This document shows, one piece after another, positions 1-64,000 of a DNA stretch of 64,000 nt. Origin of the DNA: Turicibacter sp. Lineage in GTDB: Bacteria; Bacillota_I; Bacilli_A; MOL361; Turicibacteraceae. The notes under the pieces were generated by a model. That model had not been told where the DNA came from. It did no database searches and worked only from the letters and a program-made list of their open reading frames with translations. The stretch spans positions 1 to 64,000 of the forward strand of contig WRGF01000220.1 of assembly GCA_009787345.1 (NCBI GenBank), written 5' to 3'. Both the position numbers and the translations under genes were made by a program. The first letter of the stretch is position 1. Each line of letters opens with the position of its first letter.

Positions 1-166
1 AAAAGCAAAAAACATCCCAAAAAGAATGCGCTTAACCCGTTGGTAATAAGGCATTTCAGGGGTGTTTTTTCACAAAATCAGGTGCAAAACTCGGGTTTTA
101 CCACAAAAACTTATTATTTTCATCTGTTTTTAATGCTAAAAGAAGGCACCTTTAGGTGAAAATGTG

Positions 167-195
167 TTGACAGGCCCCACACGCTGTGGTATAGT
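167..195 (+). promoter_or_regulatory. rpsD promoter and long 5' leader
   Basis: A near-consensus sigma-A promoter is visible: -35 TTGACA at 167-172, a 17-base spacer and -10 TATAGT at 190-195. The start point would be near 202, leaving a leader of about 190 bases before the rpsD start codon. In Firmicutes rpsD is known to be autoregulated by S4 binding its own leader; I infer the same here but did not fold the RNA. Bases 1-166 hold no gene that I can see. Confidence 0.75.
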
Positions 196-389
196 ATTCG
201 AAGGCATATAAGAAGGCAGCATTTATCGGCTTTCGGTGCCTAGATGGATCCTCACACCAGTGATGGCATACCGATAACCTTTTAGGCTGCAAAGGCGAGG
301 GTATGGGACTTTCATCTAGCCCAAAGCATGGATAAAATCTTCTCCTTGTTTATGCAAATACAATCTAACAAACAATGGAGGTTTTAGCA

Positions 390-989
390 ATGGCACGTTA
401 CACAGGACCTAGCTGGAAAATTTCCCGTCGTTTAGGATACTCTATCCTAGAAACAGGAAAAGAATTACAAAAACGCCCTTACGCACCAGGACAACACGGA
501 CAGGCACGTAAGAAAATATCCGAGTACGGATTGCAATTACAAGAAAAACAAAAACTTCGTCATTCATTTGGTATGACTGAGCGCCAATTCCGCCGTACCT
601 TTGACCGCGCTGCGAAATTACAAGGTAAACAAGGTGAGAACTTCATCTACTTACTTGAATCCCGCTTAGACAACCTAGTGTACCGTTTAGGTTTAGCTAC
701 GACCCGCCGCCAGGCACGTCAGTTAGTCAACCACGGACATATCTTAGTCGATGGAAACCGCGTTGATATCCCATCTTACCAAGTAAACCCAGGACAAAAA
801 ATCTCTGTCCGCGAAAAATCAACTGGCCTTGACATTATCAAAGCTGCTGTTGAAGCGACAATCCACCGTCCTGAATTCGTTTCCTTCGATGACAACACGT
901 TAACAGGAACTTTCTTACGTTTACCAGAACGTTCTGAAGTATTCGCTGACATCCAAGAAAACCTAATCGTTGAGTTCTACTCACGTTAA
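390..989 (+). CDS. rpsD: 30S ribosomal protein S4
   Basis: Ribosomal protein S4 is a primary 16S rRNA-binding protein of the small subunit, needed for early 30S assembly and translational accuracy. The 199-residue product begins [18 protein letters not shown], as in Firmicutes S4, and has the central S4 RNA-binding domain ([20 protein letters not shown], then [10 protein letters not shown]). Length matches the family (about 200). The ATG at 390 is chosen over one at 375 because the latter lies inside the SD sequence (ATGGAGG); GGAGG at 376-380 is well placed for 390. It is a single-gene unit with its own promoter and a strong terminator. Identification is secure. Confidence 0.97.
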
Positions 990-995
990 TTATGG

Positions 996-1035
996 AAATC
1001 CCTCCTTCGCTTTTGCGAAGGAGGGATTTTTATTT
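996..1035 (+). terminator. rpsD terminator
   Basis: A perfect stem (AAATCCCTCCTTCGC pairing with GCGAAGGAGGGATTT) is followed by a T-rich run immediately after the rpsD stop codon: a classical intrinsic terminator. Confidence 0.93.
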
Positions 1036-1175
1036 ATTGCAAGCCGACTCGGCTTCTTGCAAAAGCCACACCGCGCATTGTAGTAATAACAACAATTGTC
1101 GTTCCTTCGGACCAGGTATAGTCCCGCATATTTCCAGCTTCAGAAGAGAGTGTCCGACCTAGGTCTAAAATCTAA

Positions 1176-1219
1176 GTAACTATTCAGCCACTAGAAAATC
1201 CCAGTGGCTGAATAGTTAC
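1176..1219 (-). terminator. 17-bp perfect inverted repeat after the 150-aa gene
   Basis: GTAACTATTCAGCCACT at 1176-1192 pairs perfectly with 1203-1219. It sits directly downstream (minus strand) of the 150-residue gene and probably terminates it, although the T tract is poor. The rest of 1036-1227 shows no convincing gene. Confidence 0.5.
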
Positions 1220-1227
1220 AATTGTTA

Positions 1228-1680
1228 TTAACCCAATGAATTAACTTTTTCAACTAAATTTCGGAATAATGTATAATTTTTAAAATCCCTTTCATCAATG
1301 GAGCTTTCTACCATTAATTCATATAAATTAAGAATCCAGTCAAAATCTTCAAGCGTTAACGCCACTTCAAAACATGTTTCCAATTTTTCCATATATATAT
1401 TTGGGTGCGAGTTAATCAAAAAATTATAAGCCATTTGACTTCCAGGCCAATTCTTATCCTGCAAAAGGAGTAAGAATTGCTGAATCGCATAACCAATTAG
1501 TTCTTCATCTAGCTGAGTAAGGTAAGTAACATAGGTCTCTAAATTTGCTTTATCCAGTCCTTCTTCATGAAAAAGAAGAAAGTTTTCTATTACAAAGGGA
1601 TTACGCGTAACATACGTGCCAGGAGGCATTAACAACTTTGAACGTTCTTTCTTTATCAATTCAAGATGTTGGCTTTCCAT
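1228..1680 (-). CDS. small protein resembling DUF5071-type immunity proteins
   Basis: 150 residues, acidic, leucine-rich and probably all-helical, with no signal peptide or membrane segment. The stretch QFLLLLQDKNWPGSQMAYNF, followed by a helical W-I-L-N-L-Y-E segment near the C-terminus, is like the NWP motif I associate with DUF5071 proteins, which occur as immunity-type proteins near polymorphic toxins; that link is from memory and tentative. The gene is clearly more AT-rich than its surroundings, which suits an acquired accessory gene. It follows the 71-residue secreted-protein gene by 25 bases, likely in one transcript. The SD before its ATG is weak (TTCGGGT), so it may depend on coupling. 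Function unknown. Confidence 0.55.
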   Translation of the reverse strand: MESQHLELIKKERSKLLMPPGTYVTRNPFVIENFLLFHEEGLDKANLETYVTYLTQLDEELIGYAIQQFLLLLQDKNWPGSQMAYNFLINSHPNIYMEKLETCFEVALTLEDFDWILNLYELMVESSIDERDFKNYTLFRNLVEKVNSLG

Positions 1681-1705
1681 TATCTTACCCGAACTGAAAG
1701 ACTTC

Positions 1706-1921
1706 TTAAGATTCTTGTGAACTCGTGAGGATTGGTTTCTGCTGTACCTCTGCTATCAATCCATCCCTGTGTTCTAAGATTCTGACCATTTCATTATCTT
1801 CAAGGATAACGACAGGTAATTCGGTACCATTCAATACAATATGATTAGGGCTTGCAGAAACAACTTGAAGGTTGGCAAACATCATTGCCAATCTTAAGAG
1901 TACACTTAAGATCTTTTTCAT
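1706..1921 (-). CDS. short secreted protein of unknown function, possibly truncated
   Basis: 71 residues with an N-terminal signal-like segment (MKKILSVLLRLAMMFANLQ, then VVSAS as a plausible cleavage site). The remaining 45 residues contain IVLNGTELPVVILEDN, which faintly recalls the start of copper-amine-oxidase N-terminal-like domains in secreted Firmicutes proteins, but the stretch is too short to be such a domain. A good SD (CGGAGGATATTGA) precedes the ATG. It is AT-rich like its downstream neighbour and may be the stub of a larger secreted protein. I do not recognise it. Confidence 0.5.
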   Translation of the reverse strand: MKKILSVLLRLAMMFANLQVVSASPNHIVLNGTELPVVILEDNEMVRILEHRDGLIAEVQQKPILTSSQES

Positions 1922-2488
1922 TCAATATCCTCCGATAAATTAATATTGATTAAAGGGTACCTCCCTTAACTCGCTTTATTCCTACGGTACTCACTGCGTG
2001 ACCTTCCTCAGAACAAGAAAACCGTAAGAGCCTTGCCCGCATTTACGAGGATTTTTTCGTCCAGCCGAGGAAGTGAAAATGCTTCTACGGTGCTCACTCT
2101 GTTGCGCTCCTCGGCGCAATAAAGATTAAGAGCATTGTGGTGAAGTGGAGCTTCATGGCATTTTTGCTGGCAGGGTCCCCGCCCTTCCGCAGGAAGGTAT
2201 TCTCCTTTGGTGGGCTACAAGGGTGCCCGGAAAAAGACCGCAAATCCAGGTGGATTGGAGTTATTAGAAGTACCCTAAAGTCTTATCTCCGTAGTGACTC
2301 CTGACTTTCACTGACGATGATTAAATCTATCATAACCTAAATAAGATAAAAAAAATGTCAATTTTAAACGACAAACTAAAATAAAGTTCATTTTCGGACA
2401 TTATCCAGACAAGGTTAATTTTTTTGAAACCGAGTCTCCCAAAAGCAGTCCCATTGTTGAATTTGTGCTAAATCTCCACATCTTCGCT
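1922..2488. other. gene-free region with two imperfect direct repeats
   Basis: No supported gene lies in this stretch. Two copies of a roughly 30-base element (1979-2009 and 2083-2112) share the pattern TTCTACGGTGCTCACT...CTC with several mismatches. 2160-2240 is GC-rich, and short open stretches on the minus strand have no start codon. From about 2330 the DNA becomes AT-rich and leads into the two-component promoter. It may be remains of an accessory element. Confidence 0.4.
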
Positions 2489-2522
2489 TATAATAATATC
2501 AGCCGGTTTTTGGGCTGATATT
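2489..2522 (+). promoter_or_regulatory. two-component system -10 box and 5' hairpin
   Basis: TATAAT at 2489-2494 is a consensus -10 box; I see no good -35. It runs directly into an inverted repeat (AATATCAGCC at 2495-2504, GGCTGATATT at 2513-2522) that would form a hairpin at the very 5' end of the mRNA, just ahead of the SD (GGGAGGTGG). A 5' hairpin of this kind could stabilise the transcript; that is inference. Confidence 0.45.
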
Positions 2523-2544
2523 ATTTTACTTCGGGAGGTGGCTT

Positions 2545-3228
2545 ATGAACCATGTTTTAGTGATTGACGACGACCAAAACATCCGAAAATTGGTGGTGAC
2601 GGTATTGGAAAACGCCGGTTTTCGGGTGCTGGAGGCGGATAATGGGGAGGCCGCTTTGGATATTTTGTATGACCAGGTGGTCGATTTGTGCGTGGTGGAT
2701 ATTATGATGCCCGTCATGGATGGGCTGGCTTTTTGCAGGCAGGCGAGGCTTCAAAACGAGGATTTGCCCCTCTTGATGCTCACTGCCAAAAACGAGATGG
2801 GTGCCAAAATCGACAGCTACAACACGGGGGCGGACGATTATTTGGTGAAACCATTTGAGCCGGAGGAATTGGTGCTAAGAGCCCGGGCGCTTTTGAAACG
2901 GTATAAGAAAATCTGTGAACGGACGCTGAAGGTGGGCAACCTGACCATTGATGAAACCAGCAGCAGCGTCCTCATTGAAGGAAAACGCCAAGACATCCCC
3001 TTAAAAGAATTTGAACTGTTATTCAGGCTAGCTGGACAGGCAGGGAAAACCGTTTCCCGCAATGCCATCATCGAGGAAGTCTGGGGCTGGGACTTTGAAG
3101 GAAATGAACGGACCATTGATGTCCACATTGGAAGGCTTCGCACCCGCTTCCCAGCCGATACGTCAGGCATAAAAATCACCACAATCCGGGGCCTCGGATA
3201 CCGTTTGGAGGAAAGTCATGGAGGATAA
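2545..3228 (+). CDS. OmpR/PhoB-family response regulator
   Basis: 227-residue response regulator. The receiver domain (about 1-120) has the acidic pair in VIDDD (8-10), the phospho-acceptor Asp52 in VVDIMMPVMDG, and the conserved Lys in DYLVKPFEP. The C-terminal winged helix (about 130-222) ends in RTIDVHIGRLRTRF and the typical IRGLGYRLE. It would be phosphorylated by the histidine kinase encoded next, whose gene overlaps this one by 11 bases, and would then bind DNA. The SD GGGAGGTGG fits the ATG. No target is evident; a MacB-like ABC system lies 6 kb away, but a link is only speculation. Confidence 0.93.
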   Translation: MNHVLVIDDDQNIRKLVVTVLENAGFRVLEADNGEAALDILYDQVVDLCVVDIMMPVMDGLAFCRQARLQNEDLPLLMLTAKNEMGAKIDSYNTGADDYLVKPFEPEELVLRARALLKRYKKICERTLKVGNLTIDETSSSVLIEGKRQDIPLKEFELLFRLAGQAGKTVSRNAIIEEVWGWDFEGNERTIDVHIGRLRTRFPADTSGIKITTIRGLGYRLEESHGG

Positions 3229-4267
3229 GCATAAATTCCTAGTCCGCTTTATCTGTTGGGGCATTTTGCTGTCGGGCATTTCCCTGGTTATCGGGTATTT
3301 TATCCTGGACTTGCTTTTTTCCATTTGGGGAGAGCCGTCCCGTTTTAGCACTTTCGCTATTTTTTCAGGGATTTTCCTCCTTACTTTGCTTTGCCTGCTC
3401 AATGGGGGGATTGCCATCGCCAAGAAGTTTTTCAATTTCAGCGAGCACGAGCTGTGGCATCTCAATGTCATCAGTACCCTTAAAGCGATTTCCCAGGGGA
3501 ATTTCAATGTGACCCTTGAGGATGAAACTGGACGCTTGAAGGAACTGACCGATACCATCAACCATCTGGCGCGGGAACTTGGCAACCGGGAAGCCATCCA
3601 ACAGGAGTTTATCTCCAACGTTTCCCACGAGTTCCAGTCCCCCCTCACCTCCATCCGGGGTTATGCCAAGCTCCTTCGGGACGGGGCTGCCACCACCCAA
3701 CAACAAGAATATGCCGATATTTTGCTGGATGAAGGGCAACGGCTGTCCCGCTTATCGGAAAACTTATTGCGCCTTTCTGCCCTGGAAGCGTTGGAAGAGG
3801 TGCAAAAAAAGGAATTTCGCCTGGACCGGCAACTGGAGGACACCCTCTTGCTTTTGGAGCCCCAATGGTCTGAAAAAAGCATCAATTTGGATGTGGAATT
3901 ACCGAAAACATCCCTTGTGGGCGATGCGGAGCTGCTCAAGCAAGTGTGGATCAACTTGCTGACCAATGCTATTAAATTCACCGGGATTGGTGGGAATGTT
4001 TCCGTAAAATTAGCCCATGGATGCGGGGAAATCACCTGCGAAATCACCGACGACGGCATAGGAATCAGCCCTGACGACCAGCTCCGGATATTCGAGCGTT
4101 TCTACAAAGCGGACAAATCCCGGGAGCGCGCCCGTGGCGGGAATGGGCTAGGCCTTTCCATCGTCAAGAAAATCCTGAACATCCACGGGGCAACCATCCA
4201 TCTGGAAAGCGCACTCGGGAAAGGAACCCAGCTTAAGATTATATTCAAATCGTCTTTCAAGTTTTAG
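3218..4267 (+). CDS. membrane sensor histidine kinase
   Basis: 349-residue kinase partner of the preceding response regulator. Two membrane segments (about 10-33 and 44-66) are separated by only about ten residues, so there is almost no extracellular sensor domain. A HAMP-like linker (about 70-120) follows, then the dimerisation domain with H-box FISNVSHEFQSPLTSIRGY (phospho-acceptor His137), and a HATPase domain with N box (LLTNAIKF), G1 (DDGIGI) and G2 (GGNGLGLSIV). The tiny loop suggests it senses membrane stress, or works through a partner transporter as in intramembrane-sensing kinases. The ATG lies inside the regulator gene, preceded by TTTGGAGGAAAG. Confidence 0.92.
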   Translation: MEDKHKFLVRFICWGILLSGISLVIGYFILDLLFSIWGEPSRFSTFAIFSGIFLLTLLCLLNGGIAIAKKFFNFSEHELWHLNVISTLKAISQGNFNVTLEDETGRLKELTDTINHLARELGNREAIQQEFISNVSHEFQSPLTSIRGYAKLLRDGAATTQQQEYADILLDEGQRLSRLSENLLRLSALEALEEVQKKEFRLDRQLEDTLLLLEPQWSEKSINLDVELPKTSLVGDAELLKQVWINLLTNAIKFTGIGGNVSVKLAHGCGEITCEITDDGIGISPDDQLRIFERFYKADKSRERARGGNGLGLSIVKKILNIHGATIHLESALGKGTQLKIIFKSSFKF

Positions 4268-4311
4268 TAACACGTTTCCCAATTGACGTAAACATCCCTA
4301 TACAGTGCTCT

Positions 4312-4342
4312 AAAAAACCCGTTGGACAGCAACGGGCTTTTA
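4312..4342 (-). terminator. terminator shared by the small RNA and the kinase gene
   Basis: AAAGCCCGTTG...CAACGGG followed by six T on the minus strand. On the plus strand the same stem is followed by CTTTT, so it probably also ends the two-component transcript. Confidence 0.8.
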
Positions 4343-4478
4343 GGTAAGAGTTTCTTTTATTAAACAAATGAAGGAGGATGAGCGGGCTTTTGCGCCCGTT
4401 TTGGATTAGAAGGCTAGCTTCTAACCTAAGACGGGCGTACAAGGGATATTTCCTTGCACTCCCACTCTGTCTTGCAAT
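4312..4478 (-). ncRNA. candidate small regulatory RNA with an anti-SD stretch
   Basis: Between the kinase and the MFS gene the minus strand has its own promoter (4485-4513) and an intrinsic terminator (4312-4342), defining an RNA of about 165 bases with no credible ORF. It can form a hairpin near its 5' end (GTGCAAGG with CCTTGTAC), then a larger one (GCCCGT...ACGGGC enclosing GGTTAGAAG/CTTCTAATCC). Between these and the terminator lies an apparently unpaired CTCATCCTCCTTCATTTG, complementary to SD sequences followed by ATG. Such C-rich stretches are used by trans-acting small RNAs of Firmicutes such as RsaE/RoxS. It does not look like 6S, tmRNA or SRP RNA. Confidence 0.55.
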
Positions 4479-4484
4479 AAACTC

Positions 4485-4513
4485 ATTATAACACAGTTTT
4501 TACCAAATGAAAA
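4485..4513 (-). promoter_or_regulatory. promoter of the candidate small RNA
   Basis: Read on the minus strand: -35 TTTTCA (4508-4513), a 17-base spacer and a consensus -10 TATAAT (4485-4490). It lies just after the stop codon of the MFS gene and leads into no ORF before the terminator at 4312-4342. Confidence 0.6.
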
Positions 4514-4536
4514 GGCTTTTTGGTAACGTTTTTAAT

Positions 4537-5685
4537 TTATTTTTGCCTAATCAAAAAAACAAAGAATAAACAGCTCAATATGAGCGCCCCGCCGATGGAG
4601 GCCATGCCATAGAAGATGCCGGCCCTTTCCGCGATGAAGCCGATGATGGCGGGCATGATGATAGCCCCTAGTGCTGCGCCCGTAAGGATGAAGCTCCACG
4701 ACAGGGGGTTCTCCTTGATGAGGGCACCGGCATAAGACACCACCGTAGGGTAAACGCCCGCCATGCTTAGGCCGAAACCGCTAATGCCGATGACGATGAA
4801 CGACGTTTGGGTAGCATTAATTAGAATAAGAAAAAAAATCAGCAAGCCTGCTCCCATGGCCAAAAGGAGCTTGTCCCTCGACACTTTGGTAGCGAGTAAT
4901 GCCGTGAGGAGCCTGCCGATCAGGATCATCACCCATAGCGCGCTGGCCATGATTTGCGAGAGTTCCGGGCTCAGGGCACCCATGCCGCGAAAATAGGTGA
5001 CGAGCCAACCGATGACTCCCTGTTCGGCGCCGAGGTAGAAAAAGAGGGTCAGTGTGACCAGCCAGAACGTAGGATTTTTAAGGAAGCTGCGGCTGAATGC
5101 TATTTTATTTCGGTTGATTGGAGCGACTTCCAAGGGGATAAATAAGTAGAGGAGCCAGCTTAAAAGCCCCGCTGCCATTAGGAAATAAAGGGCGTGTCGC
5201 CAATCCCGCCCGGCAAAGCCCATGACGATGAGGGGCATGGCAAAGGCGCCGATGGCGAACATGGAGTGAAGGCCGCTCAACAGCCATGCCTTGCCAGGTG
5301 CCAGTGCGTTGATGACCAGGTTGCAAAAGTTGCTGGTGGCCCCCCTGGCGATGCCGGTTAAAAGAAAGGAAAAAAGCAGCAGCCCTTCCCCCCGGGTCGT
5401 TAAAATCAAGAAAAATGCCAGGGCGTAACAGCTGTTGAACAACAGGATACTCTTTTTTCGGCCGATGTACTTGGGGAGGATTCCCGCCGTGAAGGAGGAA
5501 AACAGGTTCCCGACGGAGTGGAGGCTGACGAGAAGGCCCATGATGGGATAACTCAGTCCCCGGCTTTCCCGAAGGTATGGGAGGAGCGCCCCGATGGACA
5601 GGGCCAGGATGCCATTTAGGGTGAAAATCAAGTAGCTAAAAATGAATTGCCTGCGTTTTTGTGGGGTATTAAGGATTTCAGCCAT
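4537..5685 (-). CDS. MFS transporter
   Basis: 382-residue integral membrane protein with about twelve hydrophobic segments: a major facilitator superfamily transporter. The first cytoplasmic loop has the family motif in a degenerate form (GILPKYIGRKKSILLF). Overall character is like the FucP-type sugar/proton symporters and YfmO-like exporters, but the substrate cannot be read from sequence. The next operon downstream is the uronate pair uxuA-uxuB, separated by a terminator, so a role in sugar acid uptake is possible but not shown. The ATG at 5685 has the SD GGGGGATATTC and lies 8 bases inside the end of the upstream collapsed gene, suggesting translational coupling. Confidence 0.85.
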   Translation of the reverse strand: MAEILNTPQKRRQFIFSYLIFTLNGILALSIGALLPYLRESRGLSYPIMGLLVSLHSVGNLFSSFTAGILPKYIGRKKSILLFNSCYALAFFLILTTRGEGLLLFSFLLTGIARGATSNFCNLVINALAPGKAWLLSGLHSMFAIGAFAMPLIVMGFAGRDWRHALYFLMAAGLLSWLLYLFIPLEVAPINRNKIAFSRSFLKNPTFWLVTLTLFFYLGAEQGVIGWLVTYFRGMGALSPELSQIMASALWVMILIGRLLTALLATKVSRDKLLLAMGAGLLIFFLILINATQTSFIVIGISGFGLSMAGVYPTVVSYAGALIKENPLSWSFILTGAALGAIIMPAIIGFIAERAGIFYGMASIGGALILSCLFFVFLIRQK

Positions 5686-5842
5686 GAATATCCCCCGTTA
5701 GTATGAGGCATTCTTTCCCCCTGAAGGCAATCCCGAATCGGCGGATGTTTTTGTAGCCGTCGGCTTCCAGTTCCTTGGCATACCCTTTTTCTTCAATGAT
5801 TTTCTCAAAATTCTCTACCCCAATCGGCAATGGTTTTTTCAT
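5678..5842 (-). pseudogene. internally deleted AAA-ATPase/PD-(D/E)XK nuclease family gene
   Basis: 54 residues that look like the two ends of one much larger protein. MKKPLPIGVENFEKIIEE is the usual N-terminus of the roughly 550-residue AAA-ATPase-like/DUF1703 family of Firmicutes and Bacteroidetes. KGYAKELEADGYKNIRRFGI followed by AFRGKECLI is its usual C-terminus. The Walker motifs and all the middle are missing. In full-length members both ends carry an EE-KGY/EE-xYY-like motif, so a deletion between short homologies would give exactly this in-frame joint. The start at 5842 has a strong SD (AGGAGGGGC), and the reading frame is intact down to the overlap with the MFS gene. It may now serve only as a leader for the transporter. 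Confidence 0.65.
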
Positions 5843-5957
5843 GATGCCCCTCCTCTGTGATTTTCTTACCTCTATTTTACCACAATTTAGTGACAAATAC
5901 TAAAAAAGGCCAGGTGCTTCTCCATAACAACAAAAGGGCATTCATCTACCCACATGA

Positions 5958-5996
5958 AAGGGACAGAAAAAGTGGGTTGCTTTTTCTGTCCCTTTC
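5958..5996 (-). terminator. terminator after uxuB
   Basis: A perfect 15-base stem (AAAGGGACAGAAAAA pairing with TTTTTCTGTCCCTTT) with a 9-base loop, nine bases past the uxuB stop codon. Confidence 0.75.
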
Positions 5997-6005
5997 TATG
6001 AACAC

Positions 6006-7592
6006 CTAGAGATGTTTTTGCAAGGTTTTACGCACTGCACCCGGACCTGCCAGTTGCTCCACGAAGATTTCCTCAACCGTTTCCCCAATCCCGGCATCAT
6101 ATAAGTCGATGCCGAAAATGGCTTTATTGGAAAGGAGCGGCTTTAACTGCCCCTTGTAGGATTTCGGATTGCCCACTTCAATAGTGATGACTTTTTCTTT
6201 CAGTTCATCAAGCATCGGGTCAGGTGAGATTTCGAAAGCCTGCCCTTCGTCGTCAACCCCTAGAAGGTAACGGCACCAGCCGGCAATGGCCAGCGGGACG
6301 GCTTTGAGTTTTTTGGCATCGCCGTATTTTTCCACGTAGGACTTTATGGTTTCCCCGAATCGGATGCCCACTTTTTGGGATGTGTCGGTGGCAATCCGTT
6401 GTGGCGCATCTGGCATGAATGGGTTGGGCAGTCGGACGTTGATGACCTCCTCCACAAATTCCTGTGGCGATAAAATGCCTGGGTCGGTCACGACTTTCAT
6501 CCCCTCGACCGGCCCGATTTGCCAAACTAGTTTTTTAAGTTCCTCGTCCTTCATTTCCTGGGAAATAAGGTCATAGCCCAACACGCAGCCATAAACCGCC
6601 AACGCTGTATGGAGCGGGTTCAGGCAAGTGGTCACTTTCATCCGTTCCACATTGTTGACCGTTTCCCGGTCCGTCAAGTAAACGCCGGCTTTTTCAAGTG
6701 GCGGCCGCCCGTTGGGGAACTTGTCCTCGATGACCAGGTACTGTGGCTCCTCCGCATTGACGAACGGTGCGATGTATGTGCCTGATGAGGTCACGATGGG
6801 AGCCATGTTGACCAGCCCTGCCTCTTCAAGTTCTTTTGCGACGGACTCTGCCGGACGCGGTGTGATTTTATCAATCATCGACCATGGGAAAGAGACTTTT
6901 TCACTTAATAGGTAGTCCACGAAGCCTGCTTCCACAAAGCCACGGGCCTGCCACTCTTTAGCGAAGCCGACCACCGCATCCCGCAACCGGTCCCCATTAT
7001 GGGAGCAGTTGTCCATGGAAACTATAGCGATTGGATGGGCGCCTGCCAAGTATCGTTCAAATAACCCAGCGCAAACAGCACCCATCGTCGAAGTCGCCTT
7101 TGCCGGCCCTGCCTCCATTTCGGAAGCGATCCACGGGAAGTAATCCCCATTTGAATTTGTAAGGGCATACCCTTTTTCCGTAATCGTGAACGATGCTATC
7201 TGCAATTCTTTGTTCGTAAAAATGGCATTCAGGCGGTCCGTCCCCGTCGTGAGGCCTTCGGCAAGGGAGGCGATGACGCGTTTTTCAGTCCCGCCGTCGG
7301 CTTTTAGGGTAACCCCCAAAACCAGATTGTCATAAGGGGTAAAAATCTGGTCCAACAGGTCGGTGCCGAAGCGCCCCACACAGGAAATCCCCGTGTCCAT
7401 GTCGCCGGATGCCAATAAATCGTCGGCAACGGAACCGATGAAAATCCTAAAAATGTTCCCGGCACCAAAATGGGCCCATTTCGGGTTTTGCTTGGTGTTT
7501 TCAACCATTTTTTCTATGTCATAAGCCGGCAAAGCGATGCCAGCGTCCGCAAATGCTTGTTTATCTTTAATTCCCAATAATGTCAGTTCCAT
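6006..7592 (-). CDS. uxuB: D-fructuronate reductase (mannonate oxidoreductase)
   Basis: 528-residue member of the mannitol dehydrogenase family, long-chain polyol dehydrogenase type. It reduces D-fructuronate to D-mannonate with NADH, the step between glucuronate isomerisation and the UxuA dehydratase. Visible family features are WAHFGAGNIFRIFIGS near the N-terminus (nucleotide binding), SMDNCSHNGDRLRDAV, and the catalytic-region stretch NNVERMKVTTCLNPLHTALA. The start at 7592 (MELTLLGIKDKQAF) was preferred over an upstream one because MELTLLG is the natural N-terminus and CGGGG lies upstream. It follows uxuA by about 210 bases on the same strand. It would act on glucuronate released by the alpha-glucuronidase encoded at 41-43 kb. 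Confidence 0.92.
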   Translation of the reverse strand: MELTLLGIKDKQAFADAGIALPAYDIEKMVENTKQNPKWAHFGAGNIFRIFIGSVADDLLASGDMDTGISCVGRFGTDLLDQIFTPYDNLVLGVTLKADGGTEKRVIASLAEGLTTGTDRLNAIFTNKELQIASFTITEKGYALTNSNGDYFPWIASEMEAGPAKATSTMGAVCAGLFERYLAGAHPIAIVSMDNCSHNGDRLRDAVVGFAKEWQARGFVEAGFVDYLLSEKVSFPWSMIDKITPRPAESVAKELEEAGLVNMAPIVTSSGTYIAPFVNAEEPQYLVIEDKFPNGRPPLEKAGVYLTDRETVNNVERMKVTTCLNPLHTALAVYGCVLGYDLISQEMKDEELKKLVWQIGPVEGMKVVTDPGILSPQEFVEEVINVRLPNPFMPDAPQRIATDTSQKVGIRFGETIKSYVEKYGDAKKLKAVPLAIAGWCRYLLGVDDEGQAFEISPDPMLDELKEKVITIEVGNPKSYKGQLKPLLSNKAIFGIDLYDAGIGETVEEIFVEQLAGPGAVRKTLQKHL

Positions 7593-7800
7593 ACAATATA
7601 ACCCCGCGTTCATTGAAAGGGCGAAGAAAACCACTTCGCCCTTTCATGTATTTTAAAATTCAATTTTTGCCAAAGTTGCAGATTTACTTCTTGTGCAAAA
7701 CCTAATTGGAACTTGTGAAAGAAAAAAACGATGGCTTCTTTCCCTTTTCTCCTGCGATGCGCAAGCGAGCCCTCTGACGGGCAACATCAAAATCAGCGAT
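7593..7800 (-). other. uxuA-uxuB spacer with two hairpins
   Basis: The spacer holds a hairpin just before uxuB (AAAGGGCGAAG pairing with CTTCGCCCTTT, about 7617-7646). A long inverted repeat (7781-7798 with 7806-7823) has one arm lying in the last codons of uxuA. Neither has a T tract on the minus strand, so they look more like mRNA processing or stabilising elements than terminators. Confidence 0.5.
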
Positions 7801-8901
7801 TTATGCGCTGGTTTTGATGTTGCCTAGTCGTTGCTGTGCCTGTTCCAGCGCATCCCAAACGCCCCACATGTACATAATCCCTAAAGCACGGTCATACAAT
7901 CCGTACCCAGGGCGGCAATGGGCTTCTTCACCCCAAATGTGGCGGCCGTGGTCTGGGCGGCAATAGCCTTTAAAACCTACTTCATGGTAAGCCTTCACCA
8001 CATCGGCAATGTCAACATCCCCGTCGCAGCTGCGGTGGGAGCATTCGATGAAGTCCCCATTGTCAAAATGCTTCACGTTGCGGATATGGGCAAAGTGGAT
8101 GCGGTCGTGGAACTTGCGAATGATAGCCGCCACATCGTTCTCCGTCCCGCTTCCCAGCGAGCCGGAGCATAAAGTCAAACCGTTGTACGGGCTTGGGTTC
8201 AGGTCGAGAAATTTTTGGATGTTTTTCTCGGATTTAATCAAACGTGGAAGCCCAAAAATGTCCCAAGGTGGGTCATCCGGGTGGATGGCCATTTTTATGT
8301 CGCATTCCTCACAGGTCGGGATAATCGCATCCAGGAAGAATTTCAGGTTTTCAAACATTTTTTCTTCGGTCATGCCTTTGTATTGCTCGAACAAGTTTAG
8401 GATCAGCGGGCGTTTTTCCGGCTCAAAACCAGGCATGGTGAACCCTTTGGAACCTTGCGTAATGCGGTCGAACACTTCGGTAACATCCACATCCACTGTC
8501 TTGGCCTTCTCGAAGAAAAGGGCGTTGGAACCATCAGGAAGTTCCTTGAATAAATCCGTCCGCGTCCAGTCAAACACAGGCATGAAGTTGTAGCAAATTA
8601 CTTTAACACCTACCTGAGCCAAGTTTCGGATGGTCTGCTTGTAATTTTCGATTAATTGGATGCGGCTTGGAAGGCCCAGTTTAATGTCCTCGTGGACATT
8701 GACGCTCTCCACTACATCGATGTTAAAGCCGGCTTTTTCAGCCTGCCCTTTCACTTCCAAAATCCGGTCCATTGGCCAAACTTCCCCTACTGGGACGTCA
8801 TGAAGGGCCCAAACCAAACCGGTTACCCCTGGGATTTGCTTAATATGGGACAAAGGAATCGGGTCGTTGCCTTCGCCATACCATCTGAATGTCATTTGCA
8901 T
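7801..8901 (-). CDS. uxuA: D-mannonate dehydratase
   Basis: 366-residue mannonate dehydratase, which converts D-mannonate to 2-keto-3-deoxygluconate in the cytoplasm. The sequence starts MQMTFRWYGEGNDPIPL and contains the metal-binding regions of the family: LCSGSLGSGTENDV, HIRNVKHFDNGDF, SHRSCDGDVDI and YCRPDHGRHIWGEE. Length is typical (about 350-395). ATG at 8901 follows AGGAGAGAGT. It heads the uxuA-uxuB unit, with a promoter and a cre-like site upstream. No kdgK or kdgA is seen in the window, so the last steps must be encoded elsewhere. Confidence 0.95.
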   Translation of the reverse strand: MQMTFRWYGEGNDPIPLSHIKQIPGVTGLVWALHDVPVGEVWPMDRILEVKGQAEKAGFNIDVVESVNVHEDIKLGLPSRIQLIENYKQTIRNLAQVGVKVICYNFMPVFDWTRTDLFKELPDGSNALFFEKAKTVDVDVTEVFDRITQGSKGFTMPGFEPEKRPLILNLFEQYKGMTEEKMFENLKFFLDAIIPTCEECDIKMAIHPDDPPWDIFGLPRLIKSEKNIQKFLDLNPSPYNGLTLCSGSLGSGTENDVAAIIRKFHDRIHFAHIRNVKHFDNGDFIECSHRSCDGDVDIADVVKAYHEVGFKGYCRPDHGRHIWGEEAHCRPGYGLYDRALGIMYMWGVWDALEQAQQRLGNIKTSA

Positions 8902-8976
8902 GGTACTCTCTCCTATTAGATGAATAGCCTGCCCCTAAGCGGGCCATGCCATCCTCTTTGTTTTTTAGATAAACTA

Positions 8977-9027
8977 AGTATACCATACCGCTTAAAAAAT
9001 GTATAGATGTTTCTGATAACGGTTTCG
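8977..9027 (-). promoter_or_regulatory. uxuA promoter with cre-like site
   Basis: Minus strand: -35 TATACA (9000-9005), a 17-base spacer, -10 TATACT (8977-8982). Upstream, TGATAACGGTTTCG (9014-9027) matches a CcpA cre site with two mismatches. The core AAGCGGTAT...TATACTTAGTT is also found at the promoter of the small AraC gene at 43.7 kb. Confidence 0.55.
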
Positions 9028-9084
9028 TTTTTTTGCTGATTCTTCATGTGTTTATCAATATTTTTAAAAATAGTGGCAGGGTTA

Positions 9085-9114
9085 TTGTGCAAACTCACAT
9101 AAATATGCTACAAT
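9085..9114 (+). promoter_or_regulatory. promoter of the antitoxin RNA
   Basis: -35 TTGTGC (9085-9090), an 18-base spacer and an extended -10 TGCTACAAT (TACAAT at 9109-9114). It points into the toxin gene from its 3' side. Confidence 0.6.
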
Positions 9115-9120
9115 ATGCAT

Positions 9121-9260
9121 ATAATCAAAAAAGGACCGCTACTGGTAATAGCGACCCTTTCCTGGCAGATCCGTTTCAAAGACGGTAGCAAGCCCGGTTT
9201 ATTACAGGAGTAACTGTCCGAAACTGGCTAAAGTTTCATAAAGCGGACGGTTACTTTTTT
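9121..9260 (+). ncRNA. antisense RNA antitoxin of the holin-like toxin
   Basis: A plus-strand RNA of about 140 bases is bracketed by the promoter at 9085-9114 and an intrinsic terminator at 9210-9260 (GTAACTGTCCG pairing with CGGACGGTTAC, then six T). It overlaps the 3' end of the convergent toxin gene, whose stop codon lies in the right arm of the terminator. A 5' hairpin (AAAGGACCGCTA with TAGCGACCCTTT) is visible. This is the usual layout of type I toxin-antitoxin loci with holin-like toxins in Lactobacillales: a short antisense RNA overlapping the toxin mRNA tail blocks or destabilises it. Confidence 0.65.
9210..9260 (+). terminator. terminator of the antisense RNA, overlapping the toxin 3' end
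   Basis: 11-base inverted repeat (9210-9220 with 9244-9254) followed by TTTTTT on the plus strand; the toxin stop codon is at 9251-9253. Confidence 0.85.
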
Positions 9261-9340
9261 GTATCATTGACATATTTAAGCAGGATAAGCACTAATGTCG
9301 CGAATGCGATCATTAGGTTCAATGCTTCTGCAACTGTCAT
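9251..9340 (-). CDS. putative holin-like toxin (type I toxin-antitoxin)
   Basis: 29-residue hydrophobic peptide, MTVAEALNLMIAFATLVLIL then a charged tail ending NDTKK. A single membrane helix (about residues 5-22) plus a basic end is the hallmark of the holin-like toxins (Hol_Tox family) common in Lactobacillales. The start ATG at 9340 has a strong SD (GGAAAGGGG, 9348-9356). An extended -10 promoter (TGCTATACT, 9377-9385) lies upstream. Expressed alone such peptides depolarise the membrane; here the antisense RNA would hold it in check. Confidence 0.75.
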   Translation of the reverse strand: MTVAEALNLMIAFATLVLILLKYVNDTKK

Positions 9341-9555
9341 GATGTTACCCCTTTCCAGACGCAACACCCACAAAAAAGTATAGCATAGGCATCACCTCCC
9401 AAGATAGTTGACCAATGTCTCCTTTCCTAGGATATGAGCCTGCTGCCGTCCATAAAACTTTCTACCATGCCATTGTACCACAATTTCCGCCAAACTGGAA
9501 TTATTTTGAAAAAGAACTTTCACCTCTAAGCGAGGGAGAAAGTTCTTTTTTATTA
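9341..9555. other. toxin leader and spacer
   Basis: This stretch holds the toxin promoter (extended -10 at 9377-9385) and a second SD-like GGGAGGTGATGCCT before a 13-codon reading frame within the toxin leader (start near 9388). An inverted repeat near 9504-9555 (AAAAGAACTTTC...GAAAGTTCTTTTT) would terminate the ABC permease gene read from the right. Confidence 0.5.
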
Positions 9556-12168
9556 TCAGTCATTCCCTTTAAGGGCACCCAACATGTCTACCTTTTTCAA
9601 CTTGGCGTGGACCATGAAACTTAGCAGCAATGTGGTCACTAAGGTGATGAGCGCCGACAGGAGATAATTCGTCCAAAGGATGGCAGGATCGAACATAACC
9701 TGGTCCGGAGGCAAGGTTAAAATAATGAAACGGTGCAGCATTTGTCCCAAAAAAATCCCCACGGCAATACCGATAATGGACAAAAAAATCGTTTCGCGGT
9801 AGATGTAGAGGGTGACTTCCGAGTGGTAAAAGCCCAGCACTTTGATGGTGGACAGCTCCCTTATCCGCTCGGACACGTTGATGTTGGTCAGGTTGTAGAT
9901 GACCACCACCGCCAAAAGTACGGCGCACCCGATGAGCACCACCATCACGGAGTCCATCCCGGCCAAGAACGAATTGATGTTTTCGATGACGAAGCGGTTT
10001 TGGCTGAGGGCAATGACGGACGCGGTATCCATGAAACGGACTAGGATTTCATCACCCACAGGCCCATTGAACCGCACCAAATTCCCATTTTCTTTGAAAG
10101 GAATGCTAAAAACCTCTTCGTACGTTTGACGTGACATGAATAGAAAGTGCCCTGTATACATCTCGGCAATCCCCCCCAAAACGAAGGTGATTTCTTCATT
10201 ATCGGCAGTTTGCAGCGTGAAGCTATCCCCCACGTTAAGGCCCATCATATCAGCTAGCTTTTCCGTTAACAGAACTTCACCAGAGTCAAGGGTCAGTGGA
10301 TTTTTGGAAACCCGTTCACGAAGGTCAACAAATTCCCCGAAGCTATCCACATCTTGCGGGACGATCAACGTGATGGTTTGGCGGGTTGTGCCATTCATAC
10401 GTCTAAGTTCCTGGACGTGGACCGGTTTGTAGTCGTGGATTTCAGGGGAAGCCAGCAACTGGGAAAGCCCTTCGCCATCCGCCTCGGGGTCTTGGATGGT
10501 GAGGATATCGTAGTTTATAATCTCCCCGAATTGACGGGCGGCGATGCCTGAGATGGAGTCCCGGATGCCGAAGCCCATAATGAGCAGGGCCGTGCAGCCA
10601 GCAATCCCGAAAATGGTCATGAGCATCCGTTTTTTGTACCGAAACAGGTTTCTGGCTGTCACTTTGGAGGTGAAATTAAGCCGCTTCCAAATAAAGGGCA
10701 GCCGTTGCAGCATGATTTTCCCACCGGCCTTCGGGGGTTTGGCTGCAAATAAATGGGACGGACGTTCACGAAGCACCCCGCCCACGACCCACATGGCGGA
10801 GCCGACGGTGCAAAGGATGGCGACCAAGAAGGCGGCGGCTGTCCAAAAGGGGGAGAAGGTAAGCCGCAAGTCCGTCAAAGTACTGGAAGCAGCGTATGCG
10901 TCAAATACTATCCGTGGCAAAATCAGGTGCCCGAGGATGGTGCCAAGAGCCGCACCCGCACTGGCAGACACCAGGCCATACACCCAAAATTTCTTGCGGA
11001 TGCTGGCATTGGGGTAGCCCAGCGATTTGAGGAGGGCGATTTGGCTGCGCTCCTCCTCCACAAAACGGGTCATGGTGGTCAAGGAAACGAGGGCGGCAAT
11101 GGTGAATAAAAAGACGGGGAATACGTTAGATAAGGTGTCGATGTTTTCGGAGTTTTCCAAGTAGGACTGGTAGCCGGGAAAGTTTTTGCGGTCGCCCACG
11201 GTGTATGCTGGGAGTGCCAAGTTATCCAATTCCCCTTGGTTTTCGGCTAGGGTTGACAATCCATCGGCAATTTGCTGGAGCCCATCCTCCACCTCGGCCA
11301 AGGCTTCCTGTAGGGCGGTTGGGGCTGGGTAGCCCGCTAAATCCAACTGGGAAATTTGTCCCGACAATTCATCGTAAGTTGCAAGCAAATCCCTTTGGGT
11401 GGCCAGCAGATCCTCCCTGGCCTGGCCGATTTCTTGTTGTGGCTCAATCTTTAACGCATCAAGGCGGTTTTGCGGCTGGTTTTTCAGAAGCGTTTCAAGC
11501 CCGGTTTGATGGGCTGCCGTCAATGGTTGGAAATTCGGGTCATAAGCCGACATCCCTGCTAAATTATCGAATGTGAGCCGGGCAATCATGTAAACATCGG
11601 AATCGAAATTTTCGGGGACGATGACCCCGAAACCGCTTAAATCCCCGGTCCCGATGTGCGTATGCCCATAATGGCTCCGGTCTAAAAATTCGCCGGACCT
11701 GACGAAGCCGACTACTTGGTAGGAAGTATCGCCTAGGGTGATGGCATCGCCAATTTCGAACTCCCCTTCCATTAGAAAATCGAGGGCGATTTCCCCAATG
11801 CTTACAGGCATTTCCCCGCTAATCACTTCATAAAGGGAAATGTTTTCGGGAGCGGAAAAGACCCGCAATGCCTGAAATGTCCCATTGATTAATTCATCCT
11901 TAAAGTAACCCAGTTCCAGCTCCCGGATGCCAGGGTAGGTCCGAATCAGCTCCACATCGGAACCATCGAGGCCATAGGTCGAGGCAATGGTAATTTGTGC
12001 TAAATTAAGCTCATCAAAAAACGTGTCCGCTGTCAACCGCATGTTAGGCCCTACCACTTTTAGCCCCACAAAAACGAACACCCCCAACGCCATCAGGCTG
12101 AAGATGGAAAAGAACCTTCCTTTGGACTTGGTGATGGTCTTGCGGATTTCTTTGTTCAATTTTTTCAT
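9556..12168 (-). CDS. ABC transporter permease with two FtsX domains
   Basis: 870-residue permease of the MacB/FtsX type. One membrane segment near the N-terminus (about 20-42) is followed by a large extracellular domain of about 300 residues with a Leu/Gln/Glu-rich coiled-coil stretch (about 240-320). The first FtsX domain is at about 350-470 (three membrane segments), a second extracellular domain at about 520-730, and the second FtsX domain at about 745-865. Such proteins do not import solutes; they work as mechanotransmitters or export peptides and lipids together with an ABC ATPase. That ATPase is encoded immediately upstream, 9 bases away. ATG at 12168 is preferred because TAGGTGG lies 5 bases ahead. 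Confidence 0.88.
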   Translation of the reverse strand: MKKLNKEIRKTITKSKGRFFSIFSLMALGVFVFVGLKVVGPNMRLTADTFFDELNLAQITIASTYGLDGSDVELIRTYPGIRELELGYFKDELINGTFQALRVFSAPENISLYEVISGEMPVSIGEIALDFLMEGEFEIGDAITLGDTSYQVVGFVRSGEFLDRSHYGHTHIGTGDLSGFGVIVPENFDSDVYMIARLTFDNLAGMSAYDPNFQPLTAAHQTGLETLLKNQPQNRLDALKIEPQQEIGQAREDLLATQRDLLATYDELSGQISQLDLAGYPAPTALQEALAEVEDGLQQIADGLSTLAENQGELDNLALPAYTVGDRKNFPGYQSYLENSENIDTLSNVFPVFLFTIAALVSLTTMTRFVEEERSQIALLKSLGYPNASIRKKFWVYGLVSASAGAALGTILGHLILPRIVFDAYAASSTLTDLRLTFSPFWTAAAFLVAILCTVGSAMWVVGGVLRERPSHLFAAKPPKAGGKIMLQRLPFIWKRLNFTSKVTARNLFRYKKRMLMTIFGIAGCTALLIMGFGIRDSISGIAARQFGEIINYDILTIQDPEADGEGLSQLLASPEIHDYKPVHVQELRRMNGTTRQTITLIVPQDVDSFGEFVDLRERVSKNPLTLDSGEVLLTEKLADMMGLNVGDSFTLQTADNEEITFVLGGIAEMYTGHFLFMSRQTYEEVFSIPFKENGNLVRFNGPVGDEILVRFMDTASVIALSQNRFVIENINSFLAGMDSVMVVLIGCAVLLAVVVIYNLTNINVSERIRELSTIKVLGFYHSEVTLYIYRETIFLSIIGIAVGIFLGQMLHRFIILTLPPDQVMFDPAILWTNYLLSALITLVTTLLLSFMVHAKLKKVDMLGALKGND

Positions 12169-12177
12169 GGCTGCCAC

Positions 12178-12879
12178 CTACCATTCAATCTCTTGGATGC
12201 TTTTCGGCTTTGGATTGTGCTGAACCTGTTTGACCTTTCCATCATGCATGTGGATGACCCGGTCGGCGATTTCGGCAATGGCAGCGTTGTGGGTCACGAT
12301 AATGACGGTGGACTGGTGATGGCGGCTCATGTCCTGTAAAATCCCCAGCACCTGCTTGCCGGTCTGATAATCGAGGGCCCCTGTGGGTTCATCGCATAAC
12401 AGGATTTTGGGCTTTTTGGCAATGGCCCGGGCGATGGCGACCCGTTGTTGCTCCCCTCCCGACAACTGAGAGGGAAAATTGTCAATGCGGCTTCCAAGAC
12501 CGACGTTTTTTAGCACAATTTCCGCATCAAGGGCCTCGCTTACGATTTCAGAAGCCAGTTCCACGTTCTCCTTGGCGGTCAAATTGGAGACGAGGTTGTA
12601 AAACTGGAACACGAAGCCCACGTCGTGGCGGCGGTACGTAATCAGTTCCCGCTCGTTGAATCCCGAAATATCGGTGCCATCAATGAGGATCTTCCCGCCG
12701 TCGTTGGTGTCCATCCCGCCCAAAAGGTTCAGGACGGTGGATTTTCCAGCACCGGATGTCCCCAAAATCACCGCCAGCTCCCCCTTCTCAATTTCAAAAC
12801 TCACCTTGTCATTGGCCAAAATCTCAACTTCCCCGCTTTGGTAATGCTTGGTGCTTTCCACCATTTGAATGTAAGGCAT
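12178..12879 (-). CDS. ABC transporter ATPase (MacB/LolD type)
   Basis: 233-residue ATPase with Walker [10 protein letters not shown], the Q-loop in VFQFYNLV, signature [15 protein letters not shown], Walker [13 protein letters not shown] and the switch His in VIIVTHNAA. The LNLLGGMD and [11 protein letters not shown] segments are typical of the MacB/LolD/YtrE group, which pairs with FtsX-type permeases; the partner gene is next in the operon. ATG at 12879 has AAAGGAG 8 bases ahead. It could work with a two-component system in peptide-stress sensing, as in Bce-like modules, but the permease here lacks the Bce ten-segment layout. Confidence 0.93.
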
Positions 12880-12997
12880 AGCAACCACTCCTTTACATGG
12901 GCTTTATAAATAGCATATGCGTAGTATGCCCAAAAGTGTCTCCCGAAAACGAGTTGCGAAAGGCACTTGGCTTTATTGCTCTTTATACTTGAAATAC

Positions 12998-13117
12998 TTA
13001 AAGTCGGCCCCAATCTGGAAACCTCTTAAAAGTGGATATTGCAATGCAATAATTGTCCCCCACCTGGCAAATCGCCGGATCCGGATTAAACCCTTTTAAG
13101 ACTGGATGAATCTGCAT
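12998..13117 (-). pseudogene. N-terminal vestige of a GH43 beta-xylosidase
   Basis: 39 codons starting at ATG 13117 with [29 protein letters not shown] then [19 protein letters not shown] and stop. This is plainly the N-terminus of a glycoside hydrolase family 43 beta-xylosidase, whose members begin with ...[32 protein letters not shown]. The Asp of NPDPAI is the catalytic base of that family. The other 500 or so residues are gone; sequence past the stop does not continue the family in any frame. A promoter and a cre-like site remain upstream (13145-13187), so the remnant is probably still transcribed, possibly into the ABC genes. Confidence 0.75.
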
Positions 13118-13144
13118 TTTTAGCAACCCCTTTCATATAAAAAC

Positions 13145-13187
13145 AGTATAGTATATGAGGAGCAAACTTCAAATAAAAACGCTTGCT
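13145..13187 (-). promoter_or_regulatory. promoter and cre-like site of the GH43 vestige
   Basis: Minus strand: -35 TTGAAG (13167-13172), a 16-base spacer, -10 TATACT (13145-13150). AGCAAGCGTTTTTA (13174-13187 on the minus strand) matches the cre consensus with two mismatches. Apart from this, 13118-13330 shows no feature. Confidence 0.5.
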
Positions 13188-13330
13188 TTTTTGTTGTAAA
13201 TCTTTATTTCACAATTCTAAGCGTTGTCCTTTGTTCAGGATTAAGCCTCTCAACCATTCAAAAACGGCTTCTTTTATCTTCCAATTTGTGGTATTTCGAT
13301 TATTAACTTGAAAAACTACATATACCCCAA

Positions 13331-13363
13331 AAAGCTGACTACGGAAATACCGTAGTCAGCTTT
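13331..13363 (-). terminator. terminator of the giant subtilase gene
   Basis: GCTGACTACGG...CCGTAGTCAGC followed by TTTTT on the minus strand, 15 bases past the stop codon. Confidence 0.92.
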
Positions 13364-13377
13364 CGTTATATTTAGTG

Positions 13378-16300
13378 CTATTGTTTCTTAATTTTTTTCA
13401 CCATAGCAGCTGCCCCAAGTAGGGTAATCCCTAGTGGTACAAGGACAGATGCCGCCTGGCCTGTTGCCGGCAAGTTATTGCCTGGGCGGGTTGGGCTCCC
13501 TGCCTGTGATGGCCTAGTTTGCCTGTTATTTCCAATTGGTGCATCCACACCTTCAGAAGGCTGGTTCCCTTCCGGGCTGTCAGCTTCTTCGGTTTCTGAC
13601 GGCGCTTCCGTGCTATCGTCTTCCTCGGTTTCTGACGGCGCTTCCGTGCTATCGTCTTCCTCGGTTTCTGACGGCGCTTCCGTGCTATCGTCATCGCCCG
13701 TTGCTGGAAGCAAAGAATCCATCAAGGTTGCATACGCTTCGGCCAATCCTGTGATTGCCGAAGCGATCCTTGCTAGCGAGTCCTCTAATGGTGTCGCTGC
13801 ACTTGCAACGATGGAACGGTTGAATAAGCGTCCTAAGAATGTTACTGGCGCTGACATCTCCTCTGACCCATCAAAGTAAGCGACAACTTCACGGGCATTT
13901 TCAAGGGCCGCTGCAAATCCAGCCCATGCTGTTGCCTCGAACTGGCTTGCGTCCAACTCTGTTTTGCGTCCTTCTTTGCTCTCAATGAGGTCGCGTAGTT
14001 CGCTCAATGCAAGTTCAATTTCATATGCGTCGTTGTCGATATTAACAACTAGTTCTAAGGCTGCAAATGCCATAGTCAACTCATCAAGAGCTTGCGTCAA
14101 CTGCTCCTCGCTCACCGACTGTTCACCGAATTGCCCCAATAGGCCTTCCGCTGCTTCCAATGCACGGGTAAACACAGCCCAGCTTGCTTTTTTATGGCTT
14201 TCTGGCAATAATTCACCCTCAGCTTTTTGCTGTTGGATGGTGTCCACTAAATCCCTTAATGCTTCAAATGCCGCTTGTTCTTCAGCAGATGGCGCAGTGA
14301 TAACTTCAGGGGCCGCTTCCAAATTAGCCAGGGCCGCCAATATGCCATCATACGCTGCGGTGGCTTCTGCCACAATGGCAATCTGCACATCCACGGTTAA
14401 AGCATCGAAGTCGGTTTCAGCATGTTTTTCCACAAATGCCTGTGCAGTTTCCAATGCTTTTTGGAGTTCAGACCAAGAATCCGCCGTGAAGTTTGCAGCT
14501 TCCAATCCAAGGTCGTCGATACGTCCTACTAAGAAGGAAAGGGCATTCACTATTTCTGCGACTGGCAAGGAGATAAATTCCAGGTTCTCCAAAGCCGACT
14601 CAAGGCCATAAATAACCGCATGGATTGCTGCAAGTTCGGCTTCGGTATTTTGAAGCGTCATTAATGCGTTCGCCAGCGCTGTTTCCAACGCATACCAGGT
14701 CTCGTTGGTGAAATGGGATGGGTTCAATTCGAGCCCATTGACCCGGTTTACCAAGTCCTGCAATTCCTGTCGGGCTAAATCAGTTTCAGGGACGGTAATT
14801 TCCGCTGCCTCAAGGATAGTAATCGTAAACCATTCCTCATCAAATCCAGCGATGTTGATGGCACGGACACCGAAATCCCAAGAACCTGGCAGTGTCGGAA
14901 TACCTGATAAACGGCCTGCACGGTAATCATCCGGCCATAAAGTTAAGCCGATATTATCTGTGTGCGGCCAGATGACTTCCCATTCCACAGCAACTTCGCT
15001 GTCAGTTTCGAAGTAGAATTCGAAAGGTTCGCCTACAACACCGGTTGGCACTTCAGTTGTAGTAATCACTGGTGCAGCAAATGTTGGGGTTTCAACATTA
15101 CGTTGTGGCCAGAATAAGAAATTCCCGTTTACTGCAATTGGAAGGTCGCGCCATCCAATAACGTCGTTAGGGCTGGTCATTTCGTTTGTCCTTACATCAA
15201 GGACACCTAGCCAGTTAGGAACGGTCCCGATTTGGGTTCCGGTTACGTCCACTCCGGTAATGAAGTTATTGTGGATATCTAGGCGGTGCAGGCTTGGATT
15301 ATTTGTGAAATCCAGTTCCCCTGTAATTTGGTTATTATGCATCATAACAACGGTCACACCCGGTGCCTGGGTAAAGTCAACAGACTCTAAATTATTATTG
15401 TTTAGGTTTAAGCTAGTCGATAAGTTCGGATGGATGACAATAGCCTCTGTCAAGTTATTCCCAAATAGGTTCAGCGTGTGGACACTATCCGGCAAGGCTT
15501 CAAAGTCAAATGCTTCCACGGAATTACCGCCCAAACTAATGTTAGCCAAAGCATGGCTTCCAGAGGCATCGAATGCTGTCATTGGTGCGTTGTTGGCAGC
15601 TAATACATTTGTAAGTGCTGTGTTGTTCCTTAAGATCAGGGATTCGATTCGATTGCCACCGAGGCTGATTTGGGTAAGCGACGGTGCATTGCTTAAATCA
15701 AAAGTTCCTGTCAAGCCGCTATTGATCATAGTGAAATTACGTAAGTACGGTGCTCTTTCTGGCAATGTGAATGTTTCCAGTTGCGCTAAGTTATTGGCGA
15801 CAAATCCTTCTAAGTTCACATTAGCTGATAAATCCAAAGCTGTCAGCGGCAATCCGCCAGCAGTCAAGATTTGCAGGTTCGGCACATAAGAAAGATCCAA
15901 TTGCGTAATCTGGTTGCGGCCTGATGGGTTCCATGCCGTAACAGCCTGCCCCGTCACATCCAGCTCACGCAAGTTCGGCGTCAGGCTCAGGTCTACTTCT
16001 GAAATGTCATTCATCTGGATTTCCAGGATTTCAAGTTGCGGGCTATTCGCCAAATCCAATTCGGATAGACGGTTATTGCCGGCACGCAAAATCCTCAATT
16101 CAGGGTTTTCGGTGACATCAAGGGCTTCTAGGTATCCTAAGATGGACATACGTTGGAAGCTCACATCCAATTCTTCCAAGTAAGGGAGATTGGATACATC
16201 AATGGAGGTAAAGTTATTTTCGCGTAAGCGAAGGATCCTCATTTGCGGGTTGCCTGACAAGTCAATGCTATCGGCTTCGGCAATCATCCCGCTGGCAATC

Positions 16301-19300
16301 AATACTTCCAAATCGCTGAAATATTGCAGGCCATCAAAATTGCGGATTGGTGTAAATGGTGATACTGAAATGCTATTTAAGTTCAATTCCGTTACCCCTT
16401 GGACATCTTCCAAGAAGATAGGTGCCCCTTGCTCTAGTCCTAGCAATTGACGGACACGGATTGTAAATCCTGGGTCGGTGAAGGCTTCAGTAATCTCTGG
16501 GTTGGTTTCAATGACTTCCTCAGCAGGAAGGATGGTCAGGATAAACCTTTCGCTATCCGCCCCTTGTGCATTGGTTGCCGTTACCCCAAATTCCCAAGTG
16601 CCTGCCATGGCTGGCACGCCATATAAGAAGCCGGCACGGTTAAGGTCCGGTTGCAAGGTCAGGCCGACTTGGTCTTCATGTGGCCAGTCGACGGTCCAAG
16701 TTACCGGGATTACAGAATCAGAGAAGAACCTGAAGAAGAATTCTTCGCCAACAACTCCTGTAATTTTTGTTGGTACTAAGTTCCTGTCGATGGTCGGTGC
16801 TTGGATTGGCGGGGTTTCTGTTTCCCGTTGCGGCCACATCCTAAATGTGGATGCCACCTGTCCTACGCCGATTTCTAAAGGCAAGGTCCTCCAGCCAGCC
16901 ACATCATCCGGGCCAGTCAACAAGTTATTGCGGACATCCAGCGTCCCACCAAAGTTGAATAGGAAGCCAGTGACATTACCTAAGTTAGTGCCAGTGACAT
17001 CAAGGCTTGTCAGGTAGTTATTATTCGCTGGCAAGCGGTTCAATAACGGCAGGCCAGTCAGGTCTAAGTGGCCTGAAATACGGTTATCGCTAATGATCAA
17101 CTGCGTAAGGTTTGGTACATTGCCTATGGAGAATTCTGTGATCTGGTTGGAAGATACGTTGACTTCTACCAGGTTTGCATGATCGCCAATGTGGACAGTT
17201 TCCAGGTTGTTCCCCAATAATTGTAGGTGGGTCAGTCCCGCTGGCAAATCAGCAACGGCAATATTTTCAAGCCCATTTAAATTCAAGTTTAATGTTGTAA
17301 TAGCATCGCTTCCTGTGAAATCGATGTAAGAAATGTTATTGTTTCCTGCAACAACATTGGTCAAGGCTGGGTTGTTGCGTAGAACAAGCCCTGTAAACCC
17401 ATATGGTAGCTGTGCGTTTGAGGATAGGGTAACGCTGGTTAAGTTTGGTGCATCACTTAGCTCAAATGTGCCCGTCACCGCATTATTGTTTGCAGTAATT
17501 GTACGCAAGTTTGGCGCACCTTCTGGCAAGATGATCGAGCGCAGATATGGTGAAGCCGAGCTTGTCAAGGTTTCTAAGGCAAGGTTTTCTGAAAGGTCAA
17601 GGACTTCAAGCGCTGTTGATGAAATCGTCAAGAAGCGTAAAGCTGAAAGGTCCGATAGGTCGATTTCTTCGATCCGGTTCTCACCAGGTGCAAATTGCGT
17701 TGGATTAGAACCTGAAAGGTTTAAAGTTTCCAGATAATATAGGCCTGAAAGGTCGATTTCCGTCAACGCATTTTGATTCAACTCAAGGAATTGCAACAAC
17801 GGGTTGTTTGACAAATCAATGGATGCAATCGAATTTTGGTTGGCTTGGATCGCAATCAATAACGGGTTGTTTGAAACGTCCAACTCCGTCAAATGGCGGC
17901 CTTGCTGGCTTGCCAATCCTAGTTCACGAAGGTTCGGGTTATTTGACAAGTCAATGGAGCGCAGCCCAGCACCTTGAAGGTTTAAGTTGACAAGGTTCGG
18001 ATTGCCCGACAGGTCGATTTCTGTGACGTCCTGGGCTAGGAAGGACATAGCAACCAAGTAACGCAAGTTGTAGAAGTGCTCCAATCCATCAAAGTTGCGG
18101 ATTGGCGTAAATGGCTGGATGCTGACTGAGTTCATGTTCAGAAGGGTCACTTCGCGAGCCGCTGAAAGCATGATTGGCTCATCGCGGTCAAGCCCCATAA
18201 TGTGGCGGACACGCCATTCGAAACCAGGGTCTGTAAAGTCTGCTGAGATATCACGGTCTTCACCATCAAATCCAGGTGTGTCCCCTGGTTCGGCCACTTG
18301 GCCATCCAATGTTAAGCTGAAACGGATAACTGAAGCATTTAGACCCGACCATAGATGATCGTTCATTTGAGGATGGTTGACTCCCCATAAAATACTTGGG
18401 CGCAAATAGGCATTTAATCCTGCTTCTGCTAAGACAAGCCCTTGGGCTAGGGTATTCACCCATCCATTTACAGCCAGGTTAGGGAATGATCCAGACCCAA
18501 GTAGGCCATTCACCCTTGGGATCACCGAGTAGTTATCTACTGCCGTTACGGTTACATTGACTGGCAATGTATCTGCAATGCCTTCCAACGTCACGGTGAA
18601 GTTGCCTTCGCTATCAACCTCTGCACGGATTGGGGCAGAGGTTCCAACTTGAACCAAGACAGCGTTGAAGCTTTGGTCGGCTGCTGGGCCAAATGGGGCA
18701 TTTTCGTTCCAGATATCAAAGCTTAAGCCACGCTCCTCCGCAACTTCTAGCCATGCATCGAAAACGTTTCCTGTAAGCACCACATCGCCTGCTGGGTTAA
18801 TATCAGTTGGGTCTAGGGCTACGATTAAGGCATCGCTTTCCCCTCCAACAACTTCCAATCCATTAATTTCCAGTTCAGGGGCTGTGTTGTCCACTGAAAA
18901 TGGCACTAGGATATTTTCTGCTTGCTGGAATCCTCCGGCTACTTGACGGAAAATCTCCATAACGATGAAATAATCGCCTTCCTCTGTCAATTGATAACTT
19001 CCAGTTGCCGGGAAGTATCCTGCGGCAGGGCTTTGTGCGTAAGTTCCTTGGAATAAGACCGCACGGTGTTGCTGGCCAATGAAGTTTTGCGTGGCATTAG
19101 GAACAAACCTTGTCCCGACAAAGCCGATGTAGGCATCCGCAAATTCTGGGGAATCCCAGTTTCCTTCGTTGATCCCCTCAACATCCCTCACTAACCACAT
19201 TTGAGTAGCAAAACCGTAGTTTGGCGTGAAGTACACTGCCAACTGGCCGGCTTGGGTGTTTTGCCTTGCAGCGCCCAGTGAAATAACCGGACGGGCAGTT

Positions 19301-22023
19301 GCCACTTCATGCAAGGTTGGGCGCTCATAAGTCAGGACCCCGGCAAATGGCAAGCGGGCAATGACAGCATCGCCTTCTGTTACCGTAATGAAGCCTTCGT
19401 AAAAGCCTAGTGGCGCACCAGCTGTGATAACCATGGTTGCGTCAAAGTCCGTAGAACCATTAGGGGCAACCTGTACAATATTCTCGCTTAGTTCAAGGGA
19501 AACATACTGACCAGGGGCTTGCACCTGACGGCCCCCTAAGACAAATTCATAGGAAATAGAGAAGGTCCTAGCATACGATTGGTTATTATCAATCGTCGCC
19601 AAAAGGGTACGTTCAATCCCTTCATCCCCAAAGTAAGTGTTGATCCCACCGAAACTGAAAGATCCAGTCAAGGCAGTTTGGAAAGGCTGGCGGGCAAATG
19701 GCGTCCCATGGACAGTCGCTACCCGGTCGTAATGTACGGAAACCGTCGCGTCTGCCTGGATTGCCGCCAATACGTTAGCGTAACCCGCACCTGTTTCAAA
19801 TACCGAGAAATTCAGGCCACGGTCGAATGGGGTTGCCGTGTTCATTAAGCGGACTTTGATTTCCTCATTGGTCCAGTCACGGTTATATTCCATCATCAGG
19901 GCAACTGCCCCAGCCACGTGCGGCGCTGCCATAGAAGTACCATTAGCAAATGCATAGGCGACCGTATAGTCATCGCCACCGCCATCCCCAAGCCACCAGG
20001 CAGGCACAGCTGATAAAACACGGGTTCCGTTAGCACCAAGGTCAGGCTTGATTTCAAAGCTCTGCTGTATAGGGCCACGGGAAGACGTATCGCTTAATGT
20101 AAATGGTGAATGGATAAACCCTGTAAAGGCAGCCGTTGCCGGATTGGCTTCACGAATGCGGCTATAAAGTGCCAAACCTTCCCCTAGTCCGATAAATACA
20201 TAAGGAAGATCCAGTGCCGGAACGCCGCCTGTGCTATTGGCATCATCATTGTTAATGACAATGACACCGCCAAGGCCAAGTTCAATTGCCGATGCCGCTA
20301 CTGCGACGAATGGGGCTCCACGGCGGACCAAGACAAAGGCACCTTCCAAAGCGTCGCGGCCATGGATCCGTTCCAGTTCAGCAAAGTCAGCCGCTACACC
20401 GACGCCTGGGGCTTGCCCAACTGAACCATTGGTTTCGTTGGTACGTGGCAAGGCAAATAACTGATAGTTGCCAGCTTCGTCAGCTATAGCTGTTTCAATG
20501 TTCGTAACGATGTTGCCATTTGGCCCGACTTCAAACCAAGACGGGTTAGTCGCTCCGAAACGAAGGTCGTAAGCTTCGCCACCAACTTCCATTTCAAGGC
20601 CAACGTAACCAGCTTCAACGATGTTACCGACTGAAATTGCTGTGGTAGCTGTTGCCGGGGAACCTACGGTATGGAAGCCTGTACCGGAGTTGCCGGCAGC
20701 GACTACCATGACGATGTGCTCATAGGCAAGCTTGATATTGTTGACCGCTGTTGTCGTCGGCCAACCAGCTGGCGTGTTATTGGCAACGCCTAATGACATA
20801 TTGACAATATCCGCGCCATCACGAAGGGCTTGCTGGATCGCTGCTACGATCCCATCGGTTGCACCGCCGCCACGAGGGCCAAGGACGCGGTAATGGATCA
20901 TCAGGGCATCCGGGGCAACCCCTAAAATCCCATTCTCCTCACCGGAATCCCGGCCGGCAATGGTTCCTGCGACATGAGTCCCGTGGTTAGTGAAGAAGTT
21001 TCCGCTGCCGTCTGGGTTAGTCCTTGGTACTGTCCCGAAACGATTGGCATGGCGCCACATAGCATAGGTGGTTTCCATCGGGTCAAATTCCCCAAGTTCC
21101 ATTCCTGCTAACGTTGGGAATAACGCAACATCATCAATAAAGTTGCGGCCAAGGAAGAACAATTCAGCATCTTCGCTTGAATCCCAAGGATTCATCCCTG
21201 CTTCATTCGGCAAATAAGGGTTAAGTGCCTGCGCCTGTGCCAATGTTGGAAAGGATGCCGGCGGGAATGCCGGGTGAAAATAATCAACCCCTGTATCCAA
21301 TACGGCAACCAAGATCCCTGCTCCGGTAATCCCCTGTGCATGAAGCTCATCTGCTCCCATGGACTCGCGTCCCGGGGCCATCCCGCGTGGGTTGCGGGAT
21401 TCGCTGATGGCTTCATCTAATGCTTCAAAATCAACCGGGTCCAAATGGACCATCACATTGGGGTAAATCGCGCGGACGCTTTCAAAGTTGGCTAGTTCTT
21501 CCAGGCGGTTGGCTGGAATGGTGATACTGACGCCATTTAAAGCCTCGCGGTACTCCCAGTTGATTTCAAAGCCTGGCAAGTTGCGGGCACGTCCCTGTGG
21601 GAATGCTTCCGACAGTTCTTCGGCGAACAGCTCATGCTCTTCTTCCACGATGGCTTCCGCTTCTGCCAAAGTCAATGGCTCCCCGGCAAGCTGCGCTTCA
21701 ATCACCTGAACCGGTGCGGGGCTATGTTCAAAGACGACGATAACGCTGACTGGCGTCCCGTCTTCTGGCAATTCATAATTTCCTTCGAAACCAATAAGGC
21801 CCCGGTTTAAACGTTCTGCCTGGATTTCTTCCAATGCAGTAAGCCTTGACTCGTCGAAAGTAGTTTCAAATTCGAAACCGGATTCAACGTCAGGCGACTG
21901 TTGATCGCTTTGGCCAAATGCCGCAGTAAGGGGCATATTCCCCACTACCATAGCAAATGCCAGGATCATTTTGAATGCCCGCTTCCAAAAAGCAGGCAAC
22001 TCTGTGAATGCACTCCATCCCAT
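13378..22023 (-). CDS. giant cell-wall-anchored subtilisin-like protease with leucine-rich repeats
   Basis: 2881-residue secreted, sortase-anchored S8 protease. Order (approximate residues): signal segment 1-38; propeptide-like region 80-195; catalytic domain with Asp near 243 (VAVLDTGVDYFHP), His near 350 (NHGTHVAGTIAG), oxyanion Asn near 445 (VVAAGNSG) and Ser near 700 (NGTSMAAPHVAGAVALM); inserted PA domain 520-600; Fn3-like regions to about 1250; LRR block 1305-1690 (repeats like IDLSNNPNLRELGL); He_PIG-type Ig domain 1745-1840; a second LRR block 1885-2280 and Ig domain 2320-2410; three to four FIVAR-like helical repeats 2420-2735; a Thr/Ser/Glu repeat spacer; LPATG near 2850, hydrophobic stretch and KKIKKQ tail. 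The ATG at 22023 follows GGAGGAAAAATTT. It probably degrades or binds extracellular proteins or surfaces. Confidence 0.93.
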   Translation of the reverse strand: MGWSAFTELPAFWKRAFKMILAFAMVVGNMPLTAAFGQSDQQSPDVESGFEFETTFDESRLTALEEIQAERLNRGLIGFEGNYELPEDGTPVSVIVVFEHSPAPVQVIEAQLAGEPLTLAEAEAIVEEEHELFAEELSEAFPQGRARNLPGFEINWEYREALNGVSITIPANRLEELANFESVRAIYPNVMVHLDPVDFEALDEAISESRNPRGMAPGRESMGADELHAQGITGAGILVAVLDTGVDYFHPAFPPASFPTLAQAQALNPYLPNEAGMNPWDSSEDAELFFLGRNFIDDVALFPTLAGMELGEFDPMETTYAMWRHANRFGTVPRTNPDGSGNFFTNHGTHVAGTIAGRDSGEENGILGVAPDALMIHYRVLGPRGGGATDGIVAAIQQALRDGADIVNMSLGVANNTPAGWPTTTAVNNIKLAYEHIVMVVAAGNSGTGFHTVGSPATATTAISVGNIVEAGYVGLEMEVGGEAYDLRFGATNPSWFEVGPNGNIVTNIETAIADEAGNYQLFALPRTNETNGSVGQAPGVGVAADFAELERIHGRDALEGAFVLVRRGAPFVAVAASAIELGLGGVIVINNDDANSTGGVPALDLPYVFIGLGEGLALYSRIREANPATAAFTGFIHSPFTLSDTSSRGPIQQSFEIKPDLGANGTRVLSAVPAWWLGDGGGDDYTVAYAFANGTSMAAPHVAGAVALMMEYNRDWTNEEIKVRLMNTATPFDRGLNFSVFETGAGYANVLAAIQADATVSVHYDRVATVHGTPFARQPFQTALTGSFSFGGINTYFGDEGIERTLLATIDNNQSYARTFSISYEFVLGGRQVQAPGQYVSLELSENIVQVAPNGSTDFDATMVITAGAPLGFYEGFITVTEGDAVIARLPFAGVLTYERPTLHEVATARPVISLGAARQNTQAGQLAVYFTPNYGFATQMWLVRDVEGINEGNWDSPEFADAYIGFVGTRFVPNATQNFIGQQHRAVLFQGTYAQSPAAGYFPATGSYQLTEEGDYFIVMEIFRQVAGGFQQAENILVPFSVDNTAPELEINGLEVVGGESDALIVALDPTDINPAGDVVLTGNVFDAWLEVAEERGLSFDIWNENAPFGPAADQSFNAVLVQVGTSAPIRAEVDSEGNFTVTLEGIADTLPVNVTVTAVDNYSVIPRVNGLLGSGSFPNLAVNGWVNTLAQGLVLAEAGLNAYLRPSILWGVNHPQMNDHLWSGLNASVIRFSLTLDGQVAEPGDTPGFDGEDRDISADFTDPGFEWRVRHIMGLDRDEPIMLSAAREVTLLNMNSVSIQPFTPIRNFDGLEHFYNLRYLVAMSFLAQDVTEIDLSGNPNLVNLNLQGAGLRSIDLSNNPNLRELGLASQQGRHLTELDVSNNPLLIAIQANQNSIASIDLSNNPLLQFLELNQNALTEIDLSGLYYLETLNLSGSNPTQFAPGENRIEEIDLSDLSALRFLTISSTALEVLDLSENLALETLTSSASPYLRSIILPEGAPNLRTITANNNAVTGTFELSDAPNLTSVTLSSNAQLPYGFTGLVLRNNPALTNVVAGNNNISYIDFTGSDAITTLNLNLNGLENIAVADLPAGLTHLQLLGNNLETVHIGDHANLVEVNVSSNQITEFSIGNVPNLTQLIISDNRISGHLDLTGLPLLNRLPANNNYLTSLDVTGTNLGNVTGFLFNFGGTLDVRNNLLTGPDDVAGWRTLPLEIGVGQVASTFRMWPQRETETPPIQAPTIDRNLVPTKITGVVGEEFFFRFFSDSVIPVTWTVDWPHEDQVGLTLQPDLNRAGFLYGVPAMAGTWEFGVTATNAQGADSERFILTILPAEEVIETNPEITEAFTDPGFTIRVRQLLGLEQGAPIFLEDVQGVTELNLNSISVSPFTPIRNFDGLQYFSDLEVLIASGMIAEADSIDLSGNPQMRILRLRENNFTSIDVSNLPYLEELDVSFQRMSILGYLEALDVTENPELRILRAGNNRLSELDLANSPQLEILEIQMNDISEVDLSLTPNLRELDVTGQAVTAWNPSGRNQITQLDLSYVPNLQILTAGGLPLTALDLSANVNLEGFVANNLAQLETFTLPERAPYLRNFTMINSGLTGTFDLSNAPSLTQISLGGNRIESLILRNNTALTNVLAANNAPMTAFDASGSHALANISLGGNSVEAFDFEALPDSVHTLNLFGNNLTEAIVIHPNLSTSLNLNNNNLESVDFTQAPGVTVVMMHNNQITGELDFTNNPSLHRLDIHNNFITGVDVTGTQIGTVPNWLGVLDVRTNEMTSPNDVIGWRDLPIAVNGNFLFWPQRNVETPTFAAPVITTTEVPTGVVGEPFEFYFETDSEVAVEWEVIWPHTDNIGLTLWPDDYRAGRLSGIPTLPGSWDFGVRAINIAGFDEEWFTITILEAAEITVPETDLARQELQDLVNRVNGLELNPSHFTNETWYALETALANALMTLQNTEAELAAIHAVIYGLESALENLEFISLPVAEIVNALSFLVGRIDDLGLEAANFTADSWSELQKALETAQAFVEKHAETDFDALTVDVQIAIVAEATAAYDGILAALANLEAAPEVITAPSAEEQAAFEALRDLVDTIQQQKAEGELLPESHKKASWAVFTRALEAAEGLLGQFGEQSVSEEQLTQALDELTMAFAALELVVNIDNDAYEIELALSELRDLIESKEGRKTELDASQFEATAWAGFAAALENAREVVAYFDGSEEMSAPVTFLGRLFNRSIVASAATPLEDSLARIASAITGLAEAYATLMDSLLPATGDDDSTEAPSETEEDDSTEAPSETEEDDSTEAPSETEEADSPEGNQPSEGVDAPIGNNRQTRPSQAGSPTRPGNNLPATGQAASVLVPLGITLLGAAAMVKKIKKQ
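13583..13690 (-). repeat. three 36-bp tandem repeats in the wall-spanning region
   Basis: Copies at 13583-13618, 13619-13654 and 13655-13690 encode three DDSTEAPSETEE-like 12-residue units just before the LPATG anchor. They are almost identical at DNA level, so copy number may vary by slippage without changing the frame. Confidence 0.85.
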
Positions 22024-22082
22024 AAATTTTTCCTCCAATCATCCTACCCAAGCCCGTAAGCACCGTGTAGGTGTTGCAGAGA

Positions 22083-22091
22083 ATTATACCA
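22083..22091 (-). promoter_or_regulatory. extended -10 promoter of the subtilase gene
   Basis: TGGTATAAT (minus strand), a consensus extended -10 element with no clear -35, about 60 bases before the start codon. Bases 22092-22414 contain no supported gene. Confidence 0.55.
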
Positions 22092-22414
22092 CCAGTTTAT
22101 GTAAATTTTATGGAAATAACAGGTAAAATTGTATAATTCAACTTGTAAAGCACCTTCATTATGCCACTTGTCGAAATCCCCTTAATAATAAGTCCGTACA
22201 ACATTCCCGCATCTGAATTTATTGGAATTTCACTGAGTATTTTGTCGAAATTTGTAATTTAAGGGAAATTGTTCACAAATGGTGTTTTTGGGATTCCGAT
22301 TGCAGAAAAAAAAATCAGGGATGCCACCTGGAACCGCTGAAAATTTCACAGCATGAAAAGGCCCTGACCAAAAGGAAGGGATTTTTAGCGGCCTCCCCCT
22401 CCACGCCAACGCTT

Positions 22415-22443
22415 TTGATTGAAATACCATCACATTGCATAAT
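22415..22443 (+). promoter_or_regulatory. promoter of the SNF2 helicase gene
   Basis: -35 TTGATT (22415-22420), a 17-base spacer and -10 CATAAT (22438-22443), about 50 bases before the GTG start. Confidence 0.6.
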
Positions 22444-22491
22444 CCGCCAATATTTGCTAAAATTAAAGGAAGAAGAACAGGAGGAGAGCAT

Positions 22492-25400
22492 GTGTTTAAG
22501 ATCCCTACGGCGGAAATGGCCAACATTACCCCAATGTACCAAAATTATTTGACGAAGGCCCGCCACATCCTGCAAGACGGGAAATTGCAGGAAATGACCC
22601 TAAAGCAAGTGTCGGACAACCGGTTTGAGGCGGAAGCCTATTTCGATACCCACGACAAGATGGCTGTCACTTTGATCATCGATGGGCAGGGACGAATCTT
22701 GGAAAACTGGACCAACAACCCCTATAATTTCCAGGCTACTTCCTTTGAAATCGCTGTTGTCATCAAAATCAACAAAAGCAGCATCAAAAAGCTGCCTTAC
22801 GCTTATGAAAACCCTGCCTACCTCACCTATTTGGAGCAGCGCCGGATTTGGGAGGAAAAGCAGCGGCTGGCGGAAATCATCCGCTTAGGAGAGAAGTCCA
22901 TCCACCTGATCGAACGTTACAAGGAAAGCGCCAACGAGGAAATCGAGGCGGTGGTTGCCCCTAGGTCTTACCGACTCGTGGTGAGCGCCCAGTTCGAGCA
23001 GGGTTCCCTTTACCTTAAGTTTAAGGTCGGCGACAAGGCCCTTTACAGCCTCAAGCGGATACCCGCCTTCTTGAACCAGGTGGATAAGGGGGAAATGGTT
23101 GCCTACGGGAAGAAGCTGGCCTTCAAGCATCAGGAGCAGGCCTTCACGGAAACGTCCCAAAAGCTGATTGCCTTCATGCGCCAGGCTGCCCGCCACAACG
23201 ATTTTTACTATCAAAATGAGATGGATTTAACATTATCGCAAATGGATGATTTTTTTGGATTATGCCAAAGCCTGCCTTTATCGGAACGGGACTTTTTAGT
23301 GGAACAAGGGCAATTCCTGCCCCCATTGGCCATCCATGAAGAGGAGAACCATTACCGGGTAACCGTGGATTTGCCCATGGACGCCTTCCTTGGGAAAAAA
23401 CATTTATACCGCTTCAAAAACAACACCCTGATACAAACCCCATGGGATGAAATGGGCAAGGCCGCCGATTTTGTCAGGGAAGTGGAGCGAAGCGGTCACC
23501 TTTACCTGCCTAAGAGCCACTGGGCGGATTTTTACCATTATGTCTTATCCGACACCAAGCAGTATTTTACGGTGGATGAGCAGTTTCAAATAGGCGAAGA
23601 AGATAGCATAAAACTATTCGGGGACATTGACGACGACGGCATGATCCGCTTCCATATGGAATACGTTTACAGCGATGGGAAGGTGCGCCAGGCTTTTGAC
23701 CCTAAAAATTCCGAATTGTCCGTGGGGGCCCGCAAGCTTGAGAATTATTTGCTGGCCAAAGCGACGGTCAAGGAAGGTTATGCGTATTTGGACCCCGGAA
23801 CCGATGAGGGGATTGAGTTTGTCCGCCGGGGAATCCCTTATTTGCAGCAGTTTTGCCAGGTGTTCATCAGCGAGGCCCTAAAGCAGATTGGCAATAAGCG
23901 GCCGATTTCCTTCTCCATCGGGGTGAACCTGAAAAACGACTTGCTGGCCATGGATATCGAGTCCATCGACATCCCGAAAAACGAACTGGCACAGGTGCTG
24001 GGGGCTTATAAGCGCAAGCGGAAGTTTTACCGCCTGAAGAACGGCGAGCAGCTTTATTTGGACCCGGAAGGGCTTGGGGAAATGGATGCCCTGTTAAATA
24101 GCTACGGCGTTTCCGCCAATGACATTGCCAATGGCCAGGTGGAGGTTGACATGTACCGAGCGTTCGCTATCGACCAGCGGGCGGAGGGCGACCATCAGCT
24201 CATTCAAATTGAACGCAGCCAGCTGTTCAAGGACATGATCAAACGGTTTGAAAATGTGAAGGAACATGCCTATTCACTGAGCGAGGGTTTCGATACCCTG
24301 TTGCGGGATTACCAAAAAACAGGTTATAAATGGCTAAGGACCTTAGGGGAATACGGCTTTGGCGGGATTTTAGCCGATGACATGGGGCTTGGGAAGACGC
24401 TTCAGGCCATCACTCTCCTCAGGGAAACAAAATCCCCGAAGAACACCAGCATCGTCATTTGCCCTGCTTCCCTTATTTTAAACTGGGAAGAGGAAATCAA
24501 GAAGTTCGCCCCGGATTTGTCGGCGGCTGTGGTCTATGGGGCGGCACCGGCCCGGGAAGCCCTCATCAAGGATTGGAAAAAATACGATGTGCTGGTGACT
24601 TCCTATGATTACATCCGGCGGGATATTGAGTTATATAAAAAGCATAAATTCCACATTATCGTCCTGGATGAGGCCCAGTACATTAAAAATCCCAAGACTA
24701 AGGGTGCGCAGGCAGTCAAGAAATTAAAAGGCCGCCACAAGCTGGCCCTCACCGGGACCCCCATTGAAAATTCCCTGGCTGAGCTGTGGTCTATCTTTGA
24801 CTTTTTGATGCCGGGCTACCTTTACAATTACAGTTATTTCAGCAAGGAGTACGAAGGGCCTATCGTGCGGGATAAAAATGCCGAGCAACAGGCTGCCCTG
24901 AAACGGTTAATTTCACCATTCATTTTAAGGCGGACGAAAAAAGAAGTGCTTACGGAACTTCCGGATAAAATTGAGAATGTGCTGCCCATTGAGTTTAGCG
25001 AAGAGGAAAACAAGCTTTACCTTGCCAATTTGCTTCAGGCCAATAACGAACTGAAGGATATGCCTAATGGTGAGCCCATCAATAAAATTGCCATTTTGGC
25101 CATGCTCACCCGCCTGCGCCAAATCTGCATCGAGCCCCGGTTGGTGTTTGAGGACATCGACACCCCTAGTTCCAAGCTTGAAAGCTGTGTGGAATTGATT
25201 AAAACCCTGAGGGAAAACAATAAAAAGGTCTTGCTGTTCTCCTCCTTCACCAGCGTCTTTCCCTTGCTTGCAACCGAACTGGCCACAGAAGGCATCAGCT
25301 TCTTTACGTTAACCGGACAAACCGATAAAGACAAGCGCCGCGACCTGGTCAACCAATTCCAAGCAGGCCGGGCAGACGTCTTTATGATTTCCTTAAAGGC

Positions 25401-25680
25401 CGGGGGTACGGGATTGAATCTGACCGCTGCGGAAGCCGTCATCCATTTTGACCCTTGGTGGAACGTCTCTGCCCAAAACCAGGCGACGGACAGGGCCCAC
25501 CGCATGGGACAAAAAAACATGGTCCAGGTCTTTAAGCTGGTTATGAAAAACAGCATCGAAGAAAAAATCATCCAACTACAGGACATGAAAAAACACCTGT
25601 CCGACACCTTTGTCGAAGGCAACGACGGTACCATAACCTCCATGTCGACCGATGACTTGATGGAGCTGCTGCATATATAA
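22492..25680 (+). CDS. SNF2-family DEAD/DEAH-type helicase
   Basis: 1062-residue SWI2/SNF2 ATPase. The N-terminal half (about 1-580) is a long non-catalytic region like the SNF2-associated domain of bacterial members. The helicase part has motif I DDMGLGKTLQAI, motif II LDEAQYIKN, motif III LTGTPIENSLAELWS, and C-terminal motifs LFSSFTSVFPLLATEL, LKAGGTGLNLTAA, FDPWWN and ATDRAHRMGQ. It probably remodels protein-DNA or RNA polymerase-DNA complexes, as do RapA/YwqA-type proteins. No Cys-rich SWIM zinc finger is visible in the N-terminus. Start: GTG at 22492, since AGGAGGAGAGC is correctly placed for it; the overlapping ATG at 22490 is out of frame. It is a single-gene unit. Confidence 0.93.
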   Translation: MFKIPTAEMANITPMYQNYLTKARHILQDGKLQEMTLKQVSDNRFEAEAYFDTHDKMAVTLIIDGQGRILENWTNNPYNFQATSFEIAVVIKINKSSIKKLPYAYENPAYLTYLEQRRIWEEKQRLAEIIRLGEKSIHLIERYKESANEEIEAVVAPRSYRLVVSAQFEQGSLYLKFKVGDKALYSLKRIPAFLNQVDKGEMVAYGKKLAFKHQEQAFTETSQKLIAFMRQAARHNDFYYQNEMDLTLSQMDDFFGLCQSLPLSERDFLVEQGQFLPPLAIHEEENHYRVTVDLPMDAFLGKKHLYRFKNNTLIQTPWDEMGKAADFVREVERSGHLYLPKSHWADFYHYVLSDTKQYFTVDEQFQIGEEDSIKLFGDIDDDGMIRFHMEYVYSDGKVRQAFDPKNSELSVGARKLENYLLAKATVKEGYAYLDPGTDEGIEFVRRGIPYLQQFCQVFISEALKQIGNKRPISFSIGVNLKNDLLAMDIESIDIPKNELAQVLGAYKRKRKFYRLKNGEQLYLDPEGLGEMDALLNSYGVSANDIANGQVEVDMYRAFAIDQRAEGDHQLIQIERSQLFKDMIKRFENVKEHAYSLSEGFDTLLRDYQKTGYKWLRTLGEYGFGGILADDMGLGKTLQAITLLRETKSPKNTSIVICPASLILNWEEEIKKFAPDLSAAVVYGAAPAREALIKDWKKYDVLVTSYDYIRRDIELYKKHKFHIIVLDEAQYIKNPKTKGAQAVKKLKGRHKLALTGTPIENSLAELWSIFDFLMPGYLYNYSYFSKEYEGPIVRDKNAEQQAALKRLISPFILRRTKKEVLTELPDKIENVLPIEFSEEENKLYLANLLQANNELKDMPNGEPINKIAILAMLTRLRQICIEPRLVFEDIDTPSSKLESCVELIKTLRENNKKVLLFSSFTSVFPLLATELATEGISFFTLTGQTDKDKRRDLVNQFQAGRADVFMISLKAGGTGLNLTAAEAVIHFDPWWNVSAQNQATDRAHRMGQKNMVQVFKLVMKNSIEEKIIQLQDMKKHLSDTFVEGNDGTITSMSTDDLMELLHI

Positions 25681-25728
25681 GTGAAAAGGATGAAGCCCCC
25701 AAAAATGCTTCATCCTTTTCACTTTTTC
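25681..25728 (+). terminator. terminator of the SNF2 gene
   Basis: GTGAAAAGGATGAAGC paired with GCTTCATCCTTTTCAC and followed by TTTTT, directly after the stop codon. Confidence 0.92.
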
Positions 25729-25799
25729 TGCCGATGCATTTTTTGGGCACTTCTAATAACTCCTATTCACCCGCAACATATGCCGGTCATTTAATGATA

Positions 25800-25846
25800 A
25801 AAGCCTGCCACCATCCAAAGTTTTTTTGGATGGTGGCAGGCTTTTT
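25800..25846 (-). terminator. bidirectional terminator beside the CAP gene
   Basis: AAAGCCTGCCACCATCCA paired with TGGATGGTGGCAGGCTTT; T-rich runs on both strands. It probably ends the CAP-lipoprotein transcript. Confidence 0.88.
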
Positions 25847-25855
25847 AGCTGTGCT

Positions 25856-26752
25856 TTATCGCCCGAAAACCTGTGTCGCTAAGACACGGCCTGAACTTGA
25901 AGTTTGGATACCGACACCCAACAGGCCAAAATTAGCAGACAAGATGTTAGCGCGGTGGCCTGGGCTGTTCATCCAACCTTGGACGATGGCTTGGGCAGTT
26001 GCTTGGGCGCTGCCCATATTAGTAAAGTTGGCAATATTTTCACCCCAAGCGGAGCCCTTCCATCCCCTACCGCGAAGCCAATCATGAGTAGTGGTTCCAT
26101 CAGGGGCATTGTGGCTGAAGTAGCCAAGGTTTGCCATGTGGACTGATTTTTCCTGGGCGACAGCTTTTAAAGTACCATCATTTGAAAAGGTACCCATGCC
26201 ATTGTTTGCCCGCTCTTGATTGGTCAAATCAAAGACGATGGCTGCTACTTGCTGATCAAAACTGCCTGTTGATGGGGCTTCTGGAGCTGGTACAACTGGT
26301 GCTGGGGCCTCAGGGGTTGGCGCAACTGGTCTTACTGGAGCCGGTGCAGCTGGTTTTTCCTCTTTTGGCGCCGGTGCAGCTGGATTTTCCTCTTTTGGCG
26401 CTGTTGGCACCGGTTGGGATTGCTTTGGTGTTGATGGTGTAGAGGGGGTGGAATTTTCTTCTTTTGCAGCTCCTTGTCCCGATGCATCGGACACATCGAT
26501 TCCGGCAACAGCTTTTCCTGCTGCATCTGTGGCATCTTCCGAAACGTCAATGTCCATTGCGAAGGCTTCCATTTCAGCCAGGGATTCCTCCACGCCATCG
26601 GTTTTAGCATCAAATCCCAAAGCCTCTTGGGCTAATGCCGCTGTTTCGGTTTCATTTTCGGGCGCTTTGAAACATGCACCTAATATAGTGGAAGAAATTA
26701 AACCAGTTGCTGCTAGCAAAATCTTGCCATAACGCTTATCACTGAATAACAT
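25856..26752 (-). CDS. CAP-domain (SCP/PR-1-like) lipoprotein
   Basis: 298-residue exported lipoprotein. The lipobox STILGAC predicts lipidation at Cys27. An acidic linker (30-100) and a Pro/Ala/Lys/Glu-rich, wall-spanning stretch with repeats (APKEENPAAPAPKEEKPAAP) lead to a C-terminal CAP domain (about 170-298). This has the usual motifs LTNQERANNG, KSVHMANLGYFSH, AWGENIANF and MNSPGHRANILS. Bacterial CAP proteins of this group are secreted and their biochemical role is poorly known; binding of wall, lipid or metal ligands is proposed. The SD GGAGGTTAGAGA fits ATG 26752. Single gene. Confidence 0.9.
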   Translation of the reverse strand: MLFSDKRYGKILLAATGLISSTILGACFKAPENETETAALAQEALGFDAKTDGVEESLAEMEAFAMDIDVSEDATDAAGKAVAGIDVSDASGQGAAKEENSTPSTPSTPKQSQPVPTAPKEENPAAPAPKEEKPAAPAPVRPVAPTPEAPAPVVPAPEAPSTGSFDQQVAAIVFDLTNQERANNGMGTFSNDGTLKAVAQEKSVHMANLGYFSHNAPDGTTTHDWLRGRGWKGSAWGENIANFTNMGSAQATAQAIVQGWMNSPGHRANILSANFGLLGVGIQTSSSGRVLATQVFGR

Positions 26753-26920
26753 TCTCTAACCTCCAAATTAAAAGTATATACTTATTATACATGGATTATA
26801 CATTTTTTCAATGGATTTAGCGAATTATTTTCGCATTTCGAAGGTCTAAATGAGATAAATTGTCAAATATGGTTATTATTTCTTGGTATTACTCCACTTA
26901 TTAGGAGGTGCAGGAATAGA

Positions 26921-27064
26921 ATGGATTATTTGCCAGAGGCTTCTGCTAACCCCTTTAACTTGTTGGCAACTGGCTTACAGGCGGCTATAGGCCTAAAAAG
27001 GCACGGGAAACCAAATACGAGGCGCCAAGGAGGAGGGAACGGTCGGATAAGGTGGAGGCCCTGA
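26921..27064 (+). other. possible 47-codon ORF with a strong SD, overlapping the end of xylR
   Basis: TTAGGAGGTG is followed after eight bases by ATG GAT TAT. The frame starts MDYLPEASANPFNLLATGLQ and continues into sequence antisense to the 3' end of xylR, where it reads as meaningless basic residues. The first 24 codons look like genuine coding DNA, so this may be the truncated head of a gene lost on the plus strand, or chance. I recognise no family. Confidence 0.25.
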
Positions 27065-28115
27065 TTTTGATCCGTTCATTCAGGCGGTACTTGATTTCAT
27101 CGTTAACCTGCTCCATCATGCCGCCCACTTGGCTGGTCAGCTTGGAATTGAGGATGATGACCTCCGGATTAAAGCTGGTAATCAGGTTGTTAAGGCCGAT
27201 GGCGATGTATTTGACAAATTCCTTTAGGGCAGTTATAGCCGCGGGATGACCGGATTCATAATCGTTTAAAAACCGCTCAAAACTGATGTCCTCTTCCTCG
27301 CAGTGCTGCCCATACGTATAAAGTATCCTGTATTCGCTGGCATAAAGCTCCAAACAGCCAGCGTTTCCACACGAGCAGCGGAGCCCATCAGGGACGGCAA
27401 TGACGTGGCCAATCTCCCCTGCAAACCCATTCGCCCCCTTATAAAGCTGGTCATTAAGGATAATCCCGGCCCCGATGCCATATTTGATGTTCAGGCAAAT
27501 CAGGTTAGGGCTTGAAATGCTGTATTTGTATTCGCCAATGGCGGAAAGGTTAGCCTCGTTTTCCAAAAAGACCTGAACCCCCCACTTCTTTTCAAGCCCT
27601 TTTTTTAGGTCCATGCTATCAAAACTGTAAAATGGCGAGAATAGCAACTGGTTGTCATCCACAATGCCATGAAGGCCGATGCAGATGCCCACTAAGCCAT
27701 AAGGCGTCCCCTTAAGGATGATAGCCGCATTGCCAATTTCATCATCGATGAGTTGTTTCGCAGTCCCTACCGAGTGGACGTAACTGATGAGCCGTTTTTC
27801 CATGACCGTTTCACCATTTAAGTAAGAAAACATGAAGGAGGTATATTTGGGCCCGAGGTCGATGCTTAAAGTCACGCCTGCCCGGTCATTCAACTTGACC
27901 ATGATTGGCTTTCGCCCCCCACTGCTCTCGCCACTGCCAACTTCCAGGACGAACTTTTTTTCAAGGAGGGCCGACACGATGGAAGAAATCGTTGCTTTAT
28001 TCAGCTTGGTCTCTTTGGCAAGGTCTGCCCTTGAAATGAGTTCTTTATCAATAATGGTCTGAAGCACCAGTTTTTCATTCATTTCCCTAATCAAGTAACG
28101 GTCTGTTACCATCAT
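26985..28115 (-). CDS. xylR: ROK-family xylose repressor
   Basis: 376-residue transcriptional repressor of the ROK family. It has an N-terminal winged helix (about 10-70: ISRADLAKETKLNKATISSI) and a sugar-kinase-like domain with the ROK zinc motif CSCGNAGCLELYAS and the glucokinase-type GIGAGIILN segment. By family and by proximity to transaldolase, transketolase and xylAB it should be XylR, released from DNA by xylose. Palindromes like XylR operators (TAGTTTGnnnnnCAAACTA type) occur at 43.75 and 48.65 kb before the alpha-glucuronidase regulator and the second importer. The ATG at 28115 follows AGGGGTGATAAA. It could also respond to a xylo-oligosaccharide or uronide. Confidence 0.85.
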   Translation of the reverse strand: MMVTDRYLIREMNEKLVLQTIIDKELISRADLAKETKLNKATISSIVSALLEKKFVLEVGSGESSGGRKPIMVKLNDRAGVTLSIDLGPKYTSFMFSYLNGETVMEKRLISYVHSVGTAKQLIDDEIGNAAIILKGTPYGLVGICIGLHGIVDDNQLLFSPFYSFDSMDLKKGLEKKWGVQVFLENEANLSAIGEYKYSISSPNLICLNIKYGIGAGIILNDQLYKGANGFAGEIGHVIAVPDGLRCSCGNAGCLELYASEYRILYTYGQHCEEEDISFERFLNDYESGHPAAITALKEFVKYIAIGLNNLITSFNPEVIILNSKLTSQVGGMMEQVNDEIKYRLNERIKIRASTLSDRSLLLGASYLVSRAFLGL

Positions 28116-28162
28116 TTTATCACCCCTAAATTATAAAGCGCTATCTTAGTTGTTTTTAGAAA

Positions 28163-28191
28163 AAGGGAGCCTCGTGCGCCGAGGCTCCCTT
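28163..28191 (-). terminator. terminator of the transaldolase gene
   Basis: AAGGGAGCCTCG paired with CGAGGCTCCCTT, followed by TTTTTCT on the minus strand; it separates the pentose phosphate genes from xylR. Confidence 0.92.
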
Positions 28192-28212
28192 AACTTATTG
28201 GGTTTTTATTGA

Positions 28213-28857
28213 TTAAGCGGATAAACCTTCCCAGTCTTTAAGGAAACGCTCAATCCCTGAAGTTGTAAGTGGGTGGCTGATCATTTGAGTGATGACATTG
28301 TAAGGGATAGTTGCAATGTGGGAACCGGCTTTAGCAACTTGTACCACGTGCATAGGGTGGCGAACAGATGCAGAGATGATTTCAGTCGTGATTCCGTGAG
28401 TGTTGAAGATTTCAACGATGTCTTGGATTAAAGTCACGCCATCTTGGCTTAAGTCGTCAACGCGCCCTAAGAATGGGGAAACATAAGTAGCACCAGCACG
28501 TGCACAAAGAAGTGCTTGTGTAGGCGTGAAGATTAAAGTCAAGTTCGTTTTGATTCCCATAGCAGTCAATTGCTTAGTAGCTTTTAAGCCTTCTGCACAC
28601 ATAGGGATTTTGATAACGATGTTCGGGTGGATTTTTACTAATTCCTTAGCTTCTTCAACCATTTTTTCAGCATCTAAAGAGATAACCTCAGCAGAGATTG
28701 GCCCGTCAACGATGTTAGTGATTTCAGTAACAACCTCTTCAAAGTTGCGTCCTTCTTTAGCGATCAAAGATGGGTTAGTCGTTACACCGCAGATAACCCC
28801 TAGGTCATTAGCAGCTTGGATTTCGGAAACGTTAGCAGTATCGATGAAAATTTTCAT
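28213..28857 (-). CDS. transaldolase of the TalC/FSA type
   Basis: 214-residue small transaldolase. It begins [20 protein letters not shown] and has [13 protein letters not shown] and the Schiff-base Lys83 in [15 protein letters not shown]. Small members act either as transaldolase or as fructose-6-phosphate aldolase. Here, next to split transketolase and xylAB, the transaldolase role in the non-oxidative pentose phosphate pathway is the likely one. Start 28857 is chosen because GGGAGAGA lies just upstream and MKIFIDTA is the family N-terminus. It is the last gene of the tkt unit. Confidence 0.93.
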
Positions 28858-29046
28858 ATTATTCTCTCCCTTTTCATTCAATCCCCCTCAGGGGCGATTG
28901 TATATGCTGATATTTTATAATTTGGTAGGTTAGAGGGTTAAATCTTCGATAAAACCCTCAACCTAAGCGTTTGCTTTTAGAAGTGTACGATTCAAACCCT
29001 TCCCCAATTTTCATCTCAGAAGGGGGAAGTGGTTTTCTTGCCGCTT

Positions 29047-29970
29047 CTATAACTGCTCTTTTACCATTTTAACGATGTTTGCTGGTGTTAAACCGAATTT
29101 TTCTAGTAGGTCAGCTGGCGTCCCAGACTCACCAAAAACGTCGTTCATCCCTAGTTTTACAACTTTTGTCGGGTAAGTTTCAGACGTTACGGAAGCAACG
29201 ATTGAACCTAATCCACCGATAATGGAATGCTCTTCGCAAGTTAGGATGAATTTCGTTTCGCGGGCAGCTTTTTCGATGATGGTGCGGTCGATTGGCTTGA
29301 TGGTTGGCATGTGGATCACGCGGACGTTGATGCCTTCCTCGCGAAGCTGGTTCGCAGCAGTGCGTGCCATAGCTGTCATTAAACCAGTAGCAATGATTGT
29401 AGCATCAGATCCTTCAGTGATCTGAACCCCTTTGCCAAATTGGTACTCATAGGATTCATCGAAGATATCTTCTGCATTCAAACGGCCCAAACGGATGTAG
29501 CAAGGCCCAACATGCTCAGCTGCATATTTGATGACCTGCTCAGTTTCACGTGCGTCAGCTGGAACGAAAACGCTCATGTTAGGCAGGGAGTTCATCAAAG
29601 CGATGTCCTCAACAGACTGGTGGGACCCACCATCTTCACCAACTGTGATACCTGAGTGTGTTGCCGCTACTTTAACGTTAAGCTTAGGGTAGCAGATGGA
29701 GTTGCGGATAACTTCGAATGCACGCCCAGTTGCGAATACTGCAAAAGTGGAAGCGAATGGGATTTTCCCGTAGTTGGCAAGGCCAGCAGAAATTCCCATC
29801 AAGTTTTGCTCTGCAATCCCGACGTTGATGAAACGGTCGGAGAATTCTTTTGCAAAGTCAGCTGTTTTTGTTGATTTGGATAAGTCCGCATCAAGTACGA
29901 CTACATTTTTATTTTGAGCCCCTAGTTCAACTAGTGCTTTACCGTATGCTTCACGTGTTGCTAAACCCAT
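29047..29970 (-). CDS. transketolase, C-terminal subunit
   Basis: 307-residue protein equal to the pyrimidine-binding and C-terminal domains of transketolase, in split form. Typical stretches are NVVVLDADLSKST, FINVGIAEQNLMGISAGLA, VAATHSGITVGEDGGSHQSV and the C-terminal ILTCEEHSIIGGLGS. It pairs with the N-terminal subunit encoded just upstream; stop and start overlap (TAATG), which would give equimolar synthesis. It moves two-carbon units among pentose phosphates made from xylulose-5-phosphate. Confidence 0.95.
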   Translation of the reverse strand: MGLATREAYGKALVELGAQNKNVVVLDADLSKSTKTADFAKEFSDRFINVGIAEQNLMGISAGLANYGKIPFASTFAVFATGRAFEVIRNSICYPKLNVKVAATHSGITVGEDGGSHQSVEDIALMNSLPNMSVFVPADARETEQVIKYAAEHVGPCYIRLGRLNAEDIFDESYEYQFGKGVQITEGSDATIIATGLMTAMARTAANQLREEGINVRVIHMPTIKPIDRTIIEKAARETKFILTCEEHSIIGGLGSIVASVTSETYPTKVVKLGMNDVFGESGTPADLLEKFGLTPANIVKMVKEQL

Positions 29971-30788
29971 TATGCGGTCACCTCCTGGGATAATTCTTCG
30001 ATTGCTTTTGCCAAGTCATCTGCACTTGGTGCTGTACCATGCCATGCCGGGCTGTTTTCCATGAAAGAAACTCCGCGTCCTTTGATTGTTTTGCAAAGGA
30101 CTGCTGTTGGCTTTCCTTTAGTTTCACGGGCATTGTTCAGGGAAGCTTCAATCGCCTCGTAAGAGTGTCCGTCAATAGAGTGTGTGTTGAATCCGAAAGC
30201 GTTAAGTTTAGCTTCGATGTCGCCAAGGTCCATAACGTCTTCGTTCTTGCCATCGATTTGAAGGCCATTGTTGTCGATGAATACAACCAGGTTATCTAAT
30301 TTGTAATGGGCAGCTGACATTAAAGCTTCCCATACTAAACCTTCTTGCATTTCCCCATCGCCAAGCAATGTGTAAACGCGGGAAGTGGAACCATCAAGTT
30401 TTGATCCTAGCGCAAGACCCACGGCATTGGAAACACCTTGTCCAAGGGATCCAGTAGAAACGTCAACGCCTTCTACTTTTTTGCTGTCCGGGTGTCCCTG
30501 AAGTGGGGAACCGATTTTACGAAGGGTTGGAAGGATGTCTTCAGAAATGAAGCCACGTTCTGCCAAAGCTGCGTAAAGTACCGGTGCTGCGTGCCCTTTG
30601 GACAGGACGAAGCGGTCACGGTTAGGGTTTTTCGCATCAGCTGGGTCCACGTTCATTTCCTTAAAGTAAAGGTAAGTCAGGATTTCTGCTGCTGATAACG
30701 ATCCGCCAGGATGCCCTGATTTGGATTCGTGGATCATGCGTACGATGTTTTTACGTACATTGTTTGCGGCAATCTGTAAGTTTTCCAT
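29970..30788 (-). CDS. transketolase, N-terminal subunit
   Basis: 272-residue thiamine-diphosphate-binding half of a split transketolase. Visible motifs are HESKSGHPGGSLSAAEILTY, RDRFVLSKGHAAPVLYAAL, and the ThDP/Mg motif GDGEMQEGLVWEAL ... VVFIDNNGLQ. It forms the active enzyme with the C-terminal subunit of the next gene. SD GAGGAGTG precedes ATG. A leader of about 130 bases with nested inverted repeats separates it from its promoter, so post-initiation control is possible. Split transketolases are frequent in Firmicutes sugar operons. Confidence 0.95.
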   Translation of the reverse strand: MENLQIAANNVRKNIVRMIHESKSGHPGGSLSAAEILTYLYFKEMNVDPADAKNPNRDRFVLSKGHAAPVLYAALAERGFISEDILPTLRKIGSPLQGHPDSKKVEGVDVSTGSLGQGVSNAVGLALGSKLDGSTSRVYTLLGDGEMQEGLVWEALMSAAHYKLDNLVVFIDNNGLQIDGKNEDVMDLGDIEAKLNAFGFNTHSIDGHSYEAIEASLNNARETKGKPTAVLCKTIKGRGVSFMENSPAWHGTAPSADDLAKAIEELSQEVTA

Positions 30789-30811
30789 GGTTCACTCCTC
30801 AAATTTAATCT

Positions 30812-30934
30812 GGCAACCTGCTGGTGTAGCCCACCAGCGGATTTCCATTTTAACTTTTTTTATTCCATTATCACGGGTTGCCTGACGTATAAATGACACG
30901 TCTGCAAACCGCTCAAACTTTTTACATTATAGCA
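30812..30934 (-). promoter_or_regulatory. transketolase promoter, operator-like palindrome and structured leader
   Basis: Minus strand: an extended -10 TGCTATAAT (30926-30934). Just downstream is a 19-bp element with perfect arms, GACGT...ACGTC (30884-30902). Then GGCAACC (30876-30882) can pair with GGTTGCC (30812-30818), enclosing the hairpin GCTGGTG/CACCAGC (30820-30838), which ends shortly before the SD. It could be a stabiliser, an attenuator or a protein-binding leader. Confidence 0.5.
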
Positions 30935-31009
30935 CAACCGCCCCAAAAAATCTTGTCGTTTCATGACTTAATTTTGTGAAGCTGAATTGTAAGCGATAAT
31001 TACTTTCCT

Positions 31010-32578
31010 TTATGCTGATTCCTTTTCAGAAACTTCAACTTCAAGGTCCGTGCTGATTTTGTTCACGACTGATTTTTTCACATCGCGAAGGGGTGCCAAT
31101 TGCTCGTTTAACGATTTGGTTGCCGCATAAACTTGTGTGTATACTTGGTAAGCCGCCTCGTAAAGGGCAACATTTTCAGGGATTGGCGTGAATTCCTTTT
31201 CGTAACCGATGAACGTTTCGATGCAGGCTTCGTAAGAGTCAAACCATTTGCAACCCATGGCAGCAATAATGGCAGAACCTAAGGCTGGGCCTTGCTCGGA
31301 AGTCAGTTTGATGACCGTTGCGTTGAATACGTCAGCCTGGATTTGAAGCCAGTCCTCGTTTTTCGCGCCGCCACCGATGGAGATGATTTTGTTGATTTGC
31401 TTGTTCCCTGCGGTACGCATAAGCTCTAAAGCATCGCGTAAAGAGAAGGTAATCCCCTCAAGCACGGCACGGGCAAAGTGGTCGAAACCATGGGTCCCTG
31501 ACATCCCGATGAACGACCCACGAATTTGGGCGTCAGCGTGCGGGAAACGTTCCCCTACGATGTAAGGAGTGAAAATCAAGCCATTTGAACCAGGTACAAT
31601 TGAGCCAACATTGGCTAGCATATCGGCAAAAGACTTATCCTTGGCAAAAGTTTCCTTGAACCAGTTCAGGGAATTACCAGCAGCAAGGGTTACCCCCATC
31701 AAATAATAGCTGTTGGGCTTTGCGTGGCTGTGGTACTGGAGTTTCAGGCCGAAGTCCTGGTTGCCAGTCGCTTCAAATGCCGAGAACACACCGGAAGTCC
31801 CGATGGAACAAACCCCGATGCCGTCAGATACGTTACCAGCGCCAAGGGCACCCGCAGCGTTGTCCGCCCCACCAGCGAAAACTTTCGTTTCAGTGGATAA
31901 ACCAGTTGCTGCTGCGATGTCAGGAAGGATTGTCCCTACTTGGTCATCAGAACCGCAAAGTGGCGGGCAGATGGAGATGTCAAGGCCAAGCTTATCGCAA
32001 GCCGTCTGGCTCCAAGTGTTGGTTGTCAAGTCAAATAACAACGTACCGGACGCATCGGAGAACTCCATCATGCGGGCACCTGTCAAACGGTAGCTCAAGT
32101 AGTCTTTAGGAAGCAAGAACTGAGTGGCCTTCGCAAATGTTTCAGGCTCGTGCTCTTGGACCCAAAGGATTTTTGGAAGGGTGAAACCTTCTAAAGCCGG
32201 GTTTTTAACTAACGCCGTCAGTTCTTCGCCCATTACTTCTTTGATTTTTTGGCACTGTGCCGTTGTACGCACGTCGTTCCAAAGGATAGCTGGGCGAAGC
32301 GGTGTACCTGCTTCGTCAACTAATACTAGCCCGTGCATTTGGCCGGAAAAGCTTAATCCTTCGATATCTGCGGCATTTACTACACCTGAATCCATAATTT
32401 CTTTAATGGATTCGATAGTCCCAGTCACCCAATCCTCAGCATTTTGCTCAGAATATCCCGGAGCCGGATGGGACAATGGATACGGGCGGGTTGCTTCCCC
32501 TTTGATTTCACCTAATTGGTTAACCAGGATAACCTTAACGGCACTGGTACCCAGGTCAACGCCTAATACGTATTTCAT
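31010..32578 (-). CDS. xylB: xylulokinase
   Basis: 522-residue FGGY-family kinase that phosphorylates D-xylulose to D-xylulose-5-phosphate. Features: MKYVLGVDLGTSAVKVILVN, LSFSGQMHGLVLVDE, PAILWNDVRT, and the C-terminal ATP-site stretch ISIGGGAKNEDWLQIQADVF. The true start is ATG 32578 with SD AAAGGGGAA; upstream sequence in the same frame belongs to another gene. That gene, for a small membrane protein, overlaps by four bases (ATGA), so xylB translation is probably coupled to it. A terminator separates both from xylA. Confidence 0.95.
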   Translation of the reverse strand: MKYVLGVDLGTSAVKVILVNQLGEIKGEATRPYPLSHPAPGYSEQNAEDWVTGTIESIKEIMDSGVVNAADIEGLSFSGQMHGLVLVDEAGTPLRPAILWNDVRTTAQCQKIKEVMGEELTALVKNPALEGFTLPKILWVQEHEPETFAKATQFLLPKDYLSYRLTGARMMEFSDASGTLLFDLTTNTWSQTACDKLGLDISICPPLCGSDDQVGTILPDIAAATGLSTETKVFAGGADNAAGALGAGNVSDGIGVCSIGTSGVFSAFEATGNQDFGLKLQYHSHAKPNSYYLMGVTLAAGNSLNWFKETFAKDKSFADMLANVGSIVPGSNGLIFTPYIVGERFPHADAQIRGSFIGMSGTHGFDHFARAVLEGITFSLRDALELMRTAGNKQINKIISIGGGAKNEDWLQIQADVFNATVIKLTSEQGPALGSAIIAAMGCKWFDSYEACIETFIGYEKEFTPIPENVALYEAAYQVYTQVYAATKSLNEQLAPLRDVKKSVVNKISTDLEVEVSEKESA

Positions 32579-32886
32579 TTTGGATTCCCCTTTCTTTTTT
32601 TGCTTAAACCCCATTCGAGTAAATAACTCACTCCGACAAGTCCTAGTGGAATAAGGACAGGTATGTCTATTTCCACTAAGGTAAAAAGCGTATATAAACC
32701 TAATAAATACCTTGAGATGTGATAAGCTTTCCAACCTTCTTTAACCAAAACAATAATAAACAAAATAGTTGCTATCACAAAAATAATAAGTGATAGCCAG
32801 AGTCGAACTTGCATTTCACGGTGCCATAGAAATAGAATGAGTAATAAAATCATTACGCCGTTAAGAATCTTAATTACCCTATTCAT
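32575..32886 (-). CDS. small membrane protein in the xyl operon
   Basis: 103 residues with four hydrophobic segments (about 8-22, 29-48, 58-75 and 77-92) and a basic tail. No family is recognised; it vaguely resembles small YbaN/DUF-type helix bundles. It starts with SD AGGGGAG and ends in a four-base ATGA overlap with xylB, so it belongs to the xylulokinase transcript. A role in xylose uptake or as an accessory to a permease is a guess only. Confidence 0.7.
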   Translation of the reverse strand: MNRVIKILNGVMILLLILFLWHREMQVRLWLSLIIFVIATILFIIVLVKEGWKAYHISRYLLGLYTLFTLVEIDIPVLIPLGLVGVSYLLEWGLSKKRKGNPK

Positions 32887-32927
32887 TTCAAGTCTCCCCT
32901 GTTTGTTTCATTCTTTAAAAACTAAAA

Positions 32928-32959
32928 TCGGGCGCCTTGTTCTAAAACAAAGCGCCCGA
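32928..32959 (-). terminator. terminator or attenuator between xylA and xylB
   Basis: TCGGGCGC.TTGTT paired with AACAA.GCGCCCGA, followed on the minus strand by TTTTAGTTTTT. It lies 15 bases after xylA and would reduce read-through into the membrane-protein and xylB genes, setting xylA above xylB. Confidence 0.88.
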
Positions 32960-32974
32960 CAAGGTTATTTTGTA

Positions 32975-34396
32975 TTAAACAGCCTCTTGTGAAGTTTTAG
33001 CTAATAAATCAGCACCAGAGATTTTTTCGTTTAAGTGTTTGATGATTTCGTTGCTTTTTGGAGTAGAAGTCGGTTGGGAGTAGATGTACTCGTTCATGCG
33101 GACTTTAGTGTACTCTAAGTGGTCAGAAACAACTTTAAGTGTGTTGTTAGTTTTTGCGTACTCAGCTAAAGAAGCGAAAGTAGCCGTTCCGTCTAAGATC
33201 GTTTTACCGATTTCAGAGTTGTGGAATGTTGAGTAGCGGTTAGCTACGATATCTTCGAAGAATTTGTCTTCGATCAATTTAGCAGCAGCTTTGAACCCGC
33301 GTGCAAATGTATCCATACCAGCGATGTGAGCTAAGAATAGGTCTTCTAGGTCAGTTGAAGAACGACGTACTTTCGCATCGAAGTTAACTCCACCAGTTCC
33401 AAGTCCACCAGCTTTGATGATTTCGTAGCAAGCAAGTGTAACAGCAGTCAAGTCAGTTGGGAACTCATCTGTATCCCATCCGATCAATAGGTCACCTTGG
33501 TTGGCATCTAATGAACCTAACATGTCATGGCTTGCGGCAACACGGATTTCGTGATCGAATGTGTGCATTGCAAGAGTCGCATGGTTAGCTTCCAAGTTCA
33601 TTTTGAAGTGCTTGTCTAATCCGTAAGTTTTAAGGAATGCTACTACAGTTGCAGTATCGTAATCGTACTGGTGCTTAGTCGGCTCTTTCGGTTTTGGTTC
33701 AATTAGGAATTGTCCAGTGTATCCGATTTCTTGAGCGTAATTGATAGCCATCCAGTAGAATTTAGCAAGGTTGTCCATCTCTAATTTGTAATCCGTGTTT
33801 TGAAGGAATTCGTAACCTTCGCGCCCACCCCAGAATACGTAGTTTTCAGCGCCTAATTCTTTAGCGATTTCTAAGCCTTTTTTAACTTGTGCAGCAGCGT
33901 GAGCGTAAACGTCAGCGTTTGGAGAAGTTGCAGCACCATTCACGAAACGTGGATGAGAGAATGCATTTGAAGTGTTCCAAAGCAATTTGATTCCTGTACG
34001 TTCCATCTCAGATTTGAAGATAGCAACGATTTCATCAAGGTTGCGGTGGTATTCTTCGATTGAGTTGCCTTCAGGAGCAACGTCAAGGTCGTGGAATGCG
34101 AAGAATGGTACACCTAATTTTTCTAGGAATTCGAAGTTAGCATATGCTTTTTGACGAGCTTCTTCCATAGAATCTGTTGATTCCCAAGGACGAGTCATTG
34201 TCTTCATACCGAATGGGTCTTGTCCTTTTGCTCCGTCAGAAGCGAATGTGTGCCAGTAAGCAACAGCAAAGCGCATGTGCTCTGCCATCGTTTTCCCCAT
34301 TACAACTTCTTCTGGGTTGTAGTGGCGGTAAGCGAATGGGTTGTTTGATTCAACGCCTTCGAATTTGATTTTTCCAACTGTTGGGAAATAAGTCAT
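32975..34396 (-). CDS. xylA: xylose isomerase
   Basis: 473-residue class II xylose isomerase, converting D-xylose to D-xylulose. Recognisable regions are [13 protein letters not shown] (catalytic His and Asp), [35 protein letters not shown] and [16 protein letters not shown] (metal ligands). It is longer than the usual 440, with about 30 extra C-terminal residues. SD GAGGAGGG precedes ATG 34396. Its promoter carries a TTGWCTAGWC motif shared with the GH1 gene. The sequence is very well conserved and the codon choice suggests high expression. Confidence 0.97.
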
Positions 34397-34460
34397 GGGT
34401 AGTACCCTCCTCTAAGATCTCTCGTTTTTCATTAACTAGCACAACTCCCTGTGCCTCAAT

Positions 34461-34506
34461 GTAATAATAACACGATTCAGGGACTTTGTCTAGTCAATAA
34501 ACTAAG
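34461..34506 (-). promoter_or_regulatory. xylA promoter with GntR- and XylR-like half sites
   Basis: Minus strand: -35 TAGACA, a 17-base spacer, -10 TATTAT. The -35 is embedded in the near-palindrome TTGACTAGACAA (34486-34497), and CTTAGTTTA, a XylR-like half site, abuts it (34498-34506). The same TTGACTAGAC occurs over the -35 of the GH1 gene next to gntR. Confidence 0.55.
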
Positions 34507-34542
34507 TTTTTTTCGTTATTTTCGCCTTTTTTCGTAAAATGC

Positions 34543-36348
34543 TTACAATTCAGGTTTCTGGGACCGGCTTAGGGGCATCCGAAACGGGGCAGCAGGGAGT
34601 TTTTCCCCATTATAGAGGAGCCCATCCGGGTCGTTGGACCAGGCATACCTGACATAGGTTGCAGCTTCAAGCCCCACCCCTGTCAAAATAACAGCGTTTG
34701 CGTCGATTCGTGCGTTAGCGGGCACAACAGCGTCGCCAATCTCCAATTCCATCTGAGGGCGCCCCTCAAGTTTTTGGTCAAACTCCAAAGTGATGGACCC
34801 GAGGCCCTGGTCGATTGAAACCAATTTCGGCCCATCAGCTGTCACCCCTTTGCCATAAGCGGCTTTCAAGGCCTGCAACGCCAGCCGCTGCCCCACAGTC
34901 TTTTTATCCAAAGGATGGAGGTCATTATGCTCCCCTGCACCAAGTGCGATGGCGAGGCCCGTGTTGGGAAGTTCCAGCAACCGCTCTTGCTCCTGGCGCA
35001 TATAAGCCCAGTTAAGCCCCTGGTGGTTCCAGTTGGCCAGTTGGATCCCGATAAATGGAAGCCCTGGTTGCCCGAAGCCCTCCCGCCAGCTGGCAACCAG
35101 TTCTTTCAAGCGTTCCCCATAACCGTCGGGATTCCCCGCATTGGATTCCCCCTGGTACCAAAGGATGCCTTTAAGCCCAAGCCCTTGCAACGGGGCAATC
35201 ATGGCGTTAAAGCAACCGGTTGGGTAGTTTTGGAAGAAGGTCGTGGACGGCTGTTTTGGCAAGGCAATGCCCCGCTTGAATTTCCACCCCGCGTCAACCG
35301 CTATTTTTTGGTTGCCAATTTGGATGTGGCGGTCCTTCCCGAAGGTAAACCCTCCGATGTTTTGCCCGGCAATGATCCGGATAACAACCGTGTTGATGCC
35401 TGCTTTTGCCTGGATAGGATAAATCCGTGGCGGGTACTGGTAGCCCGTGGAGCCAACCAATGTCCCGTTCACATATACGAAGTCCGCATCAGCAAGGGTG
35501 CCCAAGTCAATTTTACCCTCACCTTCGGGAAGCTCTAAGTCTTTGCGCAGCCAAATGGCACCCGGTTCCTGAAGGATTGAATAATCGTTCCAGTTATGGG
35601 TCAAGTCAATGGACTGCCACTGGGAATCATCAAAGCCATGCTCCATCCACTTTTCGTGCAAGCCCAGGTCGTAAGCATCTAATTTTCTAAACCATTCCGC
35701 ATTAAAGGCAGCGTCGGACGCCTGTGTGTGGGAAACATAATCCGTTCCTTTGACTTGGTGGAGTTCTGGAAGGTGTTCAGGGAATTTTTCAAGGGATGTT
35801 TCGCTAAGCCAAGCTTCAATGGGCGTCCCCCCGGCGGCGCTCAGGATAATCCCTACAGGCACGCCCAGTTCCTGATGGATTTTTTTGGCGAAGAAATAAC
35901 CGGTTGCCGAAAACGTATCTGTCTGTTCGGGGGTTACAGAAATCCACCGTTCCCCCGGAATTTCGGCATTCGGCCCGTCAAAGGCATAGCTTACCGGGAC
36001 GTGGAATTGCTTGATTTGTGGGTTGATGGTATTTTCAACCTCCCCGGGGAATGCCCTTTTGACCCGTACCATGGGAAGTTCCATATTGGATTGCCCACTG
36101 CAAAGCCAAACATCCCCTAAGAGCACGTCGTCAAGGATGATATCACCCGTTTCACAGCTAAACTTGAACTGATGGGGACCCCCGGCAGGAAGGGCAGGAA
36201 GGGTCGCCTCCCACTCCCCTGTTTCCCGGGAAATAACCTGGATGCCCGACACTTCGATTTTCGAGCAAGGGGCTGCCGTCCCCCAAAATTTAAGGGGCAC
36301 GTCCCGTTGCAAGACCATGCCGTTTTGAAATATATTTGCTAGTTTCAT
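34543..36348 (-). CDS. SGNH/sialate-O-acetylesterase-type carbohydrate esterase
   Basis: 601-residue intracellular esterase (no signal peptide) of the sialate O-acetylesterase-like group. The nucleophile Ser is in DVWLCSGQSNMELP; GILWYQGESNAG is a conserved block, and the Asp/His pair is probably in NDLHP near the C-terminus. A beta-jelly-roll insert (about 225-330) interrupts the esterase domain, as in other members. In this context, after importers and alpha-glucuronidase, it most likely removes acetyl groups from imported xylo-oligosaccharides. Start 36348 follows GGGAGGTTAAAACGT. It is the last gene of the glucuronoxylan operon, behind a hairpin. Confidence 0.85.
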   Translation of the reverse strand: MKLANIFQNGMVLQRDVPLKFWGTAAPCSKIEVSGIQVISRETGEWEATLPALPAGGPHQFKFSCETGDIILDDVLLGDVWLCSGQSNMELPMVRVKRAFPGEVENTINPQIKQFHVPVSYAFDGPNAEIPGERWISVTPEQTDTFSATGYFFAKKIHQELGVPVGIILSAAGGTPIEAWLSETSLEKFPEHLPELHQVKGTDYVSHTQASDAAFNAEWFRKLDAYDLGLHEKWMEHGFDDSQWQSIDLTHNWNDYSILQEPGAIWLRKDLELPEGEGKIDLGTLADADFVYVNGTLVGSTGYQYPPRIYPIQAKAGINTVVIRIIAGQNIGGFTFGKDRHIQIGNQKIAVDAGWKFKRGIALPKQPSTTFFQNYPTGCFNAMIAPLQGLGLKGILWYQGESNAGNPDGYGERLKELVASWREGFGQPGLPFIGIQLANWNHQGLNWAYMRQEQERLLELPNTGLAIALGAGEHNDLHPLDKKTVGQRLALQALKAAYGKGVTADGPKLVSIDQGLGSITLEFDQKLEGRPQMELEIGDAVVPANARIDANAVILTGVGLEAATYVRYAWSNDPDGLLYNGEKLPAAPFRMPLSRSQKPEL

Positions 36349-36445
36349 ACGTTTTAACCTCCCAACTAGATGCAGGGCACCCCGCATGTTCCATATCCAA
36401 GTAGATTCGGGTCACTTGGGGTGCGTCTATGTAATCTTATCACGC

Positions 36446-36477
36446 CACCAAAGAAAAAGGAAGCCTTTTCTTTGGTG
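36446..36477 (-). terminator. terminator between the DUF624 and esterase genes
   Basis: CACCAAAGAAAAGG paired with CTTTTTCTTTGGTG on the minus strand. The T tract is part of the stem, so termination may be partial. Confidence 0.6.
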
Positions 36478-36496
36478 AAGACTTCCAATTATCCCG

Positions 36497-37180
36497 TTAT
36501 TTTTTAACGAAGTATTCCCCTACATTTTCCAGGACCGGGTAGGCATAGCGGACCAAAATATAAGCGAGGGGGCTTGAAAGGAGAAGGGCTGGCCATTCGC
36601 TGAAAAAATAGATGCTTGCCATCGTGAGGAACAAGACGGCGACGATGCCCAAGGTGCTTTTGATCCAAGTAAAGATGTAATACATGCTTAGGCGAAACAG
36701 GGACGGAATGGGAAAGCTGTATTTGGAGCTGATGAGGAAGAAATAGCCCACAAACAGAGTCAAAAGGGCGATGAACAGGACATACACAACCGTCATGGCC
36801 GTCTGCAAATAAGCATGTCCCCATTGGTAGCCTTGCAGGTTCGTCATTAGGATGAACATCAGCACGCAATAAGGGATCCAGAAAGTGAGGGACTCTTTAA
36901 AGTTTTTTCGGTAATGGTGCAAATACCTTGCCCCATCGGGATAATCATCCTTGCTAAAGTCCGTCTCAATATAGTCAATCATCAAGCGACAAATGGCAGA
37001 CACAGCTGGGCCGATCAAAAAAAGAAATAAAAGGTCCAGCATGCTCCTTTCCACGAATAAAATCCAGATGAGGGTTGGCAAAATCGACAGGATGAAAAAA
37101 AAACCCGATTTAATGAAGAAAAAGATATTTTGGGTGATGATGCTAAAAATTCCTTGTGTAAAATCGTGAATACGAGCCAT
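36497..37180 (-). CDS. DUF624/YesL-like membrane protein
   Basis: 227-residue membrane protein with five to six hydrophobic segments, of the YesL/DUF624 type that accompanies LplABC-like oligosaccharide importers. It lies just after the lipoprotein gene of the first importer, and a relative lies at the head of the second. Such proteins are proposed helpers of the permeases; the exact role is not known. The start at 37180 (MARIHDFTQG) is fixed by SD AAGGAGGAGCTC. Confidence 0.8.
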   Translation of the reverse strand: MARIHDFTQGIFSIITQNIFFFIKSGFFFILSILPTLIWILFVERSMLDLLFLFLIGPAVSAICRLMIDYIETDFSKDDYPDGARYLHHYRKNFKESLTFWIPYCVLMFILMTNLQGYQWGHAYLQTAMTVVYVLFIALLTLFVGYFFLISSKYSFPIPSLFRLSMYYIFTWIKSTLGIVAVLFLTMASIYFFSEWPALLLSSPLAYILVRYAYPVLENVGEYFVKK

Positions 37181-37271
37181 TATGAGCTCCTCCTTGTTAT
37201 TTATACATAGTATAATCATAGCACTTTTTTGTGGAGATTTCATGAATTTTCGGGAAAAAACCACGAAAAAA

Positions 37272-37300
37272 GGATTTGCGGCCCGAAAGCCTGCAAATCC
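37272..37300 (-). terminator. terminator after the first lipoprotein gene
   Basis: GGATTTGCAGG paired with GCCGCAAATCC, followed by TTTTTT on the minus strand. Confidence 0.88.
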
Positions 37301-37318
37301 CTGTGTTGTTATTGATGA

Positions 37319-39064
37319 TTAGTTCAAGCGCTCGCGTACGTGTGCTTCGTCAGCAAGTTCCAATAGACGCTCTACGCCCATATCAAGTGCTGCTTGGACA
37401 ACGAATTCGTTCCAATTTGCATCGTTCAATTCAAGTTCCCCAACGATGAAGCGGCGGACAACTGCATTTGTGTTGTCAGTAACAGCTGTTGCAATACCAG
37501 ATGCTATTTCACGTTCTTCGTCGTTGTATGGAGGGCCTGGGTTGAATGGTGCCTGGACGCGTGTTGCATTCAGCATGTGAAGCTCTTGAAGCTCTTCAGA
37601 CATGGTAGAGATGGTCAACTCGCGGGAAGCACCCATGGATGGCAACCAAACATTTTCGCTGAAGCCAAGGTCGCGCTGCATTTGTTGCCACTCGTCAGCA
37701 TGCTCGATGTTTCCACCAAATGTCCACGATGGGTTAGTAAATCCTTCTTTAAGCTGGCGGCGTCCGTCAACCCACTCGAAAGTTTCACCTTCAATACCCC
37801 ACATTGAGAACTCGCGCCCGGCTTCAGAGTACCATAACCAGTCAACGAATTGAAGAATGGCAATGAAGTCCTCACGCTCGCGGATAGAGCTGTTAAGTAC
37901 TAAACCGTTGTTCAAGCGGTTCTCACCAACGAATCCAGCAGGACCATTAGGTGTTGGCAATGTCAGAAGGGTAGTATTTTCGTCGATTCCGAATGGCCCG
38001 CCTGTCATCCCGTCTGCTACTAAGTTTTGGATGTCACGGGAAAGTGAAGCATGCATCCCTGCACCGGAAGTATCTACTGCGAAAGAATAACCATTGACAA
38101 AGTTTTCCCATGCTTCGTTGAATCCACCAGCCATGGATTCAGGTAAAAGCAATCCGTCGCGCACTAGGCCAGCCCAGTATTCTGTAAAGTCACGCATTTC
38201 AGGCATTTGTGAAATGTGGTTATGTGTGTTTGTTGCGTGGTCTAAGATCAAACCATTTCCAAGACCCCATCCGAAACGGACACCGAAAGTTCGGGCAGCA
38301 ATGTTAGTGATGGCATCCCCACCCCATGCTGCTTGGTAAGGGACAGTCCCAGGGAAAGCCGCTTCAACTGCTGCTAAAACTTCAGCAACTTCATCCCAAT
38401 TTGTTGGTGCTTCTAAGTTTAAATCTTCCAAAATGTCGCGGCGCATAGCAATGGTAAAGCGGACGCGGATGTCTTCTTGGAATCCTGGCAGGTGGTAGAA
38501 GTTCCCATCTGCTTGACGAGTAGTTTCAAACTCGTCACGAAGATCCCATAAATCCAAGAAGTGATTGAAGTGAGGCATGTGCTGGATGTAATCTGTAATT
38601 GGGAGCAATCCCCCACCAGCTACGAACTGAGCTACATACTGCCCGTACATGAATGGCATAAGCTCAGGTGCGTCACCTGCGGCAATCATTAACTGGCGCT
38701 GTTGGGCGAAGTCATCATGAAGGATAGCTGTCGTATTGGATGCCAAGTTAACATTTGTCAACTCACGTAGGCGCTCAACCATCATCCAATCATTTTGCCA
38801 AGGCGATTCTGCCAGCTGGCGGAATAACAAAGATAAATCCATGGGCGTTTCCGAGAAGAACTGATCTTCAACTTGGAAGTTTGTCATTGCCGTCCCAATC
38901 CCGTTTCCTGCTACTGCTTCCGCTCCGCCGTTGTTTCCAGTTTCTGCCGGAGTTGAAGTTTCTGCCGGAGTTGAGGTGTCTTGCCCGCATGCAGCTAATG
39001 CCAATGCTGAAGCTGTGATTAATAATCCGAGTGCTTTTTTCATTCCTAGTGGTTTTTTGAACAT
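37319..39064 (-). CDS. oligosaccharide-binding lipoprotein of an ABC importer (LplA-like)
   Basis: 581-residue extracellular solute-binding lipoprotein of the large CUT1/LplA-like class. Lipobox LALAAC predicts lipidation at Cys26, followed by a Thr/Ser/Glu linker and a two-lobed binding domain. Next to alpha-glucuronidase, the natural ligand is probably an aldouronate, that is a (methyl)glucuronosyl xylo-oligosaccharide. Start 39064 has SD GGGGGGAACATTC. The gene lies after its two permease genes, separated from them by about 150 bases with two hairpins, which may allow higher expression of the binding protein. Confidence 0.93.
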   Translation of the reverse strand: MFKKPLGMKKALGLLITASALALAACGQDTSTPAETSTPAETGNNGGAEAVAGNGIGTAMTNFQVEDQFFSETPMDLSLLFRQLAESPWQNDWMMVERLRELTNVNLASNTTAILHDDFAQQRQLMIAAGDAPELMPFMYGQYVAQFVAGGGLLPITDYIQHMPHFNHFLDLWDLRDEFETTRQADGNFYHLPGFQEDIRVRFTIAMRRDILEDLNLEAPTNWDEVAEVLAAVEAAFPGTVPYQAAWGGDAITNIAARTFGVRFGWGLGNGLILDHATNTHNHISQMPEMRDFTEYWAGLVRDGLLLPESMAGGFNEAWENFVNGYSFAVDTSGAGMHASLSRDIQNLVADGMTGGPFGIDENTTLLTLPTPNGPAGFVGENRLNNGLVLNSSIREREDFIAILQFVDWLWYSEAGREFSMWGIEGETFEWVDGRRQLKEGFTNPSWTFGGNIEHADEWQQMQRDLGFSENVWLPSMGASRELTISTMSEELQELHMLNATRVQAPFNPGPPYNDEEREIASGIATAVTDNTNAVVRRFIVGELELNDANWNEFVVQAALDMGVERLLELADEAHVRERLN

Positions 39065-39125
39065 GTGAATGTTCCCCCTTATCATAGTTTTAGTTTTTTT
39101 GGGTAGTGTCGAAACTGAGAGCCTT

Positions 39126-39206
39126 CACGGTGAGGGCTTACATTTTCTTTTATTTGGAACGGATTAAGCCAAAGCAAACTTGACGCAAGGCCCAATCCGA
39201 AGTTCC
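39126..39206 (-). promoter_or_regulatory. intercistronic hairpins before the binding-protein gene
   Basis: Two stems lie between permease and lipoprotein genes: GGAACGGATT (39156-39165) with AATCC-GAA-GTTCC (39194-39206), and AAGCCCTCAC with GTGAAGGCT (about 39126-39141). Intercistronic hairpins of this kind often set binding-protein excess by mRNA processing; that role is inferred. Confidence 0.4.
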
Positions 39207-39217
39207 CTAATTTAGTT

Positions 39218-40093
39218 TTACTTGACTGCTCCAAGTGTAACGCCTGTTACGAAGTATTTCTGTAAAAATGGGTAGATGGAGATGATGGGTAGCGACGTTA
39301 AGATAATCGCTACCGCACCCACGTTTTGGCTAACCCCTTGCTGACCGGCACCTGATTCAGCCATGGCACCCGTTGTCAAACTGTTTGCCCCCATAACCAA
39401 TCCACGAAGGTACATGGCGACTGGCTGAAGCTGGCGGTCTTGCATATACAATAAGGCCGGGAACCAAGCGTTCCATGCGCCGACTGCGTAAAACAGGACC
39501 TGGGTTGCAATAACCGCTTTACTAAGGGGAAGGATAATTTTGATGAATACCCCCATTTGGGAGCAGCCATCAATGATTGCCGCTTCCTCAAGCTCTTTTG
39601 GCAAGGCTTCAAAGAATGTTTTCATGATGAGGATATTAAATACCCCGATAGCACCTGGGATAACAATCGCCCAAATGGTGTTTGCCCATCCAAGGAAGTT
39701 CCTGACAAGCATGAAGGTTGGGATCAAGCCGCCTGAGAAGAACATGGTGAAGGCGAACAAGAATAAGAAGAAGCCGCGTCCCATCAAGTCTTTTTTAGAC
39801 AGGGCATAAGCTGCCATGGTCGTCAAAATCATGGAGATGACCACCCCAACTACAGTGTAGACCAATGTGTTCCGGTAATTAATCCAAAACAACGGGTCAG
39901 ACATCATGACCTGATAGGTCCAAGTGTTGAACTGTCGGGGGATCAAGTTGACGTGACCCCCTCGGATCATGGATTCGCTACTGAATGACTCGGCGATGAT
40001 TTGCAGGAATGGGTACAGGCAGAGGAATACGAAGCCAGTGATGATGCTATAATTGAAAACTTTGAATACTTTATAACCTAATGATTCTTTCAT
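39218..40093 (-). CDS. ABC importer permease (YtcP/LplC-like)
   Basis: 291-residue permease with six membrane segments and the EAA-loop motif EELEEAAIIDGCSQMGVFIKI (only the first twenty matter) typical of CUT1 sugar importers. It forms a heterodimer with the permease encoded 17 bases upstream and takes substrate from the lipoprotein encoded downstream. Start 40093 (MKESLGYKVFKV) follows GGGGAGG. No ATPase gene is present in the window, so a shared MsmX-type ATPase must drive it. Confidence 0.92.
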   Translation of the reverse strand: MKESLGYKVFKVFNYSIITGFVFLCLYPFLQIIAESFSSESMIRGGHVNLIPRQFNTWTYQVMMSDPLFWINYRNTLVYTVVGVVISMILTTMAAYALSKKDLMGRGFFLFLFAFTMFFSGGLIPTFMLVRNFLGWANTIWAIVIPGAIGVFNILIMKTFFEALPKELEEAAIIDGCSQMGVFIKIILPLSKAVIATQVLFYAVGAWNAWFPALLYMQDRQLQPVAMYLRGLVMGANSLTTGAMAESGAGQQGVSQNVGAVAIILTSLPIISIYPFLQKYFVTGVTLGAVK

Positions 40094-40110
40094 GTTACTG
40101 CCTCCCCTTT

Positions 40111-41094
40111 CTACCACAAGCTGGTATCTGTTAACTTTTTTGATAGTAAGTTAGTGATGGTCAATAAGAAGATACCGATCAGGGACTGGAATAAACCAAC
40201 TGCTGTTGCGAAACTAAAGTTCGCCTGCTCGATCCCTAAGCGGAACAAGTAAGTTCCGATAATGTCACTCGTGCGGAACGTAAGCGGGTCTTGTAGCAGA
40301 AGCACCTGCTCAAAGTTGACGCCTAGCACCCATCCAACATTTAGGATAAGCAAAGTGATGACCGTAGGTGCGATCCCCGGTAAAGTAATGAACAACGTCT
40401 GTTGCCAGCGGTTGGCACCATCCATCATGGCCGCTTCGTATAACGTCGGGTCGATGTTGGTAAGTGCCGCTAGGTAAAGGATTGTTCCCCAACCCGTCGT
40501 TTGCCATACGCGGGAAGTGATGAATACTGTACGGAACCACTCAGCACGCATCAAGAACGGGATGCGCTCAAACCCTAAGGAGTAAAGCAAGTTGTTGATA
40601 GGGCCTGCGGTACGGGTCAGCTGCTGGATAAGCCCAACAACGACGACGACAGACAGGAAGTGGGGCAAATAAGATAGCGTCTGTGCGACTTTCTTGAATT
40701 TCTTGGATTTGATTTCATTTAGCAATAATGCGAAGATGATTGGCATCGGGAATGTCCACAAAAGCGTCCCCACCCCAAGGATAACCGTGTTCCAAAATAC
40801 GCGCCAGAAGATGGTGTCCGCCCAAAACATCTGAAAGAAGTGCCAACCAACGAACGTTTCACCTAAGATGCTCCCACCCGGTGCAAACCGGCGGAATGCG
40901 ATGGCGTTACCAGCCATAGGGATGTATTGGAAGATGATAAGCCAAATCAATGGCAGTAATAGCAAGGAATAGATTTGCCAGTTTTGCTTGAAGCCTTTTG
41001 TTGCCTTTTTCCCGAAAGATGTTTTAGGTATGACGACTTCGTTGCCATCATGGTCCTTTATCTTCATCCCCGATAACTTTTTACTTGCTTGCAT
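40111..41094 (-). CDS. ABC importer permease (LplB-like)
   Basis: 327-residue permease with six membrane segments after a longer polar N-terminus (about 1-40). The EAA loop reads LYEAAMMDGANRWQQTLFIT, as in LplB/YtcQ-partner permeases. It follows the alpha-glucuronidase gene by 25 bases and precedes the second permease by 17, so all belong to one transcript. ATG 41094 has SD AGGGGG. Confidence 0.92.
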   Translation of the reverse strand: MQASKKLSGMKIKDHDGNEVVIPKTSFGKKATKGFKQNWQIYSLLLLPLIWLIIFQYIPMAGNAIAFRRFAPGGSILGETFVGWHFFQMFWADTIFWRVFWNTVILGVGTLLWTFPMPIIFALLLNEIKSKKFKKVAQTLSYLPHFLSVVVVVGLIQQLTRTAGPINNLLYSLGFERIPFLMRAEWFRTVFITSRVWQTTGWGTILYLAALTNIDPTLYEAAMMDGANRWQQTLFITLPGIAPTVITLLILNVGWVLGVNFEQVLLLQDPLTFRTSDIIGTYLFRLGIEQANFSFATAVGLFQSLIGIFLLTITNLLSKKLTDTSLW

Positions 41095-41119
41095 AGGAAT
41101 TGCCCCCTTACATTTCTAA

Positions 41120-43102
41120 TTAATAAATCGTGCGACGCTGCTCATCCTCAATCCCAGACTTGCGGTAGAAGTAAGTGTTTACTTGGTCGCGCCACTGGGT
41201 TGCATTGTTCAACTGGCGGTTAAGCCGTTCTTTGACGTTGTGGAAGCTTGCCTTATCGATTTTGCCTTCTAACTCGTCCCATTTTTGTTGGAATGCTTTA
41301 ACTTCCTCTACCCCTTCAAAGTGCGTGTCGTAAATATGCTGGATCAGCTTTTTGCCGGAACGAAGCTTGAAACTGTACGGTAGATGATGGAAGAACAAGA
41401 GCATGTTTTCCGGTGTCTTCGTTGGGTCTTCGAACATTTCGTGGTTTTTTTCGAAGTACTGGGCGCTATAGCCGGTTCCTGTCGACTTCGTCCTGTCAAC
41501 GCCAATCCCGTGGCGGTCGGCGAAGTGGTAGGTCCCCCATGGCGAATATTCATATCCATCCACATTGACCCCATAGTGAAGGTGCGGTTGAACCATGAAG
41601 CCAACACCAAGCGGTGCGGTGTATTTTTCGTAAGTCGGCCATGACCCCTTCAGGATTTCCTTGACGTTGCCAACGACTGCTGGTTCTAAGCCAAAAGTAA
41701 GCTTGACCCATTCATCAGCAATTTGTTCTGGGCTCAAATCCGTGTCCCAAATCAGGCGGCCATAGCCATATAGGTTAGCCTGTGCTAATTTATGGCCGGT
41801 CCAGTTTGAGTCCCTACCCACGTTGGCAACTGCAACAATCCCACCGATTTGGCGGTTGTTGAGGCTTCCATTGGCAATTTTAGCTACTGTCGACCCATCG
41901 CCTTTGGAGTGGGTATCCCAGTCAAGGTATTCTTTCCACTGCGGGACAAGGAAGCAAACATCATGTGAATGCCCCGTGTATTCCTGGGTAACTTGGAATT
42001 CTAAAATTTGGTTGGTATCTTTCATCCCGCCAAGGAGTGGGGAGATAGGTTCGCGGACTTGGAAATCAATCGGCCCGTTTTTAATTTGAAGGACGACATT
42101 GTCCCTGAACTCGCCATCTAGGGGCATGAAATGGTCATAAGCGGCACGTGCACGGTCTGTGTTTCGGTCACGCCAATCCTGCTGGCAGTTATAAACGAAG
42201 CAGCGCCAAAAGACTGTCCCTCCAAATGGCTTCAACGCTTCGGCCAACATGTTGGCCCCATCTGCATGGGTACGGCCATAAGTGAACGGACCGGGGCGCC
42301 CTTCAGAATCAGCCTTTACGACGACTCCACCAAAATCCGGGATTGCCGCATAAACTTCAGCCATTTTCTCTTTCCACCAAAGCCTGACACCTTCGTCTAG
42401 GGGATCTGCTGTTTGAAGCCCCCCAATATCCATCGTGCTGGCGAAGTTGATACTTAAAAATATCTTTATCGCATATCTCCTAAAGATTCCAGCAATCTCT
42501 GCTACGTCTGGCAAGAACCTTTCGGTAATCAACTGGCTTTCCAACTTATGAACGTTCACATTATTGATTGAGATAGCATTGATTCCAACGGAAGAAATCA
42601 AGCGGGCATATTCCACTAGGCGGCTTTTGTCTTTGATGAAATCCTTATTTTCAAAGAAGATGGATTTTCCGGCATAGCCACGCTCCACGCTTCCCATGAA
42701 ATCTGTTTCATCCATGTTATCCCAGTGGTTTAGCATGCGGACCGGGTTTTTAGGGGATTCAAGCAAGTCGATGCCTTTTAAGGATTCCCCTAGTTTCAAT
42801 AACCGCTGTAAATGAAATGCCCCGTATAAGATTCCTGCGTCTGTCTTTGCTGCAACGATAACTTGGTCGCCTAAGTCTTTAATAGCGTAACCTTCGTTCC
42901 CCATCGCATCAATAGCCAAGCCCCCAACTGCTGAGGCTGGCAGGTTGTCGATTTTTCCTAACAAGAATGTTTCATTTGTATTCGGGTCAAGGCCAGACAT
43001 TTCCTCTTCAACAGTTTGCAAGACAACTGATGCCCCTATAATTTTATATTTTTTAAAACCTTCAGCTGAAGGTTTTGTTAACCAGCAATTATCGTTCTCC
43101 AA
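41120..43102 (-). CDS. aguA: GH67 alpha-glucuronidase
   Basis: 660-residue intracellular alpha-glucuronidase that cleaves the alpha-1,2-linked (4-O-methyl)glucuronic acid from the non-reducing end of imported xylo-oligosaccharides. Family 67 features: [18 protein letters not shown] (catalytic acid region), [17 protein letters not shown] and [15 protein letters not shown] (the Asp and Glu of the base pair). The start is unusual: TTG at 43102, with a strong SD AAGGAGG six bases ahead, giving [11 protein letters not shown]. It heads the operon aguA - permeases - lipoprotein - DUF624 - esterase. Its released uronate would go to uxuB/uxuA. Confidence 0.94.
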
Positions 43103-43147
43103 GGTTAATCCTCCTTTTAACTTCCGCTCTCCTGTGAATTGCATTTT

Positions 43148-43213
43148 TGCAAAGCGCTTTCCAACTTATGTTTCGAGTATACCTGACTTAAGACATGTTT
43201 TCAAGCGTTTCCA
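43148..43213 (-). promoter_or_regulatory. aguA operon promoter with two cre-like sites
   Basis: Minus strand: -35 TTGAAA (43199-43204), a 17-base spacer, -10 TATACT (43176-43181). TGGAAACGCTTGAA (43200-43213) overlaps the -35 and matches cre with one mismatch. Downstream, the palindrome TGGAAAGCGCTTTGCA (43148-43163) is a second cre-like or LacI-type operator. Strong catabolite repression is expected. Confidence 0.7.
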
Positions 43214-43277
43214 CCACATTTCTCGAAAGCCCTGCTATTTTATACATTTGCTACACAATTGCATTTTTTGTCGTATT

Positions 43278-43637
43278 TCAACTCGCTTTTTTCAGTTGTT
43301 TCCGATAGGCAGTAGGTGTCATTCCCTCATGTTTTTTAAAGAGATGGGTGAAGTACTTTGACGTTTGGTAACCGATCGAAAGAGAAATCCGGGCAATGGA
43401 TTGGTCGGTTTCGAGCAACTTACGTTTGGCTAGCAACAACCGTTTTTGGGTGATGTACTCACTGAAATTGATGCCCACCCATTCCCGAAACAGGACGCTG
43501 AAGTAATTGGCATTCAAATACACATGGTCTGCCACTTCCTTTAAGGTAATGTTCCTGTGGATGTTTTGGTCGATGAATTCCTGTGCTTTACTGATCCCAG
43601 TAGGTACGCTTGTTATTTTTTTGGCGCTTTGTTCCAT
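43278..43637 (-). CDS. minimal AraC-family regulator (DNA-binding domain only)
   Basis: 119 residues comprising little more than the two helix-turn-helix motifs of the AraC family (NITLKEVADHVYLNANYFS and SIARISLSIGYQTSKYFTHL, ending GMTPTAYRKQ). There is no ligand-binding or receiver domain. The SD AAGGAGGGGG is strong, so this is a real short gene, not an internal start. It lies between the second importer operon and aguA and has its own promoter and XylR-like operator. It may activate the aguA operon constitutively once made, with control exerted on its own synthesis; that is inference. It could also be the surviving end of a larger YesN-like regulator. Confidence 0.85.
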   Translation of the reverse strand: MEQSAKKITSVPTGISKAQEFIDQNIHRNITLKEVADHVYLNANYFSVLFREWVGINFSEYITQKRLLLAKRKLLETDQSIARISLSIGYQTSKYFTHLFKKHEGMTPTAYRKQLKKAS

Positions 43638-43750
43638 AATCCCCCTCCTTTTATATCAATTGCCGATCCGTCATCCATTCTCCTCTCGGCAATTCACTCC
43701 CAACCTCCTTCATTGATTGTAGTTGTTGCCATTGAGTTATAATTCACTAA

Positions 43751-43808
43751 TAGTTTGTCTGTCAAACTAACTAAGTATAGTATACCGCTTTCATGTAGCC
43801 GTTGTCAA
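43751..43808 (-). promoter_or_regulatory. promoter and XylR-like operator of the small AraC gene
   Basis: Minus strand: -35 TTGACA (43803-43808), an 18-base spacer, -10 TATACT (43779-43784). The 19-bp palindrome TAGTTTGTCTGTCAAACTA (43751-43769) lies at the expected start point, as a repressor site would. TGAAAGCGGTATAC, cre-like, overlaps the -10. The rest of 43638-43910 is a 110-base leader and a terminator. Confidence 0.65.
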
Positions 43809-43863
43809 TACTTTTCACGTCTTTTACATTTTTTCCACATCATTTCCTAACCTATACAGATTT

Positions 43864-43900
43864 AAAAACCCTGCAAAGGCGTGCCTTTGCAGGGTTTTTA
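43864..43900 (-). terminator. terminator of the second lipoprotein gene
   Basis: AAACCCTGCAAAGGC paired with GCCTTTGCAGGGTTT and followed by a T tract on the minus strand. Confidence 0.92.
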
Positions 43901-43910
43901 ATATTAATGC

Positions 43911-45608
43911 TTATTCAGCGTCAGCAATCCAGTCAACATCGCCGTATGCTTCAACCCAAGCTTCTGCACGCTCATCCATGATGCGCTGTGCACCTAAGTT
44001 TAGGTAGTTTTGGTACATGCTATTGAAAGTAGCTTCGAAATCCGCAACAGATGTTCCACCGATAACTGCATGAAGAAGTACTTGGCGGGCATCGTTAAGT
44101 GGCTCAGACATTCCTTCTTCTGCAGAGATTGCGCGTGTTTCGCTTGCATTTTGAAGGACTAATGTGTGCGTGCTATTGGCAAGTTCAAGGGATGCATCAA
44201 CTTGCTCAGGACGGATGCCTTCGAAAGAAGCAGCGATTGTTTCAAGCCATGCTTGCTCGTTATGGTCGAAGTGGATGCCTAAGATGAATGGGAAGATATC
44301 AGAGTTCATTGTACCAACGATTTGCATATCTTCTGGCCATTCAGCTTGAGGGCGCATTGCAAATCCGCCATTTGGCGTGCGGTCGTTATGGACACCTTCT
44401 AAACCGAATTGGATAACATTTTGTACTTCAGGGCTAGACATGAAGTCGATGTATAAAAGGGTAGCCAAAGGCTCAGTGTTGGTTGCTGGCAAGAATGCGA
44501 ATGCACCAGTGCGCTCAGGTTGCATGGAACGGGCTTCGCCATTGGAATTCAAGAATGGTGCAACTGGGATCCAGTCAGCATCTTCGCCTGCATTCAAGCG
44601 CATGTCAGTAGTGAAGCGGGTACCATTAGAGAAAGGTGCGTTCCAGTTACCAGTGAAAGAACCAACATTCCCAAGGCGGATCAAGTCTTGCCCGACAGAA
44701 GCTTCTTCTAAAGCGAAGTCATTCCACATCAAGTCTTCATTGAACCAACGGTTAAGGACGCGTGTTGCTTCACGGACTGCATCTTCATGCATGAAACGAC
44801 GGTCGTCGAAGTCGCGGATGAACCATTCGCGCTCAGTGATATCTGGGTCGATGAAGGAATCGATTAGGTTACGTGTCCCCCATGCCACATCGCTGTCAGC
44901 AAAGAATGGAACAACGCTTCCGTCAATATTTCCAGGCAGGATGTCTGCATTGTCGCGAAAAGCAATAAGCGCAGCTTCAAATTCTTCTAGGTTTGATGGT
45001 ACATCAAGTTCTAAGATTTCCAACCAGTCCTGGCGGATAAACGTATTGGTCATGTTGACACCATCAAGTGTACGTCGCCCAGTCAAGCTCCAAAGTTCTT
45101 CAGTTGTTGCATCAAAGTTCCAATATAGCAACTCTTCCCCTACTAAGTCAAATAAGTTTGGCAATAGGTCACGGTATTGTTGAAGAAGTGGGTGAAGGTT
45201 ATGCATCCCGCCCATTCCAGCCATGGTTTGAACCATACCGTTGTTGAATGTAAAGCCTACGTCTGCCGCAGTCCCTGCTGCAAGTGCAGTGGATTGTACG
45301 GAACCTTCATCCCAGCGTGGTACTGTATCGAATTCTACGATGATGTTGTGGCGCTCCAAGATTTCTGCTTGGATCCATTCAGCCCATCCAGATTCTGCGA
45401 TTGGACCCATGATGTCATTCCCACGGTCCCAAACACCTACAGTGATGGTACGTGCTTCAATGAACCTTCCGTTTTCATCAAGTCCTGTTTCTGATACAAC
45501 GGCTTCTCCCGAACCTGCTTGTTCAGTTGGTGCATCTGTGCCTTGCCCACAAGCTGCCAGCATTAAGCCTAGAGCTGCGAACATTCCAACAAATTTTGTT
45601 TTACGCAT
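43911..45608 (-). CDS. second oligosaccharide-binding lipoprotein (LplA-like)
   Basis: 565-residue solute-binding lipoprotein paralogous in type to the one at 37.3 kb. Lipobox LMLAAC gives Cys20, followed by a short linker (GQGTDAPTEQAGSG) and a large binding domain. The start at 45608 (MRKTKFVGMF) has SD GGGAGGAATT. It is the last gene of a four-gene importer unit (DUF624, two permeases, lipoprotein). Position in the xylan region suggests a xylo- or aldouronate oligosaccharide ligand, but it could differ from that of the first system. Confidence 0.92.
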   Translation of the reverse strand: MRKTKFVGMFAALGLMLAACGQGTDAPTEQAGSGEAVVSETGLDENGRFIEARTITVGVWDRGNDIMGPIAESGWAEWIQAEILERHNIIVEFDTVPRWDEGSVQSTALAAGTAADVGFTFNNGMVQTMAGMGGMHNLHPLLQQYRDLLPNLFDLVGEELLYWNFDATTEELWSLTGRRTLDGVNMTNTFIRQDWLEILELDVPSNLEEFEAALIAFRDNADILPGNIDGSVVPFFADSDVAWGTRNLIDSFIDPDITEREWFIRDFDDRRFMHEDAVREATRVLNRWFNEDLMWNDFALEEASVGQDLIRLGNVGSFTGNWNAPFSNGTRFTTDMRLNAGEDADWIPVAPFLNSNGEARSMQPERTGAFAFLPATNTEPLATLLYIDFMSSPEVQNVIQFGLEGVHNDRTPNGGFAMRPQAEWPEDMQIVGTMNSDIFPFILGIHFDHNEQAWLETIAASFEGIRPEQVDASLELANSTHTLVLQNASETRAISAEEGMSEPLNDARQVLLHAVIGGTSVADFEATFNSMYQNYLNLGAQRIMDERAEAWVEAYGDVDWIADAE

Positions 45609-45784
45609 TGTTAATTCCTCCCATAACCTTTTTTCTTTTAAAATTTGAATTATTGCCTTTTCGGCATCCCCAATCGGGGTAATCATTCTAAAAGCCCATG
45701 AAAGGAAAGTTCTCCTCCCCTATCACCTGGGTGCGGCTTACGACAAAGCTTTTACTTTGAATGCACATGGCTTTTATTTTCAAC

Positions 45785-46675
45785 TTAACCTTTAACCGCT
45801 CCAAGGGTTGCACCTTTTACGAAATACTTTTGGATGAATGGATACACACAAAGGATTGGCACCATGGCTACGACGATTGCTGCATTGCGGATGGCGGCTC
45901 CCCATTGCTGGACGCTCACCCCACCTGGGCTTGCTACGTCAACCTGGGTTGCATTTTGCGTGATGTTGTAAAGAAGCATCTGGATAGGATGCCAATCAGG
46001 TGCTGCCGTCAAGAAGAACAAAGCATCCTGGAAACCATTCCAGCGCCCTACTGCCACGAACAACCCGATGGTTGCGAAAGATGGCAAGGATAGGGGAATA
46101 TAGATTTTCCAAAGGATGGTCATTGGCCCGGCACCATCAATTTCTGCTGACTCTTTCAAGCTTTCAGGAATCCCTAAGAAGAAGTTGCGCATCAAAATCA
46201 TGTTGAACACACCTAGCATCCCTGGCAAAATCAAGACCAATGGGTTATTAAGTAACCCTAAGTCACGGAAAAGCATGAACGTTGGAATCAAACCTGCCCC
46301 AAACAACATGGTGAAAATCATGTAAAATGAGATGATTTTACGGCCTTTTAAGGAATTGTAAGTCAACGGGTAAGCAGCTAGCACTGTCATCACCAAGTTT
46401 AGGATGACTACAATAACGGTAATAAGGGCTGTCCACCCTAGGGAGAACATGAAGCGGCTGTCGCCGATGATGCTGGCGAAGGCCTGGGTCTGGAGCTCCA
46501 CCGGGAAGATGGTAACTTCGCGGCGCATGATTGCCTCAGGGCTTGACAAGGCATTTGCCAACACGTTAAGTACCGGCAGAATGCATAACAGGGCAAGGAT
46601 GACCATTAGGATAACAATGACGATGTCACCTGGTGTAGTTGCTTTCGTATAGTGTTTTTTTCGTTTTTTACTCAT
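45785..46675 (-). CDS. ABC importer permease (YtcP/LplC-like)
   Basis: 296-residue permease with a basic N-terminus (MSKKRKKHYTK), six membrane segments and EAA loop LKESAEIDGAGPMTILWKI. It pairs with the permease encoded just upstream. Start 46675 follows AAGGAGAG. About 175 bases separate it from the lipoprotein gene, again leaving room for hairpins, as in the first importer. Confidence 0.92.
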   Translation of the reverse strand: MSKKRKKHYTKATTPGDIVIVILMVILALLCILPVLNVLANALSSPEAIMRREVTIFPVELQTQAFASIIGDSRFMFSLGWTALITVIVVILNLVMTVLAAYPLTYNSLKGRKIISFYMIFTMLFGAGLIPTFMLFRDLGLLNNPLVLILPGMLGVFNMILMRNFFLGIPESLKESAEIDGAGPMTILWKIYIPLSLPSFATIGLFVAVGRWNGFQDALFFLTAAPDWHPIQMLLYNITQNATQVDVASPGGVSVQQWGAAIRNAAIVVAMVPILCVYPFIQKYFVKGATLGAVKG

Positions 46676-46721
46676 CGTTTGAACTCTCCTTCTTACTTCC
46701 TTCATCAACTGCTTAATTTAA

Positions 46722-47687
46722 TTACCAGAATCCATTCCCGCCTAATTTCTTAACCAACCAGTTACTGAACAACAATAGGGTCATACCGATAACGGATTGG
46801 AAAATACCGATGGCTCCGGCAAGGGAGAACTGCATGGACTGAAGCCCCCAGCGATAAACGAAAGTAGGGATAACTTCTGAAACAGTACGGACAAAGGCGT
46901 TGTCCATAGCGATGAACCTAGACAAGTCGGCATTTAAGATACCTCCCATGGTAAGCACTAGCAACGTGACGATAACCGGGCGGATACCTGGCAACGTAAT
47001 GTGCCACATCTTGCGAAGCCTTGACGCACCGTCCATTTCAGCCGCTTCGTAGTATTCAGGGCTGATATTGGTGATGGCAGCTAGGTAGATGATAGTATTC
47101 CAACCAACAGAGCGCCACATGGACATCAAGACGTTGGTGATGGTCCAATAAACAGGGGTTTCAATGAAAGGGATTGCTTCCCCGCCCATTCCGACAATCA
47201 GGTTATTGACTGCCCCGGAGTTGGTGGAGAACAAGGACACTGCCATCCCACCCATGATGACCCAAGAAAGGAAGTGGGGCATGTAAGTGATGGTTTGCGT
47301 GATTTTTTTGAACCTTTCAAACTTAAGCTCATTCAGCAACAATGCTAAGATAATCGGTGCTGGGAACCCAACGACCAAGTCCAGTACACTGAACATGATG
47401 GTGTTTCGGATGGCACCCATGAAAATATGGTTGCTAAACGCCGTTTCGAAGTTGGCAAATCCTACCCAACCGGTTTCAAGTACGGGAAGCACCACGTTAT
47501 TTGGTGAAAACGCGATTAAGATATTGACCATTGGCATGTAGTTGAACACGAAGAAGAATGCAACGGGCGGCAATAGCATGACATATAACATCCAGTGACG
47601 GGACCAGTACCCTTTCATCTGGCTGATGCGATCTGCTTTTGAACTACTCCCCACAAGGGCCTTGCTTTGTTTAACAGTACTATTCAT
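46722..47687 (-). CDS. ABC importer permease (LplB-like)
   Basis: 321-residue permease with six membrane segments after a 35-residue polar N-terminus; EAA loop YYEAAEMDGASRLRKMWHIT. It is the LplB-type half of the second importer. ATG 47687 is chosen, as AGGAGAGG lies nine bases ahead, while an upstream in-frame TTG would abut the SD. Confidence 0.92.
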   Translation of the reverse strand: MNSTVKQSKALVGSSSKADRISQMKGYWSRHWMLYVMLLPPVAFFFVFNYMPMVNILIAFSPNNVVLPVLETGWVGFANFETAFSNHIFMGAIRNTIMFSVLDLVVGFPAPIILALLLNELKFERFKKITQTITYMPHFLSWVIMGGMAVSLFSTNSGAVNNLIVGMGGEAIPFIETPVYWTITNVLMSMWRSVGWNTIIYLAAITNISPEYYEAAEMDGASRLRKMWHITLPGIRPVIVTLLVLTMGGILNADLSRFIAMDNAFVRTVSEVIPTFVYRWGLQSMQFSLAGAIGIFQSVIGMTLLLFSNWLVKKLGGNGFW

Positions 47688-47728
47688 TGAACTCAACCTC
47701 TCCTTAGAGCAACTTTATTTAACTTCTT

Positions 47729-48349
47729 TTAAGCCAACTTCCCAAAGTCCGGGTCGTGCCTGCGAAAAACCTTTACCAGCAGCGAAGATGACAAGCAGAT
47801 ATACCCGCCAATCAAAAACACTAAAACTTCCGGTATGAACATGCTGCCCAACACCGCAACAGCCAATAGCAAGGCATTTACCACGGTTACGGCGAAATAC
47901 CGGTAAGCCATGAACAAGCCAGCCCTTAATGCGCCAACCGCTGTCATTTCAAACCTGGCCAAAATACCGAAGGCATAGATTGACATGAAAGCAATCTGCA
48001 TCAAGACGAAATATAAGGCGAATGTGACCGGCACATTCAACCACCCTAAATCTTGCTGTCCAAGGATAAAAATATTCATCCACAAAACAAAGGTGGCAGC
48101 AGCGATGATGAAGAAGATGGCAGTCGCTTTAACGAAATTGGCTTTAAAGCTTTTCCAAAACCCCTTCATGATAAAATCATCTTCACCCGCGCTCTTTTTT
48201 GTAAAAGCATAATAGAGCGCTGTGGTCGATGCCCCTATGGTGACGATTGGGAGGCTGAATACAACCCATAAAAGGCCGGCGACGACGAAATCCCATAACA
48301 CGGTCCCTATCTTGTACATTTTCCCATCTAAACTGAATACATTGCCCAC
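47729..48349 (-). CDS. DUF624/YesL-like membrane protein
   Basis: 206-residue YesL-like (DUF624) membrane protein, opening with GNVFSLDGKMYKIGTVLWD, typical of the family, and having five to six membrane segments. It is the first gene of the second importer operon. The start is a GTG at 48349 with a strong SD AAAGGAGGT six bases ahead; the upstream in-frame ATG at 48391 has no SD. Confidence 0.88.
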   Translation of the reverse strand: MGNVFSLDGKMYKIGTVLWDFVVAGLLWVVFSLPIVTIGASTTALYYAFTKKSAGEDDFIMKGFWKSFKANFVKATAIFFIIAAATFVLWMNIFILGQQDLGWLNVPVTFALYFVLMQIAFMSIYAFGILARFEMTAVGALRAGLFMAYRYFAVTVVNALLLAVAVLGSMFIPEVLVFLIGGYICLSSSLLVKVFRRHDPDFGKLA

Positions 48350-48495
48350 AGGGGCACCTCCTTTGCTACGGCTTTTCAATCCGAAAGCCAAAACGTAAGC
48401 ATCCCCATAAGCTTGTCAGTTGATTAAACTAACTGTGTGTGGGTAATCCACTCACCACCCCTAGTTTTGCAAGGAGGTGTGTAAAACGCTTACTA

Positions 48496-48537
48496 GTTGT
48501 ATGCATTAAGTATACAACTTTTTTAGCAATAATGCAA
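48496..48537 (-). promoter_or_regulatory. proximal promoter of the second importer, with palindromic operator
   Basis: Minus strand: -35 TTGCAT (48532-48537), a 17-base spacer, -10 TATACT (48509-48514). A palindrome with arms GTTGTAT and ATACAAC (48496-48518) spans the -10, as a repressor site of GntR or LacI type would. A further TTAGTTTAATCAACTG element lies downstream near 48420. Confidence 0.6.
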
Positions 48538-48640
48538 GGGGTTTCTTTTTTTTTTTTTGTTTTTCCCTAAATACCCTTAATTTTTTTCACTGTTTATGTG
48601 AAACTTTTTCACTCCTCTCAGGCACAAACTGCCACGAAGA

Positions 48641-48698
48641 TAGTTTGTATATTAAACTAACTTTTAAAATTATAACGTTATCATTATTGGTTTGTCAA
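48641..48698 (-). promoter_or_regulatory. distal promoter of the second importer, with XylR-like operator
   Basis: Minus strand: -35 TTGACA (48693-48698), an 18-base spacer, consensus -10 TATAAT (48669-48674). TAGTTTGTATATTAAACTA (48641-48659) lies just downstream, with the same 19-bp geometry as the site at 43751-43769. TGATAACGTTATAA within the promoter is cre-like. Between the two promoters is a T13 homopolymer (about 48546-48558). 48699-48830 shows nothing recognisable. Confidence 0.65.
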
Positions 48699-48831
48699 CA
48701 AGTTCACCTGAATTCGTCAAAAAAGTACTGCGCTTCCAAAGCGATTCAGGAATTTCGCCAAATTGAGTGCCATTTCCGATGGTTTTATCCAAATCTGGTT
48801 ATACGTGGAGATTTTTTGTCGAAAGACGAAA

Positions 48832-48870
48832 AAAGCCTATGAAGGCAGTCGATCCATCCTTCATAGGCTC
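48832..48870 (-). terminator. terminator of the iron alcohol dehydrogenase gene
   Basis: AGCCTATGAAGG paired with CCTTCATAGGCT, then TTTTTT on the minus strand. Confidence 0.92.
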
Positions 48871-48874
48871 ATCA

Positions 48875-49984
48875 TTATGCACGCTTGCTTAAAAACACTT
48901 CCCTGACGCCTTCGGCGCCGATATTGGCAATGGCGTTTAAGATGTTTGGGGTTTCCATGGTCCAGGCCACCACTTCGTCCAGTTCGCCTTCAGAAACACC
49001 GATTTGTTCCAAGGTGGTGCGAAGCCCGATGAGAGATTTCAGGCGGGCAAACTCGTCTGCCAACACATCGGCATCTTCAAAGCCCATTTCCCTGGCATAA
49101 TCGTCAAGCTTTGGCTTGACTTGGGCGTTGACCCGGTACCAGGTGTCCAAGGTGAACGCACAGGCTTCCCCATGGGGGATGCCATAACGGGTGACCAGCA
49201 CTTTGGAACAGGCGTAGGCACCCGCCGTTCCGGTCAGGGAGAAGGCAGTCCCACTCAACAGGCTTGCCATTGCCATTTGTTCCCTGGCATAAGGGTCTGC
49301 CCCGTCCTCGACGGCTGCCGCCAGGTTTTCAAACGCCATCCTTGCCGCCCTGAGCGCCAATGACTCAGATACGATGTTTGAACGGACGCTCCCTAAGGAA
49401 TCCAGGGCATGGACGATGACGTCAATCCCAGAAATTGCCGTCACCTTCGGGGGAGCCGAATAAGTAAGCTTTGGGTCAACCAAGGCGATTTTAGGGTAGA
49501 AGGCATCGCTTTGAAGGAGTACCGGCTCGCCGCCATCCTCAGCAATCACCGCAAAACGGGTGACCTCGGACCCAGCGCCCGAAAGGGTTGGGATGGCAAC
49601 TACCGGAAGGCTTGTCATAATGTCCGGTTGTTTTAGCATCTCCGAACCGCGAAGGTTTTGGCTGTATGCCGCCCCTACCGCTTTTGCTAAGTCGATGATG
49701 CTGCCACCCCCTAGTGCGATGATGGATTTGGCACCCAGGGATTTGATGCGCCCCACCATTTCGTCAATGTTTGCCACCGACGCATTTGGGGGCTTGGCGA
49801 TGGCAACTTCCAAGACGCTGCTGCCTGCCAATTCCTTCACTTGATTTGCCAACCCCGACTTTTGGACATTGGCCCCCGTTATCAAAAGGGCATCCTTAAG
49901 CCCTGCCTGCTCCAAGCGCTCCTTAAGCTTGCTGATTTCCCGGTTCCCAAAAAACACTTGGACGGGCTGATTGTTCTTTGCCAT
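48875..49984 (-). CDS. iron-containing alcohol dehydrogenase
   Basis: 369-residue group III (Fe-dependent) alcohol dehydrogenase. NAD-binding IIALGGGSIIDLAKAVGAAY and metal-ligand regions GIDVIVHALDS and YGIPHGEACAF are visible. Substrate is uncertain. L-lactaldehyde made by the rhamnulose-phosphate aldolase encoded 3 kb upstream would need such an enzyme to become 1,2-propanediol (FucO-like role), but the gene sits closer to GntR and GH1 and could act on another aldehyde. Start 49984 (MAKNNQPVQVFF) has SD GGTGGGATG. Confidence 0.85.
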   Translation of the reverse strand: MAKNNQPVQVFFGNREISKLKERLEQAGLKDALLITGANVQKSGLANQVKELAGSSVLEVAIAKPPNASVANIDEMVGRIKSLGAKSIIALGGGSIIDLAKAVGAAYSQNLRGSEMLKQPDIMTSLPVVAIPTLSGAGSEVTRFAVIAEDGGEPVLLQSDAFYPKIALVDPKLTYSAPPKVTAISGIDVIVHALDSLGSVRSNIVSESLALRAARMAFENLAAAVEDGADPYAREQMAMASLLSGTAFSLTGTAGAYACSKVLVTRYGIPHGEACAFTLDTWYRVNAQVKPKLDDYAREMGFEDADVLADEFARLKSLIGLRTTLEQIGVSEGELDEVVAWTMETPNILNAIANIGAEGVREVFLSKRA

Positions 49985-50043
49985 AAAGCATCCCACCTTT
50001 TTGTTCACACCTCTATTTTATTACAAAACCCATCATTTGTAAA

Positions 50044-50775
50044 TTACGAGCGTGTCACATTTACGACGCGGAAGGTGAAGCGGTCGAAGTGATGGCGCGC
50101 CTTGGAATACTCGAAGGGAATCCCATTGTTGAGATAAGCCACCCGGGTCACTTCCAACACGGGGCTGTCCACGCTATAGTTCAAATGCTCCCGGTCATGG
50201 GCATCCGACTGGCAGGCCCGCACCTCTTTGTGGGTGGAACCAAACCCCAGTTGCAGGTCATCCTTGAAATAAGAATAAAGCGACCCATGAAGGATTTCTT
50301 CCGTAATGCCGCTGACCACCGTGGTCGGGTAAAAGGAATTTTCAATGACAAAAGGCTCATCGTTGACGTAACGGACCCGCGAAATGTTGTAGACCGGTGT
50401 TTCCTTGGACACATTAAGCCGTTCCTGGGTTTCCCCATCCGGGAACTCCACATTGAATTTCAGGATTTTGCTAGTGACCTTTTTTCCTGGGGATTGTGCT
50501 GTCAACCCATCTACTTCATCGAAAGGGATGTTGAACTTGTCATCTTTAAGCGCAGATTTAATGATGAAAGTCCCATGCCCGCGCTTTCGGTACAAGAGGC
50601 CTTCAAGGACTAAAACCTCCAACGCTTTTTTCATGGTCATCCTTGAACATGAAAATTCTTTGGCAAGGCTCATTTCATCCGGGATAGGCTGGGTCAATGG
50701 GTAAGTGCCAGTGAAAATGCGCTGGCGGATTTCCTTGGCTATCTGGTTGTATTTGTTTTGGTTTTTTTTTTCCAT
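50044..50775 (-). CDS. GntR-family regulator, HutC subfamily
   Basis: 243-residue repressor: N-terminal winged helix (about 8-75, PDEMSLAKEFSCSRMTMKKAL then LYRKRGHGTFI) and a UTRA effector domain (about 95-240). HutC-type regulators such as YvoA, TreR and DasR bind a (phospho)sugar. The gene follows a GH1 glycosidase gene whose promoter holds a TTGACTAGAC motif, close to known HutC-family operators (TGGTCTAGACCA type), and the same motif is at xylA. So it may control both. Start 50775 is set by GAGGGAG nine bases ahead. Confidence 0.88.
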   Translation of the reverse strand: MEKKNQNKYNQIAKEIRQRIFTGTYPLTQPIPDEMSLAKEFSCSRMTMKKALEVLVLEGLLYRKRGHGTFIIKSALKDDKFNIPFDEVDGLTAQSPGKKVTSKILKFNVEFPDGETQERLNVSKETPVYNISRVRYVNDEPFVIENSFYPTTVVSGITEEILHGSLYSYFKDDLQLGFGSTHKEVRACQSDAHDREHLNYSVDSPVLEVTRVAYLNNGIPFEYSKARHHFDRFTFRVVNVTRS

Positions 50776-50892
50776 GTCCGAAGCTCCCTCATTTACCATT
50801 TTTATTTTATCCCTTTTATTGTACCGCATCCCGTCACGAAAAGTAAGCCCTTTTTTGTAAATGTCTATACTTTTCAGCATTTTTAGTAATCT

Positions 50893-50930
50893 GGGCATGA
50901 AAAAACCACGAGAGCACAGGGCTTTCATGG
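50893..50930 (-). terminator. terminator after the GH1 gene
   Basis: CCATGAAAG paired with CTCTCGTGG (with G-T pairs) followed by TTTTTTC on the minus strand. Confidence 0.65.
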
Positions 50931-50943
50931 CTAAAAAAAATTT

Positions 50944-52332
50944 TTAAAATCCGTTGTTGTCGGACAAGGCTTTGTACCATTTGCCGGATTTTTTTATGCG
51001 GCGCTTGTAGTTGTCGTAAATGTCGACTTCGATGAGCCCGTAACGGTTTTTGTAGGCATTGGTCCAAGACCAGTTGTCCATGCAGGTCCATAAGTGGTAA
51101 CCGAAGCAGTTGGCCCCTTCGTCGATGGCTTTATGGAGCCATTTCAGGTGGTCGGAGATAAATTCGATGCGGTAGTCGTCATCAATGGAGCCATCTTCGT
51201 TTTTGAATTTGGCTTCCCCTTCCACACCCATGCCGTTTTCAGAAATCCAGAAGGGGAAGTTGCCGTAATTGTCACGGATGTCGATGGCCATGTCGTAGAT
51301 GGCTTTTTCGTAAATTTCCCAGCCCCGGTGGACGTTCATTTTGCGCCCTGGCATTTCATAGTTGTCGAAGTAAAATTCAGGCATGAATGGCTCATTTGGG
51401 TCAACCGGTGTTTCTTTGGCTTTGACCCTTCTTGGCTGGTAGTAGTTGACCCCAAGGATGTCCATGATGTTGTTTTTGATTTCTGCCACGTCTTTTGGGT
51501 CAGCCTCTGGCAACATGTCGTGTTTTTTCAGGATTTCAACCAGCTCCGCCGGGAACTCGCCTTTGACCACTGGGTCAAGGAAGGAACGGTTGAAGAACAA
51601 GTCGGCGATATGGGCCGCTTTGACGTCAGCTGGGTCCTCCGAACGTGGGTAGGACGGGGTCAGGTTTAGGATAATGCCGATTTTGCCGTCCAATCCTAAG
51701 GCACGGTAAGCCTTCACCGCCAGGGCGTGGGACAATACATTGTGGTAGGCCACTTGAACGGCACGCTTGAAATCAATCACATTGGGATAATGAAAGTCGT
51801 ACATATAACCAGCTTCCACAACGACGATGGGCTCATTATGGGTTGCCCAGAATTTCACCCGGTCACCAAACAATTCAAAAGCGGTTTTAGCATATTCCAC
51901 ATAGGCATCAACGACTTTACGGTTTTCCCAGCCGCCGATTTCCTGCATGGCCATGGGCATATCGAAGTGGAACAGGTTCATGAAAGGCTCCACCCCATTG
52001 GCAATCATCTCGTCGATGATCCGGTTATAAAAGTCCACCGCTTCAGGGTTGACCTCACCTACGCCATCGGGAATCAAACGGGACCACTGGATGGACGTCC
52101 TGAAGGAATTGTGCCCGGTCTGCTTCATGAGCTGGATGTCTTCCTTATATTGGTTGTACCAGTTGGACGTGTTTTGGGGCCCGACATTATTATGGAACTT
52201 TTCAGGGTTCGTCTTGTACCAATAGTCCCAGATGGAATCTTTTCGCCCGCCAACTGCTGCGGCACCTTCTGTTTGCGGGCCGGACGCTGCCGAACCCCAG
52301 AAGAAATTTTCAGGAAACTTGTACTGTGGCAT
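50944..52332 (-). CDS. GH1 beta-glycosidase (possibly 6-phospho-beta-glycosidase)
   Basis: 462-residue family 1 glycosidase. N-terminus FPENFFWGSAASGPQTEGAA; acid/base Glu in FWATHNEPIVV; nucleophile Glu in FWISENGMGVEG. At the position where beta-glucosidases have Glu (DNFEW) this has Ser (MDNWSWTNAYKNRYG), and the Tyr nine residues later is kept, as in enzymes acting on phosphorylated sugars. However, the Lys of the phosphate site seems shifted, and no PTS gene is in the window, so specificity is open. SD TAGGAGG fits ATG 52332. Confidence 0.9.
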   Translation of the reverse strand: MPQYKFPENFFWGSAASGPQTEGAAAVGGRKDSIWDYWYKTNPEKFHNNVGPQNTSNWYNQYKEDIQLMKQTGHNSFRTSIQWSRLIPDGVGEVNPEAVDFYNRIIDEMIANGVEPFMNLFHFDMPMAMQEIGGWENRKVVDAYVEYAKTAFELFGDRVKFWATHNEPIVVVEAGYMYDFHYPNVIDFKRAVQVAYHNVLSHALAVKAYRALGLDGKIGIILNLTPSYPRSEDPADVKAAHIADLFFNRSFLDPVVKGEFPAELVEILKKHDMLPEADPKDVAEIKNNIMDILGVNYYQPRRVKAKETPVDPNEPFMPEFYFDNYEMPGRKMNVHRGWEIYEKAIYDMAIDIRDNYGNFPFWISENGMGVEGEAKFKNEDGSIDDDYRIEFISDHLKWLHKAIDEGANCFGYHLWTCMDNWSWTNAYKNRYGLIEVDIYDNYKRRIKKSGKWYKALSDNNGF

Positions 52333-52434
52333 GGAAAAACCTCCTATAATCCAGTCATGGCTTGGCAGCCATGCTGTTTTTCAAACAAATATGTACAGGC
52401 AAGGACGGATTCCCTGCCATACTTAACCTACTTA

Positions 52435-52468
52435 ATTATAGTCCTTTTATAAACAAAAGTCTAGTCAA
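52435..52468 (-). promoter_or_regulatory. GH1 promoter with GntR-like operator
   Basis: Minus strand: -35 TAGACT (52458-52463), a 17-base spacer, consensus -10 TATAAT (52435-52440). The -35 is part of TTGACTAGACTT, matching the xylA promoter motif. Confidence 0.65.
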
Positions 52469-52475
52469 AAAGAGG

Positions 52476-52799
52476 ATGCAGCAACGGACAAAAAAACACA
52501 ATGCGTTGTTTGCCCGGCATTCGGCTTTGCTTGAAATTCATTTGGATGCCGATGGCACTGAACTTGAGGCACTCCCTGAAACCGTTGGGGCGACCCATGA
52601 AATTTTAGCCTTGAAGCAGGAGTTGGAAGTTTTAAGGGCGAAGCTGGCAAGCCAAGTTGCTGATGAACCTTCGGAAGAAGCATTCCTCCCAGAGTTGGAA
52701 GAACTTGAGGCGTTGCGGGAATCCCTTCTTGAAAGCGAGGCTGAGAAGGCGCGGTTGCAAGAAAAACTTACTTTGTTGCAAGAAGAAGCAGGCGAATAA
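52476..52799 (+). CDS. small coiled-coil protein of unknown function
   Basis: 107 residues, MQQRTKKHNALFARHSALLE, then a highly acidic, heptad-like region (LKQELEVLRAKLASQV ... LEALRESLLESEAEKARLQE) to the end: a probable coiled coil. No family recognised. It is divergent from GH1, with its ATG within 13 bases of the GH1 -35 region, and ends at a strong bidirectional terminator, which supports a real gene. The SD (AGAGG) touches the ATG, so the true start is uncertain; it could also be the tail of a lost larger gene. Confidence 0.55.
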   Translation: MQQRTKKHNALFARHSALLEIHLDADGTELEALPETVGATHEILALKQELEVLRAKLASQVADEPSEEAFLPELEELEALRESLLESEAEKARLQEKLTLLQEEAGE

Positions 52800-52800
52800 A

Positions 52801-52852
52801 AAAAGGATGGGCTGTGACGATTTTTCAATCGTCTGATACCCATCCTTTTTTA
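52801..52852. terminator. bidirectional terminator between the coiled-coil gene and rhaD
   Basis: AAAAGGATGGG paired with CCCATCCTTTT, enclosing GACGATT...AATCGTC; T runs on both strands. Confidence 0.88.
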
Positions 52853-52857
52853 CCGTT

Positions 52858-53676
52858 TTATGCTAAAAACCGTTCCTCTAACGTCACATTGAAGTCATTC
52901 GCCAGTTGCCTGAAATCGACCGGGGTTATGCTTTGGCGCTTCCCGCCCATGGCAAGGACTTTCACTAAAACTTCGGAGGCTTTTTCGACGCAGTGCATCA
53001 GCCCGAAAGCCAGGTCAAAGTCCTCCCCTGAAACGAATGTCCCGTGATGAGCCCAGATGGCAACGTCATAAGTTTCCATCAGCTTGGAAGTGGCGACCGC
53101 AATTTCACGGCCGCCCGGCACCATCCAGTGGACGACCCCTACCCCTTGGGGAAATACCACTGGGCATTCGGTCATCATTTCCCATAATTCACGGGTAAAG
53201 ACCTCGTCTTTGAGGGGTAGGACAAAGGTCAGGGCAATCAGGTTCGTCGTGTGGGCATGGTAGATGACCCGGTGCTTGCCGCCTGTTGCCAAAAATTTCA
53301 CCTGATGGTTCATCAAATGGGATGGCAGCTCGGAAGTTGGCCTCCCGCCGCCACGAAGCCCCCAGCGGATGCGGTAATTTTCACCCGATTCGTCCAGCTC
53401 GATGATGCAGATATTGCCTTCCGGATCAAGCTCAACATTGCGGATGTACCGCCCGCTTCCCGTCACCAAGAAATACTCCCCGCCTAAATGGGGAACCTCA
53501 GTCCCAATGGCCTGCCACGGCAACACATCGGAAAGGTAGGGTGCAGACAATGCCACTTCAGCTTCTTTTAAGCGATAGGAAATATTCCCCCCATTGCGCT
53601 CATGCCATCCCATAGCGGCCCCATCAGCGGCACAACGGGCAAATCCCTTGATAAATTCAAAATCCAAAATTCCCAT
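52858..53676 (-). CDS. rhaD: rhamnulose-1-phosphate aldolase
   Basis: 272-residue class II aldolase that splits L-rhamnulose-1-phosphate into dihydroxyacetone phosphate and L-lactaldehyde. Zinc ligands are seen in YHAHTTN (His140, His142) and in IWAHHGTFVSG; the phosphate-binding region is HERNGGNISYRL followed by VTGSGRYIRN. Length equals that of E. coli RhaD (274). It follows the rhaB-rhaA fusion by 21 bases, with SD AAAGGAGA. The pathway order in the operon is thus kinase-isomerase, then aldolase. Confidence 0.95.
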   Translation of the reverse strand: MGILDFEFIKGFARCAADGAAMGWHERNGGNISYRLKEAEVALSAPYLSDVLPWQAIGTEVPHLGGEYFLVTGSGRYIRNVELDPEGNICIIELDESGENYRIRWGLRGGGRPTSELPSHLMNHQVKFLATGGKHRVIYHAHTTNLIALTFVLPLKDEVFTRELWEMMTECPVVFPQGVGVVHWMVPGGREIAVATSKLMETYDVAIWAHHGTFVSGEDFDLAFGLMHCVEKASEVLVKVLAMGGKRQSITPVDFRQLANDFNVTLEERFLA

Positions 53677-53697
53677 GTTAGTTCTCCTTTCTTGAAA

Positions 53698-56373
53698 TCA
53701 TGCTACAACCTCATCCTTTATTTTAACTGGCTTCAACTGTGCCCCCCGCTTTGAGAGCACCTGCTGTTCGTATTCCTGTACCTCGGCAAACCATGACATC
53801 CCGGTGCCGACGCCCAATTCCTTGCAAAAATAATCCCAGACATCCCCCATCGGGAACGTCTTTAATTCTTCTTGGGTCATCAATAGCTCTGTGAGTTGGC
53901 GGCTGTCCTGCAACCCTTTCAAATGGCCGTGGGGCATCAGTAGGGCATTCAGCAAAGCTTTTTGGGTATTTCGCACCCCAATCACCCAAGCCGCTATGCG
54001 GTTAACGGAAGCGTCGAAGAAATCAAGCCCCAAGATGACCCGTTCGTGCCCGTGGCGGATGATTTCCTTGGCAATTTCCTTCGTTTCGTCGTCCAACAAG
54101 ACAATGTGGTCCGAATCCCAGCGTACCGGGCGGGTCACATGGAGGGCGACCTGCTCAGAAAACAGCAACATGGAAGAAATTTTGTCGGACACGGTTTCCG
54201 TCGGGTGGTAATGCCCATTGTCCAAGAGGCACAAAAGGCCGTTTTGGGCCGCATAATTCATGTAAAACTCATGGGAACCTACCGTATAAGACTCCATGCC
54301 GATGCCAAAGACCTTGGATTCCACGGCGATTTTGACTTTGGACTTGTCGTAATCCATGGCAATGATTTCGTCCAAGGACTCCTTCAGCCGCGCCCTTGGC
54401 CCCATCCGGTCAGCGGGGATGTCCTTGAATCCGTCAGGAATCCAAATGTTCAACAGGCTCGGGCTTCCTAGTTCCGTTGCGAAATATTCCGCAATTTTAA
54501 TGGAGCGCTTCCCATGTTCCACCCAATACCCACGGATTCCAGGGTCTTCCGATGACAGGGTTGCCACCGCGGACAGTTCATGGGAGAAATACGTCGGGTT
54601 GAAATCAAGCCCCAACCCACGAACCTTTGCCCATTCCACCCATTTGGAAAAATGCTTGGGCTCCAGTTCTGTTCGCCCAACTTGCTCCCCTTCTTCGAAA
54701 ATGGCGTAATTGGCATGGATGTTGACCCGGTGCGTCCCTGGTATTAGGCTGAGTGCCTTGTCCAAATCCGCCATCAATTCATGGGGCGACCGCGCCTTCC
54801 CGGGATAATTCCCTGTTGCCGCAATGCCCCCCGACAAGGACGCACTGCCCTCAAAGCCAGTCACGTCATCCCCTTGCCAGCAGTGGATGGAGATAGGGAT
54901 TTCCTGTAAGGTTTGGATGGCTTTGTCCGTATCCACCCCGATTTCTGCATAGCGTGCCTTAGCTTGTTCGTATCTGCTTGTTATCATATCTTTCACCTCG
55001 AATGCCTTGATTTCAAATGTTCTTGCGATGGTTTCCCTTGCTTGGCTTAATGTTTCAAATTCACCTGTTGCCAGCATCTGAACCGCCAGGTTGCCGATGG
55101 CGGTCGCTTCCACAGGCCCTGCATAGACCGTTTTCCCCGTTGCCCTGGCTGTTGCTTCATTCAAATAGGCTGCATTGGCACCCCCGCCGATGATATGGAT
55201 GGCTTTGTATTTTGTCTTAGTCAAAACCTCGATTTCACGGGCGGTTTTTGCATAGCAATCTGCGAGGCTGTTGTAGGCAACAGCTGCTAAATCACCTGGC
55301 TTGCTTGGAATGGCTTGCCCGGTTTCCCTGCACGCTTGCTGGATTTGGGCAATCATGCTATCTGGGGCCAAAAACCGGTTATCCTGGCAATCCACCCGAG
55401 ATGCCAGGGTGGATTGGCTTGCCAACTGGCACAGCTCAGAAAACGAATACCGGTCATGGAGTTCTTTTTTCAAGGACTGCACCATCCAAAGCCCCATGAT
55501 GTTTTTCAGGTAACGGAACCGATGGGCATAGCCGCCTTCGTTGGTAAAATTAAAGCATTGGCTTTGTGGGGAGCAGTCTGCAACTTCACGTTCCACCCCC
55601 ATCAAGGACCAAGTCCCCGAACTTAAATACAAGACTTCTTCTTCGTTGCTTGGCACCGCTACCACAGCTGAGGCGGTATCATGGGTGGCAGGTAGGAGGA
55701 CTGTGCAATCAAAGCCAAGCCTTTCAGCAATGTCTTCCTTGAAGCCACCTAAGACAGATCCCGCTTTTTTAAGGGGTTGGAACAACCTTTTTGGATATCC
55801 TAGCCGCTCAATAAGTTCCCAATCCCAATCCAGCACCTTGGCATGGATGAGTTGGGTAGAGGTTGCATTGGTGTACTCGGAAGCCTTGGCGCCTGTCAAT
55901 AAAAAATTCAAATAATCGGGGATCATCAGCATCGACTGGGCGGCTTTTAGCCGGTCGTCCGCCATGAGCTGGTAAATGGTGTTGAATTCAAGTTTTTGGA
56001 TGCCCGTGCGCTGGTAAAGCCCCGTTTCGGAAATTTTTTCATAGACTCTGGCATCCATCCCCTTTGTCCGGTGGTCGCGGTAGGCGATGGCCTCCCCGAT
56101 TTGCTTATCCGCCCCGTCAAGAAGGACATAATCCACCGCCCAGGTGTCGATGCCCATATAGGTGGGTATTTTTCCAAGTTTGGCACAGGCTTCCAATCCG
56201 TTGAGGACTTCTTGGAACAGTGCCTGCATATCCCAACAGAGGGACCCACTTTGTTTCACCATCCCATTGGGGAAGCGGTAGATTTCTTCAAGCTCCAGCT
56301 TCCCGTCCACCAGCCTTCCAAGCATATGCCGCCCACTGGAAGCCCCAATGTCAATCGCCAAGTAATAAGCCAT
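53698..56373 (-). CDS. rhamnulokinase / L-rhamnose isomerase fusion protein
   Basis: 891 residues joining two complete enzymes. Residues 1-462 are rhamnulokinase (RhaB, FGGY kinase): AIDIGASSGRHMLGRL, GIDTWAVDYVLLDG, YLSSGTWSLMGVE, IHIIGGGANAAYLN. Residues 463-891 are L-rhamnose isomerase (RhaA), starting MITSRYEQAKARYAEIGVDT: IPISIHCWQGDDVTGFEG, NIWIPDGFKDIPADRMGPR, LCLLDNGHYHPTETVSDKI, PVRWDSDHIVLLDD. Both halves have normal length (about 480 and 420) and all key motifs, with no added linker. The joint keeps a good SD (GAGGTGA, 54993-54999) five bases before the in-frame ATG at 54987, so the isomerase may also be made alone. The fused enzyme would run the second and first steps of rhamnose breakdown. 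Start 56373 follows AAAGGG. Confidence 0.94.
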   Translation of the reverse strand: MAYYLAIDIGASSGRHMLGRLVDGKLELEEIYRFPNGMVKQSGSLCWDMQALFQEVLNGLEACAKLGKIPTYMGIDTWAVDYVLLDGADKQIGEAIAYRDHRTKGMDARVYEKISETGLYQRTGIQKLEFNTIYQLMADDRLKAAQSMLMIPDYLNFLLTGAKASEYTNATSTQLIHAKVLDWDWELIERLGYPKRLFQPLKKAGSVLGGFKEDIAERLGFDCTVLLPATHDTASAVVAVPSNEEEVLYLSSGTWSLMGVEREVADCSPQSQCFNFTNEGGYAHRFRYLKNIMGLWMVQSLKKELHDRYSFSELCQLASQSTLASRVDCQDNRFLAPDSMIAQIQQACRETGQAIPSKPGDLAAVAYNSLADCYAKTAREIEVLTKTKYKAIHIIGGGANAAYLNEATARATGKTVYAGPVEATAIGNLAVQMLATGEFETLSQARETIARTFEIKAFEVKDMITSRYEQAKARYAEIGVDTDKAIQTLQEIPISIHCWQGDDVTGFEGSASLSGGIAATGNYPGKARSPHELMADLDKALSLIPGTHRVNIHANYAIFEEGEQVGRTELEPKHFSKWVEWAKVRGLGLDFNPTYFSHELSAVATLSSEDPGIRGYWVEHGKRSIKIAEYFATELGSPSLLNIWIPDGFKDIPADRMGPRARLKESLDEIIAMDYDKSKVKIAVESKVFGIGMESYTVGSHEFYMNYAAQNGLLCLLDNGHYHPTETVSDKISSMLLFSEQVALHVTRPVRWDSDHIVLLDDETKEIAKEIIRHGHERVILGLDFFDASVNRIAAWVIGVRNTQKALLNALLMPHGHLKGLQDSRQLTELLMTQEELKTFPMGDVWDYFCKELGVGTGMSWFAEVQEYEQQVLSKRGAQLKPVKIKDEVVA
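54987..54999 (-). promoter_or_regulatory. internal SD and ATG for stand-alone RhaA
   Basis: GAGGTGA (54993-54999, minus strand) lies five bases before ATG 54985-54987, in frame with the fusion. Translation from here would yield a 429-residue L-rhamnose isomerase, the normal family size, ending at 53698. Confidence 0.6.
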
Positions 56374-56399
56374 CGCCAACACACCCTTTCTATGGGTTT

Positions 56400-56405
56400 A
56401 TTATA
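56400..56405 (-). promoter_or_regulatory. -10 box of the rhaB-rhaA/rhaD operon
   Basis: A consensus TATAAT (minus strand) about 25 bases before the fusion start, just after the GH3 terminator. The -35 is poor (TTATTT), as expected for an activator-dependent promoter, for example under AraC-type control. Confidence 0.45.
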
Positions 56406-56423
56406 CCTTGCAGGGCAAAAGAA

Positions 56424-56460
56424 AATAAGGACGGTATTTAGGGGTTTTACCGTCCTTATT
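56424..56460 (-). terminator. terminator of the GH3 gene
   Basis: AATAAGGACGGTA paired with TACCGTCCTTATT, then TTCTTTT on the minus strand. Confidence 0.9.
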
Positions 56461-56469
56461 TGCTTGTCA

Positions 56470-58617
56470 TCAACCTGCTTGCTTTGCGCTTACAACTGGT
56501 TCGCCTACGCTAATGTGTTTGCCAGTTCCCGCCAAACGGAGTTCCAGTGCCTGGCAGGCTGTGCCACTTAGTTTTTCGCTTATGGTATCAGGCTGGCAAG
56601 TGCCTGCATATAACGTGAAATGGCTTGAATCAACGAAGCGGTTTCCTTGTTCGTCCACCACATCGAAGGCTGTTTTGTCCAATGGGATTTCCACCTGCAA
56701 GGTTTCCCCAACTTCCAGGTGGACCCGAATGAAGCCGCATAATTTAACATTCCTGACCGCATGGGCGGATTGGTTGTCCTTAATATACGTTTGCAATACT
56801 TCATCGGTAGCATAATTCCCCGTATTGGTTACGGTTGCAAGGGCTTTTCCTTCTTTAAAATCCAGGGAGGTGACTTGTACGCTTGAATACGTCAGCCCGA
56901 AGCCAAATGGGTACAGGACGTTATTTTCCGCATACAGGTAGGTGCGGTTTTTCAGGGAGTAGTCTGAAAATGGGGGCAGCAACTCAGCATTTTCGTAGAA
57001 GGTAATCGGCAATTTTCCGGATGGGGACACTTTCCCGAATAGGATGTCCGCCAGCGCCGTCCCGCCTTCTGAACCGGGGTACCATGCTTGGATGATGCCA
57101 TCGGCCCCGTCTGCTTCAGGGTTCAGGGCAGAACCAGAGGCGAGAACGACGATGGTCGGCTTCCCAACTTTAAGGACGCTTTCCAATAGCAAACGCTGGG
57201 ACTCAGGCAAGCGGAGGTCGATTTTATCGCCGGAAGCGAATTGGTTGCCCGCATCCCCTTCCTCTCCTTCAAGGTCGGCATCAAGCCCCAGACACAAGAT
57301 TGCCAGCTCCGATGCTTTCGCCATAGCCACCGCTTCTGAAATCTTATCGTGTTTGTAAAGCCCCAAAGGCGTGGTCGCATCTTTATAAAGATGGGCACCC
57401 AAAGAATAAAGGATACGCCCGTCGAATGCGTCCTGCATCCCTTCAAGGAACGTGTGGTAACGGTCGGCAGTCCCGAAATAATTGGCCTGCAACGCTTCCC
57501 GGCTATTGGCATTGGGCCCGATGACCGCAATGGTTTTGTATTTTTTGGCATCCAGTGGCAAAATCCCGTTGTTTTTCAAAAGCACCATGGATTTATGGGC
57601 GGCTTCCAGGGATTTTTCCTTATGTTCTTTGCAGGAAACCACATCCAATGGAACGTTTTGGTATTCATGCTCCAAATCGAACTCCCCTAAACGGATACGG
57701 GTACGCATGGACGCAATTGCCGCCTTCGTGATTTCCTCATCCGTTAGCAAGCCTTGTTCATGGGCTTCCATTGTTTTTTCATAAACGTAGCCTGCGCAGA
57801 CATGGCAACCCGCCTTGATAGCCATCGCCGCTGTTTCCACTTGGTTATTGGTCAGTTTATGGTTTTTGTCAAAGTCCTCAAGGGCTCGGTAGTCAGAAAC
57901 GAAGTAACCGTCAAAGCCCCAGTCCTCCAGTTTCTTCATAAGGAAAGGGGATGCGCAGGTGGCATCGCCATTAAGGCGGTTGTAAGCCCCCATCACCCCT
58001 TCTACCCCATCCTCGACCAAGGCTTTGAATTGGGGCAAATAATATTCTTCCATCTCTTTTGGGGTGGCAATGGCATCAAAAGTATGGCGGACCCCTTCCG
58101 GTCCGCTGTGGACGGCATAATGCTTGGCACAAGCCGCCGCCCGCATGGTCGGTCCGTCCCCTTGGATACCCTTGACGAAGGCTTTCCCAAGCTCGCCGGT
58201 TAAAAACGGATCCTCGCCATAAGTTTCATGCCCCCTGCCCCAGCGTGGGTCGCGAAACATATTGATATTGGGCGACCATAGGGTCAATCCCTTGTAAATG
58301 TCGCGGTCCCCTTCCCCTGTAAAGCTGTTGTACTTCGCCCGGGTTTCAAGGGAAACCACTTCGCCAACCTCTTTTAAAAGCTGTGGGTCAAATGTTGCCG
58401 CCAAGGCGATGGCTTGCGGGAACATGGTTGCCGTCCCCGCGCGGGCAACCCCATGAAGCCCCTCATTCCACCAGTTGTACTCCTCGATTCCTAGGCGTTC
58501 GATTTTTGGGGAACGGTAATTGAGGACGGAAGCCCGCTCCGCTAAGGTCATCTCGGCAACCAGGGCCTCTGCCCGTGCCTGCGCCGACAATGTTTTGTCG
58601 TGGTATGGTTTCATCAT
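56470..58617 (-). CDS. GH3 beta-glycosidase, probably beta-xylosidase
   Basis: 715-residue family 3 enzyme without signal peptide. N-terminal barrel with YNWWNEGLHGVARAG and MFPQAIALAATFD, both typical of xylan beta-xylosidase-type members; RWGRGHETYGEDPFLTGELG; catalytic nucleophile Asp in GFDGYFVSDYRALEDF. The second domain has GPNANSREALQANYFG, and a fibronectin-III-like C-terminal domain follows (about 600-690). It would release xylose (or glucose) from the non-reducing end of imported oligosaccharides. Since the GH43 beta-xylosidase at 13 kb is destroyed, this may be the main xylosidase here. ATG 58617 follows AAGGAGAG. Confidence 0.92.
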   Translation of the reverse strand: MMKPYHDKTLSAQARAEALVAEMTLAERASVLNYRSPKIERLGIEEYNWWNEGLHGVARAGTATMFPQAIALAATFDPQLLKEVGEVVSLETRAKYNSFTGEGDRDIYKGLTLWSPNINMFRDPRWGRGHETYGEDPFLTGELGKAFVKGIQGDGPTMRAAACAKHYAVHSGPEGVRHTFDAIATPKEMEEYYLPQFKALVEDGVEGVMGAYNRLNGDATCASPFLMKKLEDWGFDGYFVSDYRALEDFDKNHKLTNNQVETAAMAIKAGCHVCAGYVYEKTMEAHEQGLLTDEEITKAAIASMRTRIRLGEFDLEHEYQNVPLDVVSCKEHKEKSLEAAHKSMVLLKNNGILPLDAKKYKTIAVIGPNANSREALQANYFGTADRYHTFLEGMQDAFDGRILYSLGAHLYKDATTPLGLYKHDKISEAVAMAKASELAILCLGLDADLEGEEGDAGNQFASGDKIDLRLPESQRLLLESVLKVGKPTIVVLASGSALNPEADGADGIIQAWYPGSEGGTALADILFGKVSPSGKLPITFYENAELLPPFSDYSLKNRTYLYAENNVLYPFGFGLTYSSVQVTSLDFKEGKALATVTNTGNYATDEVLQTYIKDNQSAHAVRNVKLCGFIRVHLEVGETLQVEIPLDKTAFDVVDEQGNRFVDSSHFTLYAGTCQPDTISEKLSGTACQALELRLAGTGKHISVGEPVVSAKQAG

Positions 58618-58689
58618 AAACTCTCCTTTGTTATAACGTGCAGCAAGCCCGTTCACTTCGTGGCTTACAGAACTCAATTGGTTAAAAAG

Positions 58690-58767
58690 TGCAAACGTTT
58701 CAACGCTTACCCAGGTAAACGCTTTTGCCGATAATTCAATTATAACAAGACTTGAAAGGGATTACAA
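58690..58767 (-). promoter_or_regulatory. GH3 promoter with tandem cre-like sites
   Basis: Minus strand: -35 TTGTAA (58762-58767), a 17-base spacer, consensus -10 TATAAT (58739-58744). Two cre-like or LacI-type sites follow downstream: GGCAAAAGCGTTTACC (58714-58729) and TGAAACGTTTGCA (58690-58702), suited to roadblock repression. Confidence 0.65.
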
Positions 58768-58782
58768 TAGGGAGTTTGCGGG

Positions 58783-59739
58783 TTAGGCCCCACTTGCCCT
58801 AAATTCACCCGGCGATTCCCCGTAGGATTCCCGGAATAGCCGGTAAAAATAACTGGTGTTCTCGTAGCCCACCAACGCGATGATTTCGTCGATGGTCAGG
58901 GTGGAATTTTTCAACAGGTGTTTCGCTACGGACAACCGCTTTTCCTTCAGCAACTGCTTGAAGGTCTTTTTGGACTGCTTCTTGATTTCCTTGCTGAGCC
59001 AGTACAAATCGTAGTTCAACCGGTGTGCAAGCTCCGTCAGGGTCGCCTCCTGATAGTGCAGGTCGATGTATTTCAGCACGTCCATCACCAGCCTGTCCCG
59101 CACATCGGAATGCTCGAACGCAATGAAATCCGTATGGTGCATCAGCTCCAAAAAGAGGAGACCCATGGTTTTTCCGATGATTTGATGCTTGCTGCCATCG
59201 GCTGATTGGATACGGTGCAGAAGGTTTTCCACCAAGTTCTGGATGGTCCCCACCAGCGCCACGTTAAAATAAAGGTAGTCGGCATTAGCAGAAGTCCCCA
59301 TGAGGCTGTCCATCAAAAAATCGTGGAAGGGTGACTTTTCACCGTCAAGGAGCGTCACCATGGAGTTGAAGAATTCGGGAAGGATAATGAAGTTGATGGC
59401 GATGTCCATAGCCCCGGCTGGCTTGATTTCCTGGACGGCACGGGTGTTCAAAAACAAGATGTCGCCTTCTTCAAGCACCAATTCCCGCCCGTTGACCACA
59501 TGGGTAGTGCTTCCTTTGAGCATATAAACCATTTCAATGTAATCGTGGCGATGGGGTGGGAAATGGGCAAACCGGATATGGGGGCGGATTTCCACCAGCT
59601 TCCCGCTTTTTAGCAATTTATCAGATTCAATCAGCCCCTGCTGCCCATACAGGCCATAATCAATCCCTGCGCCGCCATCCAAAAAAGCCTGTTCCTCTGC
59701 GGTCACCTTGGACAGCTGCTCGATCAACTTTTCCCTCAT
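58783..59739 (-). CDS. AraC-family regulator with cupin sensor
   Basis: 318-residue AraC regulator. The N-terminal cupin domain (about 40-120) holds FPPHRHDYIEMVYMLKGS and VVNGRELVLEEGDILFLN. The C-terminal double helix-turn-helix (about 215-315) has EATLTELAHRLNYDLYWLSK and DEIIALVGYENTSYFYRLFR. It lies behind GH4 and GH43 genes and next to GH3, so it probably senses a sugar derived from their substrates; rhamnose or galacturonide are candidates. Start 59739 follows GAGGGTAATCCC. Confidence 0.92.
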   Translation of the reverse strand: MREKLIEQLSKVTAEEQAFLDGGAGIDYGLYGQQGLIESDKLLKSGKLVEIRPHIRFAHFPPHRHDYIEMVYMLKGSTTHVVNGRELVLEEGDILFLNTRAVQEIKPAGAMDIAINFIILPEFFNSMVTLLDGEKSPFHDFLMDSLMGTSANADYLYFNVALVGTIQNLVENLLHRIQSADGSKHQIIGKTMGLLFLELMHHTDFIAFEHSDVRDRLVMDVLKYIDLHYQEATLTELAHRLNYDLYWLSKEIKKQSKKTFKQLLKEKRLSVAKHLLKNSTLTIDEIIALVGYENTSYFYRLFRESYGESPGEFRASGA

Positions 59740-59755
59740 GGGATTACCCTCTTTC

Positions 59756-59785
59756 AAAAATTGGGCACCCTGAAGGTACCCAATC
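59756..59785 (-). terminator. terminator after the GH43 gene
   Basis: ATTGGGTACC paired with TGCCCAAT, then TTTTTG on the minus strand, directly before the AraC SD; it probably limits read-through into the regulator. Confidence 0.7.
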
Positions 59786-59791
59786 TAAAGT

Positions 59792-60667
59792 TTATACTGC
59801 CCGGACACGGTCCCCCAGGTCTTTAAGTTTCATGAATACCGGGTGCTCGTTGTAATTCACATTGGGGGCATGAAGGGTGAAGTAAAGTTCCCCGTCAAGC
59901 CCGGTAAATGCCATCCCATGGCCGCCATCGGCATCATAAAGCAGTTCGTCATGGGTCGTCCACTGGCCATCGATTTCCCCATTGGAACTGATGGCAATGG
60001 CTTCCACGTACTCCCCGTTTTTAAGGGAGGACCAAAACATAATCAGCTCCCCGGTCTTCGTCCGGTAAAAACACGGTCCATCGGTGACGTAGCGGTCTTT
60101 GCCGCCATCGCCATCCGCCCAAGAAGGATGGGAAGCATTGATAAGTTCAAAAGGCTCGCCCACAGCCGTTGACAAATCAGGACTCAACTCCACGGCGCAA
60201 ACCGTCCCGTACTTAATTTGTACCCACTCATGGCAAAACACCATGTAAGGCGTACCTGCCTTGGACACATAAAGCGTCCCGTCCAGGCATTCCCAGTCAG
60301 CAGGCGTGAGCGGCCCCTGCGAGTGTTCGACAAATAGGCCCAGCGGGTTATCCGCCTTTAAAACCTGGGTTCCACGTCGGCGGCCAGGGCCGATAAAAGT
60401 GGCAAACAGGTAGAATGCCCCTTGGTACTCATGGACTTCCGGTGCCCAGAAATTGCGGTCGGACCAAAAATTATCTGGGCGCCCAAACACCTCAACCGGC
60501 TCGCTAAAGTTGATTAAATCTTCACTGATATAGCAGTCAAACCCTTGGATGGACAAATCCTCTGGCTGCTTCCACGTCAAATGGCTGCGGGTCCCATACA
60601 TGTAATACTTCCCCTCGTGGACGAGGACATAAGGGTCGCGGATGGTGATGTCGTTTGCTGTTAACAT
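59792..60667 (-). CDS. GH43-family glycosidase
   Basis: 291-residue intracellular five-bladed-propeller glycosidase of family 43. The catalytic base Asp is in DITIRDPYVLVHEGKYYMYG; a WAPEVHEYQGAFYLFATF block and YVTDGPCFYRTKTGELIMFW follow; the catalytic acid Glu is probably in FCHEWVQ. It is shorter than classical beta-xylosidases (about 530) and is more like arabinosidase-type members. It is co-transcribed with the GH4 gene (48 bases apart), so its substrate is probably a side chain of pectin or arabinoxylan. SD TAGGAGG fits ATG 60667. Confidence 0.88.
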   Translation of the reverse strand: MLTANDITIRDPYVLVHEGKYYMYGTRSHLTWKQPEDLSIQGFDCYISEDLINFSEPVEVFGRPDNFWSDRNFWAPEVHEYQGAFYLFATFIGPGRRRGTQVLKADNPLGLFVEHSQGPLTPADWECLDGTLYVSKAGTPYMVFCHEWVQIKYGTVCAVELSPDLSTAVGEPFELINASHPSWADGDGGKDRYVTDGPCFYRTKTGELIMFWSSLKNGEYVEAIAISSNGEIDGQWTTHDELLYDADGGHGMAFTGLDGELYFTLHAPNVNYNEHPVFMKLKDLGDRVRAV

Positions 60668-60715
60668 GGTCTTCCTCCTAAAAATGGCTTGCACAACTGG
60701 ATAGTATTTTATTAT

Positions 60716-62122
60716 TTAAACGGCTTTTTTCCACTCGGCAGGCAATGCTGGCAACGTGTTCTTAATCATATCATCCACTAGTTGCTGCAACTCTTCGGCA
60801 GAGGCCTGTCCTTTGATTAGCGGGTCGTTTTGGAAGGCTTCTAGGACAAGTTCCTTGTTATGGGTCAGAGCCGCTTCCAAAATACGGTCGTGGTTTTTCA
60901 CGTGGGGGCCAATCATGTTAAGCAAGTTCTCAGGAAGCTCCCCGGCGATGATCGGCTTGATGGAATCCCGTTCAAAAACGGCATTGGTTTCCACGATGGC
61001 ATCGGCCGGCAAGTTCGGGATTTGCTTGTTGGTGTTGGGGATGTTGACATTGGAAATCACTTGCTCCAACCCGCAAAGGGCTTTGATTAGCAAAATCCCT
61101 TCCTCGCCGGAGTGGTTTAATGGGAATTCTTCCTCCCCTGCCACCAAGCGCTGGCTTCGTTGTCCGCGTTCCTGCAAATCATTTTTGCGCCAGTCCACAG
61201 TGGTCAACCCAAAATTCCAGCCCTCAACCGTTTCAGGGTCTTTTAAGTATTCCTGTGATGACACGAACTCAGCCAAATGGCGGTCGCCGGCCGCGGCAAT
61301 GTAGCCATGTTTTTTGAACAAGTCGAATTTGACCCGGTTTAAGCAGGCGAAACTAGAATTGGCCCAATGTTCTTCCTCTGTGCTGATGCCCGCCTCGAAA
61401 TTTTCGTCCACGAATTTTTCATAGACTGGGAATAGGTCCACCCCTTTATAGGAAGCCTTGTCAAACCAAGTGAAATGGTTGATTCCTAGCACATTCACCA
61501 AAACGTCACGGCGGTCCACGTTTTCAAACCCTAGTTCCTTCTCAGCGACGGCTTTTAGCACCTCTTGCGTACCAAAGACCTCGTGGCAGCAACCAAAGGC
61601 TTTAATTTCCGGGAATACATGGTATAATGTTTTCATGCAAATGGTCATGGGGTTGGTGTAGTTGATGACCCATGCCTCTGGGGCGTGCTCCTTGATGGCC
61701 TCGGCGAATCCGACAAATTCAGGGATGGTGCGAAGGGAGCGGATAATCCCGCCAGGTCCTGCAGTATCGCCAACGGATTGGTAAACCCCTAAGCGCTCCG
61801 GCAGGTGGACATCGGAATGCATTTCGTCAAATGTCCCCGGCAAGATGGAAATGACCACGAAATCGGCGCCTTTTAAGGCTTCCGGCAACGTTTTTACTGC
61901 CTGGTAATCCCATTTGCCTACGGCATCCTTATTGGCTGAAATCTTGTTGCCAATGACCTCGTTTTGCTTGGCGGAATCAAAGTCCAGGTCGTAAAGGGCA
62001 ATGGTGCCGCCCATGTCAGGCTCTAGTGCCAAATCCCCCATGAACGTCCAGGCCCACCCACGGGACCCGCCACCGATATAAGCGATTTTAATGTCTTTGA
62101 CTTTTTTGTTTTCGTATTTCAT
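60716..62122 (-). CDS. GH4 alpha-galacturonidase (LplD-like)
   Basis: 468-residue NAD- and metal-dependent family 4 glycosidase. NAD-binding KIAYIGGGSRGWAWTFMGDL at the N-terminus, VINYTNPMTICMKTL, and the active-site motif Cys-His-Glu-Val at residues 179-182 (AFGCCHEVFGTQ). The CHEV motif was reported as specific to alpha-galacturonidases such as B. subtilis LplD, in contrast to CHSV or CHGV in other GH4 enzymes. It would remove galacturonic acid from pectin-derived oligosaccharides. LplD-type enzymes are usually near LplABC-type importers, as here. ATG 62122 has GGAG 11 bases upstream. Confidence 0.9.
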   Translation of the reverse strand: MKYENKKVKDIKIAYIGGGSRGWAWTFMGDLALEPDMGGTIALYDLDFDSAKQNEVIGNKISANKDAVGKWDYQAVKTLPEALKGADFVVISILPGTFDEMHSDVHLPERLGVYQSVGDTAGPGGIIRSLRTIPEFVGFAEAIKEHAPEAWVINYTNPMTICMKTLYHVFPEIKAFGCCHEVFGTQEVLKAVAEKELGFENVDRRDVLVNVLGINHFTWFDKASYKGVDLFPVYEKFVDENFEAGISTEEEHWANSSFACLNRVKFDLFKKHGYIAAAGDRHLAEFVSSQEYLKDPETVEGWNFGLTTVDWRKNDLQERGQRSQRLVAGEEEFPLNHSGEEGILLIKALCGLEQVISNVNIPNTNKQIPNLPADAIVETNAVFERDSIKPIIAGELPENLLNMIGPHVKNHDRILEAALTHNKELVLEAFQNDPLIKGQASAEELQQLVDDMIKNTLPALPAEWKKAV

Positions 62123-62309
62123 GCTGAACACACTCCTTGAGTTTGAATTTTATGCAATCTAGTTTTGCAAGCCATTCCAGGGTGAAAGGTGACCTTCCAA
62201 ATCATCATTCTGTGGGAAACCCGCCCACGTCATAACGCTTCTACAGGCACACCTTTCCCCCTTCCATGAACGGGCTTGCTCCACTTTTTATTATAGGGGG
62301 TTGACACCC

Positions 62310-63203
62310 ATGCCAAAAGATAAGAATTTGCGTTTTTCAACGGATTATTTTGTCATTGAGGAAACGATGCGGACCGGGCCTTTTACCATGACGGACAAGC
62401 ATTTTCATCCTGAATGCGAGATTTATTATCTCCTTGAAGGGGAGGGGAAATTTTATATTGGGCAGGACAGTTTCCGGATAAAGGCAGGGAGCCTCGTCCT
62501 CATCAACTCCTCCCAAGTCCACCGCTCTTGTTTCCAAGATTGCGATTACCACCACCGGGTGCTCATCGAGCTGCATCCCGACCACTTCGGCAAGACCATT
62601 TCCACCATGTTAAAGCAGCCTTTAGCAGCCTTTTTCCAAGAGCTTGAAGGGGTGTTTCAGGTCAAGAAAGACCATGAGCCCTACCTTAAGAACCTGCTGG
62701 GTGCCATGATATGGGAAGCGCGGGACAAGCACGGGGGCTATGAGGCCATGATTGCCATGAAAATTTCGGAGCTGATGATTTTTCTGACCCGCCCCGAAAA
62801 CAAAGTGGCGCATTTCGTCCGCCAAACCCACGAAGCCCCGAAGGAAAACCGTGCGGTGGTGGAATCTGCCATCGTCCATATCGGGCAAAACCTATCCGCA
62901 CCCCTCTCCCTTGATATCATCGCCAGGGAACTTTTCATCAACAAAAGCTACCTGAGCCGGGTGTTCAAGGAAACCACCAACATGACCGTCCACGAGTACA
63001 TCAACATCCAACGGGTGCAGCTTGCCAGGAGGCTATTCGAGGACACCCAGCTAAGCGTCGAAGACGTGGCGGGAAAAACCGGCTACAACACCGTGGCTTA
63101 TTTTGAACGGGTATTCAAGAAATACACGGAATCGACCCCTGTGGGGTATGTCAAGAAACTGAAGAACGCACGGACCAGCCTGCGGGGGAGGAACGATATT
63201 TAG
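62310..63203 (+). CDS. AraC-family regulator with cupin sensor
   Basis: 297-residue AraC regulator divergent from the GH4 gene. The N-terminal cupin-like part (about 10-110) includes HFHPECEIYYLLEGEGKFYI and GSLVLINSSQVHRS; the C-terminal double helix-turn-helix (about 195-285) has LSLDIIARELFINKSYLSRV and VEDVAGKTGYNTVAYFERVF. The divergent layout suggests it activates the GH4-GH43 operon. Start: ATG 62310 with GGGGG about nine bases ahead; an in-frame TTG at 62301 abuts the SD. The shared 190-base intergenic region has no strong promoter match, which fits activator dependence. Confidence 0.92.
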   Translation: MPKDKNLRFSTDYFVIEETMRTGPFTMTDKHFHPECEIYYLLEGEGKFYIGQDSFRIKAGSLVLINSSQVHRSCFQDCDYHHRVLIELHPDHFGKTISTMLKQPLAAFFQELEGVFQVKKDHEPYLKNLLGAMIWEARDKHGGYEAMIAMKISELMIFLTRPENKVAHFVRQTHEAPKENRAVVESAIVHIGQNLSAPLSLDIIARELFINKSYLSRVFKETTNMTVHEYINIQRVQLARRLFEDTQLSVEDVAGKTGYNTVAYFERVFKKYTESTPVGYVKKLKNARTSLRGRNDI

Positions 63204-63229
63204 ATATCGAAGCCCGCCTGGATTTCATC

Positions 63230-63745
63230 TTATCCCCCTCTGCTTTCAGCCCTTTGAAATTGTATCCGCTTAATCTGATCCAGTTGATAATGGTAGATAA
63301 AATCACCTCCGAGCTGCAACTCGTTTAATGTTGAGAACAATAGGTTCGCCTGTAGCAATACACACGAAATAAACAGTTCTTTATCTACTACAGTCTTTTT
63401 ATAATTGAAGGCAACTAGCAATGAATGGCTATTAATAGCCTCGAAAGATGAGTGAAATCCGTTAAGATTCAAGTTTACCGCTTTATCGAACTTGAGGTTT
63501 TTCTCAATTTCAATAAGCAGCAGCTCCCAATATCTTGCTAAATTATATTCGCTTTGATTATCAAGTAGCGATACCCCATTTATTTCCAATTGTGAGTACC
63601 CTTCAATTTCTTTAGCTAAACCACCTTTTTTTCCTTGAATAAATGTTTTTAAGGTTTGAAATTGTTCTTGTTTTTCGAATGGGATAGCGGTGTGTCCAAC
63701 CTCGGAAACCCGTAAAGAATGTTGTAAAGAAACCGTTCCCCACAT
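63230..63745 (-). CDS. putative immunity protein
   Basis: 171 residues, no signal peptide or membrane helix, AT-rich in comparison with the neighbouring sugar genes. No family recognised. Its ATG overlaps the stop codon of the preceding toxin-like frame (TAATG, 63743-63747) and has no SD of its own, so it is translated by coupling. That arrangement, and the AT-rich codon use, is typical of immunity genes placed directly after polymorphic-toxin C-termini. Confidence 0.6.
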   Translation of the reverse strand: MWGTVSLQHSLRVSEVGHTAIPFEKQEQFQTLKTFIQGKKGGLAKEIEGYSQLEINGVSLLDNQSEYNLARYWELLLIEIEKNLKFDKAVNLNLNGFHSSFEAINSHSLLVAFNYKKTVVDKELFISCVLLQANLLFSTLNELQLGGDFIYHYQLDQIKRIQFQRAESRGG

Positions 63746-64000
63746 TATGGGGTTGGAAATACGGAGCGAATCACCCCGTTTGAGCCTAGATTAACCGTAA
63801 ATCTTTGTCCATTCACAACGCCTGTCCATTGACCACTTGGATTTCCTGCCCTTGCAACAAGATTTTTATTTCCATCACTAGTTCCCTCTAGACTTCAACA
63901 AGTTCTCGTAACGCACTTTCCATCCCTGTTTCGGGATACCCGGCAAATTACCGCTTCCCTCGAAGCCGGCTACCATGTAGGCAGCTGCCAGCAATAAGGA
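63745..64000 (-). pseudogene. C-terminal part of a polymorphic-toxin-like gene, frameshifted
   Basis: Minus strand, running off the window edge. One frame reads LLAAAYMVAGFEGSGNLPGI, then PKQGWKVRYENLLKSRGN and stop. A second frame, open from just before that stop, reads LEGTSDGNKNLVARAGNPSG then QWTGVVNGQRFTVNL and ends GVIRSVFPTP at 63745. The two join naturally with a one-base change near 63886-63896. The end (V-N-G-Q-R-F-T-V-N ... G-V-I-R-S-V-F-P-T) recalls small secreted nuclease toxins. It is either a disabled toxin or a sequencing error. Confidence 0.5.

Follow-up and report, generated by a model that had tools for sequence, protein, structure and literature searches.

What lies in the gap between two genes that run toward each other? 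In a 64,000-nucleotide stretch of DNA from Turicibacter sp. (the window, 48% GC, from a genome of 3.1 Mb in 221 contigs), an MFS transporter gene on the minus strand faces a sensor histidine kinase gene on the plus strand. A sequence-only reading of the space between them had proposed a small RNA gene, with a promoter, two hairpins, an unpaired 18-mer complementary to Shine–Dalgarno (SD) regions through to the start codon, and an intrinsic terminator. Is there such an RNA, and what would it do? A real transcript from 4478 to about 4312 is, on sequence grounds, highly probable. The full proposal, that it is an Hfq-independent trans-acting sRNA of about 165 nt with its own promoter and a CU-rich stretch that would block SD sequences, has in our view about an even chance of being right.

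Architecture and complementarity to ribosome-binding sites

Table 1. Features of the locus and its surroundings, with the selO gene elsewhere in the genome
Feature	Position	Strand	Details
Response regulator gene, OmpR/PhoB-type	2545..3228	plus	
Sensor histidine kinase gene	3218..4267	plus	convergent with small RNA; best NCBIfam model PnpS, below cut-off
Intrinsic terminator	4341..4313	minus	A/U pairs on either side of stem 4336-4318; six T follow
CU-rich stretch AUCCUCCUU with anti-SD core CCUCCUU	4379..4371	minus	firmly single-stranded at 4379-4373, paired to about half at 4372-4371
Junction hairpin 2, long arm	4436..4394	minus	loop CUAGC; from pairing probabilities
Junction hairpin 1	4459..4437	minus	8 bp; from pairing probabilities
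Three-way junction	4467..4380	minus	closing stem 4467-4461/4386-4380, pairing probabilities 0.92-1.0
Predicted small RNA transcript	4478 to about 4311	minus	~165 nt; basis: fold, z, scan match
Predicted sigma-A promoter	4513..4485	minus	TTTTCA 4513-4508, 17-nt spacer, TATAAT 4490-4485, TG extension
Inverted repeat, perfect, 8-bp	4500..4526		TTACCAAA-N11-TTTGGTAA; overlaps -35 element
MFS transporter gene	4537..5685	minus	directly upstream of predicted small RNA, same strand
selO gene (Pfam SelO)	L089:257-1655		start region pairs over SD and start codon, 10+8 bp, 6-nt bulge

The proposed size of about 165 nt, with a promoter and an intrinsic terminator, agrees with the unit we computed, 4478 to about 4312 on the minus strand (no strand had been given before). 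The transcript 4478-4311 has a folding energy of -59.6 kcal/mol. Against dinucleotide shuffles the whole transcript has a z-score of -5.2 and the 5′ junction domain, taken without the terminator, one of -6.1, so most of the folding stability resides in a three-way junction. Both of the hairpins seen earlier are present, but they do not stand free; they are arms of this junction, which is closed by GAGUGGG pairing with CCCGCUC. The unpaired 18-mer, CTCATCCTCCTTCATTTG (4382-4365), survives only in part. Its ATCCTCC (AUCCUCC in the RNA, 4379-4373), some 7 nt long, is single-stranded (pairing probability ≤ 0.15) and is the only firmly unpaired stretch between domains, but the CTC with which it begins (4382-4380) lies inside the closing stem (0.92-0.95), and TTCATTTG is about 50-70% paired in a weak helix, one A excepted. 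The terminator, whose loop reads CTGTC, forms with a pairing probability of about 1. We found no credible open reading frame in the transcript. The longest closed frame starting inside it has 18 codons' worth of amino acids (18 aa) and no SD, longer frames starting within it run into the terminator, and a 21-aa frame begins at 4486, upstream of the predicted transcription start.

The exposed core and the SD consensus of this genome are complementary. Of 419 sampled starts, 155 have GGAGG in the preceding 40 nt; the genome uses SDs of the GGAGG type. The earlier claim went further, extending the complementarity across the spacer to the AUG. Here the anti-SD core is indeed exposed, but its flanks add nothing over shuffled controls. 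Across the 419 start regions the mean duplex energy was -14.63 kcal/mol, versus -14.62 in 60 controls in which the core (CCUCCUU) was fixed and the flanks were shuffled, and in 51 of those 60 the mean of the top 20 was as strong as or stronger than that of the real RNA. Only against full shuffles, in which the core is lost, did the real RNA do better (2 of 60 controls were as low). Because the core-fixed controls equal the real RNA, it is an anti-SD core, and not a tuned 18-mer, that accounts for the complementarity.

Individual candidates went the same way. The start region of selO ranked second of 1086, at -28.5 kcal/mol; we rejected it as target evidence, given that the best energy in each of 150 core-fixed shuffles averages -29.8, in a comparison that favours this locus (selO was added after a whole-genome pattern search, and the controls saw the sample only). 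The top-ranked start region (-30.3) was matched by 58 of the 150 controls and was set aside as well. Six start regions of neighbouring genes are ordinary, at -16.4 to -21.8 kcal/mol. In the whole genome, 49 sites nearly match the stretch's complement (27+22, versus 9+8 for the reversed pattern). Of these, 29 were examined, the others being the exact match, which is the locus itself, and 19 matches without a locus; few of the 29 lie before a start and most fall inside frames. The supposed targets are indistinguishable from chance.

One could then ask whether the SD complementarity is beside the point. A real stand-alone RNA whose function lies in the junction (binding a protein or a ligand, or serving as a sponge), with CCUCC incidental, would suit both the concentration of folding stability there and a target complementarity that, beyond the core, stays at control level; in the intergenic sample, a length of 168 nt contains CCTCC about 0.29 times on average. 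Yet CCUCC sits exactly in the only firmly unpaired stretch between domains, the longer CCTCCTT is rarer (0.06 times per 168 nt), and no Rfam family matches. We consider this possible, though unlikely. We prefer SD targeting; what makes it plausible is that the anti-SD core lies in the one stretch that is firmly exposed.

Evidence for a separate transcription unit

The promoter is of the extended -10 type, with TG present and 10 of 12 matches to the consensus boxes, and it puts the predicted transcription start near 4478 on the minus strand. Alone it is unremarkable, since promoter-like sites occur here at chance level (1 found versus 1.1 expected). We therefore counted a combination instead: a promoter and, 60-350 nt downstream, an intrinsic terminator, both in intergenic DNA. 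A scan of 464 kb gave 7 matches in 158 intergenic regions, versus 0, 0, 0, 0 and 1 in five shuffles. Extended to 1.22 Mb, with 368 intergenic regions, it gave 13, where 20 shuffles averaged 0.35; in both scans the direction is safe and the exact numbers call for caution, because a simple ORF heuristic for the gene calls makes the intergenic regions approximate and the promoter thresholds were chosen after seeing this feature. Rfam RNAs coincide with 6 of the 12 other matches (6S, SAM, cspA, two T-boxes and rli28). Among the 13, the feature studied here stands lowest in folding z (-5.4); only it and 6S RNA lie between convergent genes, where one does not expect a downstream gene's leader. With the combination well above chance, a real small-RNA gene is likely; on promoter, terminator, fold and coding potential alike, the original proposal of a stand-alone gene has held up.

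An rli28 match (a Listeria sRNA family), above the gathering threshold at 65.7 bits, underlies the scan match at L169:15515-15694 (+) and is unexpected so far from Listeria. Three more units, at L156:18691-18880 (-), L150:2861-3084 (+) and L141:8405-8737 (+), all strongly folded with z of -4.7, -3.8 and -3.8, have no Rfam match and are other candidate RNAs or leaders. Within the window itself, a strong hairpin (7614-7646) covers the listed start (7634) of a fructuronate-reductase-like ORF, whose real start is therefore probably further in.

Might the transcript belong to its neighbour? The promoter begins only 24 nt behind the stop codon of the MFS gene, on the same strand, and we found no other minus-strand terminator from that stop to 4336. 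The RNA could thus be the tail of the MFS mRNA, a structured 3′ UTR with its terminator, either with no independent function or processed into a 3′-UTR sRNA. An extended -10 promoter lies in between, however, placed where it would suit a separate start, and a promoter followed by a terminator is rare by chance; we think this quite unlikely.

On the other side is the kinase. The sequence-only reading had placed the RNA after the two-component system and suspected a regulatory link. In fact the genes converge on the RNA from the opposite strand instead of preceding it on its own, and the link found no support beyond proximity. The terminator hairpin, read on the plus strand, can also end the kinase mRNA, which gives the two transcripts a common bidirectional element at their 3′ ends, as might be expected if the RNA controlled the kinase gene by cis-antisense or convergent transcription. 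But 44 nt separate its predicted 3′ end from the kinase stop codon, so that, as long as termination works, the two can overlap in the 3′ UTR only, and such control is improbable.

A chance combination that is never transcribed would fit a feature seen in a single genome, with promoter-like sites at chance level when taken alone; the shuffles of the 1.22-Mb sample (mean 0.35 versus 13 seen) and a fold z far below shuffles make it very improbable. Barely credible is a type I toxin-antitoxin-like arrangement, in which a 37-aa plus-strand frame (4378-4491) with a hydrophobic C terminus, preceded by an SD-like AAGGAGG and covered at its start by the minus-strand RNA, would be the product, with that RNA regulating it in antisense: there is no spacing (0 nt) between the SD-like stretch and the ATG, no plus-strand promoter was found, and the class and phylum draws of genomes hold no copy elsewhere.

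The perfect inverted repeat over the -35 element of the small-RNA gene may be an operator. It is the sole perfect copy genome-wide, and copies with 2 mismatches are no commoner in the genome than those of a reversed-pattern control, with no clear sister sites.

Known families, relatives and distribution

By its sequence the RNA has the general features of a trans-acting, intrinsically terminated sRNA: promoter, terminator, stable fold, no ORF and an intergenic place. Which one is it? Rfam at gathering thresholds gives no match in the whole window, and a search of the small RNA stretch to E 10 gives a best E of 0.7, which we took as chance. The earlier impression that it fits no known small RNA is borne out. 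Neither 6S RNA nor another housekeeping RNA matches here. The 6S RNA (RF00013) of this genome is on contig C219, at 77.5 bits; it resembles our feature in being intergenic, with a promoter, a terminator and a similar size, and in lying between convergent genes in this genome, but the RF00013 model finds nothing at the small RNA locus. Contig C219 carries, besides 6S RNA, a second 6S-like place on the same strand, 3.6 kb away and just below cut-off at 45.5 bits (G000:C219:6472-6672 and 10232-10345; L084, L085). The predicted RNA is an orphan, of a familiar general kind, in no described family, and not 6S.

Membership in the RsaE/RoxS group, whose targeting strategy had been invoked, gained no covariance match: the RsaE model (RF01820) finds nothing in this genome at E ≤ 1, although the control is an imperfect one, with just 1 of 14 genomes above the cut-off, and the family is absent from the Rfam matches to E 10 at the small RNA stretch. 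The likeness lies in a C-rich stretch complementary to G-rich mRNA sites. C-rich regions are described for RoxS (PMC5419742). RNAs of this group have several single-stranded C-rich (UCCC-type) regions and answer to a redox two-component system, whereas here there is one exposed UCCUCC on a three-way junction; the sole UCCC (4446-4443) is half within the stem of hairpin 1. The LhrC study states that CU- or C-rich motifs act on SDs in LhrC, RsaE, SprD and FsrA, and that LhrC of Listeria monocytogenes acts on lapB without Hfq (PMC4132741). LhrC shares with our candidate a stem-loop, a single-stranded stretch, a terminator and a CU-rich motif, which in LhrC pairs with mRNA near the SD and here would do so. 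It differs in having five gene copies against a single copy here, in carrying UCCC in loop, linker and terminator loop (here the linker has UCCUCC and the terminator loop CTGTC), and in its dependence on LisRK, a two-component link having no support here beyond proximity; Rfam gives the candidate no match. Most likely the RNA would work like LhrC or RsaE (PMC4132741, PMC5419742) and be a member of neither. A search for Hfq (PF17209) in this genome, which is 99.7% complete, gave no match, with a control positive in 5 of 14 genomes.

How far does the RNA reach? Its own genome has one copy. A DNA search of 60 genomes, own included, matched 0 of 7 other family members at E ≤ 0.01, and neither did a covariance model in the same 8 family genomes (0 of 7 others), a model built from a single sequence that reaches close relatives only. 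The best of these others (E 0.025) was matched at a terminator; G004 and G007 gave short matches (E 0.9 and 0.25). In a class draw of 395 genomes, searched with the covariance model under the stricter filters that apply above 40 genomes, the 1 genome matched was our own, with a second match at the same place on the other strand. A phylum draw of 392 genomes, which overlaps the other draws, was searched at the DNA level and gave 3: our own and two short matches (26 and 36 bases) that we took as chance, L003 being by eye an apparently coding stretch and L149 an SD-like region. Matches in L120, L123 and L012 were rejected as homologues because they are terminators. Eleven named genomes yielded no homologue, the matches outside our own genome being short; short too were those at 80 loci around histidine-kinase relatives (L051 and L068 included) and in plasmids and phages (E 0.01-0.7), and viral contigs scanned for one exact 20-mer gave no homologue. 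With no homologue in the other genomes searched, there is no covariation to draw on. The genomes searched include no congener, so absence from them says little about the genus. The named relatives of the histidine kinase are mostly Bacillota. The MFS gene has a weak 24% match in 1 of 5 family members searched and no close relative there, making the locus itself lineage-specific. On this sequence evidence the small RNA is most likely narrowly distributed.

How the RNA would act

From a gene anatomy established computationally we infer transcription, action on mRNAs and repression. A minus-strand promoter of its own, behind the MFS gene, would drive an RNA of about 165 nt that ends at its intrinsic terminator. 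A rigid three-way junction and the terminator would protect its two ends and, between them, present AUCCUCC, a short CU-rich segment that runs on in part into UUCAUUUG. The segment would pair with the SD of one or more mRNAs and so block ribosome binding, without Hfq.

There is a bolder version. The exposed UCAUCCUCCUU equals, but for one inserted base, what we take to be the 3′ tail of 16S rRNA, UCACCUCCUU; the sampled sequence of this genome contains no 16S end. The RNA might then be a copy of the ribosome's own mRNA-recognition sequence mounted on a rigid junction, a broad competitor of the 30S subunit for strong SDs. This is a long shot; if true, it would make the RNA a general translation damper, not a single-target regulator, in a lineage without detectable Hfq.

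At present the SD-blocking RNA that we favour is one more orphan sRNA prediction. If transcribed, it would be a well-delimited sRNA candidate with no Rfam family, from a poorly sampled Firmicute-like lineage in which Hfq is not detectable, and its single exposed anti-SD stretch would make it a simple test case for Hfq-independent blocking of SDs.
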